In this document: in pieces, positions 1 through 64,000 of the stretch
Numbering within the stretch: position 1 is the first letter of the stretch
Layout: each line of letters begins with the position of its first letter
Assembly (NCBI RefSeq): GCF_042100115.1
Contig: NC_091273.1
Span: 62,001-126,000 of the forward strand
DNA: 64,000 nucleotides
Direction of reading: 5' to 3'
Source of the DNA: Alternaria dauci
Taxonomy: Eukaryota; Ascomycota; Dothideomycetes; Pleosporales; Pleosporaceae
The notes under the pieces: generated by a model
Told to the model about the DNA's origin: nothing
The model's database searches: none
Seen by the model: the letters and a program-made list of their open reading frames with translations, nothing else
Position numbers and translations under genes: made by a program

Positions 1-240
1 CATAGTGTTATAGAAAAACGAGTGACAGAGACCAGGGTGAATGCAGTGTTGGAGGCGGGAGTGATCGAACATTGGCGATATTCTCCGATTAAGTAGCAAC
101 AGGAGATGCGATTGATCGATCTTGCTAGTATAGCCTCAGCATAATCGACATAACTCCTGAATGCATTTCCAGGTGACTGCTCGGAAAACATGATCACGAC
201 AGGAGATACGACGTATTGCGCTAATTGGCTACGTATTGCC

Positions 241-1215
241 CTAAGACTGCGCTAGTATCTCATTCGGCCATTCGAGCCACCCTTTCCAGAAGCTACCGAG
301 GAACCTAGAGATCTCCTCGATCAGAATTTTGCCGACATTGCCAACAAGCCACATCCATCGCCGACGATGCAGAAGGACCGCGTCATGAGCGAGGATGATC
401 AGTGCTTCCGGCTTTCGCATGGATAGGTGATTCATGAAGTCGCTGGACAGATTGATAGGCCAAACCCAGATCAAGCCGGAAGAATGCGGTCCACTCTGAA
501 TCATTTCAGTCTGGTAAACAAGCTCCAGTTGAGATACAGCCGTGTGGCAGGTTGATCGGCACTCCTCACGCATATCTACTTGGCCCAGCAAGTTGGATAA
601 ACGATTGGCTACAACCTCAGCAACATCATTGTGCGAAGATGATGCAAGGTTAACTGAGTCCTCGGCGCGTTGGAAATAGGAAGAGAAGCTGGTCTGTTTC
701 AGGAATTGCCAGGACTGCGATGTGATAGCACGAACCCCACGATGCAAGTTCATGTACGTGATGAAGCTGTCTAGGATGTCGCCTGCGCTAGCGTCCGCGG
801 TTACGGCGATTTCACTCAGCGCATACAGGCCTGTGAAGCTGGAGAATACCAACATAGGGACGCAATTTTCTACTGTAAGCTCAATAAGTGTATCGTTGAA
901 CGAGCTCAAGACTTGAGTCTGGAAGGCCCTTGCTTGCTCACGTAAAACATCTGCTCCAGCCGCATTCATGTAGCTCATGTGCATAGCAGATAGGGCTAGC
1001 AGCTGGTACACAACGTATGGCTTGGATAATAGGACCGGCATCAAGGTACGTGCCTGTTCTCGATCAACAGCGTCTTTTTCTTCGAGGCTTGGCAGGGTCT
1101 CGAAGATGAAATGACTGAACAACTGCACATGGCGCAGGTTGAGTGAAAGATCTGATGCTTGAAACGATGACGGTATTGGAGACAGGTAATCCAAATTGAC
1201 CGATGGCGTTGCTGA
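241..1215 (-). CDS. C-terminal part of a fungal-specific transcription factor-like protein
   Basis: About 325 codons stay open on the minus strand, starting right after a plausible splice acceptor (CTTAG at 1216-1220 read in reverse) and ending at a TAG at 241-243. The helical, leucine-rich text (LLALSAMHMSYMN, then VENCVPMLVFSSFTGLYAL) resembles the middle and C-terminal region of Zn2Cys6 factors of the Upc2/sterol-uptake type. No ATG opens the frame; the first internal methionine is about 60 residues in. No Cys6 zinc cluster is seen in the roughly 400 bases upstream, so the DNA-binding half is missing, lies behind an intron I could not find, or has been lost. The family call rests on composition and pattern, not on a diagnostic motif. 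Confidence 0.5.
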   Translation of the reverse strand, partial: SATPSVNLDYLSPIPSSFQASDLSLNLRHVQLFSHFIFETLPSLEEKDAVDREQARTLMPVLLSKPYVVYQLLALSAMHMSYMNAAGADVLREQARAFQTQVLSSFNDTLIELTVENCVPMLVFSSFTGLYALSEIAVTADASAGDILDSFITYMNLHRGVRAITSQSWQFLKQTSFSSYFQRAEDSVNLASSSHNDVAEVVANRLSNLLGQVDMREECRSTCHTAVSQLELVYQTEMIQSGPHSSGLIWVWPINLSSDFMNHLSMRKPEALIILAHDAVLLHRRRWMWLVGNVGKILIEEISRFLGSFWKGWLEWPNEILAQS

Positions 1216-1612
1216 CTAAGCATACACTAGCTTAGCGTCGTCAGAGCTCGGAGCTTGGAACTCGGCAGCAAGCTCGGCGAGATTTTCCCTTTCCATCTTC
1301 AATTTGTCGCATCAGCCTTGTCTCTACAGATGGGTCTCTTATGCGTTACCATTTATACGTCGTATAGCGAACACGACGTATCCCTCTTGCCGCTTTTGTG
1401 CCACGATGAATTTGCTCCCGCTTGAGCCTTCTCTGTTTGCGTCTTGTCGCAACGATTCGACTACGCCTTCTTGAAGCAAGATACGGCGTATCTGAAAAAG
1501 TACCTAGGTACGCGGTGAACGCTATGCCTTCACGTTCGTAAGTGCAGTAAGCCTGTGGAGTACAAAGATTTCACCTTGTCGCGATGTCACCACCGGCTTG
1601 ATATCCTAGCGA
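1216..1612. other. Intergenic stretch between two 5'-incomplete genes
   Basis: This separates the transcription-factor-like exon (minus) from the RTA1-like gene (plus). All frames were read for a zinc-cluster exon on the minus strand and for the missing RTA1 N-terminus on the plus strand; neither was found. A GTAAGT donor at 1538 pairs with a TAG acceptor at 1607-1609, but the frame upstream of it is closed. Confidence 0.5.
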
Positions 1613-2367
1613 ATGTTCCAGACCAAGACTTGGTTCTGCACGCCGTTCGTGGTTGGAGGCTTTTGTAAATTCATCCCTGCATTTCTGATCCCGTTCTTTG
1701 CACCAGCTAACACTTCCTCGCAGTAGAATTCGCCGGTTACTGCGCAAGAGCCTCCGCTCACAACAAGACCGGTAAAATCATGCCATCCGCCGTACAAAAC
1801 GTCTTCATCCTACTTGGCCCCGCTTTCTTCGCTGCATCGATCTATATGTGTCTGAGTCGCATCATTCGCAGTATCCAGGCCGACCATCTTTCCGTGATCG
1901 AGCCTCGGAAGTTTACAAAGATATTCGTGACGGGTGACGTTATCTCCATCCTGATTCAGGGAGGCGCCTCTGGCTTGATGGTTACCGGTACGCACGCAAA
2001 GCTCGGAGAAGGCATCGTGATCGGTGGTCTACTTGTTCAAGTGATCATGTTCGCACTGTTTGCAGTCACAGGAGTCATTTTTCGGAACCGCATCCGCCAA
2101 CATCCCACGCCTGGGTCCAACACTATCGACATTCCTTGGAGGAAGAGTTTGCGCATGCTGTTCATTGTCTGCGCCCTCATAATGGTCAGATCCGTCTTTC
2201 GCGTCGTGGAGTACGCTACCGGCAACGATGGGTATCTTCTCAGACATGAATGGACTATGTACACTTTCGACTCAGTTCCAATGTTCGCAGTTACGGTCCT
2301 GTACTACTTATGGTACGCCACCATAATAGTTGACATGAAAATCGAGTTGCAAAGCATTCCCGTGTAG
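1613..2367 (+). CDS. RTA1-like multi-spanning membrane protein, 5' end incomplete
   Basis: Exons 1613-1664 and 1724-2367, joined over a 59-base intron with a GCTAAC branch site, give a protein of about 231 residues. The joined text VVGGFLEFAGYCAR followed by NVFILLGPAFFAASIYM is the typical helix 2-3 region of RTA1 family proteins (lipid-translocating or drug-resistance associated membrane proteins). About five hydrophobic helices are visible where the family has seven; the first one or two should lie upstream of 1613, and no open frame encodes them. ATG 1613 may therefore be an internal methionine, and the gene may be 5'-truncated. It converges with the FAD monooxygenase, 31 bases between stops. 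Family call is good; integrity is uncertain. Confidence 0.7.
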
Positions 2368-2398
2368 TGTACAGCACGGCGACTCGATCGCTCAGGGA

Positions 2399-3702
2399 CT
2401 ACTGAACGGTCTTCAGATCGTCGGATATATCGTAATCCCAAATCCAATCCATCCTCGATAGCGCATTGCTTCGCAAAGCTTCTAGGTCATCACCAACACC
2501 TTCTCCTTCAAATTCCCACAGCTTACCAGCCTCCTTGCTTGTCGCCACCAGCTTTTGACTGCGCGGTCTTCGGACCGCATCGTACGCATGGAAGGCATGT
2601 TTGAGCTGTTCCTTCTGATGACATGCTGATAATAGCTCGCTGAGCACGTAGACATCCTCGATGCACATGCCAGCACCAGAACCTTGCTGTGGCGTTGAGG
2701 CGTGTGCAGCATCTCCGACAAGGCAGATCAAAGGCTTGGTGGTGTAGTAGGTTGCTGCAGGAAGGTGGTAGAACAGCGCCCATATGTCTGGCTTCTGCAT
2801 GTTCTCTATAATCTTTCGCGCGGCGGGTATGAAGTGTTTGAAGTCTTCCATCATCTCGTCGCGAGACGTCTGCACCACCCAGTTCTTGTCCTCCCAAGTC
2901 GGTCGCGAGGCGAATGCGACAACTGTAATCGCATTAGCTAGGCACGTTGAGATGTCTGTATCAACTTGCCATTGAAGAGCGTCCCATTGGCAATAGGAAA
3001 GTGAAGTATATGCGAGGAATAGCCAAGCCACATCTGCGGCGACCTCGATATATCTTCCCCTAAGATCTCGACTGCCTTCGCCATAGGAAACAACCCACGA
3101 TACGCATACTTGCCCGAAAAGACCGCCTTCGCTTCGGGTACATCGCCCAGCACGATCTGTCTGACGCGCGATTTGATGCCGTCGGTTCCCAATACAGCGC
3201 TGTGTTGTGCGACAGACATGTCAGCAAAATGTAGTACCGCATCTCCGGATCCATCGGTTGCTTCAGTAACATTAATTAACCTCTTCTTGAATTGTGCGAT
3301 GCCTTCTGGAACCAGTTTGACAAGCTCATCGAGGAACTGCGCACGATGAACTCCTCCATTAGGTCCCTCTCGCGCCGGTATAGTGAACAATTCTTTCCCC
3401 AGCTCAACACCCTTCTTCCTATCATCTCCCACTCTTGCTGTAAACCACACCGGCGGATCCGTGTCGACGTTTCCTTTGTTGCATTTGATGAACGCAGCCT
3501 CGATGCGCGGGTCAATCAGGCCCATCGTGCGGACCATGACTGGCGAGAATCCAACACCAGCGCCGATCTCGCCAAAGGATGCAGCGGACTCATACAGCGT
3601 TATCTTCAGGTGTGGGCATTTTGTGAGAAGCGCAATGGTCAGCGTCAGGCCTGCAATACCGCCACCCACTATCGCGATGCTCAGAGGTCTCTGCTCAACC
3701 AT
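2399..3702 (-). CDS. FAD-dependent aromatic-ring monooxygenase (salicylate hydroxylase-like)
   Basis: Exons 3702-2970 and 2922-2399 give 418 residues. The N-terminus has the dinucleotide-binding motif GGGIAGL (near residue 13), the middle has a DG motif (GTDGIKSR) and the C-terminal half has the GD motif with flanking residues (LVGDAAHASTPQQGSGAG), the three signatures of class A flavoprotein hydroxylases. These enzymes use FAD, NAD(P)H and O2 to hydroxylate aromatic or polyketide substrates. The 47-base intron (2923-2969) starts with GCAAGT and ends with ACAG: a GC-AG intron. It is needed to join GTLFN to VVAFASRP in frame. ATG 3702 is preferred over 3759 because the Rossmann fold starts right after it. 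Substrate unknown. Confidence 0.88.
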
Positions 3703-4285
3703 GACGGTAAACCTGGTGTTGGTGTGCGTTTCTCGGTGCAGCAACGGCTCAATGTACAATGTTCGGAAGCAGGGGCGATCAAAGGACTTGGAACGCGACT
3801 AGATTCTTGTCAAGTAGCCTGCAACTGTCCTCGCGGTGATTTAGTTGCTTTAGCATGTACTGGTTGATGTAAGGCGTTCCACCGGGCGTGCGTGGGGCGA
3901 GTGCTTACTCGCAGATTCGCGGATCCGACACCGGAAAAAGACGCTGTCGAATAAGCCCGGGCAGGCGGCAAGACTTGCACCGAGCCCCGCCGCTGGGCCA
4001 ATAGCTTATTTCGCACTCAGAACTGATTTTCTGGCTCCGCAGCTGGCGAGGCATCGGAAATTACTCTAACGCTAAAAGGATTTTGGAGTGGATATGCGAG
4101 ACATGTCGCACTCTGTAGTAAAGGCCAACCCTTAACGCAGAGGAATTGACGGAAGCAATGTGATCTCCACACTGTTTTCAAATATGTTTATTCAAAATGG
4201 CTTGAGCGATAGACACGCGCAAGATTTCAGGAAAACTTGAGGTTTCGATTGCATTACAGATAGTATCGGACTCCAGAGATCAGGT
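3703..4285. other. Intergenic region, nothing recognised
   Basis: About 580 bases between the monooxygenase 5' end and the 3' end of the rhodopsin-domain gene. It should contain the monooxygenase promoter. No convincing open frame, repeat or RNA gene was seen. Confidence 0.5.
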
Positions 4286-5590
4286 TCAGTGAGAACCCCT
4301 CACGACCTCGACATCATGTGTCACAGTGATGCCCTGAGATACAAGATGTTCACTATTGGTGCTGTTGCTACGTCGCGGTTGCGATGTGACATGCACTCCC
4401 GGCTTGGTGTCTTCGATGATACGCTCTTGACTCTCACTCGGACTGATGTCGCCCAAAGTCTCAAGCTTGCCTCTTGCACCGCTGCGCATCCCTCCCATGG
4501 CGAATGTATCCTGATGTGCGTGCCCAGTGCGTGGCCGCGAGATCCCTAGACCGACACCATTGGATCCGTTGTACGGCTGGTATGCTCCACTGGTTCCCTT
4601 GCTGCTGCGCCACTTCTTTGGCCACAGTTTTCCGATACTCTGGCGTAAGCTTAACAAGCAAGCGGTTATAACTCCCATTGCGGCCTCGATAAAGCTCCAG
4701 AGATTCGTGGGTGGAGATTGCCAGGTAGGCTCGGTTGCTCTTAGGCTCCCGGGCAGCGTAGACATCCGGAGCGCTGTAGTCAAGCAGATGAAGAAGCCCA
4801 TTGAGAAAAGAACCATGAGGCCGATGCGCGATCCTGTCGACATGTTCAAGCCCAAGATGACGGGCATTGGAAGAATGAAGATTGCAAGATCAGTGAGGAG
4901 GTTCAGGATAGCATTCGTCCAGCTTCAAAAGATGTCAGTGATAGCTTGGCGGTCTTTGGGGGATGACATACCGATGCCAGAAGAAGTTGATGCATGTTCC
5001 TGGTATCGTTCGGTTGTAGACGCGAGGTACCGGCGTGCATTGAAAAATGCAGACAAAGACGTATGAAACGGTCCAGATCACTGAAATTGCTCCCAGTGCA
5101 ATGCATGCCTGCCGAAATCGTTTCAAAGCAAACACACGGTAATACAAAGCCAGGAACGCCATCTTGTTAAAGCCGTTGGTGAGCGTATAGAACGATTGTG
5201 TCAACCAGAAACTCTATGGCCATGATGTCAGCACATGACGCTGAAGATGTGCTTTATCATTTGCTAACCTTCAGTGCTTCCGTAGGATTTCCTCCAGTCT
5301 TGATGACGTCCACCAAATGCAATCCAAATCCATACTTTGTGGACCTAAAAATGAATGCTGCCAAGAGAACGAGCCAAACCTTCAAAGATAAGCCACAAGT
5401 ACTTGCGAGTTTTCAGCAGTTTTGTACTTACATTTGCTGTGATTACAAAGACATCTTCCAAACCTAGCCATCCTCTGCTTGTGATTGTGTTCGTGATGCG
5501 CCAAACCAATAGCAATGTCGAGATGACTGTCAATGTCACCGTCACCCACTGCAGATCTCGTTGTTGCCCTTCGTAGGCGGAAAATATCAT
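4286..5590 (-). CDS. Fungal rhodopsin-domain integral membrane protein (Pth11-like group)
   Basis: Four exons (5590-5432, 5379-5269, 5213-4972, 4922-4286) give 382 residues. All three introns (52, 55 and 49 bases) have GT-AG borders and restore the frame. The protein starts with a hydrophobic helix (TVTLTVISTLLLVWRI), then GLEDVFVITANVWLVLLAAF, a loop with KYGFGLHLVDV, a helix pair around TQSFYTLTNGFNKMAFLALYYRVF, and a CINFFWHRWTNAILNLLTD segment: the layout of the fungal seven-helix family often called integral membrane or Pth11-like proteins. The last 120 residues are a hydrophilic Ser/Gly/Arg-rich cytoplasmic tail, as is usual there. Some relatives act in surface sensing; no ligand can be inferred here. 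The gene appears intact. Confidence 0.85.
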
Positions 5591-7029
5591 GGCACTTGCG
5601 TCGGCCTGACCGGCAATCTGATCGGGGGAGATGCGATCGCGAAGCTATGAATTCAGTGGCATACTTATACTGAATTCCACTTTGTCTGTCAACGGGGCCG
5701 AACGCCATCCGCCTCAGGAGCCGATCCCGCGCGAATCTGTCATCCGCTCGCTCTCGTCCTTGTACTGTATTGCAAATGTCTCATCGCAAATCTTGCGAAT
5801 CCTTCTCGGTGGCATTTGCGGCCGTTACCAAGCCCGATTACGAAGGGGCTGAACGCCAGCAGCTCGACAAGTGTGCGTGACAGCCACAGGTAATTCTCTG
5901 ATGCAGCAAGAGTTGTGGCGGAGATTGTGCCTACTATCACCCGACAAGCCGTAGCCGCGATTCGCGATGAACTGTGTATGCGCCACGCTTGCGCACGTAA
6001 ATGGGTGAATGTCGGCGTACCCGCTTCGTCGTCCTGGAAGAGTATGGACAATTCGCGAGAGCGATAGGGCTGTTCAATCAAAAACTTGGCCAGTCTTGGC
6101 TCTGGCTTCCTTGTCGGTGTACTGGAAGAATATCGCATCGTGAGCAGATGGATAGCGATCCGGGCAGATCGATCAAGGCGATGCAATGATGCTGTTGTCG
6201 TCGTTCAGTCTGCCGATCAGTTGCGCAATGCTGACCGGTACCTAGCAGACTCCTGGTCCCCTTCATCCTGGAACTTTGAAATACTGGCCAATATGCGTGG
6301 CGCTCCCTCGGTGGTACTGTCGCGACATTGTCCCTGCACCGGGCGTGATATGATCAAGTAACACCGAGGCGAGGTCTGGAGCGTTGTGGGACGTTTGATT
6401 TTGCGGGCCGGGGCGTCGGGAAAAAGAAATGGCGCCTCCGAACACGCTAGTGTATTCACCTGCATAACACTAGCCTCAAGACAAGCCTCGTGCCGAAATT
6501 CTTCATATAACGATAGGTCCACAGTCCATGGTGTGTAGAACCGCGTCGCCAAGAATGCATGGATGGAGAATCATATCGGCAGTACCCAATGCCATTCAGT
6601 ACCGCACAATTACCACTCGCCCCATGTCGGAGACTTCTTTACGCGACGCTTCGGTCCGCTTAGCAGCCAATTGACATGTCATCGCAAGGCAGTTATGCTG
6701 ACGGATCCCGATAGAATGGCTGATCCTTCTCAACGATACGCTCCATTATCAGGCGATACCAAGAAGCTTCTATGATCCGTAGGATTGCACCTGAAGTTTT
6801 TTCTCGACTGGGATTTTCTCCGGCAGTCAGAGCGTGCAGGCGACGGTACCGGATGCCGCGAGGAGTTATATACTACCGGGCGTAAGTGTGTGACCCATTG
6901 TCTATCCTGCATCGTCCCTTGTCCTTGTTTATCTTGCATAGCAGCCAGCCTGGTGCTGATATTTGACGTCGTGCTGCCGCGCAGCAACCTTACCTCTCTA
7001 TCCAACGTCGTTGTTTCTTCCTTTCCAGC
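5591..7029. other. 1.4-kb stretch without a supported gene
   Basis: Several open frames of 60-150 codons occur on both strands, the longest on the minus strand at 5740-6186, but none has recognisable motifs, helices or splice structure, and their composition is like translated noncoding DNA. The part near 6300-6440 shares 17 identical bases and weaker flanking similarity with 23160-23300 (reverse strand), which suggests a decayed mobile element. The last 200 bases should hold the MFS promoter (TATATAC near 6867). Confidence 0.5.
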
Positions 7030-8716
7030 ATGGCAGACTCCAACTACGTCGAGAAAGGCGCGTACGTCCAAGACTTACCGGTATCCTCAGCAGGCTCAAG
7101 CACCGAGCATGGCTTCGATCGCGCTGCCGAACGGCGACTCATCCGAAAGTTGGATCTGCGAATCTTGCCCGTACTCTGGATCTTGTATCTTGTCAATTTT
7201 ATCGACCGGTAGGCCCAAACTAGCCTTCTCACTGCCCTCAGGACCATACTGACTTACGTTACAAGAGCCAATATCGGTAATGCGAAGATCCAAGGCATGG
7301 AGAAAGAGCTGAACCTCATTGGCCAGCGCTTCAACATCGCAGTCTGGGTCTTCAACCTCGGATACTTGGTCGCCGGTATACCGTTGCAGATTGCATTCAA
7401 AAAGTATGGACCGAAGAGTCTCTGTGTGATGATGTTCTGCTGGGGCATTACTGTCATCGGATGCGGGCTCGTCAAGCGATGGGAACAACTGGTCGTCTGC
7501 CGTCTCCTTGAAGGCATCGCCGAGTCGGCCTACATCTCTGGAGCAGCCTACTTGATCGGCGCATACTACTCGAAGCGCGAGTACCTGACACGCTACGTCT
7601 TTTTCTGCACGGCTGGCATCATTGCGGGCGCGATCAACGGGTTCCTCTCATCGCTCATTGCCAAGATGGATGGGACCGCCGGGTACGGAGCATGGCGGTG
7701 GTAAGTCCACTTCCAAGCTTGTCATCAGAATGCAGCAACTGATCTATCTTATCAGGATCTTCATCATCGAAGGCTGCGTCACAATCTTCGTCAGCATAGT
7801 ATGCTGGCCTGTTGTTCCTCCATTTCCAGAGAATTGCACCTTCCTATCACCGGAAGATAAGGCGTTCATGCTGGCTCGCATCCAAGCCGACGGCGGCCAT
7901 GTGTCTGACGACGAGATCTCATTCAAAAAAGCGCTGCATTATTTGAAGGATTGGAAAATATGGGCTGGGTAAGAATGTAACCCTCAACCTATGTTGCGCG
8001 ACTAACATTCCGCAAGTGTCGCAATGAATCTCGGTGTCACCGAAAATGCAAACTCACTGTCCAACTTCCAGCCAACGATTCTCAAAGGACTTGGCTACAC
8101 GGCAACACAAGCGCAGGGTAAGCTTTCACTGCACGAAATGTATATGAGACATATACTGACCTTGTGCCTCCAACTTACAGTTCACACCATTCCTGTATAC
8201 CTCGTCGGCGCTGCCTTCTCCGTTGTCTTCGCCTACATGTCTGAGTGGTTGAACCGACGCTACCTCTTCTACGTTTTAGGCTGGGCCGTCCTCGCGTGCG
8301 GTCTGATTGTGGAGATCGTATACCCGTCCGACCCCAAGGTGCGCTACATGGGCATGTTCTTCATTGCCTCTGGCTGTTATCTCGCGATGCCGATATCTAT
8401 CATTTGGGTGTCAATGAACTGCGGATCGGGGTATAAACGCGCTGTGGCTATCGCGGCCATCATCAACTTCGGTACTGCTGGAGCTTTTGTGAGCTCAAAC
8501 GTCTTCTTATTCAAGGAGGCGCCTCGGTTTCGTACTGGATTTAGTACCGGTCTGGGGTTAGCATGTATGGGTGTCGTGGCTGCGACGATCACTTGGTTCG
8601 GTTGTAAGAGGGAGAACAAGAGACGTGACGAGGCAAGGATTCAGATGCCAGAGGTGCTTGACCAGAGCATGAAGGAACTGGGTGATGAGCATCCGGACTA
8701 TCGTTTCGTGTTGTAG
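7030..8716 (+). CDS. MFS transporter of the anion:cation symporter (Dal5/allantoate permease-like) family
   Basis: Five exons (7030-7208, 7266-7700, 7756-7968, 8017-8117, 8181-8716) give 487 residues; all four introns are GT-AG and 48-63 bases long. The N-terminal RKLDLRILPVLWILYLVNFIDRANIGNAKIQGM is the family hallmark (first helix followed by the RANIGNA motif). Later text includes GRF-like helix 2 (FNIAVWVFNLGYLVAGIPLQI), the AYISGAAYLIGAYYSKREYLTRY loop and YKRAVAIAAIINFGTAGAFVSSNVF. Members move small organic anions such as allantoate, nicotinate or vitamins across the plasma membrane with protons. The reading frame is undamaged from start to stop. The substrate cannot be told from sequence. 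Confidence 0.88.
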
Positions 8717-9781
8717 GGGAGCGCGCGACGGACAGCGGGCAAGATACTTAGCCCTTCATGTCAAATATCTGAGGGAATGATAAGCCACCGTAGCACGCTA
8801 TAGGAGAGAAAAGTCGAACAACTTACTAGGCAACTACATGGTCAGGATTTCATCCTCATCCATATATCAATCCTCTAAAAGGCTACTACAGGGAGGGTCA
8901 TCAATCTTCTCTAATGTCGCGATACTCTATCTAGTCAACTACGGAGGTGGCGTTCGGCCTTTCTCTTATGTGGTGTGCGAAGCGCAATGAGGTTGTTCTT
9001 ATTATAGGTTGCCCGGGTAAACACCCGCATGTTAATGCTAAAACCATAAGATTGCGCGATGCGTGTCTGGGTTAAATCATGTATCTAATCATGCGTCTAC
9101 GATAGGTTTTCAACTTAGCCCTGTAGTGTACCTAACTTCCCTTACGAGCCCGGCTGAATGATAAGACACTTGGACGCTATGCTAGAGATATCGTAGTACT
9201 AGAGTACTTGTCCAGTTCAAGCACCAGGTCCACAATGCTCGTATAATTACAGTAGATGAGGCCAGATACCACTATCCACTATCTTACCTGATAAGGATTC
9301 TCGGACAAAAAACTGCTAGTAGAAGGCGATAGAGAACATTAAATCTTTGCATACTAAAGACTATCTGTCTGTAAGCCAAGCCCTTACGAACTACATTTAT
9401 GACGAACCTTGCTTCTCCTGCAGCGAGCTCTTGCGAGGGTGTGTATTTGTCTTAGTCTCCTAGTGGAGGTCTTATGTAGCAGTAATCATTCGGTCAACGA
9501 GCGCTTATGAGCTGCATTACCGGTGAACTCGAATGTCTTAAGGCAAGCTCTTGCGAAGTTTGATCTCTGCAAGTGAAGAAGAAAATGTGAATAGAGACTG
9601 ATATCGATCCTGGTTCGCCACGGCCTGACCCTATGATTGCGCCAGGCATCGTATTTTATGGAAGGCCAACTACCTCTGTTGACAAAGCGCAGCCAAGAGC
9701 TGCAAGAAGTAAGAAGCACGCTGTGGTCTCCTCACAAAAACCAGTCCCCCCAAGAAGCCTACTCGCCACACCCCCTGTCGA
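8717..9781. other. 1.06-kb non-coding stretch with degenerate short repeats
   Basis: No gene is supported. It holds scattered copies of a short motif also seen at 13.6 and 19.8 kb: CTAGGCAACTACATGG at 8826-8841 and a diverged copy CTAGTCAACTACGG near 8930. Two near-copies of AGCTCTTGCGA lie about 120 bases apart near 9426 and 9547. This looks like old transposon debris. Confidence 0.45.
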
Positions 9782-11434
9782 CTACATTTCCATATCCTCA
9801 TCCTCATCAGCATCATCAGTGACAATCGATGTCTCCAACATATCCCTGTGCGTCTTCTGGAGCATGCTCATGTAGTTCTCCATCATACCCTCCGTTACAG
9901 TGTACTTTGCAAGCAACTCCTTAACCATGTATCGGGAGGTCTGCAGGAGGAACTCTTTCGCAGACTCCCTGTCTGATGACTGCGCAACATTCTCCCACAT
10001 CTGATGAAGGTCCTCGCCTGACATCGTGGCCCCATGGAAGTCGACCAGATCGGGCAAGGAAGCTTGGTGTGCGTCCAGTATGGCTTGCATCATTCTGACG
10101 TGATCTTCCAACCACATCCCAAGTTCAGTGGACACACTCCTGAACTTCGGTGGCGGGCTCTCGGTATCTTGGTGAAACAGAAGAGAGACTCTTGCTATTG
10201 CCTCCTTGCAACTTTCAATGGTTCCGTCCTCCGAATGGTATTGTTGATACACCATGAATAGGCCAAGGCTCGCTTTCAACTTGCCGTATGTAATGCGGGT
10301 CTGGGTCTTTCGGAGGTACGTGCCGTATTCGAAGACCGTGTGAGGTGTGAGATGCCCGTTCTGAGCAAAGTCGGGAAACATGTCCTGTTGTTAATCAGTA
10401 CATTATTCACCGGTAATACTAGCGAGACGTACCTCAAGCCACACTTGAGCGCTGGTGGCCGAGGCTTGGTCAAAGGTGGCGTCCAGTTCCATGAGGCGAT
10501 GGATGGCAATATGCTGTGCGGTCTCGGTGCCCCTAGAATGCTTGTTCGCATCTTGGACGGCGCGCTCAATCTGATCAAGTAACCACTGCTTGCCAGTGCT
10601 GCCGTACTGATTGATGATTCCTTGGATGTTGAAGATGTTTCCGAGTTCGGCGGGGACCTCCACGGACGATGTGTCCTTAGCAGGCCGGGACTCACGGTTG
10701 TCGAGGGAGTCGTTGAGAGTTTCGCCGAGGTATGCCTTGATGTTCTGGTTCCAGCCCCTGATGCGATCCTGAACACCAGTCATAGAGTCTGACCGGCACT
10801 CATGAACGAAGAATACGTCTTCGGCGGGTACAGGGAATGGTTTGCAAAGCTGATAAAAGTGAGCAAATTTACCCTGTGAAATAGACATACTGTAGGCTTA
10901 CCATGGTATTGGAGTCACGATTGACCAACTCGTACAGTTGCAGCTTGCCTTGCATGCAGTTGAACTTGACCTTGGCAGAATTAGCGGAAGTCCTGAGATG
11001 GGGTCCATGCTAAGTGTTCCACTTACCACGACGCGTGTCATGCCGCCTTCTCTTGTCCAAATAGGAAGTTTCGGAAACTTTGAAACACTATTGACTGAAG
11101 ATGATCGTGGAATCTTGATCTTGCGGAGGGCTTTGTACGCTTCTTGATCCTCAGGATTGCTGCCGATGTCTTTGAGGTCGTGTGCACGCAGCGCTCTCGC
11201 CTGGGCCGGTTTGAGTCCGACCCAAAGCGCGATGTTGTCCTTGTTGTCAATGTTGGTAACCATTTCTTCGGAAGACGTCTTGGTAACGTTCTTGGTGTCG
11301 CGGAATGTTTGGCTGGCTGAGGATCCCCAGTTCAAAGTCCGCAGTAGCTGGTGATCGGCCTTCTCTGGGGGCTTGATGCCGACAAGCGCATGACTGAACG
11401 CATATCGACGCTGAGTGGTTAGATGCGGTGCCAT
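9782..11434 (-). CDS. Unknown conserved-looking protein with acidic C-terminus
   Basis: Four exons (11434-11027, 10970-10902, 10849-10433, 10384-9782) give 498 residues. The introns are 56, 52 and 48 bases with GT-AG ends and each keeps the frame. The text is hydrophilic and helix-rich with no signal peptide or membrane segment: an N-terminal SHALVGIKPPEKADHQLLRTLNWG, a VKFNCMQGKLQLYELV strand-like segment, long charged helices (WLEDHVRMMQAILDAHQASL) and an acidic end (DDADEDEDMEM). I do not recognise a domain. It is divergently placed from 11773-12415, with 338 bases between the starts, and that protein also ends in an acidic tail; both may be nuclear, but this is inference only. Confidence 0.7.
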
Positions 11435-11772
11435 CTCTCAATGTCGAGCAGATTGAAGAGGTGTGTGTGTGGGGGGAGGAAGAGCAGATGGACGTGATGA
11501 TCGCAGTTTGAGAGTCTGTATGGGAAGGGAAATCGTCTGAGTTGGACGAGATTCCAGGTGAAGGCAGAGAAGGCGTCTTTGCTGGACGATAGACCAGGTG
11601 AAGGCGGCATAGTAGGCTGCGTGGGCCACTGGTGGACGCGCTAATGCGCATGAGTGTATAAACACTGGCCGTCTACTCTCCATCTTCAGACACCTCTTCA
11701 ACCTGCTCTCACTTTACATACACCTCTCCAATCTGCTTTCTTCTTCGACAAACTCCGTCAATCATCCACAAG
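11435..11772. promoter_or_regulatory. Shared divergent promoter region of two unknown genes
   Basis: This 338-base region lies between two divergent start codons. It contains internal near-repeats on the left (CCAGGTGAAGGC twice, near 11561 and 11597) and, on the right, pyrimidine-rich near-repeats (CTCTTCAACCTGCTCTC and CTCTCCAATCTGCTTTC) just upstream of 11773. CT-rich tracts ahead of starts are common in fungal promoters. No TATA box was recognised. Confidence 0.4.
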
Positions 11773-12415
11773 ATGCCGCCAAAAGCGAAGAAGAACAATG
11801 CGACAGCGCCGGCGCAACTTGTCGACCCACTGGCGGCCGAGTGCCTCGCCGCTATAAAAGAAGAGAGAAGCGCTACCGCGGAGCTCGCTCAGATGGATGA
11901 GGATGAGCCAGGCGTTGAGGAGCAAACAGCAAAGGCGGCTGGTAATTACCTTGCTGAGGTCGGCACCAATGACTTTGGATTCCAGCTAGGAAGGCCATGG
12001 GCTCCGTCCGTCAAAGATAATGAGGAGGGTCAGAAGCAGCGTAACTACCATCCCCTTCTCTGCTTCGAGGCCTTGTACTAACCTTCGTCTAGGTGTCCGC
12101 GAACCAGTCGAGTCTGTCGTGAACGACGATGAACCCCCCGAAGACGTTTTCGAACCGTACCCGACCGAACCCAAGATCAACCAGTATCTACTCGAGGACG
12201 GGACTATTCTCTTCGTTGATGTTCGCACCGGCAGAGCGGTAGCAGATGAAGCCGGCAATAGCATTGAGGTGCAGTTCAAGAAGGAGGAGGACAGCGACCA
12301 AGAGATGATGGAAGATGGCGAGGAGCATAGTGGCGGCGAGACAGACAGCGAGGCGCATGGCCATGACGATTCCGATAACGACCCCGATGACGACGCACAC
12401 GGCGACGATGAATGA
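11773..12415 (+). CDS. Small unknown protein with strongly acidic C-terminus
   Basis: Exons 11773-12040 and 12093-12415 give 196 residues; the 52-base intron has GTAACT...CTAG borders and a TACTAAC branch site. The N-terminus is basic (MPPKAKKNN), the middle has VREPVESVV, then EPYPTEPKINQYLLEDGTILFVDVRTGRAV, and the last 60 residues are mostly Asp, Glu and Ser with some His. No catalytic or metal motif is seen. The basic start and acidic end resemble histone-binding or other chromatin-associated proteins in composition only. It forms a divergent pair with 9782-11434. Confidence 0.65.
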
Positions 12416-13131
12416 TGCTCGGCACACTCTGCATCACCTGCGATGAGTACAAGCCGGCTAGGCTTTTCCGTATGATTTGGAGAAAGCAGGGAGAATGCAA
12501 GGCTTGGAACCAAGCGTTGTCTTGAGTGTCACTATCGGATATTTCCAGGAAACTTTTGATACCTGGGCACAGCAGTTAGGCGGCGTCTGTGCAGATGATC
12601 GGAGAAGCCCTGGTGTTTGCTTGTCTTCCAGTCTTTGGTCTTTTGAGTCCTTGCGAATTTGGGTTGGAAAGCATTAATCGAGAGGAAATGCAACTTCTTC
12701 AGCTAGCACATGGTTTTCAAGGCAAGCATGGCCTGATTGTGCGTCGATCAACACGCATATCGATAGCTGCACCCAATTCACGATCAATGAAACTGTTCTT
12801 CGAAGCTGATTAGAGATCAGTAATGATGCCAGCAATGATTTGGAACGTACCGAAAATCCAGAAATCAACGCTCGACTCCCAGTTTTCCGATGTTCCAGTC
12901 ACGTTCTGGATAGATCGAATCGGCTTTTGCCTCCCAATTCCAAACCCCAATGCAATCAAACTCTCACAGAATATCAGAAGCTAAACACTTTTTAAGTGTC
13001 TGCCCATATCTGGGCGCCTCGATGTCGGGGTGACTGCGTCACCCTTGCAGCCGGTTCCCTCCCTCCTGTCAAGACCTTCAGAACGGCCACAAGACTCTTG
13101 CTAATCTCGGGATTTATGATGTACCGTCTAT
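12416..13131. other. Intergenic region, nothing recognised
   Basis: About 700 bases with only short open frames that lack motifs or splice structure. The first part should be the 3' region of the small acidic protein gene. Confidence 0.45.
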
Positions 13132-13557
13132 TTACTTTTCCTCTTCCTGGCCTTTCGTGTCGGTCCGCCTTCTCTTGTTGGGTCGCTGCGCGCCTCCAGT
13201 GTCGAGTTTCTTCAAGTCGTGTTCTCGCCGCAAGCCGACCGAGCCATCTTCATACATCTTGAGCCCCATAGACGTCACGGGCTTCCACTCCACTGCACCA
13301 TCCTCTCCTGGATATGGAATGCGGTATGTCGACTTGACCTGGGCCAATTCGTACACTTTGTTGTCCTCTTGGTAGATGAAGCCTGGCGTGAGTGATGCAA
13401 GGAATTCCGCATGTGTCTGGTCTGGGTCACGCTTCAGACCGAAGCTGACCTCGTTGATGAACAAGTCGTATTTTCGGCGCTGATCTGTCGATTTTCCGAG
13501 GCCACGTAGGCGGCAGGTAAAGGCACGCCATACATGGAAAAGGTCCAACACCGCCAA
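13132..13557 (-). CDS. Hypothetical open frame with basic nuclear-signal-like tail, start unknown
   Basis: A minus-strand frame of about 140 codons without an ATG near its beginning reads like a real protein: LFHVWRAFTCRLRGLGKS, then HAEFLASLTPGFIYQEDNKVYELAQVKSTYRIPYPGEDGAVEWKPV, and a basic end (RPNKRRRTDTK). It is probably the last exon or a remnant of a longer gene; a stop lies about 30 bases upstream and a CAG acceptor lies between. No domain is recognised. It is divergent from the SNF2 fragment that follows. Confidence 0.4.
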   Translation of the reverse strand: MAVLDLFHVWRAFTCRLRGLGKSTDQRRKYDLFINEVSFGLKRDPDQTHAEFLASLTPGFIYQEDNKVYELAQVKSTYRIPYPGEDGAVEWKPVTSMGLKMYEDGSVGLRREHDLKKLDTGGAQRPNKRRRTDTKGQEEEK

Positions 13558-13699
13558 CGTAGCTGCCCAGGTGCAGTATCGTCAAACAAGGAGGATCCAT
13601 TGCTCTCCTTGTAGTTGCCTAGTAAGGTGTTCAATTTTCGACTTCTATGGCGTGAAGGTGGGGATCGGGATTGGGATCTTGCGCTGTAGGAGCCCGATT

Positions 13700-14751
13700 A
13701 TGAACGAGTTGGACGAAGATGCCAAGACACCAGGAAGGGACCGAGACCGATACGTTGTGCATGTCGATGGTGAGCGTATCTTGGTGCACGACTACTTGGG
13801 CAAGGAGAGGGACAAGCTTATCGTATGCCTATTTTTCACAGGAAACTTTGGCTAAATGGCTGACACTTCGTGGACGGATGTTCACGAGTTGAACGACGCG
13901 GTCTTCCAGGACCCCCCACACGCTTCCGGTGAGCGGCACGCATGACAGCGGTCCGGAGTTGCCATGGCCAAGAAGGCCCGAGAAGTCTTTGGTGGATCCA
14001 TGAACATCGATAAGATGGGTAAGTTTGGATTCTTCATATTTCTCGCCAGCGCGCTGATGACTGACCTTGGTAGGCCTGGGTAAGACGCGCCAGGTGATAG
14101 ATCTTGTATTGACGCAGGACCGCCATCCCAACGACGCATTCAACCTTGTTGTCACAGAGAAGGCGGTGCTTACAACTTGGGCACGAGAGGCGGCACCCTC
14201 CTACACACATGTGAGTCACTACGCTATGATGCTTCATTGCACATTATACTAATCATAAGCAGGGCAACCAGCCACGCGTCATGATCCTCGACGACTCGCG
14301 CACAACCTTTGCAGAATTGTACGAGAAACACTATGACATCGTCCTTGTTTCATTCTCCGCTGTCATGTGGCAGCTGAAGAGGCTCAACGATTTCAAGCGC
14401 TACATGCATATTTGGAGACACTGCGGCAAGGAAGTCGCTGACGAGGTAGCGAGAGAGGAAGGATTGCCTACCGAACGACCCATCGCACCACTGTTCTCGA
14501 CTCTTCTCTACTTGAGGCCCTTCCGCATCGTCACCAAGATCATCGACGAAGCGCACAGGATAATGAAGTGGGACGGCAGACAGCGCGCAGCTTTTCAAGC
14601 GATGGAAACACTCCATGTCGAGTTGGTGGCCGGTACACCATGCGGCAACGTCTGGACTGACAATTCGAAGGATTTGGCCTATGCGTACGGTCGGGGCATC
14701 GCTGCTAAGTGGACATATACAAGATGCGGAAATGGAGCAGTGAAGTGTTGA
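13700..14751 (+). pseudogene. Truncated SNF2-family ATPase (N-terminal lobe only)
   Basis: Segments around introns 14019-14073 and 14212-14262 encode the first RecA-like lobe of an SNF2 helicase: motif I DKMGLGKTRQV, motif Ia region (VVTEKAVLTTWAREA), motif II DEAH within KIIDEAHRIMKWDGRQ and motif III-like VAGTP. The frame upstream of motif I is interrupted by a TGA at 13943-13945, and after AGTPCGNVWTDN the protein leaves the family pattern and stops at 14751. No second lobe (motifs IV-VI) is found downstream, so an active translocase is not encoded. ATG 13700 is only the first plausible start. SNF2 proteins remodel chromatin or repair DNA; this copy looks dead or is a partial duplication. 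Confidence 0.7.
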
Positions 14752-15792
14752 TAGTGACGAGGCGCTGAGTGCTGACCTCGGCTGTGCCCGCAACGGGAGC
14801 GGCGTTACGTTGTTCCGCTGCGTCACAGGCCGGGCAGTCATCGCGCCGTAACAACAACATTAACACCATCACCACACAGACCCAGAACCAGCTATCCCGA
14901 TCAAGTGACATTATGCGTCTCTGAAGAACAACATTGTGGCCATTTCCAACGACTATAGTCACCCCAATCCACGACTTCCGGTTGCCCTTGCGTAATTCCG
15001 AGTACAGCCGTTCGAATGTCTCAACATAGGGGGCGTAACTGACCCGACTGGAGGCGACACGGGAGCCGTTAGGTCACGGGATTCGCTCTTACTATAGGTG
15101 TAGAGGCGACATCTGTGTCATTTTACGCGTCCCTCCTGCTACGCTATGCCTGTAGTACCTAAACCGTTACCTGAATATGCGCCTCTGCCCTTGACTCTTT
15201 GCTGACTATGCGACTGCGCTTCAAGCCCAATCCATAACGACTCGCACCTGAGGGAATCCTGCTACACTGCAGCAGTCACATCCAATCGTAAATCCGTACG
15301 TCACCGCTCGTAAATGTCCCCATACCTAGCGGCCCCCGCCCCCGCCCCCGTCGCCATACCAATATCGTTTCCCATATACGCGCATCGCCTCATCCGAGCC
15401 TTGTCTTTGTGCGGTCGAACATGGAATGTCAAATGATGCAAGCGGCTCCTCGTATACGATCCTCGGTGAAGATGCATGGCATCGCGATATAAACCGAGGC
15501 AGCTTACAAGGAGAAACACGTGTAGGCAGGCTGACTGTCTTGGTTCCGCGGGATTGACTACTGGATGCCAAGACGCGTCTTGGGTATTGATATGGATAAT
15601 GCGCCGTTACAGTCAACCGTATGATTGGGTGGTGGACGCTGACCGCAAGGCCGACTGCATACGCGAATACGCCCTGCCTACTTCAGGCACCAAGTTGCGA
15701 AGCACGTCGCGCATGAAAGCTATATATCTACGCCTCTCCCGTCTTCTTCTCTTTCGTTTTTCTCCTGAAACCATCATACAGCTGTTGCGACA
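14752..15792. other. 1.04-kb intergenic region upstream of the GMC gene
   Basis: No gene is supported. The C-terminal half of the SNF2 gene was looked for here and not found. A short GC-rich run (GCCCCCGCCCCCG near 15343) and the GMC promoter lie at the right end. Confidence 0.45.
15721..15727 (+). promoter_or_regulatory. TATA-like element of the GMC oxidoreductase gene
   Basis: TATATAT lies about 70 bases upstream of the ATG at 15793, followed by a CT-rich tract (CTCTCCCGTCTTCTTCTC), the usual arrangement of a fungal core promoter. Confidence 0.45.
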
Positions 15793-17484
15793 ATGGCCGA
15801 CATCATCATCATAGGCGGAGGCATCGCGGGGACGGTCATCGCATCGCGCCTGCACGAGAGGAAGCCGTCCCTCTCCATTACACTCATTGAAGCAGGACCT
15901 GATCCCGCCGGCAACCCGTATGTGACCGATCCAGCCGCGGCTGCGAACCTACACTTCTCCGAATTCGACTACAACTACTCCACCACGCCACAAGAACACC
16001 TTGATGGAAAGCCGAAGCGCAACGTCGGTTTCAAAGGCCTCGGAGGCGGGAGCGTTATCAACACTGGTAAACACGGTATCCGCCTGCTGCAAGCTGTTAG
16101 CTGAATGGTATTAGGTGGCTGGATTCGAGGCGACGCACAAGATTATGACGAGTGGGCTCAAGATGTGGGTGACTCGCGATGGAGCTACCAGGGCCTTCTG
16201 CCATACTTCAAGCGCACGGAGAGGCATTTCGACCCTGATGCGGACCCGTCGCAGCATGGTCACGATGGCCCGATACATACTGCGTCTGTCAGTTCTAGCG
16301 GCCGCCAGTTTCCACTACGCCAAAGGGTCCTAAAGCTTTGGTCAAACCTCGGCATACCTCATATCCACGACCTGAATGACGGCCGTCCGCAGGGTATCAG
16401 TGATCTTGTGGAGAATTTCCAAGATGGCAAAAGGCAGATGACGCAGTCCGTGTATCCATTAGAAGGCGTCAAGGTCCTCACGGGCATGTTCGTTCGCCGT
16501 GTGCTTTTCGACGATGCGAAGGTGGCGGTTGGCGTCGAGCTCGCAAACGGTGAGAGGATTGACCTCAATACGGGTGGTCAAGTCATCCTTTCCGCAGGCG
16601 CTTACCGAACGCCACAAGTATTGATGCTATCTGGTATCGGAGACTATTCCCAACTCGAGCAGCATAACATCCCGGTTGTATCTGACCTACCTAGTGTAGG
16701 CCGGAATCTGCACGACCATCTATTGCTGTATCGATACTGGAAGCTGCGACACCCAGAGGAAGGTCTAGCCATCGGCTCGCCTCTCTTCGGTGGCCCGAAC
16801 TACGACAAAGGAGGACCAGTCGACTTCCTGGTTCGCGCGCCAATACCCACGAATCCACTAAAGTCAGCCATCGAAAAGGACGAAGGTCCAGTATCCGATG
16901 AGCATCCTCTGCTCAAGGGCCCACGCATTCACTTGGAGATGTTGCTATTGTATATCGCTGTTGGGGCAGAAGCGCAAGGCCTTCAGATTCCAATCGATGG
17001 CTCCTCGATCATGACTTTCTTCATGGGCTGTCTTCCCACATCGCGTGGTTCAGTGACGCTCGCGTCATCTGATCCCGCTGCGAACCCTATCATCAACCCG
17101 AACTACTATGCGACAGAAGCAGATCGGCACATCATGCGTGAGGGCTTCCGTATGCAATCTGATTTGATGTTCAATACGGCCGAGGGTAAGGAGCTGGTTG
17201 AAAGCGAATACATTCCACCTGGCCTGCCCGCAGCAACGCAGGCAGAGGCAGATGAAATGATTGATGCAAGGATCAAGTTGGGTGCAGCCACCACCTATCA
17301 TCCTGCAGGGACGGCGGCCATGGGCAAGGTTGTTGATGGGTCGCTGAGGGTGCATGGGGTCAAGAACTTGAGGGTGGCGGATGCGAGTATCATTCCGAAG
17401 CCTCTTGCGGCACATTATCAGGCCCCTGTCTACGCAATCGCAGAACAGGCTGTGGACATTATCTTGAATGAATGGTTCAAGTAG
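15793..17484 (+). CDS. GMC-family FAD oxidoreductase
   Basis: Exons 15793-16066 and 16115-17484 (48-base intron) give 547 residues, a normal GMC length. The N-terminal FAD fold is [13 protein letters not shown] with the acidic end [22 protein letters not shown] spans the intron and matches the first GMC signature; [17 protein letters not shown] is the second signature. The C-terminal active site has His in [11 protein letters not shown] and a second His in [14 protein letters not shown]. Such enzymes oxidise alcohols or sugars, or make or break lactones and hydroxynitriles. No signal peptide is present, so it is probably intracellular. It converges with the PCMH/BBE gene (97 bases between stops). 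Intact; substrate unknown. Confidence 0.9.
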
Positions 17485-17581
17485 GCAAAGGCCTGAAAAG
17501 CAAGCTTGACTAATATTTCAGTACTAGTTCTCGTCTCCGTGTGCGATATCCTGCGGTTCAAATTGCATCTGTTCCTACCTC

Positions 17582-19192
17582 CTACAACTCTGTATGCTCA
17601 ACCTTCCAACCACCTGGCATCAAATCCGTAAATACCCTCTCAGCATCATACTTCAACCTCACCGCCTTCAGCCTTTCCACACTCTCACTTCCATAGCTCT
17701 CAAAAACCTTCTGGCCCTTGTCTGCATCATTCAAGTAGATGTACCTGTTCAACCCATCGACCTCTTCTAGCCTCTTCTCCATTTCGACGTTCGTACTCTT
17801 AACCCACTCGGCAACCTCATCATCAAACTCCCCACCACTTCCCCAACTGATCGCCTCCTCGACCCAAAACGCCGGTTCCAACGGGATATTCTGCGGCAGC
17901 CCCGCCGATCTCTCAACCATCTCGCGATTCACAACATTGAAGTCGAGACCCGCAAAGAACTCTGGCACTTTGTCCGCAAGACCAGAAGCAGCAAGCGAGT
18001 CAAAGAAAGTGTCATGTGCAATCGCAAGGTTCTCAGCCGTCGCTTTCATAGACACGACGCGAAATTTCTGGCGCAGGCCGTGGGACTGTCCGCCTTCTTT
18101 GAACGCTGAGCGCATAGCGCGACCGTACTGTGCCAGTGAGAGAGGACGCATTGTCGCTGTGCCGTTGAGAGCCGTCAGGCCTGTTTTGTTGCCGTGGATG
18201 AACTCAGCCAAGGGGCCAGAGGTTGGCACAGAAGTACCATTGTGGAAAAGCGTGGATTCGTAGGATGGCGCGGTGGAGCCCGGGCCCCAGCGGCAGACGG
18301 GGATGATAGTCGAGGCGAGGTCTTCTTCGTTGGTCAGAGCCATGTTGAGGATGGCCGCGAAATAAGCGTCTCGGGCTGCATTGCTGGTCCCATAATGCGC
18401 GTCTGCGAGGAGAGGGGTGATGGACGGAAAGGTTTGCAGGTCGAAACGGGTTATCAGCGCAAAAGAGTTTGCGCCCCCACCGAGGGCCCAGTAGAGGTCG
18501 GAGTACGTGCTGTTGGCAGTGATGGTGGCGATGGTTCCATCGGCGAGGACGGCCTCGTATGCCTTGATCTTTCCCTCGGAAGAAGCTAAGCCATGCTTCA
18601 CACTATACCAACTGATTCCACCACTGAGAAGCAGACCAGGCACTCCGACAGGTGCGAGCCGACCACCGATCACAGTCTTGTTGGTAAACTCCAAGTAGTT
18701 GAAGACGTCTCCCCATCGCGGCCCTGGTCCGATGCTCATCGTCTCGCCATCTTCAGATAGCTGCAAAGTGTTCAGATTGGTGCTTGAAACTAACACGCCG
18801 GTATTGTTGATGTTCGCAGCATCCGAGATTGGCATGTGGCCGCCACCACGCATGGCGAACTTCGTGTGGGTAGCAACAAACGTTTTGACGGCAAAGGAGA
18901 GCGACGTTGCGCATGTTGGTGCGAATACACATGCTGGGCCGAGCCAGGCGGAGGAATCCCAGGAGACTAGGTATCTGTTAACGTTCTGCTTTTGGCTATT
19001 GTGTCAATTCGACTAACCCTGATTTTCATTTGTATAGCCTACATCCTCTAGGAGGAAGGTGATGTTCGGGTATGTGTGTTTCAAGATCTGGCATGCAGTC
19101 GAAGGATCCGATACATTGTAGTTGGCTACCGACTGAGAAGCAGCCGCAGAGGCAAAGAATGCGTAAGGGATCAAGCCCTTGAAGGAAGCCAT
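17582..19192 (-). CDS. Secreted FAD-linked oxidoreductase (PCMH/BBE, berberine-bridge type)
   Basis: Exons 19192-19018 and 18966-17582 (51-base intron, GTTAGT...CTAG, phase 1) give 519 residues. A signal peptide is visible (SFKGLIPYAFFASAAAS). The FAD-binding PCMH domain has the RGGGHMPIS motif, whose His is the usual covalent FAD attachment site, then GPGPRWGDV, APVGVPGLLLSGGISWYSVKHGL and GGGANSFALITRFDLQTF. The C-terminal BBE segment ends with LKYDAERVFTDLMPGGW. Several NxT/S sites fit secretion. These enzymes oxidise sugars, alcohols or secondary-metabolite intermediates. Together with the converging GMC gene it may be a small oxidative unit, which is inference. Confidence 0.9.
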
Positions 19193-19699
19193 TGTAGGAA
19201 TGGATATGAGATGCAGACGGGTGGGGTGGTGGACTGATTGTAGTATGGACGTACTTCAGCTTTATAACAGCACTGATCCCGAGATATCCGTACATGTCGT
19301 ATCCGCGCATACGACGCTCTGTCCCCAAGAATAGTCTAGTCTCGCGAGCCTCTCTATTCCGCGAAGCTAGAGAGTAATTCAGGGTCTACTTTCCACCCTA
19401 TGTTATGCCTCAGACTCAGAGCGCCTGCGCCTCAAACGACGCATGGATAATGTAGCATTGTGAAAGGCTACGATTAGTCCGGCTGCAAGGGGATTATACA
19501 GACATCCATGCATGCACGTGCGACGTCTGTCATATCCGGTAAGTGATCGGGAGTACGAGACATCCGACAGCGTCGCATTCGCATACACGTGTCGGTCTCG
19601 GTCTCGCACTCGTGCCGATCTCGGTTGGGCCGTTTCAACCTACCCGTCCCGGCAAGAGCCACAAGTTTCACACACTCAAGCCACACAAGCGCAAAGCCA
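19193..19699. other. Promoter and intergenic region of the PCMH/BBE gene
   Basis: The segment next to 19192 carries a TATAAA (reverse of TTTATA at 19261-19266) 70 bases upstream of the start codon. No gene or clear repeat was seen in the rest before the repeat copy at 19700. Confidence 0.45.
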
Positions 19700-19756
19700 C
19701 CAGAGTGTGAAGTCGCTTTTTCGGTCTCGGACGAGACCTAATGTATCGCGATAATC
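19700..19756 (-). repeat. Copy A of a dispersed ~60-bp repeat
   Basis: Read on the minus strand this begins with GATTATCGCGATAC and ends with AAAAAGCGACTTCACACTCT followed by GGTGG. The same order of blocks occurs on the plus strand at 26002-26062, 33957-34018 and 44051-44110. This copy has the most diverged middle (GGTCTCGTCCGAGACC in place of the GCCTC...CGCC block). I cannot name the family. Confidence 0.7.
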
Positions 19757-19779
19757 ACAAGGGAAAAGCCAAACACCCT

Positions 19780-19856
19780 GTCTAGACAACTACATAGAAA
19801 GAATTGGATTTTTCCCTTGTACGCTGACACTCTACCTAGGCAACTACAAGGGACAC
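19780..19856 (-). repeat. Two tandem copies of a TGTAGTTGCCTAG motif
   Basis: On the minus strand, CTTGTAGTTGCCTAGG and, about 50 bases further, CTATGTAGTTGTCTAGAC form an imperfect tandem pair directly next to repeat copy A. Relatives lie at 13607-13625 (same motif plus TAAGGTGTTC) and, in the opposite sense, at 8820-8841. Probably one family of decayed element. Confidence 0.5.
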
Positions 19857-19869
19857 TCGAATTTCCCCA

Positions 19870-20982
19870 TAAGTATGTACCGAGTAATGTATTCGGTATT
19901 GAAGATCCCCTGTCAACATGCTCCATGCGAGATGTCCCAGGCAAATCCAAACGGGGTCCATCATCCATCCCAACAGTATCATCCTCCTCGTCCTCACTGT
20001 CGAGGACGATCCGGCAGTTGCAGCGTATGGAGGACGCCACTGACGTCCTCGGCTGCACTGCCAGCATGTCCTTGATGCTACGTTGTTGCAGTGCCTTTGA
20101 TCGTTCGTGGACCGGCGCGGTGGATGTGTTGAGCGGCATAACAGCTTTCACCACTAAGCTCTTGGTCTGAACAGTTGAGGCGGAGTCCTCGAGGCTAGAC
20201 GACGTCGACGCATTTGCATGCGGAGGGGCAGCATTTGGCGTGTTGACTGAGACGCTCAACGTTGACCCTGTGGGCGTTGGAGCACGAGGACTGGGAGTGG
20301 GGGGCGTTGTAGCAAGAGGAGTGGGAGCTGGGGGCGCTGGGCACGAAGAGTAGGAGCCGGGGGCGGCGAGCTTGCATCATGTACGAGAGGTGGCTGATCG
20401 TTGGATGAAGGCTCAATGGGCGGTGAATATGGAGGGGCTGGTGAGACCTTGACACTCCTCCACAGCTGTCGGATCGCTCGTGGAATGGTTGCTTGACATC
20501 CATTAGCCAAATCATTTGACAACCTGCGAGGGGAGCTTACCAAGTCCCCGATAGACGAGCTCTTTGAAGCTGTGACGTTACTCAACCTTGCGCCGCTTTC
20601 GTGGAGTGGCGGCGGGCTCTGGCCTGGTCCGCTTGGAACCCGTGGGGACGGCAGATGGGTGCAAGTACTGTGAGACTTCTTCGGTGTTTGGAAAGTCACC
20701 GTAGTTACTCGATGGGGGCACTTGTTGAGCGCTTGGTGGAGCGACACCTGTAGTTGGCTTCGGGGGCGACTGAACAGCCAGCTCTCAGTGAGTGTTGTCA
20801 TCGCTGCGCTGTTCTGACGCTGGGGGGTTGATGATTTCTAATCGTCTCTGCTTCCATAGAGACATTGCGGCACATCGACAGGCTTGTCGCTTCATGTTCG
20901 AGGCTGTCATGTCTGTTCCTTGAACTGAAACCCACCTAAAAGGCGGTGGATGAGTAGACGCCATGTCATTGAGCAAAGCCAT
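19870..20982 (-). pseudogene. Broken gene for a Ser/Pro-rich unknown protein
   Basis: Minus-strand frames read as one hypothetical protein with three problems. The first exon (ATG at 20982) has FRWVSVQGTDMTASNMKRQACRCAAMSLWKQRR, a basic segment that resembles the conserved start of some fungal regulators. An in-frame TGA at 20785-20787 follows and I found no intron that removes it. Next come SPPKPTTGVAPP, a basic PRKRRKVE, a likely intron (about 20514-20571, GTAACG...GCAG), then SNDLANGCQATIPRAIRQLWRSV and a Pro-rich repeat region at 20273-20361 where one base is missing. Past it the frame resumes (VSVNTPNAAPP, LDSEDEEDD) and runs into the repeats at 19.7-19.86 kb. Best read as a decayed gene; function unknown. 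Confidence 0.5.
20273..20361 (+). repeat. 30-bp minisatellite, three units, one of them 29 bp
   Basis: Units at 20273-20302, 20303-20332 and 20333-20361 start GGCGTTGGAGCACGAGGA, GGCGTTGTAGCAAGAGGA and GGCGCTGGGCACGAAGAG. The first two are 30 bp (ten codons, Pro-rich on the minus strand); the third is 29 bp, one base short at the GG[A/T]GCA position. That missing base shifts the frame of the surrounding gene. Confidence 0.8.
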
Positions 20983-21159
20983 TCAATGCGTGGCAGCATC
21001 GCGCAGATCCACGTAACTGTTTCTCAACAGTGGAACAATTACTTTGTGAATCTGGTGTTCCTGTGTTTCGAGCATTGCTTTGGAGTTTTAGTAACCATTC
21101 GCCGCAAGAGTAGGACGCTTCACATACCATCATCTGGCCTGTTTGTAAGGGCCATGTCT

Positions 21160-21410
21160 GCTGTCCTGGCAGCACCGCGGTGCGCAGAGTGGAGAATGTA
21201 AGGTTGTTGCCGGTGTTAGCATCGACTGTAGAAATAAAGTGAGTGGAGTTTGTCCTAGCAGCAGCGCGGCCGGCAGAGTAGAGAATGTGAGGTGGAAGAT
21301 GAGTCGAGACTGTGAGTGGCAGCGCAGCGGGCGAAGTGGAGAAGGTGAGGTTAGATGTGGACGCATCCGCTACTGAAAGGCTGTGAGTGGAGCTTGTTTG
21401 GTGCTAGGCA
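21160..21410 (+). repeat. Degenerate tandem repeat, about three units of 70-90 bp
   Basis: Blocks GAGTGGAGAATGTAAGGTTG, GAGTAGAGAATGTGAGGTGG and GAAGTGGAGAAGGTGAGGTT recur at about 21188, 21277 and 21334, interleaved with GTGAGTGGAGTTTGTC (21239) and GTGAGTGGAGCTTGTT (21385), and with GCAGCACCGCGG / GCAGCAGCGCGG. Units have diverged by about 20-30 percent by eye. No coding role was seen. Confidence 0.6.
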
Positions 21411-21774
21411 GTAAGTGACGTTGTGGTAGGTGTGATCAGGCAAGTGCCATCCCATCCCATCATTCTATCGGGCCGGAACTCCCCTCATGACTTACAGGCA
21501 GCGGCCAGTCACTACTTGGAAGATAATGAAATCCGTTGCTTCCACAGTCCAGAACAGGACGGGCGATAATCACGGCACTAGGGCGTTTGATTCAGCATCT
21601 TGATATCACGTGATGTTGTTGTGCACGCGTTGAAGCAGCTTGTCCAAGCTTAGCGTCGCCCGCTACGTCACTGACACAACAGGCATATGTCCATGCATCA
21701 CAGCGCCTCCAAGGAAGCAAACCCAGCGGCAGCATCGGCCTCACGCCCACATCGCCCTCCAACCAGCTCCAATA

Positions 21775-22362
21775 ATGCCGAAAGCAGCCCGCAAAAAGGT
21801 CACAACACCTGACACGCACCCACTTGCCTCTCTTATTCTTGGAAGTCACCTCAAGGAGTACACCTTCTCCACAGTCAGAGACTATCTGCGGTTATACGCA
21901 GCAGAATGTCACGGACTCAACCACAAAGCCATGCGCGCCAAGACCAAGTTCGTCCTCAGGTAATTGGACAAAGCCAGAATCGACCAAGCCCTTGGTACCT
22001 CAGCAGATGATTCAGCTGGCATGAGTACGGCTTCGCCAAAGCCGGAGCCATCGCGTTAGCGAGAGCTGCGACTCACAGTCAGAGACCATGGTCATCAGCA
22101 AGATAGATACCACAACCTAGACACCAAACCCTTCTTGTTACAGGTGCCACTCCGTCTTGAGGGCGTTCCAGTGGTATGTAATTACCTGTGCATACCATCA
22201 TTGCAGCGAGCTAATACATGTCAGTCGCCAATGTTCTAGTGCCATCCAGTACCATACCTTTGGCAGCCCGTACCTCCACTGCAATGCCCTACCCTATCCG
22301 GTCACTCCATCGACGACGTCCATCCCGGCGAACCGCTCTATGCTACCTTCTACGGCAAATAG
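21775..22362 (+). pseudogene. Unknown gene with three in-frame stop codons
   Basis: From ATG 21775 the frame reads MPKAARKKVTTPDTHPLASL, then SHLKEYTFSTVRDYLRLY, weakly like a SAP-type helix pair, and continues across TAA (21961-21963) and TAG (22057-22059) with coherent text (LDKARIDQALGTSADDSAG; YHNLDTKPFLLQVPLRLEGVPV). A normal 51-base intron (22174-22224) leads to a last exon with one more TAG (22237-22239), ending LSGHSIDDVHPGEPLYATFYGK before TAG 22360-22362. All three stops could be CAA or CAG codons changed by C to T. The intact 62-codon first part may still be translated. Function unknown. Confidence 0.5.
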
Positions 22363-23874
22363 TCACTATCCTTTGACCACCGCAAACTCTCTGCATACGA
22401 TACCCGGAACGCCAGCATATGGGGGCCACGAAGGCTGGTAGGCCTCGAAGCAAACACCTTGGCTAAAGAAGGGAAACTGCATATAATGTAACTGAAGAAA
22501 ATGGACCTAAGTTGAGTAGGTAACGAAAACAAAGGAAGTTGCATGTGTGAACACAGAGAGTGTGTTAGGAGTAACACTAAAGCCATACAATCAACCCGTC
22601 GACCGTTCCCCAAAGCACAACCAATCATTACTGCGATACAAAACCTCCACCAGAGCTTGAAAAGCAGCGTTGCACACTCGTTAAGTGTAAGGATTGACCT
22701 GCCAGCGGACAACACTATGAACACTGCGGATCAGGCAGTGTAGCCGTACTCGGGCGGTAGTCGCTTGGTTACAAAGTTTACCCCCACACAAAGCAGTCCC
22801 CATATCCGCAAGAGCTCCGGTTTGAACTTGTTGCCCGGCTGTGTGTTCGCTGTATTGTCGAATGCGTAGTAAGCCCGCTATGTGGTGGCAGCGCATTAAG
22901 AGGGGATACATGTCGCACCTGGGATCTCCGCAGACCAGTCAGGCGCCCAGCTCGGTCACTCGTTAGTGACTTCGCTATCCGTTGTGCAGTTATAGGAGTG
23001 CTCTAAGCGATGCTCGATCGCAGGAAACGCGACCAAAGCGGATGGTTGACAAAGGTCGGGTGTGTTGTGTCTGGAGGCGAGACGTTCACGCGTCTGTCAA
23101 GAGAGAGAAGTAGGGGTCGCGAGCAGTACATATCACATCCAGGTCCGCATCCTTTCGGTAAAAAACCCATCGACCGCCTTCCGGGACCGCAGCGGCCCGC
23201 TCAAATGATTTACGCGCAACGGCCAAGACGTCGAGACCCTGCGCCAGTCTTACTTATGGTTATTACGCCCGGTGCAGGGACGCTGTCGCCATAGTACGGC
23301 CGAGGTACAACCACGCACATGGACTTAACATATGGACTTAGCTTACGAACTCAGATTCCAATCACGCGTGCTGTAAGTAGTTTGTGAAACGCCACAATTT
23401 CTGGGGGACCGGTTGCACTTTCGGCAAACTAGAGAGTGCTTTTCCCCTTTGATCGCGAACAGTGCAATTTCCAAGTTCTTGGCTTGAAAGGAATGCTCCT
23501 GTGCTGCTGAGAGATGGGTCGGACATAGGTATTAGGGCTCGAGTAGGTCACCAAAACCTCGGCCGATCAACGTCTGTATGAATCAAGATGCCCCTCCGAC
23601 TGCTTGGCCATGAAGAGATAGAGCCGAGCTGCCCGGATCTTGGGCAGCGCTCTTCGCTCATTGGCTCAAAATATTCCCCGTGCGATGAGGCTGTTAGTCG
23701 CTGTGTACCTGTTCGAGCAACTGCGTGTATCCGCCAGTTGACGCTGTAAACAACTGAATAATCTGCGAGACCAGGACACTCTTGTTCACTAAAAAGTGTA
23801 CACCACTCGTCCTTGTCCATACCTCACCATCACTTCCTACCAGTTCCCAGCATACACTCGACTTCGACCAAGCC
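22363..23874. other. 1.5-kb stretch without a supported gene
   Basis: Only short open frames without motifs. The part near 23100-23300, read in reverse, shares 17 bases (23265-23281) and weaker flanking text with 6300-6440. The right end should be the promoter of the GMC pseudogene. Confidence 0.45.
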
Positions 23875-25899
23875 ATGCGATTCTTCAACAACAAAGACAG
23901 CCTTTGGGGCATCGGCACCACCCTCTTCATCACCAGCAGCCTTCTTATTGCCGCTGAAGGTTCAAAAGGAGCTGATACCTTTGACTACATCGTCGTCAGC
24001 AGCGGCCCAGGCGGTGGGCTTTTGGCTGTCAACCTTGCGCGAGCCGGGTACAAGACTTTGCTGCTTGAGGCTGGACAGGACAATAGTGCCGATGTGCGGA
24101 CGCAGCCGCTCGCCTTGACAGGCGCACCCGTGCCGCCTGAATGCAGCTGGTCTTTCTGGGTGCGCCACTATGATGACGATGAACAGACCAAGCGGTACCA
24201 GCGGCTTACCTGGAGGCTCCCCAATGGGGACATGTGGGTTGGCCCAGGCAGTTCGGCACCACCAGGTGCGGAAATAATTGGCATTCAGTACCCCCGCGCC
24301 TCTGGTCAATGCCGCATTTTCACTTCTGCCCAGTGAGAGAGACTGGAACGGGATTGCAAACCTTACCGGCCATGCTTCATGGAGGTGAGTTCCCATGTTT
24401 CTGATTGCGAAAACATTGGTATATCTAACATCAAAAACAAGTGCGCCGCGCATGCGAGACATCTTTACAAGAATTGAGAAGAACCTCTATCTTCCGCCTG
24501 AAACCCCAGGACATGGTTTCAACGGATACTTGCAGCTCAACCAAGGAGATGGCAGCGTACACCTGAACTCGCCTCAGTCCTCAGCCATTTTCAAGTCACT
24601 CGCAGCTGCCGCTGGACAGAACCCTGATGATCTGGAAAAGCTTCTTAACATGGACCCTAATCAGCTCAGCCTGGACAGAGATCAAAGTATTGGTCTTAGC
24701 GGAGGCGCCTTCCATGCCAACGCCACTTGGGCTCGCTACACGCCCAGGGACCGCATTCTAGAAACTCTGCGTGCTGTCAACAAGTATGGAAGGAAGAAAT
24801 ACCTGCTTACACTCCGCTTAAACTCGTATGCCAGCAAAGTACTTTTCGACCAGTCCAAGAACACCCTAGGCCCACGAGCTATTGGTATCAAATACCTCAA
24901 AGGCAAGAACATCTACCAGGGCGATCTTTTCTACAACGCATCCAGTGTCCCAAAAACTAAGCAAGTCTTCACCAGGAAGGAGGTAATTATTAGCGGTAGA
25001 ACCTTTAGCACTCCCCAACTTCTACTACTAAGCGGCATCAGCCCAGCCGCTAAACTAGAGGCACTCAATATAACCACAGTCGTTGACCTCCCCGGAGTCG
25101 GTCGCAACATACAGGACCACAATAAAATAGCCACTATTGGATTAGCTGCTCAGAACATTAACCTTAATACCAATCCTAGTGCACATACGGCGCGCCGAAC
25201 GATCCTTACTACGCCCTCTACCTCCAAGGCCAAGGTCTATATACAGAGGGCAACTTTATAGGCAGCATGTTTTTCCTCAAGAAAAACTACACAAACACTG
25301 GCGAACGCGACATCGGCACCTACTCTAGACCGTTTATCACTCGCGGTTTCTAGCCTTCGACTCCCAACCAATCCTTCACAGAGACTCCCAACACGTGGGG
25401 AATCTATACCGTCCACATGCACGGCAGCAACCGCGCTAGATACCTCAAGTTGCGCTCAGCTGACCCTACCGCTCTTCCTGAGATCAACTTCCGCCACTTC
25501 TCAGACGAGGGTGCCGACAGGGACATTGCTGCCATCAAGGAATCGGTCCACTTCTACCGCCGCGTGTACAATAATGTCGCCGCGCCTGTGGGTCCTGTTC
25601 AGGCGATTTGGTCCATTTGCGCTGGAAACATTACGGCTACTGGTGACTGCTCAGACTCTGACAGCGACGAGCAATTCATTCGCGACAACAACTTTGGTCA
25701 CCACGCCACTAGTACCTGTTCCATCGGCGCAGATTCCGACCCAAATGCTGTCCTAGATGCAAAGTTTCGTGTTCGTGGCGTCACTGGCCTTCGCGTTGTT
25801 GATGCTAGTGCGTTCCCACATGCTCCAGGAGCATTCCCGGTTGTCCCGGTGTACATGCTTCGTGAAAAGGCATCCATGGATATTCTGTCTATGAAGTAA
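23875..25899 (+). pseudogene. Broken secreted GMC oxidoreductase (glucose/aryl-alcohol oxidase-like)
   Basis: The locus spans a whole GMC gene: a signal-like start (WGIGTTLFITSSLLIAAEG), FAD fold DYIVVSSGPGGGLLAVNLARAG with LLLEAG, the second GMC signature SGRTFSTPQLLLLSGISPA, and a C-terminal active site with HHATSTCSIG and VDASAFPHAPGAFPVVPVYMLREKA. One intron (24385-24441) is intact. Three lesions are seen. Near 24305 the segment that normally carries the GGSxxxN FAD signature is missing and the frame is lost. Near 25190 there is a one-base frameshift. At 25351-25353 a TAG replaces what is probably a Trp codon. The second Gly of the Rossmann motif is also Ser (SSGPGGG). No active enzyme can be made from this copy. 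Confidence 0.85.
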
Positions 25900-26001
25900 T
25901 ATGCAACTCTAGTTGTATTACGCAAACTTTTCAATCTATATCTCAAAAGGGGAATGTGCCAAAAAGATTGAAGCTCAACAATGTATCAACAGCTCAACTC
26001 C

Positions 26002-26062
26002 AATGATTATCGCAATACAGTAGGCCTCTATCGCCGAAAACGCAACCTTCACACTCTCGTAG
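26002..26062 (+). repeat. Copy B of the dispersed ~60-bp repeat
   Basis: AATGATTATCGCAATACAGT, then GGCCTCTATCGCCGAAAAC, then TTCACACTCTCGTAG. It matches copy D (44051-44110) almost block for block. It lies in the 490-base spacer between the GMC pseudogene and the 3' end of MIP1, which holds no other recognised feature. Confidence 0.75.
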
Positions 26063-26389
26063 ACGGGCCACGAAGGAGGCCTAATTTGCAGCGAAATAAG
26101 CTTTGTTAGTTCAGAGCTTAGTTAGTTTAGTAGAAACAAAACGTAATAAATCAATATACATTGCTTGCATGAAGCCATGCCAAACCAACGAATACCTGTT
26201 GTCCCAGAGAAAGTGGTCATACAAAACGCCATTCCAAATGCATAAACAACCAAAGCGATGCCACCCAACCCCATCTCCCACCCACCCTTTTCGTAGCAAC
26301 AAAAGACACCATCATCCAACAAAATATCCTACAAGCGCCGCACAACATAACAACATATACACAGAACAGCCCCAAAAGAAAATCCTAAA

Positions 26390-29300
26390 TCATACCCTGA
26401 CAGTCCTTATCCCAAGACTCCTCGTATACCCCTGTTGCTGTCCCTGCGCCGGCGGCTGCGGCTGCGGCTGCGGCTGCGGCTGCGGCTCCCACCAGTCTGC
26501 CTTTACGCCCACCCCAGTCACATTCCCATTCCCACTCCGATTCCTCACCGCATCGCCAATATTATTCCCTGCCCGCCTATACACCTCTTTCCACACATCA
26601 TCGACGCCTGGTCTCGTGACAGTAGCAACAGCACGAAGGTCATGTTGCTGCACCATCTGTTCGTAACGCTTTACTTGGACATCGATTTCGCGTCCTTGTT
26701 GTTCGATTTCGGCGACTTCTTTGTCTGCTTGTTGGATCTGCTGGACTTGCTTGGCTGTTTTCGGTTCCGGTTTGTTCTTGGTCGGCGGAGTCGGAGTCGT
26801 CTTGTTTGTCGTCGTTGTCGTTTTGGTGGGAGTAGGGGTACCGCTCGCTGAACTACTACTACTCTTCTTGACTGCGGCGGTACTAGTACGAGGTGAAGCA
26901 GCAGTAGCAGGCGTTGGGGTAGCAGCCTGTGCATCCGTCGTCGTCGTCTTCATTCCCGTCTTCGCTGTCGCAGTCTTCGCTGTCGTCGTCGTCTTCGCTG
27001 TCGTCGGCACCATCAACTTCCTCAAGATCCCCCTCAACTCCTCCTCGTCACTCGAAATCTGCGCTTTCAAATACGCCATATCCACCCTCTTCCCCTCCTC
27101 TTCCCCCACCTTCCCAGCCGCACCACTCGCCCTCCCCAAACTCGCCATAATCGGAATCCTCGGTCTATACTCCGCGTCATACCTCTCCGGGACCGGCACC
27201 TCCCTCTTCCTCTCCCTTTGCACATCAACCTTCCTTGGCCTCCCCCTCCCCTTCTTCTTCTCAACCACCTCCAACCTCGCCTCCGCCCCCTTGCCCAACA
27301 ACTCCCAAATATCCAAACTCTCACCCACGGGTATCGCGTCCCTATTACTCGGCGTCACACAATCCATATCCACCTCCTTCCTCAACACGCGATCTACATC
27401 CACCGCACTAAAATACGCACAGCTCTGCGGCAACTCATCAATGCCCATCTGCTGACTAAACATTGCCCGCGTCCACACATTCGCCACCTGGAGCGCCATC
27501 GCGGCACGGTACCGATCCGAGTCACGCACAAGATACCGAATTTCGTCGTGCACGGTAATCGCGAGACGAGCATCGAGACCGTATTTGCGGGTCAAGTAGT
27601 CCATGCTGACGATGAGGAGGTGCAAGTAGTCGACGCCGGAGGACTGGATGGCCCAGTTTATGCGGCTCGTCATGAAGCCGCCTTTGGATAGGTAGCGGCG
27701 CTGTAATGCTTCTGTAATGGCGGCGCCCAGGACAGGCGTCCGCGGGCGCTCTTGTTCCGCAAAGTCTTCTAGTTTGTTGAAGACAAAGCTCTCTGTTCCG
27801 CCGCGCCAAAAGGGTCGTTCATGGAGTTGTTTGCGATTCGTCTTCTTGCCCTTTGTATTCTTGTACAGTGCCTCTGCGGTCTTCGTCGTCTGCTCGTCGC
27901 TCAGCGAGGGGTTGAATTGGCGGAGCAGGGTGGACGCGAATTTGAGACCAGCGCCGTAGATGCGACCGTAGTTGAAGACTTTGGCGTCGTTGCGGCTGAT
28001 ACCCAGGATCCCTGCTGTGCGGCTGTGTAGATCCGTGCCTGCTGCTTTCGTGCCCTCAAGCGTCATGAAGCCGACTGCATTTCCGCCGTGAAGCTGGAAC
28101 GTTGCGTCGCCGATGAGGGATGCAATCCAGAGTTCTTGGCTGTCGACGTCGGCGCCAACGAAGCAATATCCCTCCGGTGCGCGCACCATGCTCTTCAGCT
28201 CAGACCCAACACGGTTCTTCTTCGCGTTGGCAGCAGTGAGCCAGGTGTTCTCCACGGCCCTCCGCGTAACCGTCCCCATGGGTATAATCTGCGGCAGTAT
28301 AAACCCCACCTTTGCTCCCTCGCCCTTTCCAGACGCAGACTGCAGCTCCGGCGCACCAGACACCTCGTCGTTATACACCACCATCTGGTGCATGATCCTG
28401 TCACGTGCGCTGATCCAGTACGAGCACGACGCATTCATCTCAAGCGCCTCCTTCGCATACGCATATTCCGAGCCCAGCTTTCCCTTTTCAAAGTACTGCA
28501 GATACCCCTTTGCAAGCGGATTCGCACACCGCGCTGTCGGCCCGTCTTTGTGCGGGATCTTGTAGTACACGCCCTCTGTATCATCGCGGAGTTTGAAATT
28601 CGTCTCTTCGTGCATGGACACGGGGTCTAGTCCTTTGGCCGCATACGCAAAAGCTTCGTCGCGCGGCACTTTGTACGTCCACCCATGGACATCGCTCCAC
28701 ACGAGCGGATAGCCATCCCACGCGAGCTTGAGCAGAATGGGCGTGATGCGCGTGCGCACAGTCAGAGCCATGGGCGCATCGTTTTTGACAAACAGGTCCT
28801 TGTACCACTTTGGCATACCCGGTTTCTTCTGTCTGGCCGCCGGCCTCGGCGGATCATCTTTCTTCTTGCCTTTTACCATCTTAATCTCCTGGCCCGACCA
28901 GTCCAGCTGACTCAGCCAAGGATCATTTTCATAGACTTCAGGCTTGTCCTTGACCTCCAACGCCTTCTCCGTAAGCGCAACCAACCGCTCCTTGACCGCA
29001 TCGTCGAGCTGATGGTACGTCGCCTCGGCATTATGCAGATACGCAGCCCACGTCTCGTTCACAGGCAGAATCTCTGCGGCGAGGAAGCGCAGCGCGGCAA
29101 AGGAGACGGGGTGCGGACATGTTTCGAGGAAGAGCGGAAAGACCTTTTGGTACACACGGTGCGTGATTTCGACGTCCTGGGCGCAGTAATCGAGCAGCTC
29201 GTGCAGCTTCTCGCGTATGCCGGGGCGGTCGAGCTCGCCAAAGTACTCGCGTTGCGCCTTGTCCATTTCGATTCCGCAGTGGAACTTGGCCACGTCGCGT

Positions 29301-30347
29301 AGCGAGTTGATGGCGCTTCTGTTCATCCAGAGCTCTTCTTCGGGGTCGGCGGAGGGTGAGCGGAGGAGATCTGGTGCTAGTGTGGCGTTTTCTTCCGACG
29401 ACGCTTCCTCGTCCTTCTCGTCCCGACTCTTTCTGTTCTTCATCCAGCTCGGGCGCTGTCGCGAGCACATGCCATTGCTCGCCACATGCAGGCTCATGGT
29501 ATCGACAAACGCGTTCTTGCTCTGCTCAATGTGGTACTCCTCTAATACCCGCGCGCGGTCGTAGCCAACATTGTGTCCAACAATCACCCGCGGCACGTTC
29601 ATGTCTCCCAGCGGAATCAACTGGCGATCATCCTCTGTCTCCCCCAGCAACCACGGACTCAGCCACGCATACCACGCCGTAGGACTCGCCGCCGTCGCCA
29701 TGCAAGCAAACTTTGTCTGTTTCCACATGACCTCTGTATCAAAGACCAGCATATCCTCGTCAGGCGCATCCACCTCTTCCGTGCTCCCGTCGCTATTATA
29801 TTTTGTCCACCCACTCCTCGTAACCCACTCCTTCGGTCGCGGCGGCGGGTTCGCGCCATACGCGAGTTTCTTCGCCATGCCGAGATAGGGCTCGGCGGCG
29901 TCCATGCCGAGCTTGTAAAAATGCTCGTCCAGCGTGCTGCCCTGGAGCGCGGGCAGATGGAAGCTCACGGGGGGCGACTTGTCCTGGTTCTTGCCGAGCA
30001 GGTCATGGCGGCCGAGGTGGTCTTTGGAGAGTTGGACGAGCTCGGGCGGCGGCGTCGTGGAGGCGCCGGGGAAGACTTGGGCGTGGATGTGTTCGGAGAG
30101 GTGCTGGACGCCGATGGGGGAGAAGCGGGCTTTGGAGGGGACTGGGCGTGTTATTAATCAGACCATAGTATTTCCAGCGTCGCATACCACTCAGAGAGTC
30201 GCGGGGCGCGTGCTCATCGGCGGCCTTGGGGGAGTGAAGCGTAGCGAGACATTTTGGCGTCGAGGCGTTTGCGCGATTCCTCTGCGCAAGGGCGGGACGC
30301 GGGCGGGGGACGGCGTTCGCAGCGAGGCTCCGGCACGAACAGCGCAT
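26390..30347 (-). CDS. MIP1: Mitochondrial DNA polymerase gamma
   Basis: Exons 30347-30188 and 30141-26390 (46-base intron) give 1303 residues. The first 50 residues are Arg/Ala/Ser-rich and nearly free of acid, as expected for a mitochondrial targeting sequence. The family A 3'-5' exonuclease follows: Exo I FDTE (Asp near residue 188), Exo II GHNVGYDRAR, Exo III YCAQDVEIT. The polymerase motifs are A (GADVDSQELWIASLIGDA), B (RNDAKVFNYGRIYGAG) and C (ITVHDEIRYLV). After the catalytic core comes a C-terminal extension of about 300 residues, Thr/Ala/Pro-rich, ending with a PQ dipeptide run. Fungal enzymes carry such extensions; this one looks long. The gene replicates mitochondrial DNA, is undamaged, and is head-to-head with the RING gene. 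Confidence 0.96.
26454..26487 (+). repeat. GGCTGC hexanucleotide run in the MIP1 3' end
   Basis: About five and a half GGCTGC units, read on the minus strand as (Pro-Gln)n in the C-terminal extension of polymerase gamma. Runs like this vary in length by slippage, here in steps that keep the frame. Confidence 0.8.
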
Positions 30348-30740
30348 CGTCTGGTGGTTGCAGGATTATGCCGCGAGAGCGTCACTGCATCGTGCGAGGA
30401 ATTGCTGGGAGGCGCCACATCTGCCTTGGGAAATAATTTCGTGTCGTCATGTTGGGTGTCTAGCCTACGAAGCGTATCGATTACCACAAGTCTTGGCGCC
30501 GCCGTTTCCCCTCTCAGCCCTACGCGCAGAGTCCAGCCGCATATTCCTTCTGCATGTCGCACGCACGCCCAAGCCGGATGGCGGTCGCGGCTTTTTTTGC
30601 TGCCCTCTGCGACACTATGCCCAGACCCCCGTGCTGCCATGCCTGTGGGTGAAGCGCGCATGTCCGCCATGGTGAAGCAAGCACGTACCTGAGCAGCGCC
30701 CGCCGCCGTCTCCGCTCCGCTTGCCACCACCATCACCACA
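30348..30740. promoter_or_regulatory. Bidirectional promoter between MIP1 and the RING gene
   Basis: The 393 bases between two divergent starts are GC-rich with no TATA box, as is common for fungal housekeeping genes. A T-run (CTTTTTTTGC near 30590) is present. Shared control of the two genes is inference from spacing only. Confidence 0.5.
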
Positions 30741-31634
30741 ATGTCCACCTATGACGACGACGACGACAACGACAACGCGCCCCCAGACGACTTTGCCCGC
30801 TACGACTTTGGACACTTGTTTGGCGACATCGACCACCAAGACGAACAGCTCAACGCCCCACCCGTCCCCTACACGACAGCCTTCTTCGACCACATCCTCC
30901 ATCCCGCCGCCCTCGACCACGGCCGCTACTCGCCTTTCGCCTGGCGTCCATATAGCCCTTTCCCCGCAGACACCTTCATGCCACCCAGCACGCGCCCACG
31001 CCCTGATCGTCTGGCCAATGGCTACGTCGACCTGACGAGCGCCCCCGATTCACCGCCGCCAAGGCCAACAACAGCCGTGCGAAGACGAGAATCGCCCACC
31101 CCAGGCCCGTCGGCTAAGCGACAGAAGCGGAGCGATGGGACGGCAGCGGGCCTCGAGGACGAGGGCAAGCACGCCGAGAAAGTAGATGAGGTGGATCTGA
31201 CGACCGAGCAAAAGAGCCCGCTGCAACAAGCACTACAGAAACAGCAGGTCGATGCTGTGGAAACGCAGACCAAGCCCGAAGAAACGGTTACAACGTTCAA
31301 TTCGTTCAATTGCGTCATTTGCATGGATAACCCTACGGATCTAACAGCGACGGCTTGTGGTGGGTTTGCTTCCAACACTACATCTACTATGTTTGCTAAT
31401 TCGGAAATGTTAGGCCACCTCTTCTGCCACACGTGCCTCATGGAAGCCCTCATCGCCGGCGAGAACCGCACCGGGCCCCACGAGACGAAACGCTCGCAGT
31501 GTCCTGTCTGCCGGAAGAATATCAGCCGCACTAAAGCGACGGACGTCATACCGCTGTTATTAAAGAAGGGGCTGACTACACAGCCGCGGAAAAAGGTTGT
31601 TGCGGCTGCTGCGCCTGCGCCCAAGGTAGCTTGA
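30741..31634 (+). CDS. RING-finger protein, possible SUMO-targeted ubiquitin ligase (Slx8-like)
   Basis: Exons 30741-31359 and 31414-31634 give 279 residues. The C-terminal RING reads CVICMDNPTDLTATACGHLFCHTCLMEAL...CPVCR, with all eight zinc ligands; the CGH core is complete only when the 54-base intron is removed. Left unspliced, the intron stays open and would insert 18 residues into the RING and spoil its spacing. Upstream is an acidic start, basic segments (AVRRRES, AKRQKRS) and two short hydrophobic-acidic motifs (YVDLTSAPDSP, EVDLTTEQ) of the SUMO-interacting type. That arrangement is like Slx8/Rnf4 ligases, which ubiquitinate SUMO-modified nuclear proteins. RING call is firm; the Slx8 role is inference. 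Confidence 0.85.
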   Translation: MSTYDDDDDNDNAPPDDFARYDFGHLFGDIDHQDEQLNAPPVPYTTAFFDHILHPAALDHGRYSPFAWRPYSPFPADTFMPPSTRPRPDRLANGYVDLTSAPDSPPPRPTTAVRRRESPTPGPSAKRQKRSDGTAAGLEDEGKHAEKVDEVDLTTEQKSPLQQALQKQQVDAVETQTKPEETVTTFNSFNCVICMDNPTDLTATACGGFASNTTSTMFANSEMLGHLFCHTCLMEALIAGENRTGPHETKRSQCPVCRKNISRTKATDVIPLLLKKGLTTQPRKKVVAAAAPAPKVA

Positions 31635-32162
31635 TTGCGAGTGGATTTTGTTCTATGCTTTTTTGTCTTATCTATCCATATTGCATACGCGGACGGAATA
31701 TATACTAAGCCATCTTTCAGCCAACTAGAAACTTGTCAAGACGTGTGACTGAGCCGACACGGAAGACGCGACGAGTCGAGTGGGACGATGACAACGTCGA
31801 GTGGGTGTGAGGACGGCAGGGGTTATACAAGACGGTATACGAGGGACATGGCATGACGCGGCCTGGGCGACACACGAGCGAGCATGAGGGTATACGAGAG
31901 TAGGAGATCTTCCACAAGACGGCTGTCGACGGACTTGCATGGCTATGGTATCATGACGTAGTGCAGTACCCTGCATTGCACAAGAAAGACAGACATGTTG
32001 AGCCACGTGGTACTTCAACACCATCCCTTGTCTGCTTCCTCACATCTTGCAAACAAGACACTAATCATGAAAAGCAATACTCTTCAAGATTAATTACCAA
32101 ACGTCTACACTCCCAGCACAACCAAAGCCCACATCCTCCAAGACCAAAGCCTCACCCCTCCC
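31635..32162. other. Intergenic region between two converging genes
   Basis: About 530 bases between the stop of the RING gene and the stop of the metalloprotease gene. No gene, repeat or RNA was recognised. Confidence 0.5.
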
Positions 32163-33547
32163 CTACGTCTCCTCCGGCGGCGGAATCTCAACCTGGTCTT
32201 CGGGGATGTTATTAACATCGATGCCAGGATACACGATGCCGCGGTGTTTGGCCATCTGCTCTCGCATCCTCTGAATCTGTCCCGGCGTGAATTCATACCG
32301 GCAATAATCCGCCGAATACGACATGTAGTTGTCTAACATGAATTAGCAATGGTGTTCATTGTTGATGCAGCTTGCTGGTCGACTACTCACGGATAGAATC
32401 TAGACCGGGCTGGTCGGGACATGTGTCGCTGTTTGTGCGAGTCAGTTGGCATTTGCACAGGCGCGGGTTCGAGCTGCTCTTACAGTCCAATCGGGCATCC
32501 ACCCGAGGTCGGGGGTCCGTCTGGATCGGTGTGTCTGCGACCTGCATATTTCGGTTAGGGAGAGGCAAATTTGCATGTTGACAGTGAGGGGGGATGCAAG
32601 GTACGTAGTCGTAGCTTACGGCGCAGCCAAAGCTAAACACGTGGTAGAGACCACACCACTAATAACCATCGTCATGTGAGCATTTGGCACAAGAAGCCCC
32701 ATGTGCATGCTGCTGCACTTACATGACCGACTTCGTGCACCAGCGTGATTCCTTCGTTGAGAGGCCGACTGCCACCGAGGAACGCCGTGTTGTTCTGGAA
32801 GACGCCATCGTATGGTGCCTCCGAGGCAGGGAGCGTCGCCCACGCAGTTTCGGTCGTGTTGACGACACTGTTACGTGGGTATTCAGCTCTCGTTGCAGAG
32901 CACATATGCGTGCCTCACTTACCCCATGCTGTATATGTTCAGTGTAGCGAGAGTGCCCTGGCGCAGAGCAGCAGAGACCTGTCGTTCGGCCGGACGTGCT
33001 TCGAGGAGATTGTTGTACCTGCAAAAACATTGGTTAGGTTTGCATCTATGCAACACGGGGGAGGGGGTTTTTTTTTCCTTTGCGCTGCCTTACCAGAACT
33101 CGTTGATTGTGCGCGTCGTGTTCACGAGCTTGAATTGGAATCCGACTGGTTCAAACGCATGGTTCAAGACCTCCATCTGCGCCACGAGTCGCTCATCGCT
33201 TCACAAAGGAATCAGTAAACACTCTCCAGCGTCGTCCACAAATATAGGTGAACATGCCTGATGTACCCTTCTCCATAGATATCCCCAGGAGTTATGACAT
33301 GCACGACAACATCAATGTTCAGCGGCAGCGTCGCATTATCCGCCCGTCTCGACTGACGTCCCAGACGCAGATTGCGCCGCTCAGCATTCAGAGGCGCTAA
33401 AGCATCCTGAGCGCCACCACCTACCGAGGCTCTGGGAACTTCATGTCAGCCAAACGAATCAATCTCAAAACGTACTTTTTTCCGAACCACTTACAGAACA
33501 CCCCCGGTAGTCGCGAGGAAACAGGCCAAAATGGATACAGCAACCAT
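32163..33547 (-). CDS. Secreted zinc metalloprotease, M43 (pappalysin/MEP1-like)
   Basis: Exons: 33547-33495, 33431-33258, 33198-33094, 33018-32923, 32867-32723, 32658-32620, 32541-32391 and 32332-32163. A signal peptide opens the protein (MVAVSILACFLATTGGVLA), then a propeptide-like part, DVVVHVI, and the catalytic zinc motif HEVGHWCGLYH near residues 187-197, split by an intron after HEVGH. A VADTP motif and NYMSYSADYCRYEFTPGQ (Met-turn region) follow. The intron at 33199-33257 has a GCATGT donor (GC-AG). Oddity: inside 32391-32541 a perfect-looking 55-base intron (32429-32483) would, if spliced, shift the frame unless one base is missing from the G-run at 32511-32515 (C-run of the coding strand). 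I modelled it as retained. Likely role: extracellular protein degradation. Confidence 0.85.
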
Positions 33548-33956
33548 GTCTGCGCAACAAAAGACTTGATTTGATAGCTAGAGATAACAGCACAACGATG
33601 GATATTGTAACTTGTATGGCAATTGGACGAAAACGCACATACACCGTATAATCTGTCCGAAGCGCCTTGGCAAGCGGAGCGAAAAGGTCTTGTGAGTTAG
33701 GTCGTGGCTATAATTACTTGCAGTCCGCGTGGAATCAATACTGGGAGCGTCGGGAGCCCGGCAGGAAAGACAGGGGATTAACTAATCCGACCGTTGTATG
33801 ACGGTTAGGCTACGGGGCGTGCACGGACTGGTACCCGACCGCCTCGCAGACTTGCGCGCTGCTTCTACTATCATCACGCTACTTTTGTAAGAATGCTCTT
33901 ATTGAACGAAAACACGATTCGGGCATAGCGCTAGCACCGTAGTGCGGACGATCAGA
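33548..33956. other. Promoter region of the metalloprotease gene
   Basis: About 400 bases upstream of the metalloprotease start. No clear TATA box; no gene seen. Confidence 0.4.
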
Positions 33957-34018
33957 TCTTATCGCGATATAGTATGCCTCTACCAAGACCGAAGAGCGAA
34001 CTTCACACTCTCGTGGAT
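33957..34018 (+). repeat. Copy C of the dispersed ~60-bp repeat
   Basis: CTTATCGCGATATAGTATGC, then CTCTACC, a diverged AAGACCGAAGAGCGAAC, then TTCACACTCTCGTGGATC. The ends are well conserved against copies B and D, the middle less so. It lies between the metalloprotease and HET genes; the remaining bases to 34340 contain nothing else recognised. Confidence 0.7.
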
Positions 34019-34340
34019 CAGATCCAGGATCCTTGAGTGAGAGTATTCGCAGGTACAACGATACAAAACCGGCTACACTAAACACAGCTCAGCCTCGCCT
34101 TTGAGTTATTAGTTGTTCAGATCTAGAGGGTCTGCGACATATCCATGGAGTTACACAATACTCCTTTACGATCCTATAGAGACTGGAATTGTATTAGTCG
34201 AGTAACCGTGTTAATAAGATGAGAGTAGAACTGACTGTTTGACGTCTACAACGAGGCATCTACCAAGCTCTAACCATCCTAGTCCTGCTTGAGCCTACAC
34301 GCCCCCTGTGTCGGCACACTATATCCTTGCAGAGTTCTGC

Positions 34341-36575
34341 TTAGATCAACGTAATCACTCTCTCTTCAGCATCGTAATGTGCCTTCAGTATTTGATCAAC
34401 TGCATAAGGGCGACAGAACCGGATAACTCCAGCTCTTTCGAAAGTGATGTTGTGATTACTTCGTAGGAACAAAGCTTCTGCGTCGTCTCGTTCCCATGGT
34501 TTGTGTGAGACTTCGGAAGCGTCATCGGCTCCCTCGCTGTCGGTCTGGCCTTCCTCGTCGTCGCTTTCTCTGTCCCCGTTTTCTGAATCTCTGCTACTAT
34601 GGCGTGTTCTGTATCGGTGTTGGTGAATGCATCGTTGCATTATGACCAGGTAGCCTTGCTGCGCAACTGTGATGTCCAGGTCACCCGCATCCATGCCGAT
34701 GGACACGATTGGATACTCAAAGCTTTGTAGTATGTTGCATGTTTTTCCGTGTTGATCGACTAGATCGAGCGTCTCCATGTTCTTCGTTTCATCGCGTCTC
34801 ACAATCACTGGCAAGGGTCTGCATTTCATCTTTAGAGGTGCATAACCTACTTCTTCCGAGAGCTTCGAAATGGCATTGAGCTCAACAATTGATGACTCCA
34901 GTCTCCGACCTGCGCAAAAGCGATGATTCTTGAAGTGTATGCTATGGCAGATCATGTTATCGATGGAAGCCCAGCTCCACGTTGGTGCTCGCCATTCGGA
35001 CGGTTTGATCATGGCGGCTTCCACTCCCACTTCCCTGCTCCAGCAGAGTTCTTCGATGATGTGACTCCGCCAGAGTCCTGCGACGAATTTATCGCCTGTA
35101 GCTTGACCAACCCGGTTTGCGATGCCTTGGATGGCCACAAGCTTATCGGTGGCGCGGGTGAGTGCGCGTCTTGAGTATTGATCTCTGAATGTGGTCCAGG
35201 CATAGTAGGTCTCTATATCTACGCCTTGTCTTCCACAAAAGCAGGTCGAGACGCGCTGCAGGTAGTTTTTATCTTGGTGCATACGATCACAAAGCTTCTC
35301 CTTCAGCGCCGTCGCATCGTGACGCCACCACGCTTTTGACCAAGGGGGAAGGCTTTGAGGGTGTGTTTCACATGCTAAACGCTGGTGGCACTCCCAGAAG
35401 AGCTGCTTACTGGTAAAGTGCATGAGCCGACGCGAAAGCTGTCTCTCTTGACAGACCCAAGCTCTCTTGTTCAGTGGTGCGTCTTCGATGCAATATTGAG
35501 CCAGCAACCGAACGTCGCACAAGTACATCCCTTTCAGTTCAAACCCTAGGTCTTTCCCTTCCAGCCAAGAGGCCTCCAGGCTAAAGTCAATCTGGACACG
35601 CCTTGGGGAAAGTGATCGTGAAGGCCTGTCGAAGAAGAGTCCACGACCGCTGTTCTCAGCAGCCGCAGCTGCGATTGTGCAGGTCGCATTCGCATATATG
35701 TCTCCCATGCGACAGGCCTCCGAAGCCCAGTCGTCTTTGTCATCTTGAATTATGCATCTACAAAGGTAAGCTTGAGTCTATCAGCGGAAGTTGTGATTGC
35801 ATACAACGAATCAATCCAAAGGTATCTGATCTGAAGTCGTCGAGTAACAAGCACTGCCTCTTGGAATGTCTTCGGTAGTGTTGCCTCGTTCACTCCATCC
35901 ATCCACGTAGAGCGCGTCTGTGCGTTGAGTACCGATGAAATCGCACCCCCCCAGCAGTGCGAAAGACAGACGTATTCTTCTCCGCAAAGTGAACTGGTGT
36001 CACGCAGATGAATCTTGTCGCTCGGTGTGGCGCCCACGTCCAGTAATCTCGAGGGATAGGTGGACGGTGTAAGCCGCTCTATAAGCCTGCATCGTGCGTG
36101 GTTCTCACGACAGTCTTTATAGCTATCAAGGAGGAAACCAATGGCTGAGTTTGATCCAGTGTTATCCGACAAGCGTCTCGGAATTGCATCCATGTTTGGA
36201 ACTGTGCGTGCTCTTAGTAGCTTCACACCGAACATGGTAAATAAACTTACTGGGAAGAGGAACAAAGATCAGCTGTCTGCTTCTGATTATCTCATCGTCA
36301 CCTGTGGAGAATGACAGAGTGCATCTTTCTTCTTCATCGTCGCAACAATAGCTGTATCTTCCACTAAAACCTCTCGCGCAGTCCAGTAGTGAGGGAATAC
36401 GGTCATTGTATTGCCAAGCTAGACTGCAGATTGAACATGGTAGTTTCATCGCATGATCGAAAGACTCGTAATCACGGTGATGTGTGAAGATGATAGAACT
36501 GTTATCTTCCCTGGTCATTGAGACTCCGCCGCGCAGGAATTGACTGCAAGGATCGCAGACGATGTTGTTTGGCAT
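34341..36575 (-). CDS. HET-domain protein (heterokaryon incompatibility type)
   Basis: Exons 36575-36251, 36201-35805 and 35757-34341 give 712 residues; introns of 49 and 47 bases join in frame. An N-terminal Cys-containing segment (IVCDPCSQFL, LPCSICSLAW) precedes the HET domain: [41 protein letters not shown] (across the second intron) and DIYANATCTIAAAAAENSGRGLFFDRP. These are the classical HET blocks. The C-terminal half is family-specific, with an acidic insert (DDEEGQTDSEGADD). HET proteins trigger regulated cell death when genetically different hyphae fuse, and the domain is related to TIR. The frame is intact. Repeat copy C lies 320 bases downstream of its stop. Confidence 0.9.
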
Positions 36576-36768
36576 GATTCCGGCGGGGTCTAAGATTCTT
36601 AGAGTTCTTGTTGGTGGATGTAGCGCATTGCTTTCGAGTGTACATATATGTATCGATGCTGTTGCCTAGAAGACAAGCGAACCCCGCATGACATCACAGG
36701 ATGTGTCCGGACACTTGATGCCTACCTATGCCACGACACTGCAGCCACCATGCGCTGCTTACCCACCC

Positions 36769-37753
36769 TCACACTCCTTTCCTCGCCCTAACAACCCACA
36801 GTGGATCGAGATGATGCGGCAGATACGGACTCCTCACCAACACCGTCCCCTGGTCATCGGTAAGCCTCATCCCACTCTCATCTCTCGCACACAGATCCAC
36901 AATCTCCACGTCCTTCCAGCCCGCGAAGTGGAGATAATCGCCTACAAACTCTAGTCTCGATCGCTCATCAAGCATCATCCATCTCCTGACCACTTTGTTC
37001 GGGAAACACCGATTGCTTATGACAAAATGGACGGTTCCTAGTTGAAAGTAGAAGCACAAAGTCAGCCTTCGTGTCGCATGCATGATAATCCAGGAAATAC
37101 TCACCACCCTCGCTCGTAGCCTCGAGAAGCTTTTTACAAACCTCTAGTGGTTTATTCAAATAGTCAATACTAACCACGCACGTCACCGCATCAAATCGCA
37201 TATCCAGCCCGCCCTCCCATGCAGCCCGTACGTCATGCGGCGGCTTGTTCAGATCCAAAACGCGCCAGCGCTCCGGGCCCACGAACACGCCATTCAGCGC
37301 CATCTCCTCCGCATTGAGCCCCACGCCGTAAACCTCCAGGTCCTTCTTCTGGATCGCTTCCTTCACCGACGCCGGGTAGAAGCTCTTCCAGCTCGTGCAC
37401 ATGTCCATTATGCGCCCGCTCCTGGGCAACACGGTGTCATAATATTGCGTTAATCGCGCTATGCTCGGATCATCGATATGCGTGACTAGTCGCGGTTGCC
37501 GATAAAACACGCCGTCGTCATTCTCGTCGTAGCGCACAAAGTCGGAGGCGTTGTACGGCCAGGTATCATATTTTGGTTTGTACGGTGTGCATGGGAAGGG
37601 CGAGGTGTCGAGAGATGCGGACGCCATGTTGGCCGCTGTGAAGCCGGAGAAGAAGTTGAATGGAATGCGACTTTTGCGATTAAGGGAGGAATATGCGCGC
37701 CATGGGGCTGTGAGTGTGGGTTTGATGGTTCGGAGGCAGTGCGGGAGGGACAT
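36769..37753 (-). CDS. SAM-dependent methyltransferase-like protein
   Basis: Exons 37753-37105 and 37037-36769 (67-base intron) give 305 residues from ATG 37753. The frame is open further up and ATG 37894 cannot be excluded; the first 45 residues from 37753 are basic and acid-free (MSLPHCLRTIKPTLTAPWRA), like a mitochondrial targeting sequence. Class I methyltransferase text: GRIMDMCTSWKSFYP (motif I), EVYGVGLNAEEMALNG (acidic strand 2 position taken by GLN as in this subgroup), RWRVLDLNK, FDAVTCVVSIDYLNKPLEV and EGGTVHFVISNRCFPNKVV. This fits the eukaryotic and bacterial methyltransferase type 11 subgroup of unknown substrate. The gene looks intact. Confidence 0.75.
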
Positions 37754-38120
37754 GGGATGGGAGGCTATGAAAGGCAAGAGAGTGTGAGCTGGCGGAGACG
37801 CGTTCGGTGAGTGCGATGAATGTCGGGATGATGACGTAAAGACACGCGCAACCACGTGCTGGGGTGGGGCGTGACCCGAACCGCACCTTTTCATGGTTTG
37901 ACTAAGTGCAGCTGTGGTAATTCCATCGCACTAGTTCATTCCTAGAAGATATGATGCAGATACCCGAGTATAGAGCTCTTGGCAATTCGCTGCAGGTACG
38001 GGTCAGCTATTCCGAGTCTCGGAACTGGTATCCCGAGTTTGCGGGGTGTATATACATAGAGCAATAAACGCCCACGCAAAGTCATGTCATAGCTGTTCCA
38101 CTTGCATCGCCTGGGTCACA
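37754..38120. promoter_or_regulatory. Divergent upstream region of the methyltransferase and ABM-like genes
   Basis: About 370 bases between divergent start codons, part of which may be coding if the methyltransferase starts at 37894. A TATATAC lies at 38049-38055, about 70 bases upstream of the ABM-like gene start at 38121. Confidence 0.4.
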
Positions 38121-38809
38121 ATGACGGCCATTCTCACCACTGCCAGACTTGTCTTCAAGGACTCGAGTGCGCGGCAGATGGCCATTGATGCCTTTCACAA
38201 GATCATCGAACACACGACAGCGCAGGAGCCACAAGTCCTACAATATATCTGCGCATTGCCGGTAGATGACAGCTCAGGGACCGAGATCTACATGATCGAA
38301 GAGTAGGTTCGAAGAAAATCGTTGAAGATTGAGATGCTGACCAGAGTAGATATGCGAATCAAGAAGCAAGCGACTCACACCTGGCCACTAAACCCGTTCA
38401 AGACCTGATCCAACTTTTCACAACCGGAAATGTCCTCGCTCAACCACCAGAAGTCCACAATTCAAAAGTCATTGCAAAGAGATCTTCAGGGTCGCCACCA
38501 CCAGTCTCGTCGAATCCAGCCGTCATGCTCATGAACATCCCCTCGAAATCCGAACTTTCGACCGCAGACACGGAGAGGTGGCGTGAGATGTCGTCTATTG
38601 TAATGGAGAGCGTAAAGGGCGTAGTCGCATTCACTGTTGTTGAAGACCGGGAAGCGAATAGTACGCGGGTCGAAGCGGTGCTGCAGAGTTGGGATGCGTT
38701 TGCCCAGTACCAAGAGTTCATGATAGACGGCCGGAAAGACGGAGCAGGGGTGGTAAAAGTCAGGCCTATCGATGGTTTCGTTGGGCGTGAAGGTGCGAGC
38801 AAGCTGTAG
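38121..38809 (+). CDS. Small protein with two ABM-like (ferredoxin-fold) halves
   Basis: Exons 38121-38302 and 38347-38809 (44-base intron, GTAGGT...CAGAG) give 214 residues. The first half reads TAILTTARLVFKDSSARQMAIDAFHKIIEHT, then EIYMIEDRYANQEASDSHLATKPVQDL, the strand-helix-strand order of the antibiotic-biosynthesis-monooxygenase (ABM) fold with the typical SHLAT stretch. The second half (SIVMESVKGVVAFTVVEDRE...AVLQSWDAFAQYQEFM) looks like a second, less typical copy. Such proteins are cofactor-free oxygenases, aldehyde or quinone handlers, or plain binding proteins. Its stop is 39 bases from that of the converging F-box-like gene. Confidence 0.65.
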
Positions 38810-38848
38810 ATTTCAATCCGCTACGCCGGTCGAATAAGCCTGTAGTAC

Positions 38849-40498
38849 CTACTCGCCTCGCTGGTGTGTACGACTCTTTGTCTGGGGAATCCACATGTCA
38901 AGCCATATGTTTTGCAATTGATGATGTGCCGTCTCGCGAGAGCCTCGGCATGTGTGGCATTGCCCGTACAAGTGTGACCAGTAGTCGCCCAAGTCTGCTC
39001 TCTGGAGGTACTGTGCGCCGTGGCCGCGGTGCGGCAGAACGATGAACCACCCAAACAAGCGGTAGGCCTAGAATATAGTTCAGTACACTTTAAAGAGGAG
39101 CTGACAGATGCAAGATGGTTTCGACGCCAGTCTCCCATATGAGCTGATCCATTATATCGGTACTTCATAGAGCCTATTTGGATCGGATACGCCGAAGAAA
39201 AACGTCTACAAGGGGTTGGCGGGAGATAGGCGGTGCAAGCCAAAGTTCAATGGTTCGCGAGGCTCCATTATGTTCAATCCAGCAGTATAGCCGACGAGCA
39301 CAGGTATTACCACGGTACATACGATATCCCGGCAAGCGAATAACATCGGGCCATCTAATGTTGTGGTTGATAGTCTGGCATTCTTGACCCGTTGATCTCG
39401 CCATAAGCCATCCTCGGTGCGGATTCACCTGTAGATTGCTTAGCCCGAGATGTCGTGCCAGGAATGACTTTGGTTCACATGGTTCATGTAGGGTGTAGAC
39501 AGCTCTGAGGTGCAGCTGACGGATGACTGGCGGCGCCGCGGGAAAGAAATCAAACATACCTCGTTCCAATGAAGCTGGTGCGTCGTAAGCACATCTCCCT
39601 GCCCTCCTTCGTAGGCTTCGGTTGTGGGATCTAGATCTCGCCGAATGTGCACATGAGCCTCCTCTGCCTCTTCCTGATGATCAAGAATACAAGATTCCCA
39701 GAGCTTTTTCTGCAGCCACCGGCCTTTCGGATCGCCATCCGCTATCCGAAATTCGCACCACTGATGGAGCTCGGCAGAGTATCGCGCAGACCTTTGTCCG
39801 TACCACATGTTTGCAGCAAGCAATGTGTCGTACACAATAGACCGGTCACAGCCAGCGTGCATGACAGCGAATCGCACTGTTTCCAAATATGCGGGTCTGC
39901 CCAGACGTCGATTGTGGTTGAACAACTCCACGGCCTCAAGGTTCCGATCTAGCATAGCCTGCCTCCTGCCCTCAATGGCCACCTGCGCAGTCCCTAGGTC
40001 CATCCAATCAACCGTCATAGCAGTGGTCCAGAGCAAGAATCGCAGGAACTGGATCTTATCCTGCGTCCAGGGGCCTGATAACAACTTCTTTGGAATGCGT
40101 CCCTTGACTACGGCAATTTGGGTTAAATGACTCCGCGAGAAGAGCATCTGCGAAGCGTCTTCAAATTTCGGTGGCCACTGCGGATCGAAGCAGCTTTCTT
40201 TCGTCGTCCATCCACAGAGGCATCCAGCTGATCCGTATCGTCGCATGATCCAACTCTTGAAGAAAGACCATGTCATCCGTTTGCAGGCGAAGATAAGGGT
40301 TTGTGCTGCCGAAAGCTCGGCGCGTGTGCCTCGCACCTCAGTCAGGTAGTAGTCGCATGTCGAGTGGTAGATGTATTCGGACGAGAGTCGTGCTGCGATG
40401 TGGGCAGACGCTTCGATCAGCGCGATACTGTGGCCAGCGGCAATGAAGATGGGCTGCAGAAGCTCGACGGGGAGACGTTCGATAGGCGCAAGGACCAT
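38849..40498 (-). CDS. F-box-like protein of a fungal family
   Basis: Exons 40498-39560, 39515-39429 and 39067-38849 give 414 residues. The start IERLPVELLQPIFIAAGHSIALIEAS is an F-box-like helix set; the middle has ACKRMTWSFFKSWIMRRYG and FLRFLLWTTAMTVDWMDLG; the end has FLARHLGLSNLQ, ADLGDYWSHLYGQCHTC and NIWLDMWIPQT, a pattern I associate with fungal F-box-like families. The first intron is 44 bases. The second is 361 bases, unusually long for this window, and stays open in the coding frame for about 85 codons, so its retention would give a different C-terminus. F-box proteins bring substrates to SCF ubiquitin ligases; the substrate is unknown. Exon 3 assignment is less certain. Confidence 0.6.
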
Positions 40499-41431
40499 TC
40501 TGCCGTAGTCGTTGGAAGTGAGTTGGGTAAGGATGGAGCAGGCACTGATTGCTGCAGAGCCGCACTAATGTACCAAGCACTATATACCGAAGGTGCCTAG
40601 AAATGAAGACGTGGTTCAAACATGTTAACGCCCCGTTGTAGGCAGCTCGGTGTTGCATTGCGCCGATGAGGCCACCCCCGCATTTGCCCATTGGGGTATG
40701 CCGCTAATTACCCCACACGGTACTAGCGCGCCTGCGGGTGTCTTCCGAGGTCCGCTTTCTTTGACCCTTCAGAGGCGAGCCATTGTCTCTACGAACGCGA
40801 TACAGGAATTCGACAACTAAATTTCACAGTGCGATAGTCATCCGCACTACACAAGGAGGAGATTCATCACGGTACCATCCATCACAATCGCAAAGTTTTA
40901 CCTGGTACGGAGACGTTGAGCGGAGGCTGCGGAGCTGTCGGAAAGCCTGGATACTGCCTGCGGTGTCATGACTATCAACACCAGTACCCTTTCTGAGATG
41001 ACATCGGACCCGCGAAACGATTGCATGGCAATTTCAAGCCGTAGTAACCATCGCGATCTCTCGATGAGATCATACCGACGCGCATACGTATGAGTACTGG
41101 AACGGTACTGAAGCTATGTCTCTAAAAATCGTGTATTGACTTCGTCATAGTCTCTAACTTGACTATTACATGATGGAACTTCCGATGACTGATCGCGGCT
41201 CTTCTTAGGCCTTTCACAAACCTAAACGTGTTACGGCGGGGCACGACTCGGCCGTACCATCGGCGCAGTCGTACATCAACTTGACCTATGAACATCAACA
41301 TGTCTTTGTCAGCCTGCGGAGCGTCGCTCTTCTCGCCCGGTATCTTACACGTTCTTTCAGACCGCACCTTGTCTACATAAATTCTGGAGCTTCAGCCTAA
41401 ACCAATCCAGATTACAACAGTTTTCCACAAT
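40499..41431. other. Divergent intergenic region
   Basis: About 930 bases between the F-box-like gene and the first SDR gene. Short open frames only (the longest, minus strand 41122-41367, lacks motifs). It should hold both promoters. Confidence 0.45.
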
Positions 41432-42444
41432 ATGGCAGACCTCGACAGCGCTACTTTGTTCAATGTAAAAGGGCTAGTAGCTGTTGTCACAGGCGGGGGA
41501 ACAGGTGACCATACCACGGGTCGGGACGAACATCTATCTGAAAGTCACCAGGCATTGGTTTGATGATTGCACAGGCACTCGAGGCCAATGGTGCGACCGT
41601 ATATATCCTAGGTCGACGCCAAGAGGTGTTGGAGAAGGTAGCCAGCACAGCGGTATGTGTAGCCTCACCATCCGCACTCATGTGGATGTAGAACTGTCAC
41701 CACAATCATACTAACGGATCCGCGTATAGAAGCATGGGAACATCCACTACCTAAAGACCGACGTCACGGTCAAGTCCGATCTCGCCGCAGCAGTAGACCA
41801 CATCGCTTCCAAATCCGGCTACGTCAACCTTGTTGTCGCCAACGCCGGTATGGCTGGCCCAATCCTTGGGAAACTCGCAAAAGGCGGATCGCCGACCGAG
41901 TTGCGGGATCACTTCTGGAGCTGGGACATGAACGACTTTACGCAGGCATTTGTTTTGAACAACACAGCCGCCTTCTTCACAGCCGTTGCGTTTCTCGAGC
42001 TGCTGGATAAAGGGAACAAAGCTGGAAACGTTGATCAGACGAGCCAAGTCATATGTGTCGGCAGCGCTAGTGGTTATAGTCGCGTACCATATGCTGGCTC
42101 TAAAGCAGCGGCAGTTCAGATAATGAAAGCCCTAGCGACCACGTTGGCGCCTCACGATATCCGCTCGAATATCCTCGCACCTGGCAGTAAGTCGAAATAT
42201 CCTCAAAGAAGAGCCAGGTCTCGCATCATTGCTAATTGTCGTAGCGTTTCCAAGTGAAATGACTGCAGGCGTGTTCACACAAGACAAGTGGCCGAGGGAC
42301 TTCATACCCGCGCAAAGAGTGGGTGATGTCAAAGACATGGCGGGAGCGATACTTTTCCTCGTTAGCAGGGCTGGAGCCTATGCAAATGGCTCTGTCTTGC
42401 TGACTGACGGTGGTCGTCTGAGTATCTCGCCCTCAACCTATTGA
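41432..42444 (+). CDS. Short-chain dehydrogenase/reductase (first SDR)
   Basis: Four exons (41432-41504, 41552-41652, 41730-42186, 42245-42444) give 276 residues. The cofactor motif TGGGTGIG spans the first intron; NAG appears in LVVANAGMAGP; the catalytic Ser and Tyr-x3-Lys are in VGSASGYSRVPYAGSKAAA; PG(T) follows the last intron and the C-terminus ends GSVLLTDGG. This is a classical NAD(P)-dependent SDR that oxidises an alcohol or reduces a ketone. It is the left member of a group with the second SDR, a broken cyclase and a broken Baeyer-Villiger monooxygenase. Intact; substrate unknown. Confidence 0.88.
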
Positions 42445-42803
42445 TACTGGCACGCTATACGCTGCAATCACGGCGGAAATGACTTGAGAAATGTCTATAG
42501 AGATTCAATACCATGGTTCATGGTGCTATAGAGTCCTTCTGCTGAGACTCTAACAGCCGCACGATCAGTCTGCAAGTAAATGACATGAGACCTCTAAAGT
42601 TGGGCTGAGCGGGTCGATTCTTGTGATGCCTCATCTGATGTGCCGGTAATTGGAAGATCCTCAAGCAACGACTCAACAGCTACACCTCCTGGTTTACATC
42701 TCTGCTGCTTCATCCACCTCAACATGCTATCATTGGGTTGATCTTTGGGGAACGGTTGATTGTATGGCTTCGATGGAACACGCCTCCGTACTTCCCATTC
42801 ACT
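42445..42803. other. Intergenic region between converging SDR genes
   Basis: About 360 bases between the stops of the two SDR genes. Nothing recognised. Confidence 0.5.
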
Positions 42804-43731
42804 CTAAATAGTACTCCAGCCTTGATCAACGGGGATGATTGCCCCGTTGATCTCAGAACTAAGGTCTGAGATAAGAAACGCGAGTACATTTGCATGCGAT
42901 TGAGGTTCAGCTATTCCAGGGCCCCCAAAATAGAGATCATGAACAAGCTTCATGAACTTCATTGCTGCCGTATCGTACTTTGTCTCATCGATAGACTTGG
43001 TGATGTTTGTTTTCACACCTTAAGTTGTCAGTATTGAAGCCCTTTGTAAGCTTGAAGTCTCATATGCGTGGACTTACCACCGGAACAAGTTGCATTGCAG
43101 CGGATACGATCCTCCCGGAATCTAAATGCTACATTCTTTGTGGCCCCAATCTTTACGCGTATATTAGTTGATGTGTACACGAACGCAAAGAACAACACTC
43201 ACAATTCCATGTTTACTAGATGTATATGCAACACCTGCAATAGAACCGCTGATGCCTGCTTTGCTGGAAACGTTTACAATGCTCCCTCCACCTGCTGCAA
43301 GCATATGAGGTACAACAGCTCGCATGAGATTGACGGGAGCAGTCAAGTTGATTGCGATGGTACGCTCCCATGTCTCGTCTGTTAGCGAGTCGACGCTGTT
43401 GTTCGTGTCCATTACTCCGGCAATGTTTAGCAACCCATCTATCTTGCCAAATTTGTCCATAGCCTTTTTGACAATCTGCTCTGGTACGCCTTTCTGGGTC
43501 AGGTCGGCACGAACAAATTCCGTATCCTCCAAGTTGAGAATTGAATCTGGTGCTTCGCTGACATCACATGCAAGCACTTTTGCGCCATGCTGATGCAATG
43601 TCAGTGTGGTAGATAAGCCGATACCAGATGACGCTCCTGTGACAATGACGACCTACAAACAATGTCGTAAGCATTGCGTAAAAACTACTAGGATCCTCTG
43701 TAAGACTTACCTTGCCGGAAATGCCATCCAT
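42804..43731 (-). CDS. Short-chain dehydrogenase/reductase (second SDR)
   Basis: Four exons (43731-43711, 43652-43203, 43150-43078, 43018-42804) give 252 residues, the usual classical SDR length. The first exon codes only seven residues. Motifs: VVIVTGASSGIG, DLTQKG, NIAGVMDT (NAG variant NIAG), catalytic region VNVSSKAGISGSIAGVAYTSSKHG (Ser, Tyr-x3-Lys) and a C-terminus with VLAFLISDLSSEINGAIIPVDQGWS. It resembles 3-oxoacyl-ACP reductase/cyclopentanol dehydrogenase-like SDRs. It is intact while its right-hand neighbours are broken. Confidence 0.88.
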
Positions 43732-44050
43732 AGTTTCAAGCGGTTGGAGGCATGGTAATAACCAAGCGCATATTAAGTAGTGCTCCAGCAACGGATTGAA
43801 AGCATCCGAACGAGCGGACGAAAACATTCCGTTACCGATAGAGAGATCATGTGATAGGCGCTCCGCATGGATCTACCTAGGTACTCTTAGCGTCTTGGGC
43901 GTGCCAAGATGCATAAAGTCATGCCGATAATAAACATGCTGGTAACAAGACGATGTATAACGTTATTATAGACACAAGAAAGCGGTCCAAGAAAATTCCG
44001 AGCGCCGGAACCTAACCTTGCCGTTCCCAAAAGCTGAACTATACCTGGGC

Positions 44051-44110
44051 AATGATTATCGCGATACCGTAAGCCTCCACCGCCGAAAAAGCGACTTTAC
44101 ACTCTCGTGG
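44051..44110 (+). repeat. Copy D of the dispersed ~60-bp repeat
   Basis: AATGATTATCGCGATACCGT, AAGCCTCCACCGCCG, AAAAAGCGACTTTACACTCT, CGTGG. This is the best-preserved copy by eye. It lies in the 415-base spacer between the second SDR (start 43731) and the cyclase pseudogene (stop 44147), which holds no other recognised feature. Confidence 0.75.
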
Positions 44111-44146
44111 AACCAAGAACCAAGAATATCTACGAAAATCTCTCTA

Positions 44147-45372
44147 CTAATTATGGGTCAGAGACCTTCTACCCCTTCTCAACCCCGAAGCCATGTTGTG
44201 CCACAGTATAGCCAATGCGTTTGGAGGACTAGCAATCATACTAGGAATATTGAGAGGAATTGAAGTTAGGAAGAAGGAGTATTTTCCGGAATTGTGGCAA
44301 TGTTCCGACAGCTTGTCGAGTTGCCAGAGCTCTCCAATAGGCATTCCGAACATGGTCAAAAACCAGTGATGGAGGGCTTGTTGATAAATACCGTCAGTGA
44401 AGGTAGACATATTTATGAGGAAGGTACTTACGCAAGCTTGGAAATTCTTGGTTAGCAGAAGAAGTGTTTCCATTCACCGCCTCGACAGCTAGATTATCAC
44501 CAGCAACTGCGGCGAATTGATGATTCCAGATCCAACGAGCCATTTCTCGACTAGGGTCCAGCCCTATACTTTCCGCACTACTCGTGGCACTAAGCTGCTC
44601 CTCTCTGTTCAGTTTTGTGAGCACGCTGACAAACCCGGTCCTTACGACAAGTATATCGCCAGCACGAAGTTCTGTGCCTTGGGAGTGTGCAACCTCTTCA
44701 AGCAGTTGCGCTGTGATACTGTGGTGCTTGAACGGCGATAGTTGAATGCCTTTGGACTCCGCATATCTGACATAGTCGAGCAGAACTCCACGGCCAACAA
44801 CCCCCCCTCTAGTCTGCCACTAGTCAAGAGTCAGAAGTCTTGCAGAGCCATTTGCACTGCCCGCAAGCTGCTCCCGTGTACACGAGGCGCCATTGTATGC
44901 GACACCAGTTACTTGATGCGGATAATGACAATAGCTATCCCAGTGACTGCTAATCTGAGTGTTGAAGCTTACTTCCTCATCTCAACCAAATGAGCCAAGC
45001 CCGGAGTCTTTCAAGCTTATGAAAGTGCTGTTCAATTGCTTTCGGTTCGTTGGGGAGCCTGTGAATCCATCCAACTTTCAGCTGGACAAGTATTAAATTA
45101 TATCTACAAACGGGCGGAGCTTACTAACCTTAGAGAGATGGAGATGCCCTCCGTGATCTCTTCTTTTGCACTGAGAATGACCTCTTCTGTCAGGAAATTT
45201 AAAGTCCCATATACGTCTCTCGCCTCAGAATCGTCAAAAACCCCCATGCGCACCCTTGCGGCAAGCCTGCGCAGGATGGCAGTCGATCGAATTCCGGTAT
45301 CAAAGGCAATGTGGAATTCAAAAAGCCATCAGCAAGAAGCGAAGGAAGAATTGTCTTGTTAACAGGTGCCAT
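44147..45372 (-). pseudogene. Broken putative cyclase (kynurenine formamidase-like fold)
   Basis: Read from ATG 45372 with introns 45075-45128 and 44377-44431, the text follows fungal cyclase-family proteins: LPSCAGLPQGCAWG, YGTLNFLTEEV, VSFNTQISSHWDSYCHYPHQ, GGVVGRGVLLDYVRYAESKGI, ELRAGDILVVRTGF, FAAVAGDNLAVEA, GELWQLDKLSEHC and FFLTSIPLNI. The frame breaks near 45236-45245 (a run of five A then five C on the plus strand), again near 44978-44990, and meets a TAG at 44820-44822 between GVVG-proximal text. The usual metal-binding HxGTH-type motif is also altered (HYPHQV). Members hydrolyse amides or lactones or cyclise small acids. It is divergent from the broken Baeyer-Villiger gene. Confidence 0.8.
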
Positions 45373-45798
45373 ATTGCAATTCAGAAATGATGCGGACTGA
45401 TAATTTCATCTGGCTATGGAAGCTTTGGAATTCTGTTAAGCTTCGCAGCAGGGCAGTTTTGTCCCTGGTCACGGGATACTATGTTTCCGTTCCGATGCCG
45501 ATCGTGTGGAGATAGCATGTCGTTATGCCTATCCGTACCTACCTCACGCCAGTTTTGCCATTACGGGGTCTCATGCAGGCTTCACCACATCCGTTCTCCG
45601 TTCCCTGTCGGAATCAGCTGTAGGTCCAAGACAACAATCAGAATCCAATTGCATCTGAGTCGAGGCGAAGGATCGCAAGTTGGCCCTTTCAAGCATATGA
45701 ACGATACTGTTGTTCTCGTTCTCCAGGGCTGTATCTTCACTGTTCCCAGGACAACAACTACCCAATTTCAACTATACATCGTTACAACTTGTGACACA
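45373..45798. promoter_or_regulatory. Divergent promoter region of the broken cyclase and monooxygenase genes
   Basis: The 426 bases between two divergent start codons would once have served both genes. No TATA box or operator is recognised. Confidence 0.4.
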
Positions 45799-47746
45799 AT
45801 GCAATCCCAAATCACACCTGATCCCACCATCCAAAAGCGTTACGATATCGAACGCGAAAAAGGATCAGACCCGATGCAGAGGCCCAATTTGTTGATCTGA
45901 ACACATCGGAAAAGCTGTCTGGCTTGAACGAGGACGTCTGGGTTGATCATGAGGCACTCAACAATTCCAGTTCTCCCATTCGCGATGGCGAATCTTACAA
46001 GGTTCTTATCCTAGGAGCTGGATACGGCGGTCTTCTGTTTGCTGCACGACTGATTCAGGCCGGAATCTTGCCTGAAGGAATTCGGATCATAGACAGCGCA
46101 GGTGGCTTTGGAGGAACTTGGTACTGGAACAGATATCCTGGTCTTATGTGCGATGTAGAAAGCTACATGTACATGCCACTCCTCGAGGAGACGGGGTACA
46201 TGCCAAAGCACAAGTACTCATATGGCCCGGAGCTATTGCAACACGCCAACCGGCTAGCAAGTCACTTCGATCTAGAGGACAAAGCATTGTTTCGATCGCG
46301 TGTTACCGAGATAAGATGGAACGACCAAGCACGCCATTGGACAGCTCAGATTCATGAGAACAGAGGCCCCACGGAACCAGGTCGATCGCTGAGCGTAAAG
46401 TCTCGATTCGTCATTACTACGGGTCGTGTTCTCAATGTGCCGCATGTGCCGAATGTAGAAGGCTTTGGTACCACGAAAATCCCATTATTCCACTCTGCCA
46501 GATGGAGATATGACCTCACAGGTGGCACACCAACAGAGCAGAAATTGGAGAAACTGAAACACAAAAGAGTGGGGATTATTGGCACAGGGCCTACAGCTGT
46601 TCAGATTGTGTCGGAACTTGCGAAGTGGTCCAAGCATGTCCTGGTGTTCCAGCGCACGCCGACATCGTGCGATGTTCGTGGTCAGCGACCGACTGATCCA
46701 GACGAATGGAAACAAATGACAGCGCAGAAAGGGTGGCAAAGAGAAAGAAGACACAATTTCAACCACTTTGTCAGAGGGGAGCCGCTTCAAGTCGATCAGG
46801 TGCGCGATGGTTGGTGCCAGATGCTAAGTTTCAGTGCAGTGGTAGGATCAGCGCGCAAAGGAAAGATTCAATCAGAAGGAATCGACACGCATGTTGCTGA
46901 GCTGAATACCCTTGACTTTCCAAGAGCACAAAGATTAAGGGAACGTGTGGATAACATCGTTCACGACAGAGAAACGGCAGAGAAACTGAAATCATGGCAT
47001 CCAACCTTTTGCAAACGACCAAAATTTCACGACGAGTACCTGCAATCTTTCAATAGACCGAATGTCGAGCTGGTCGAGACATCAGGGTTCGGTGTGGAGA
47101 AAATTACAGAACATGGAGTAATTGTCAATGGTGTCGAGCATAAAGTTGATCTGCTTGTGCTCAGCACAGGTTTTCGAATGGCGGCTGCAGATGGGGCACA
47201 AACACCAGCACGTAATTGCAACATGGAAGTGTTTGGGCGACACGTGCTCAATCTAAATGACAAATGGGATGAAAAGGGACCGACAACTTTCCATGGATGT
47301 TGCACACACGATTTTCCAAATCTTTTCTTCAGTGGAACCAGTCAGACTGGCGCTGCTTGTAAGTTGACCACTTGTGCGTTGTGACAGGATGCTAAATACC
47401 AACAGGCAATGTATCTTACGTTTTGGACAATCACACGAAAACCGTAGCACACTACATACAATCAGCGCGCAAAGCAACAAAAACTGATGCGTTCGCAATT
47501 GAGCCATCGCGCGATGCAGAAGAAGAATGGGCCAATGAAAGTGCTAGCATGTCGAACTGGTTTGCTGCGCTTTCACCATGCACTCCGGGGTATTTCAACA
47601 ATTATGCGAAGAAAATTACAGAGTAAAAGAGTCAACAAAAGCTGGCGCGAGCTGCAGCATGGGGATTTGGCAGCCAGGACTATATAGAGCTCATCGAAAA
47701 GTGGTGCCGATCTGGTAGTCTCCAAGGGCTCCTGATCTCTGCGTAG
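45799..47746 (+). pseudogene. Broken Baeyer-Villiger monooxygenase
   Basis: Almost the whole protein is readable: DVWVDHEALNN, first FAD motif LGAGYGGLLFAARLI, GGFGGTWYWNRYPGLMCDVESY, the NADPH motif GIIGTGPTAVQIV, the family fingerprint region (FQRTPTSCDVRGQRPTDPDEW), FHDEYLQSFNRPNVELVET and, after a 47-base intron (47359-47405), NVSYVLDNHTKTV. Two lesions remain. At the A-run 45857-45861 a one-base shift separates the ATG exon from the rest, and a TAA at 47624-47626 cuts off about 40 coherent codons (WGFGSQDYIELIEKW) before the natural stop at 47744-47746. The enzyme would convert ketones to esters or lactones with FAD and NADPH. A 486-codon frame from an internal ATG at 45924 stays open but lacks the start region and C-terminus. 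Confidence 0.88.
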
Positions 47747-48021
47747 TATTCTAGAACCTGTAATCTACAATTTGCCTGCAATTCTCAAGTTCATCAACTA
47801 CTGAGGTATTTCTCATGCTTCGCTGGTACGAGATCTATTCGCTAGTACGAGAAATCGCTTCACGATTTTGACTCGATTGGTGCCATGCCCTTACGCAAGT
47901 CTTCAACTTGACGCCTCCGCAACAGCTGACAAGCACATCAATTACTACCTTAAGCCGTGTGATCTACCTGTTACTTGTAGAACCTGCCTTCTAGCGGCCT
48001 TCTTCTCCAGCACCAGACTCA

Positions 48022-48925
48022 TCAAGCGTCGCCTTTTCCATCCTCCCCAACAACCTCCTCACTCTCCAGCTTCAAACTCAGCCTCTCCAACCGCTCCTGC
48101 AGCGCCCTCTCCGTTTCCCGGAACCTCTTCTCAAACTCCTCTTCATCATCATCATCATCATCGTCCTCGCCGCCAAACTCCGCCGCAGTCGGCGTCCTAT
48201 CCCCCTCTCCATCTCCTTCCACCGCCACATCCTCTTCTTCTCCGCTACCAGCAGCAGCAGCAGCAGCCACCACCCCCCCCTCCCCCCCATTCTCCGCAGT
48301 AGCAGCAACAGCACCCCTCTTCCTCCTCACCTCCTCCGCCCTCTTAATACAAACCTCCAACCTCTCCCTACTCCCCCTCGGCCACAACCCCCTCAAATCC
48401 TCACACCTCCCCAACGCCCTCGCCCCCTCCGGCAACCTCACCCAATCCAACTTACTCTCAGTAAAGATATGCACATCCGGCTCCATCAGCGACGGGATAT
48501 CCAGGGTCCCGATGCGCACACTGACAATCGCGTCGCCCGGCGTGTTACTCGCCCAGAGCTGGACGTGGCACGTGGGGCATTCTGCGTGCTGGGTGAGGAG
48601 TCCTGTGTCTGGTGATTTTTGGGTCACGAAGAGGGGTTTTGTGGAGGAGAGGATGCGGATGTTGTAGAGTTCGATGTCGAGGTTGAGACTGAAGGCGCTG
48701 CCGGTTTGTTTTTGGCATTTGGGACTGTTGGGAAAAGAAAGAAGCAACAGGTCAGTTGTGTGATTGTTGTTGTGTTTTGGAAATGCGGTTCTTGTGTAGA
48801 AAAGTCACGACGACGACGACGTACCAGTGGCATGCGAAGCAGTAGAGCGGCGAAGTAAGCAAGCGATACCGAATAGCATTACACGCGCAGCCGCCCGACA
48901 TGGCTGGAAAAGGTTTAGACGCCAT
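48022..48925 (-). CDS. GFA-family (CENP-V/GFA fold) zinc protein with acidic tail
   Basis: Exons 48925-48825 and 48724-48022 (100-base intron) give 267 residues. The zinc ligands of the GFA fold are visible: SGGCACNAIRY (CxC), YCFACHCPKCQKQTGSAF (CxxCxxC, made by splicing) and ECPTCHVQLWA (CxxC). The family includes glutathione-dependent formaldehyde-activating enzyme, but most fungal members are uncharacterised. After about 150 residues the protein becomes low complexity: an Ala run, then a Glu/Asp block (DDDDDDDEEEFEKRF) and a charged helix. That extension is not part of the domain. The frame is intact. The 275-base spacer to the broken monooxygenase holds nothing else. Confidence 0.85.
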
Positions 48926-49553
48926 GTTTCTGTGCCGTGCTTCGAGTCTCGAAAGCTTACTCAGTGGGGGTGGGTTATGATTAGATAAAAGTGCGGAATG
49001 AACGGAGTATGGGCAGCGTGCTGGGGGTGTGTGGATGGAGATGATGTGGTGGGGCTGTGCCAAGCCAGCACAATGCTCCGTGTACGGCGGAGCCCCACGC
49101 GAGCATTGCTGAGGTTACCTGATTGGGAGGTCGTGAGCTTCTTGGACGGATACACGTTTGCAAACTAATCCTTCGTGGAAGGCATCGACTATTTGTGATC
49201 TTTGAGGATTGTGTAGCGTAGCTCTGGCATGATCCTTTGTTTCTCGTTGACGACGCTGGTAATTAGTTTGGATAGCATCGTGCCTCGATTACCAGGGCGG
49301 AGGACTACTAGGCCGTGTTAGAGCTAGTCCCCACCTACCAAGCGTCTTGCGTTATCCAAGACTCGACGTCAAAGTATCATTTCATCTCAATAAAGAGCTG
49401 CAGCCTCGTACAAAAATATTCAAGATGTATTCTGATTCGCACACTTCACAAGACGCAGCGCCGCCAAACAATCACACGAGCATGACCCCGGACAGTCCAT
49501 CCAACAGTATACATCCAACAAGTATATAATACACTCCATCTCGTTACACACCC
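48926..49553. other. Intergenic region, nothing recognised
   Basis: About 630 bases between the GFA gene start and the MHR1 gene stop. It must contain the GFA promoter and the MHR1 3' end. Only short meaningless open frames. Confidence 0.5.
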
Positions 49554-51172
49554 TCAGGCCATAACCCTCTTAAACGGGTTCCTCGGCAAAAACCTCGCAA
49601 TACCCGTCTTCTCCTCCTCCCGCAGCACCTCGTTCTCCGCGGCGTTGTACGCAAACGCGTCTTGACTCGCACTCGCACCCTGCGGACCAAAGTACTCTGG
49701 GTCCAACAAGCCCATCTTCTCCATCATGCCCCTCACCTCGGTCCTCTTCTCAATCTCAAACTCCTCGGCACTGAGTAATAATGTCTCACCCCGCGCTTTA
49801 TGAATTTCAAGAGGTTCGTGCTCGATAGCTTCGGGCCACTGGCCAGCGGCATAGAGCGCGTCTTGTAAATCTGCCCAGCGCACCCTCACACCCTCGAGCG
49901 TATACGGCGTCGCCACCTTCTTTTTCAGTGCCTGTGGAAGCACAGATTTGGCAATGTAATGGTCCTTTGCATCGACTTGCTTCTTTGCTTCAAACGCCTC
50001 TTCCAGCACAGATATCTGTTCGCGGCAGCCGGCGAGCACGTCTCTGTCACTGTCCAGATCCTCCTTGGACCGCATCGGATCCGGGTTCTCGATTGCATGG
50101 GCAAGGTCACGGGCCTGGTCCCTCAATTCGTCCAGCTTGCCCTGCGCACCAAGCTCGTTGGCAGGCGCCGCCTTCTTAACGAGGTTTTCTTGCATCGTCT
50201 TGAACTGCTCCGCTTTCCGCAACGCATACGACAATTTCTTCAACCGCGTTTCCAAGCTCTCTTTCGCAGCTTTGAGGCTCTTTTGGTCTGCTTCGCCCTG
50301 ATTATGTTTCATCCTCAATTTCCTATCCATGGAGCGAATCTGGCCCTGCAACCACTCGACACTATCCGTCGGCTTCTCCTTTGCCAGCCCCGCATTCGCC
50401 AACGCATCAATCTGCGCCCACCTCTTATCCAGGTACACATTTGCCTTGCTCTCCAACTCGTCCATCTCTTCCCTTGTCTTGGCACCATGTTGTTCCTGGA
50501 GCCGCAGCACCTCTGCCAGATCGGCGCTGGTATTTGCGCGCTGGTCCATAATCTTCTGCATGCGCTTCTTGCGCTCCATGCGCACGTATTCCGGATTCGT
50601 CTTGTCCCAGGCCGTCTCGTGCAGGCGGCGGAACTCGCGCAGCTTGCGGAAAGCATTGTGGCCCTGTGCGGGGGTGGGGAAGGTCAGGACGCAGTGGGGG
50701 ACCCATTCGTCGGGGCGGAGGACGGGGGGCTTGGTGTGCTTGCCGATGAAGGGGAGTTGGTCGAGGTGGTGGGTCTGAGAGTGGCGTTAGCACTGGGTGA
50801 GTGGCAACATTCTGCACGTGTTCGTACGTCGAGGAGTTCTTGCAGCGAGTAGATGATCTGGTTCGTCTTTGTGTTGCGGAAAATGTAGATGATCTCGCCG
50901 TGCTGGGCGGTGCCCTCGGGGTCCACCACATCTCGCAGCGTGTACGGCTTGATGGGCGAGACGACGCGCTGCCCCGTCGCCTGCCGTCTCGCCTTGTCAT
51001 TCACCACCGTCTGCAGGCGGAGGTGCTTGGGGTTGGACTGGCGATCGACATAGGCGGCGATGCGTTTTTGCATGTGTTCGACATGCTGGGGGGTGACGCG
51101 GCGGGCGGTGTTGGCAAACGTGACGGGCTTGAGGGGCGGCTTGTAGCGGAGGCGGGCGAGTGATCGAGGCAT
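49554..51172 (-). CDS. MHR1: Mitochondrial ribosomal protein mL67 / Mhr1-like
   Basis: Exons 51172-50828 and 50774-49554 (53-base intron) give 521 residues. The first exon and the splice junction carry the conserved domain: IYIFRNTKTNQIIYSLQELLD joined to THHLDQLPFIGKHTKPPVLRPDEWVPHCVLTFP, which I recognise from the fungal mL67/Mhr1 proteins (large mitochondrial ribosome subunit, also linked to mitochondrial DNA recombination and transcription in yeast). The rest is long charged helix and probable coiled coil (KLRMKHNQGEADQKSLKAAKE), ending RFLPRNPFKRVMA. The basic N-terminus (PRSLARLRYKPPLK) fits mitochondrial import. It is head-to-head with the UVRAG-like gene. Intact. Confidence 0.82.
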
Positions 51173-51477
51173 GGCGGCGGGGTGGGCAGCGGTGCCAATG
51201 GACGGCGGGCGGTCGTGGTCGTGGGACGCAAAGATGGGAGCGAGAGAGATAATTGCGCACGGGCCTCTGTCCCGCGGGAGCCAGCCAGACACGTCCGCCT
51301 GCTGCGATGCGACGACGGCTCCGACGCGCTCTCACTCGGAGCAAGCGACTACTATGAGCCCGCCCGCTGTGGTTATTCGCGCCAAGAGAAGCTCGCATCA
51401 GGATGCACCAATGAGGCTGGGACATATTCCAATTTCTCCCTCCTGCGACTGTCTCCCCACCGGGCGAGCTACATAAC
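51173..51477. promoter_or_regulatory. 305-base bidirectional promoter between MHR1 and the UVRAG-like gene
   Basis: Both starts flank this compact region, which is GC-rich without a TATA box. Upstream reading-frame fragments on both strands are shadows. Any co-regulation is inference. Confidence 0.5.
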
Positions 51478-53469
51478 ATGGCTGGAGAGCCGCCGCCCCA
51501 GGCAGCCGAACAGCCAGCCTCTCCACCACGTGAGCGGCCGTGGCTGCTGCCCTACGTACGTCCATGTCGGCCATAATTCCCTCTTCCTCGTTGACAATCC
51601 GTCCAGAACCGCAAGCTACGCCATCTCCAAGGCATCACCATCCGCAATCTCACCCTCACCGCGACGCCCCCCAAGTCGCGCGGCCGCACCATCGACGACG
51701 AAGCCGTCCCGAGCACCCTCAAGTCGCCCACCAAGGCCCTCGCGCTGAGAGAGAGCAGAGCCCTCGCCCACTCGCGCTCTTCAAGCAATCTCACTGCCCC
51801 CGACGACGCCGTCCGCCGCAGCAATGGCGGTTTGCGCGAGCCCACGACCCCGACCAGGCCGGGCTACGGACGCAGCCTGCGACGCCGCTCGACCATGGAG
51901 TGGACGAATGCGAGTCCGCTGACGCGCCAGAAGAAGCTCGAGGACATCACCGCCGGGCGCATGGCGGATACCTTCTTCAGTCTGCATGTCGAGGACCACG
52001 ACGACCCCGTGTACATTTCGGAAGTTGTGGAGAAGGCCATGAATCCCAATTTCAAGTTCTTCGATCTCGGACCGTGCGGGCCTGGAGTCACGCGGCTGGA
52101 CAGGCTGACAGTGCGCGTGTGGGCCAAGAGCGAGACGATGCGGGAGTGGCAGTACCTCGTCAACTACACGGTGCACTTCCAGTCGCTGCAGTTTATTGGC
52201 AGGACGCTGGGAAGTCTGAGGCACCCGCTGCCCCAGAACTGCATCCTGTTCCACATGACGGATGGCATCTATACTAGCTTTACGGATCTGCCGGTGCAGG
52301 AACGGCTGCGGTCCGAGGTCCTGGCACCGCCAAAGGAGAATCCAGATGGCAAGCCTCTTAATTCGTCGTCGTACGACGCGCTCATGCGCCTCTCGACGCT
52401 GGACGATTGCATCCAGGATGCGCTGACGACACGGGACCGGATTGCAGACGAGATTGAGGGCATACTTGCAGCGAACAAGCAGGATCTGGGGACCGTCAAG
52501 TCGGTCGCCGAGACTGAAGACGGGTTAGGGACGGTCGAGGCTGCCGTGACGGCGGAGAGGCGACGCGTGGCAGCTGCGCGCAAGAGACGGGATGAACTGC
52601 AAGCGAATATCAAGTACCGACGAGAAAAGATGCAGGCCGGCCGGGACCAGCAAACGGAAGCTCACGCCTCGTTACTCGACCAACGGAACACGTGTGCCGA
52701 CACCAAATCGTTGATTGAAAAAGCGACAGAAGACATTACCGGCCAGCGCCGCCGCGTCTGCGAGGACATTCTCCGCATCTTCCCCATCGAGCCTGTCCCA
52801 GGCAAAGCCCTCGCCTTTACCATACGCGGTCTCGTCCTACCCAACTCCGTCTTTGACGACGCAAAAGAAGACACGACCTCCGCCGCGCTCGGCTACGTCG
52901 CGCAGGTCGTCAATCTGCTTTCGCCGTACCTCTCTGTCATCTTGCCGTATCCGATTTCACCACATGGCTCGACATCGACCATCGACGATCCACTCGCTGT
53001 TACACAGAGTGGCCAGAACCCGCAGCGCACGTATCCACTCTACACGAAGAACGTAGTCCGGTACCGTTTCGAATACGGTGTTTTTTTGCTCAACAAAAAT
53101 ATCGAGATCCTGTCTAATGCGCTCGGCCTGCGTCCCGTGGATATACGACACACACTGCCGAATTTGAAATATTTATTATATGTTGCGACGGCGGGCAAGG
53201 GCGAGCTTCCTGCGCGCAAGGCTGGTGGCATCAAGGGGCTGCTTAGAGGTGCGGGAGATGGTGGTGGGCTTTCGAGGAAGGGGAGTATGGATAGTACGAC
53301 GACGATGAGTAGTGTTGGGACGCCGACGGCGGAAATTAAGAAGACGTTGGAGATTGCGGGGAAGAGGTTGGAGGGCGTGAAAGGGAATGCGAGGGGGGAT
53401 GGGAATGGGGGGATCAAGCAGAGTCAGGTGTATGCGCATACGGGAAGTAGGCTGAGGCCGGCTGCGTAG
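51478..53469 (+). CDS. UVRAG/Vps38/Atg14-like autophagy and endosomal sorting protein
   Basis: Exons 51478-51555 and 51607-53469 (51-base intron) give 646 residues. The junction RPWLLPYNRKLRHLQGITIRNLTL is a strongly conserved start of fungal UVRAG-like proteins. Then come a C2-like region (TLTATPPK...VRVWAKSETMREWQYLVNYTVHFQSLQFIGRTL), a long coiled coil (AETEDGLGTVEAAVTAERRRVAAARKRRDELQANIKYRREK) and the C-terminal part with FTIRGLVLPNSVF and TKNVVRYRFEYGVFLLNKNIEIL. These proteins are subunits of the class III PI3-kinase (Vps34) complex that makes PI3P on endosomes or autophagosomes. Whether it is the Vps38 or Atg14 type cannot be settled by eye; UVRAG/Vps38 is favoured. Confidence 0.85.
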
Positions 53470-54268
53470 AGGGGAATGTTGCATGTTCGGATACGTGTGT
53501 ATAGAGAGCAGGCTAGGGCTAAGGCTAATGGAATACAAAACAGACATATGTACAAACATGCATGGAGCCATTGGTCTAACCGTGTTCGTGAGAGCAAGAC
53601 CAATCGTTCTTCGTATCGCGGAAGGCGAACCATAATTGCTTTTTGTCTTGGTCCGCGCCCCGGATCTTCCACCCCCAGATGGATGCATCTCTTGAATTGC
53701 TTGTTCCGTCCACCCACGCCGATGACGCACTACATGAACATGATTCTTTTTTTTTTCTTTAGACCCCCATGCGCGGGGCAAAGAAGACCCTTTTGTTACG
53801 TCCATCAAGGGTCCATGCCAAAAGCATTGGCTTCGCCACAGACACGTTTCTCGGAACCGGGCATCTTGCATTTCCGAACACTCCGCTGACATAAGTCATC
53901 TTCTTTTACCCCTGGCGCTCAGAGTCTCGTGGCTGATCGACAGCCGGTAATCCCTGTATAGGATGTGCCAAGAGATTCCACTGGCTGTTCCACGCCCAAT
54001 TTCCGACTCTGACTAGCAAAGCTGCGGCGAGCCTCGGGAGAGCTACCAACGTCTGGAAAGGAGAAGTCACGACATCCGCTTTCTTTCTTCTCTCTCTCTT
54101 CTTCATATGATCCCTTAGACTGCGCACGACCTTTTGTCTCTGCAGTGCCCTCTTCTGTCGTCACCTCATCGTTCCGAGCCAGCGTCGTCTGTGGAACTTT
54201 GCGGATCAGGGCTGCCGTCTTTCTTCTCGTCCCTCCTTCCACCTCGACAACACAGACGCATACTCGCA
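53470..54268. other. Intergenic region with pyrimidine-rich LAG1 promoter
   Basis: About 800 bases between two plus-strand genes. It contains a T-run (53747-53758, ATTC followed by about twelve T) and a CT-rich tract at 54081-54106 typical of fungal promoters. No gene or repeat recognised. Confidence 0.5.
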
Positions 54269-55906
54269 ATGACGGAACCGTTCCCTCCGCTCAACGGCGC
54301 ACTGCCACAACAACACACGGGCGCAAACGGCGCACGCCGGCGGAGAAGAAAGTCGAGTGCGCTCGGCGAAGACGTACCCGGCGATGTCGATGTCCCAGCG
54401 CTCGCGACACATCGGACGAGCACCCCGCCGCTGAATAGTCCGAGTAGTATGGATTCGGTACGTACCACACATAGCCGTAAACAGGCGAGGGAAATGTGTG
54501 CAAGCAAAAAGAACAACATCGTTACTAACACTCCGCTTTTTTTGCGTATCACAGAAATCAGACAAATCCTCCACCCGCCGCTCCAAACGCCGCTCCACCC
54601 GCCGTCTCCTCTCCAAAGCCAAACGCATGTGTATCCGCCACACCTGGCTCCTGCCCCTCGTCCTCGGCCTGACCATCATCGCGCTCTACGCAATCTACCC
54701 CTACGAATCCAACCCGCTCTCCGCATGCCTCTTCCTGTCCTACCCGCTCCCCCGCGACGACCCCCTGATCCCCGCACACGTCCGCGCCGACCCAGATTCG
54801 CCTATCCACTACGGCAAGGGCGGGCGTGACTTTGCGTTTGTAGGCTTCTATATCATTGTTCTGAGTTTTACGAGGGAGTTTTGCATGCAGAGACTTATTC
54901 GACCGATTGCGATTCGACTGGGAATCAGGAATAGGGATAAACAGTCCCGGTTCATGGAACAAGCCTACACAGCGCTATATTTCGCGCTCTATGGGCCCTT
55001 TGGTATATGGATTATGAGCCGCACGCCCGTGTGGTATTTTAATCCGATTGGCATGTACGAAGGGTTTCCGCACCGCACGCACGAGGCGGTTGTGAAAGCG
55101 TATTATTTGCTGCAGGCGAGTTACTGGGCGCAGCAGGCGATTGTGTTGCTGCTCATGTTGGAGAAGCCGCGGAAGGATTTTAAGGAGTTGGTCGCGCATC
55201 ATGTGATTACTGTGAGCTTGATTTGGTTGTCGTATCGGTTTCATTTTACGTACATGGGGATTGCGGTGTATATTACGCATGATGTTAGTGATTTCTTTTT
55301 GGCGGTAAGTTGTCCCCTCCCCTTTTCTAACTCCCTGGGATATTGTGTGTGGGAGAGAAGTGCTAACTATGCGGACAGACATCCAAATGCCTAAACTACA
55401 TCGATTCCCCCATCGTCGGACCTTACTTCTTCGTCTTCATGTGCGTCTGGGGATACACGCGGCACTACATCAACCTCAAAATCATCTGGTCCATCCTGAC
55501 CACGTTCAAGACCGTCGGCCCCTTTGAGCTCAACTGGGAAACGCAGCAGTACAAGTGCTGGATCAGCCAGTACATTACGTTCGCCCTGCTGGCGTCGCTG
55601 CAGGCTGTCAATCTGTTCTGGTGGTTCTTCATCTGCAGGATCGCGTATCGGTTCGTCGTGTACAAGGATGCGGATGATGATCGCAGCGAGTATACGCCGA
55701 CGGATGATGAGGTGGAGGAGAAGGAGAGGTTAATCAAGGAGGGGGGTGAGGCGGAGGACGAGTTTGGCGGGTTGGAAAAGGAGGTGCGCAAGGTGGAGGA
55801 GAAGGTAGAGAGTGTGCCGAGGACGCCGGTGAATGGGCAGGTGCAGGCGAGTGGGGCGGATAGTATTGGGTCGAGGGTGAAGCAACGGAAGGGTGGGAGG
55901 CAATGA
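54269..55906 (+). CDS. LAG1: Ceramide synthase (sphingosine N-acyltransferase, TLC domain)
   Basis: Exons 54269-54457, 54555-55304 and 55379-55906 give 488 residues. A basic N-terminal tail (RRSKRRSTRRLLSKAKR) precedes the first helix (TWLLPLVLGLTIIALYAIYP); then GRDFAFVGFYIIVLSFTREF, the TLC region with the Lag1 motif VAHHVITVSLIWLSYRFHFTYMGIAVYITHDVSDFFLA (catalytic His-His at about 278-279, Asp at about 306) and TSKCLNY after the last intron. An acidic cytosolic tail ends the protein. It joins fatty acyl-CoA to sphingoid bases in the ER. Fungi often have two paralogues (LAG1/LAC1 or BarA/LagA); which one this is cannot be told. Confidence 0.92.
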
Positions 55907-56486
55907 GAGGGTATGGATGGGGAGTGATGACGATAGGGATGAAGATGGTGTCTAGGGCTGGGCAAATGGGGTTAGAGGTCGGGACTGTTGAGCGCTGAAC
56001 AGTTGACCTGATTCACACGTGGCTTGATGGGGGACTGGATTGGGTTTTGTTTTCTCATGTGTAAAGGTATTCTCCGCGTCGTGTGTTTCATGCAGGGAGA
56101 GCTGATGATTGTATCAGGTAATAATACAACTTGTAATTGTCACAGCATTCGGATGTGGACCTGCCACGTATATATCAAGGACGAAATATGGAGATGTATT
56201 CTGGGCGACTTTTCTGCCGTACAGAAATTGGCTGTTACCGACGCATTGCTGACACTATACAGCCTTGGTAGCTGTGGCTGAGGTGATCTGCACGTAGCCG
56301 CATAGATCGACAGTGCATACACGCTTTGCGAGTGCGAGTACGAAAGTGCGAATCCGAGTCCACGACCAGCTCGTACCCGGCTCACCCCAACACGCGTCTC
56401 AGTCAGGATCCAGCCTCAAATATAAAGCCTGACACGTCTGACAGCCGCTCTACACAGGCCAACTCACAAACCTACCTCCCGGCACC
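55907..56486 (+). promoter_or_regulatory. Upstream region and TATA box of the P450 gene
   Basis: TATAAA at 56421-56426 lies about 60 bases upstream of the ATG at 56487, which sits in a strong context (CACCATGG). The rest of the 580-base spacer holds no gene; it includes the 3' end of LAG1. Confidence 0.6.
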
Positions 56487-58119
56487 ATGGCCGGCGCATT
56501 CCAAACCCTCGTTGCGAAACTCGTCTCTCTCAACGTCTCCTCCCAACACGGACTCGCACTCCTTCTAGCCACCCTCCTCGTTTTGTATATCCTCAAATGT
56601 CTCGTCCTCATAATCTACAACCTCTACTTCCACCCGCTCTCCAAATACCCCGGCCCAAAACTATGGATCGCTTTCAGCTTCACACGAACCCTGCGCCACA
56701 TGCGCGGCGATCTCGACGCCCAGATGGTCCTGCTCCACCAGCAGCACGGCGAAGTCGTACGCCACGGCGTCAACGAGTTATCTTTTATTCATCCCAGTGC
56801 GTGGAAGGATATTTACGGCCATGGACACGCCGAGTTGAGGAAATATTTCCCGCCAAACGCGGTGAATCCGAATCAGATCATTGCGGCGGATGCGCAGAAT
56901 CATTTTCGTATGAGGCGCGCGATGTTGCCCGCGTTTTCGGAAAAGGCGTTGGCGGGGCAGGAGAGGATTGTTAGGGTGTATGTGGATTTGTTGATGCAGA
57001 GGTTGTCCGAGTCTGCGGCGGCGGATCATGGGGCAACGGTGGATATGGGGCGGTGGTATAACCTCACTACTTTCGATTTGATTGCCGATTTATGTTTTGG
57101 CAAATCGCTCGATGGGCTGGAGACGGGGCAATCGAATGCGTGGATCGAGAAGATTGATCAGATGCTAAAGATCATGCCGGTCATGGTCCTCGCGACCTCT
57201 TTTCCGCTGCTGATGAGCCTGTTTAACCAGGTGCTGGGCCGGAAGATGCAAAAGTCGAGGAAAGAGCATCAGGAGTATGCGGCGTCGTTGGCCATGAACC
57301 GTATCAAGGGCAAAGAGCAGGCTGATCGGGGAGACTTTATGGACTTTATTCTGCGCTCGCGCGGCGAGGAGCATGAGTTGACGGATGAGGAGCTGGTGCA
57401 TAATGCGGATTTGCTCATGGTTGCTGGCTCGGAGACGACGGCTACGATATTGCTGGGTGTCACGTATTACCTTTTGAAGAACCCGGTCGCGTACAAGAAG
57501 GTTACGGAGGAGGTACGCGGGGCGTTTGACAAGGCCGAAGACATCAACTTCAAGGAAGTCAACGCGCGCTGCCCGTACATGTTGGCTTGTCTGACCGAGG
57601 CGATGCGCATCTTCCCCTCTATCCCCCTCGCATTACTGCGCATCACAAACGACGGTCCACCAACCCCTGTTGCGGGCCACTTGATCCCTCCCCAGGTAAA
57701 TTCTTATCCATCCTACCTACCTACCTACCTACCTACCTACTTGGAGACAACGACCGTCACTAACAAAATCACAGACACGCGTCGGCGTCCACCAACTCGC
57801 CGCCTACCACTCGCCCCTCAACTTCCACGCCCCGCTCTCCTTCCACCTCGAGCGCTGGCTGCCCGACGAATACAACGACCCGGCCTCACCCTTCCACACC
57901 GACCGCCGCGACGTCCATAAACCGTTTTCCTACGGCCGGCGGGATTGCATTGGTAGGAACCTGGCGTTTCTGGAAATGAGGCTGATCATCGCGTTGCTGC
58001 TGTGGAATTTCGATCTGGAACTAGGAGATGGGATGGACGAGTGGGAGAAGCAGAGGGTGTTTGGATTGTGGGAGAAGCCGCCGCTGAGGGTGAGGGTGAG
58101 ACAGAGAGAAAGGAAGTAG
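56487..58119 (+). CDS. Cytochrome P450 monooxygenase (microsomal)
   Basis: Exons 56487-57695 and 57775-58119 (79-base intron) give 517 residues, a standard length. An N-terminal membrane anchor (GLALLLATLLVLYILKCLVLIIYNLYFHPL) is followed by the proline-rich hinge KYPGPK, the I-helix oxygen-binding motif VAGSETTATI, the ExxR helix (TEAMRIFPSIPLALLR), the ERW region (FHLERWLP) and the haem loop FSYGRRDCIGRNLA with the axial Cys near residue 461. The text resembles the isotrichodermin C-15 hydroxylase/CYP65-type group often found in secondary metabolism, but no backbone enzyme is near. The frame is intact. Its substrate cannot be predicted. Confidence 0.93.
57712..57740 (+). repeat. (CCTA)7 microsatellite in the P450 intron
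   Basis: Seven CCTA units inside the only intron of the P450 gene, 16 bases after the donor. It accounts for the intron being longer than most here. Confidence 0.9.
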
Positions 58120-59485
58120 GACTTGGGGAATGGAAAGGGAGTGGCGGTCTGGTTTGGTGGATGGTTGGGTCTCGGTTTGTGTGTTGTCGTTTATGCTGGG
58201 GATAAAAGAGGCTTGTAGGTTTCAGGAGGTCTAATGCTGGTATTTCGCGACGCAGGGATATAGACACTATGGGGTTATATCAGGCCATTTCAGCGTCGGG
58301 CAGTAAACCTTGGTAATACTTCGGTGATCAGTGGCGTCCTTGGCGTATGGGTTGCTTACACCTGGTTCCTAGTATAGAAGTAAGCTGATGTGGTCAGAGG
58401 TTCGATGCGCACAGCGACTCGCAAAAATGCGGTGTATAGTCGAGCTCCTACCCAGGCCAGGCCTTGTGATCGAGGTCGAGAACTGCATAACTTGAGGGCA
58501 CAGCTATACGTTGAATGAGCTCCGCCGGCAGCCGATTGGATCTGATGGCGGATAGCTACGCTTGTTGTCAGACTGTTCACTGCCATGCAAGACCTTCGCT
58601 AGGGGCTTATAGCCGACTATGCACACTCGTAGGTATCTTGCAAATGCGCAAAAGGCTTAAACTATGGCACCAGCTCTATACATTCGCACGACGTCGATGC
58701 AGTAAGGCGTCGAACTAATTGAACAAACAATGCACAGCCTGTTCTCGTCTAACTCTTCCACGGCTTAGTTGAAGTTGAAGTAAGAATCGGAGCACTAGTT
58801 ATGCACGGCGAATTAAGAATCATGCGTGCTGCCACGCTGCGGGACTCGTATATCTTATCGTGCTAGCGCAAGGCTTCTTTCGCTTCTTGTAATCTTTCTT
58901 TGACCGCAGCTCTTACTTGCTCCGCGACATTAATTATTCCGCGGTGTTTTCGGATCGCAGCGGACATGGGAAAAGCAGGAGTGGCAGGTTTGAGAGACAC
59001 AAAAACAAGCGGCCTGCAGAGCAGTAACAGTCTCTCCAAGGACTTCCATGAGTTTGAACGCCGGCTATCGGAAGCCTTGTATCACAGTAGAATCGGTGAC
59101 ATTGTGAAAGTAGTTTACTAGAGATAGTCCCTGCTGCTAGTGCCCGTGGTCGCAAAGAACTGCAGGGCTAGATCGCAGTCTCAACATTACTGATGGTGTG
59201 TTGTCGGCACTCGAAGCACAATTACTCCGTATGCTTCCGAAAGAGGCGAAAAAAGGGGTCCTTATGCTCGCTTGTCCCGTATTTTATAGTAGAGCCTGCA
59301 TATTACTATCCGACGTAGGCCGGTAGTGCCAGCCTGTGCCACAACTCGTTTCCTGCACAATTACGGCAGTCAAGTCCAGGCCATCCTGGAGGATGTTGCT
59401 GCCGATATAAATCTGCCCACCAGCCAGGCCAGGGCGGTCAACAATCACTCACTCTCACAAATTCTTGAATCCGCCAACAAACAAC
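58120..59485. other. 1.37-kb gene-poor stretch
   Basis: Only short open frames without motifs (for example 58900-59121 plus). The right end must hold the promoter of the small secreted protein at 59486. No repeat structure was recognised. Confidence 0.45.
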
Positions 59486-59800
59486 ATGAAGCTTCTAAGC
59501 CTGTTCGCCATACTCATATCCATCGCTTACGCAGAAGACGGGGCAGGTCTCCTTACGGACTAAACACCGTGAGACCCACTTACTAACAGCTATAAACAGT
59601 TCTGCTACATACCCGCCGAGGGCGGACCTGGAGAGTGTGTTCCGCACAAGGCAGTTCATAATCGACGGTGCTCGGTATGTCTCAGTCGACTGAAGAGGGA
59701 TATAACTGCTAACACTAAGTCTTTGCGACAGGACGGTCCCTGCAAAGGGCAAATGAATGATTGTTGGGTTACTGGTTCCAACTCAGCGAGATGTTCCTAA
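59486..59800 (+). pseudogene. Small cysteine-rich secreted protein, frame conflict in exon 1
   Basis: Three exons fit: 59486-59546, 59600-59674 and 59732-59800, with normal GT-AG introns carrying CTAAC branch sites. Exon 1 encodes a signal peptide (KLLSLFAILISIAYA) and the start of the mature part; exons 2 and 3 encode a compact domain with six Cys (FCYIPAEGGPGECV, NRRCS, GPCKGQ, NDCW, ARCS) ending at TAA 59798-59800. Exon 1 ends in phase 1 while the Cys frame of exon 2 needs phase 0, so one base too many is present, most simply in the GGGG run at 59540-59543. It is either a broken gene or a one-base sequence error. Such proteins are candidate effectors or defence peptides; role unknown. Confidence 0.6.
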
Positions 59801-62330
59801 GCTTGGGAATCAGATGGTCGAAGTTGCGATGACAATTGGCTAGGTCGTAACGAGCCGAGAAGATGAGACAAGATGTGAAGTCGATACTATCTGGATTAGA
59901 AGTGAAACACAACTTCTATTGTCAAGACTAGAGTGAGCTTATGCGGACACGTAATAGAAAGCATGAGACAGGAGTGAGAGCCTTGCGTATACCTAAGATT
60001 AATCACTGCTACATGAACTATCCCGTTGTGCACACATAATACGACGGCCTGTTAACAACAAAATGTATGCTGCTATGCTTGTGAGACTGTAACTGTTAGC
60101 AGGAACCTGATAGTGTAACAGCCACGAGATGTAATTTAGGATAATGGCAGACGAGCGAGAGATGATTAGTAGAGGCGACATTAAGGCCCGCAACGAATGA
60201 AGACCTTTTTTCTAGCATTTGCAAGTAAAAAGCGGGTATATCAGCTACAACAGGCTAGCTACAGTTAACATTATAACAGCCGCCCTAGTCTCTACCAGAT
60301 CCTAACAGTAACATCTTTATTCCCAAATTCCTGCATAACATGGACGAAAGTGCATAAAGCTTAATAATTGTTGAAGTAGACTGTTCTGTTCCTCTTGTCA
60401 GTATCTGTATATTTTCTACGTCCTTATGTGACTTTCTATATCCTTGGAACGATGCTTACGAACACGATCCCTGAAGCAAAACCTAAGAATCATTGACATA
60501 AGAGACCAGAATGCCCAAAGGCAACTTTACACTCGCCCATCAACATTGAAGAACATCGAAAACGTCCCCTTTTCCTTAAACTCTGACCCTGACTATATTT
60601 CTAGGCAAGAGGGCTAGGAGGTACCGTCACCAGAACTAGAACAGGAAGCTTCGTCTCTAGGATCCAGAGTCAGAGGTCCTGGAGGGATACTGCGGGGAAT
60701 AACCGTGCATAGCCCCACAATACCCCATGTCATTGAGCAACTCCGTATCCCAATCATTTCATTCGCAGTGACGGGCCGCACATTGCTAGGTTCGCACAGA
60801 GGGTAGCCAAAGACGAACATCATTCAGCTTATCGCTTGTTCATCGTTAGGCAACGTCTTGTTCGGATCCCCAAATTCGAGGCTGTTGTCAAGGCAAAGAC
60901 CCACCAGATCAACGCGGTCATCTTTTCCGACCCAATAACTTGTTTTGAAGCCGACGATCACCCGTCAGCATTAAGTCAGCTCTCGCACATTGCGGAGAAC
61001 ATTAAAGGGATCGACCTCGACGGCAGGGATCTTGAGGCAAGTGCCGAGTTCAACGGCCGTCAAAGCATGCGGGGATACAATGTTCAGTGCACGGCCAACC
61101 AACCCAGGTTAAGCATCGACATTGCTGATAGTTTCGAGGAGAGAGAGGCTCAGAACAAGATAGCGATATAGGTGAAGCGACTGTAGACTTTTACTCACGC
61201 AAGTGCATTTGAATGCATGCTAACCGTTGCAGAGCTCTCAGCGACAGAACGCGTTCAGTTTGGGGGATGAAACAGTGCGATGCAAGGTATGCTGCCCAGG
61301 CAGAGAAAGACTTCCAGGAACTAGATAGAAAGCTTCCGAGTACAGGTCATCGCAAGCGCAATCCTAACCAGCAGAAGCAAGACATACAGCATGCACGTCA
61401 CTCCTCTGACCTCATCTATGCTGAAATTAGTACTTCACGTAGCGCAGATGTAATGGTAACTTTGCCGATTGTAGGCGCTGATCCACACTCAACACTGTGA
61501 CCAAGTGACACGTCTGAGACGCCATATCCGGTCCGACACAAGATGTGCCGTATATGCTGCCGTGGGAGTATGCGGCATGTCACAATTTAACGTTGTCGAC
61601 TCTTTGAACGCGCCATCAAGCTTGTGTCGTGCATTATGTCCGTCCGGGGGAACAGGCGCTGCGCACTGGCGACGTTCGACATATAGACAGGGTTTGTCTT
61701 CGCGCAAAGCCCCATCAGTAGGGCAAAGCTACCATGACCTTACACTGCACTGACTAGCCGGCGTCCAAAACACTGAGCACGGCTGTTCTTCTGCCTGACA
61801 GCCTCACAATACGATTCATGCCCAGGTACCTGTCCGATCGCGGAAAAAGCCGTATAATGTCCTCTTCTCCGTCGTAATATATGCTCAAGCGCAGAGTCCC
61901 TGGGCTCGTCTTCTTGAGTCATAAGTGCAAGGACTGATTGCGATGCAAGAACTCCAGATGAGAGTGAGAATGAACGAGGTCAGTATCAGTTACGAAGAAG
62001 GCGAGCAAGCAGTCATGAGGTCAAAACAAGCATTAATATATCAAGTCTAGAAATCTCGAATTGGATCCCCCATGGCGCTCGGAGCAGCACGACTCTCAGG
62101 GAGATCCGATACTCGGCCAAGCTATCCAACAACTAAAATTGCATTCGCAATTGCAATACCGAGCGATCATGTTGAGATAATCACCCTTTCTGCCCTTTGA
62201 CTGCTCCCATCGTTGAACATTTTGGGACACAATAACATGCTCATCGCACTGCATGAACCGTTAGTAAATTCCAACCTCGTGTCCTTCATATCAAGCACAG
62301 GACTCCAGACTTACCAGGAAGTTGCCACTT
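59801..62330. other. 2.5-kb AT-rich, gene-poor stretch
   Basis: No gene is supported. The longest plausible frame (60836-61171 plus, 111 codons, with FEAVVKAKTHQINAVIFSD) has no recognised domain, start context or splicing and may be a remnant. The rest shows no clear repeats or RNA genes by eye. Confidence 0.45.
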
Positions 62331-62625
62331 CTAGCAGGACGTGCCGGCGCCATCGTAGTCGCAGCAGTCCGCATCAATGCAAGTGGACAGGACCTTTTCA
62401 GAGCAGTGCGTTCGCGACGCACAGTATTCGTTTTGAGTCAGGAGCTATCTTCCGCGGTTGTGCGAAGCACAAGCGGCATGGTTTTTGTAACAGCATCTGG
62501 CAGGGTCGCAATCCTAAGTGCCTGTTAGTACTTTCTTCGGGGCTCAAAGAAGATGGAAGTGGGATTTCACTCACGGCCATGGCCATGGCGGCGAAGAGGC
62601 TGGCGATGACGATGAAGACCTTCAT
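62331..62625 (-). pseudogene. Paralogue of the Cys-rich secreted protein with an internal stop
   Basis: Exon 1 (62625-62575) encodes a signal peptide MKVFIVIASLFAAMAMA, clearly related to MKFVFIIIASIAATVMAE of the gene at 63217. After a 61-base intron (62514-62574) exon 2 reads DCDPARCCYKNHAACASHNRGR and then TAG at 62445-62447. The frame continues open to TAG 62331-62333 with matching text (CSEKVLSTC, DADCC). The paralogue has CDPADCCYKSERTC, HGRGAF, CSENVLSTC and ADCC in the same order. The stop could be a CAG codon changed by C to T. A TATATAA (reverse of 62726-62732) lies about 100 bases upstream, so transcription may persist. Confidence 0.75.
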
Positions 62626-63216
62626 GTTGGATGGGTTGGTGGAAATTGGAAGTGGTAGTGAGTAGTTGAGTTGTTGAGGTGATGAGCAGTGAAGAATGAT
62701 AGTAAAAGCAGAGTGCAAAGCCCTCTTATATACACCTGTGAGAGATCAACAGCTTAGCTCTGGACTCTTGAGTTAGTCGTATTCGATGTTATACTACATG
62801 GTCAAAGATCATAATCTGCAAGGAGAAAGATCATGTGTTGGCATTTTGATAGCCCATGACTCCCGTATGGTCGAACTCCGGTTGCATCAAGGCCCCATTA
62901 CGGGTGTTTGTCGCTGTCTCTAGCAGGCCATGTAGAGAGATCAGCGTAAACCGTTAAGGTCGTGTACACCGCTATGCTACGGCTTCTCTATGGATTATCC
63001 AGAGCTCTCTTTGCGCCGACCGAAATGCCCGACACGGACTGATATCCCTTCACTTGCGAAGTTTTTCATGTTGCATAGACTATCACCAGCCTGAAGACAG
63101 GTATAAGAAGGTGTCTGTTCCCTTCTCTCTAAGATGCATCAGAGCACTTCTCCTTCACTTCGGAATCGCAAACCATTCACCAACACAACACTCCTGTCGT
63201 CGACAAGTCCTTCAAT
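62626..63216. promoter_or_regulatory. Divergent promoter region between the two Cys-rich paralogues
   Basis: The 591-base region has a TATATAA on the minus strand (62726-62732) for the left gene and a TATAAG at 63102-63107 on the plus strand, about 115 bases upstream of 63217. No further structure was recognised. Confidence 0.5.
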
Positions 63217-63503
63217 ATGAAATTCGTCTTCATCATCATCGCAAGCATTGCTGCCACCGTTATGGCAGAGGTAAGAATTCTTGATTCCCCATTATAACGT
63301 AGTGATAGTACTAACACGAACGGTGACAGTGCGACCCAGCAGACTGCTGCTACAAGAGCGAGAGAACCTGCGAGAAACATGGGCGCGGCGCGTTTTACTG
63401 TAGTCAAATGAATCCCTGCAGTGAAAACGTTTTGTCGACCTGCACTGCAGACTGCTGCGGCACTCAGAGGGGAGTCAACTACGGCGCTGGAGTTGGCTGC
63501 TAG
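63217..63503 (+). CDS. Small cysteine-rich secreted protein (effector candidate)
   Basis: Exons 63217-63270 and 63330-63503 (59-base intron) give 75 residues. The signal peptide is MKFVFIIIASIAATVMA; the intron falls exactly at its end, so the mature protein is encoded by the second exon. The mature part has ten Cys in about 57 residues (CDPADCC, RTC, FYC, NPC, STC, ADCC and a final VGC), which suggests five disulfides. It is a paralogue of the broken gene at 62331-62625. Small size, secretion, Cys content and location in gene-poor DNA beside a mobile element fit candidate effectors or antimicrobial peptides; there is no direct evidence of function. A mobile element lies just past its stop. 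Confidence 0.82.
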
Positions 63504-63513
63504 ATTAGCGGAG

Positions 63514-63521
63514 CTGGCAGA
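63514..63521 (+). repeat. Target-site duplication, left copy
   Basis: CTGGCAGA, identical to 63869-63876, directly outside the terminal inverted repeat of the element at 63522-63868. Identity of both copies points to a fairly recent insertion. Confidence 0.9.
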
Positions 63522-63868
63522 CAGACTTGTCAACAATCAAGCTAGCTTAATTGCTATCAAGCTAGTGCATTAAGCTAGCTATTTAATTATACTAAGCTAG
63601 AGTAGAGGTATAAAATAATTAAGCTAAGCTAGCTTATAGTAGCTTAATTATTTAGCTTAATAAGCTTAATAGAATTAAGAAGGTTAGATAAAGTAAGATT
63701 ACGTAGAGATAAGACACGTAATCTTAAACCCTTTTCCTCCTTCTTTTCCTTCTCTTTTAGGATATGCTTTAGCTATTAAGCTAATTAAGCTTATTAATTT
63801 TAACCTATTAAGCTAATTAAGCTAAGCTAGGGTACCCAGCTTGCTTGGCTTGATTGTTGACAAGTCTG
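63522..63868. mobile_element. Non-autonomous hAT-like element (MITE), 347 bp
   Basis: Perfect 21-bp terminal inverted repeats: CAGACTTGTCAACAATCAAGC at 63522-63542 and its reverse complement at 63848-63868 begin and end the element (each shown here as one 21-mer only by its key parts: CAGACTTGTC at the tip, AATCAAGC inside). They are flanked by an 8-bp direct duplication CTGGCAGA at 63514-63521 and 63869-63876. Eight-bp duplications and CAG-type tips are typical of hAT transposons. The inside is AT-rich, made of TTAAGCTTAA/GCTAGC-like palindromic bits plus a hairpin (AAGATTACGT near 63696 against ACGTAATCTT near 63717). No transposase frame is present. It begins 10 bases after the stop of the Cys-rich gene. 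Confidence 0.92.
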
Positions 63869-63876
63869 CTGGCAGA
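63869..63876 (+). repeat. Target-site duplication, right copy
   Basis: CTGGCAGA, the second copy of the 8-bp duplication. The 124 bases from here to the window end contain no gene I can support. Confidence 0.9.
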
Positions 63877-64000
63877 GGTATGTCAAAAAGCATTCTTTCT
63901 TTGAACCGATCTTGGAAGATGCAACGCCTAGTCTCTCATGCTTTCCTATGCTAACAATGTTCTGTAGGCTCAACCGGGGCCCCTCTTTCATCCTTTGTGT

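Follow-up and report, generated by a model that had tools for sequence, protein, structure and literature searches.

Several described MITE systems are close to the element reported here, and they are summarised below from the accessible parts of the respective sources. The element mar of Drosophila is a MITE derived from a hAT transposon (PMC3517528). In Fusarium oxysporum, the MITEs mimp and mFot5 recur at many effectors and belong to Tc1/mariner-type families, with Fot5 placed under pogo and mimps being miniature Impalas (PMC3599309). Promoter-deletion strains at two Fusarium effector loci ruled out a direct role of mimp in expression (PMC3599309). Some MITE families of Zymoseptoria rank near the top in the share of their insertions that fall in 3' UTRs (PMC10936205), and in section Alternaria, RIP-affected DNA makes up only about 2% of the genomes (PMC13068351).

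The element described here was found in Alternaria dauci, in a stretch of 64 kb (C2:62001-126000, hereafter the window) of a genome of 34.9 Mb, which consists of ten contigs (C1-C10) and was searched throughout. It belongs to an ordinary hAT MITE family, a kind that is already well known, and is inserted just behind a gene for a cysteine-rich, candidate secreted protein. Its body is filled with RIP-type changes, defined as C to T in CpA on either strand, and its ends are clean. This RIP-scarred body behind clean ends is a new point beyond the initial annotation of the window and a modest twist on a well-known kind of element.

The insertion and the adjoining gene

The features of the locus, in window coordinates, are as follows:
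63217..63270, plus strand: putative exon 1, 54 nt, MKFVFIIIASIAATVMAE, signal-peptide-like by eye; the 75-aa protein P0001 starts similarly
63271..63329, plus strand: putative intron, GT..AG, read from the sequence
63330..63503, plus strand: exon 2 with 10 Cys, matched in A. tenuissima; stop codon TAG at 63501-63503
63514..63521, no strand: left copy of the target-site duplication (TSD), CTGGCAGA, read from the sequence
63522..63868, plus strand: hAT-type MITE, 347 bp, oriented as the long elements on C4
63522..63542, plus strand: left terminal inverted repeat (TIR), 21 bp, from TIR comparison and TIR pattern search
63522..63670, plus strand: segment common to the left end of C4:284675 and C4:328157, 149 bp, 88% and 87%
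63768..63868, plus strand: segment matching the right end of C4:284675 and C4:328157, overlapping repeat-rich pieces, 78-88%
63848..63868, minus strand: right TIR, 21 bp, from TIR comparison and TIR pattern search
63869..63876, no strand: right copy of the TSD, CTGGCAGA, read from the sequence

The 10-Cys gene is modelled with two exons and a protein of 75 aa. Exon 2 is 81% identical to AA0114_g10620 of Alternaria tenuissima, an uncharacterised protein whose equal length of 75 aa, together with the identity over exon 2, supports the two-exon model. This protein is the sole database relative found for the gene, and a Pfam search with exon 2 returned no family at E 1; the term effector-like, which has been applied to the gene, is to be taken as a description only. 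A paralog, which looks like a decaying duplicate, is found on the minus strand at window positions 62355-62510 (58% identity over 45 residues, one TAG within the match).

The two TIRs of the MITE are 100% complementary over 21 nt each, and the two 8-bp TSD copies are perfect. The stop codon is followed by a spacer of 10 bp (63504-63513) and then by the left TSD; both the perfect ends and the position 10 bp past the stop, as given in the initial annotation, are thus borne out. That annotation had placed the insertion at 63503..63876, of which the end coincides with the end of the right TSD; 63503, however, still belongs to the stop codon, as its final base, and the MITE starts at 63522. Judging from its distance to the stop codon, the MITE presumably lies inside the transcribed 3' UTR of the gene. 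No empty site was found within the genome: the 822-bp left flank of the MITE is single copy, and the only second genomic place matching exon 2, the neighbour at 62355-62510, is too divergent to reveal one.

The MITE family and its long relatives

The TIR pattern, searched with up to three mismatches, occurs at 59 places on each strand of the genome, and the control, the same pattern read backwards, occurs at none on either strand. Together with the recurrence of 8-bp TSDs elsewhere, this argues that the window MITE is not a chance arrangement, and it supplies the further copies with the same tips by which the initial annotation had proposed to judge the element. Locus counts are based on the first 100 of the 118 TIR places. 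Among the matches listed, there are at least 27 dispersed loci, from which the internal fragment C4:269735 is excluded, plus one copy riding in a subtelomeric repeat unit. Both ends were recognised at 22 of these 27 loci (among the matches listed); the five one-ended loci are C1:6585867, C2:55729, C4:202705, C4:212003 and C7:219956. The two-ended copies comprise 19 short ones of 117 to 602 bp and three long ones of 3.0 to 3.7 kb. Their TSDs are perfect 8-bp duplications in 16 cases (the window copy included) and carry one mismatch in five; that of C4:328157 is offset by one base, the remaining 21 of 22 having at most one mismatch. The family-wide 8-bp TSDs, and TIRs common to long elements of which one has a PF05699 match, uphold the earlier assignment to the hAT type. 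Eleven of the 27 dispersed loci (among the matches listed) are situated no more than 205 kb from a contig end, where 11.7% would be expected (binomial 1.3e-4); this distance corresponds to the average length of subtelomeres in section Alternaria as stated in the accessible part of the source (PMC13068351). Three copies of 202-203 bp (C2:2879732, C2:3953537 and C3:1967564) have perfect TIRs and TSDs and 96-98% mutual identity, which makes them the most similar group of this kind in the comparison of short copies; none of the 20 short copies in this comparison forms a pair with at least 98% identity and a match over 90% of the length.

The subtelomeric copy is 423 bp long and has the TSD TCATGCAG. 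At least 34 perfect-TIR instances of it are found among the matches listed, for example at the contig ends L034 (2681-3103), L036 (2476-2898) and L046 (7345-7767). Instances are present at all ten left contig ends, 14-17 kb inward, and at eight right ends, 2-35 kb inward; as for the other right ends, the nearest copy on C3 is 135 kb in, and C7 has none among the matches listed. Up to six copies are found in a row on C4 with a spacing of 25-27 kb. Since the 11 distinct copies that were checked of the 34 are identical in length and TSD, the 423-bp copy was probably amplified as a passenger of the subtelomeric unit. For about 14 kb, the copies of the unit on C1 (L040-L042, C1:1-27 kb) and C4 are more than 99% identical, and the unit encodes an open stretch of 1491 residues with AAA_11/AAA_12 and zinc-knuckle domains; a Pfam search with three other long open stretches of the unit gave no match.

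Two of the long relatives, C4:284675-288330 and C4:328157-331775, are 3.6 kb in length and share 95.8% identity. Both are RIP-saturated, with a GC content of 0.22-0.23 and a CpA+TpG to ApC+GpT ratio of 0.06-0.08; none of the stop-to-stop stretches listed for either element reaches 80 residues, and PF05699 has no match in them. The window MITE has no coding capacity and matches these elements over 149 bp at the left and about 100 bp at the right; sharing of both subterminal regions argues that it is an internal-deletion derivative. The third long relative, C9:2360814-2363862 (3.0 kb, GC 0.505), has the perfect TSD ATACCTAC and the sole PF05699 match found in the genome (E 8e-17), which is interrupted by a TAG. 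It shares the tips alone with the window MITE: the left TIR is identical, and the right one has three mismatches and ends in TATAG instead of CAGAC. Its open stretches are short, the longest comprising 145 residues, although introns are possible. At the DNA level, two longer stretches of the C4 elements match the C9 element with 68-72% identity. DNA searches found the C9 element as a single copy; the search with one of the C4 elements recovered both long copies, a terminal fragment on C7 and the internal fragment C4:269735. A search with PF14372 had no match in the genome; its control was silent too, and the result is not evidence of absence. None of the three long relatives looks intact, and no intact transposase was found in the assembly by the PF05699 search, the DNA searches with the C9 and C4 elements or the inspection of open stretches; the active hAT source which the initial annotation had considered possible was thus not found in the assembly. 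A further region of C4, L013 (C4:202201-212200), is AT-rich, with a GC content of 0.24-0.38 per kb, carries two MITE-family ends and is probably a RIP island; its contig also bears the RIP-saturated long elements (C4:284-332 kb).

RIP-type changes and the order of events

The RIP-type changes of the window copy were counted against its un-RIPped sibling C2:2929824 (372 bp, CpA+TpG ratio 1.96); another sibling, C8:2525917 (342 bp, 82% over 322 bp), was left out of the RIP counts. Over 324 aligned sites, the two copies differ by 26 transitions and two transversions, and 25 of the 26 transitions place T or A in the window copy. From the sibling to the window copy, CpA/TpG is changed at 23 of 42 sites and other C/G at 2 of 88 (Fisher 4.5e-12); in the reverse direction, the counts are 0 of 19 and 1 of 87. 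The closest relative found for the window copy is C1:151059, from which it differs at 4% of aligned sites, gaps apart; in terms of transversions (two to C2:2929824, four to C1:151059), the un-mutated sibling is no more distant than C1:151059. Outgroup copies, which are mostly RIP-marked themselves, show by majority the window state at 16 of 25 sites and the sibling state at five, with four ties, so that the direction of change rests on the CpA context. Regarding the enzymes, four matches to the cytosine methylase family PF00145 are found at three places in the genome, an assignment at family level and not to RID specifically. The frame of one cytosine methylase of the genome, located outside the window, matches an A. 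dauci protein with 100% identity over 66% of the query and four named A. alternata proteins with 79-89% identity over 38-58% of it, which points to A. dauci or very close kin.

The changes are unevenly distributed along the window copy. RIP-type changes are found at 23 of 32 sites in the body and at 0 of 10 in the TIRs (Fisher 6e-5), and the TSD is without RIP-type change. On the left, the changes begin at position 22-23, directly past the TIR; on the right, there is no change for 18 bp inward of the TIR. Ten copies with a body ratio below 0.8 were considered RIP-marked (the window copy, C4:284675, C4:328157, C4:289639, C2:4982877, C1:151059, C4:3210523, C8:2510575, C10:1877334 and C10:1848076), and a count by hand gives 12 changes of the RIP type among their 100 TIR sites. 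In the left-type ends of seven of these copies, 3 of 35 sites are changed in the TIR compared to 28 of 49 at positions 22-58 (Fisher 3.3e-6, a value which, as the copies are related, is not a probability of independent events); C4:289639, C2:4982877 and C8:2510575 lack this end owing to deletion and do not enter the count. When the one-ended copy C4:212003 is added by eye, the counts become 8 of 40 and 35 of 56. This copy has a RIP-type change at all five target sites of its TIR, which demonstrates that RIP is able to reach the TIR. Among the five one-base TSD mismatches of the family, three are of the RIP type (C4:284675, C1:151059 and C10:1877334, typed by eye). Part of the TIR conservation is due to ascertainment, since a copy is less easily detected once its TIRs are ruined.

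Clean TIRs in RIPped copies, the proof that a TIR can be hit and the intact TSD of the window copy favour an order in which RIP came first and transposition later. We consider it somewhat probable that the MITE had already been scarred by RIP, its ends surviving, when it was mobilised in trans. In this reading, 3.6-kb hAT elements like those preserved as fossils on C4 would have given rise, through internal deletion, to a non-autonomous hAT element, whose body would have been mutated by RIP before arrival at the present site. As the 21-bp TIRs escaped RIP, a hAT transposase supplied in trans could still have excised the MITE, and its insertion would have generated the 8-bp CTGGCAGA duplication 10 bp past the stop codon. 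The source of the transposase may since have been lost from the strain or may be located elsewhere. The recent movement proposed in the initial annotation is supported relative to several relatives, as judged from the intact TIRs and TSD; the lineage, however, is not young, as its body is heavily RIP-scarred. The idea of a single RIPped founder was considered on the basis of shared RIP sites and found to be weak: the window copy and C1:151059 share 21 of 32 sites against 17.2 expected (P 0.002), which is little above the sharing with other copies (P 0.007-0.029 for four other RIP-marked copies, P 0.31 for the subtelomeric copy).

The main alternative is that the insertion came first and RIP acted in place, being weak at the edges of repeats, in which case no selection for mobility would be involved. 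RIP may indeed simply be weak near element edges, as C4:328157 combines a saturated body with two preserved TIRs and a left edge that stays unchanged through position 42, the first change being at 43; its right edge, however, is changed at position 22. The window copy is ambivalent in the same manner, with the 18 clean bp beyond the right TIR agreeing with such an edge effect and the changes immediately past the left TIR opposing it. Also opposing the alternative, RIP-type changes are present within the TIRs of C4:212003, C1:151059 and C2:4982877, and the MITE, at 347 bp, falls below the 400 bp that the accessible part of the source states for RIP, a limit which may not hold in A. dauci (PMC4112212). 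For TpA/ApT, the same source gives a reference value of above 0.89 (PMC4112212). The 500-bp left flank (TpA/ApT 0.75, CpA+TpG ratio 1.26) and, speaking against RIP in place, the nearest 132 bp of the right flank (0.62 and 1.73) are not RIP-like. The 532-bp right flank is borderline RIP-like (1.12 and 1.03), which would fit the alternative; on both measures together, only 9 of 237 stretches of this length across the 64 kb reach such values. Taken together, RIP after insertion appears unlikely, but it is the most serious competitor to RIP before mobilisation.

A separate question is whether the insertion matters for the gene. The initial annotation had suggested that it could affect where the 10-Cys transcript ends, how stable it is or whether small RNAs target it; a hairpin in the 3' UTR might act in this manner. 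The plus strand of the MITE, 10 bp beyond the stop codon, is predicted to fold with -126.3 kcal/mol (z -9.2 against 100 shuffles); strong folding, however, is expected of any element with long inverted repeats. For the mimp MITE of Fusarium, which lies upstream of its genes, a direct role in effector expression was excluded, as far as the accessible part of the report goes (PMC3599309). In view of this promoter-deletion result and of the 3' UTR insertions in Zymoseptoria, the position of the MITE alone is no evidence of function, and an effect of the hairpin is rather doubtful. It is very improbable that a hAT source is still active in the A. dauci strain sequenced: the perfect TSDs of 16 of the 22 dispersed two-ended copies (among the matches listed) and the 202-203-bp trio with its perfect ends and 96-98% identity would agree with it, but PF05699 is found at one place only and with a stop, the C9 element is a single copy with short open stretches and a decayed right tip, the C4 elements have a GC content of 0.22-0.23, and the 20 short copies compared include no pair at or above 98% over 90% of the length.

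Extending RIP before mobilisation from the window copy to the family, it could be proposed, tentatively and at slightly less than even chance, that RIP does not end family mobility: scarred copies with intact TIRs would keep moving in trans, carrying RIPped bodies behind selected clean ends, and one of them would have reached the 3' end of a secreted-protein gene, with no recognisable intact transposase left in the assembly.

Comparison with known systems

A literature search found neither the family of the window MITE nor any RIP-scarred yet mobile MITE among the titles and abstract beginnings listed, in which subscription papers are under-covered. Apart from its RIP pattern, the element is an ordinary hAT MITE near a gene, adjoining a candidate secreted protein. 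RIP changes in the body but not in the TIRs allow the sequence alone to indicate which of RIP and transposition came first, and they suggest that such elements could still move after RIP attack. As RIP-affected DNA is scarce in section Alternaria, the RIP-saturated copies of A. dauci, which we take to be probably a member of section Porri, may be worth a comparison.

The following comparisons refer to the accessible parts of the cited sources. Like mar, the window MITE is short, non-coding, hAT-related and bordered by TIRs; unlike mar, it resides in a fungal host, has a RIP-scarred body and has no intact partner that was found (PMC3517528). It shares with mimp and mFot5 at the SIX genes of F. 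oxysporum the location near a small secreted-protein gene of a plant pathogen, and with mFot5, which is often found downstream of SIX effector genes, the position behind the gene (PMC3599309). Both Fusarium families, however, are of a different transposon type from the hAT MITE of the window and recur at many effectors, whereas the window MITE is known here from one gene (PMC3599309). The MITEs of Zymoseptoria tritici are likewise gene-proximal, and some lie within 3' UTRs (PMC9970103, PMC10936205). They are described as little affected by RIP on account of their short length, whereas the body of the window MITE is filled with RIP-type changes (PMC9970103, PMC10936205).
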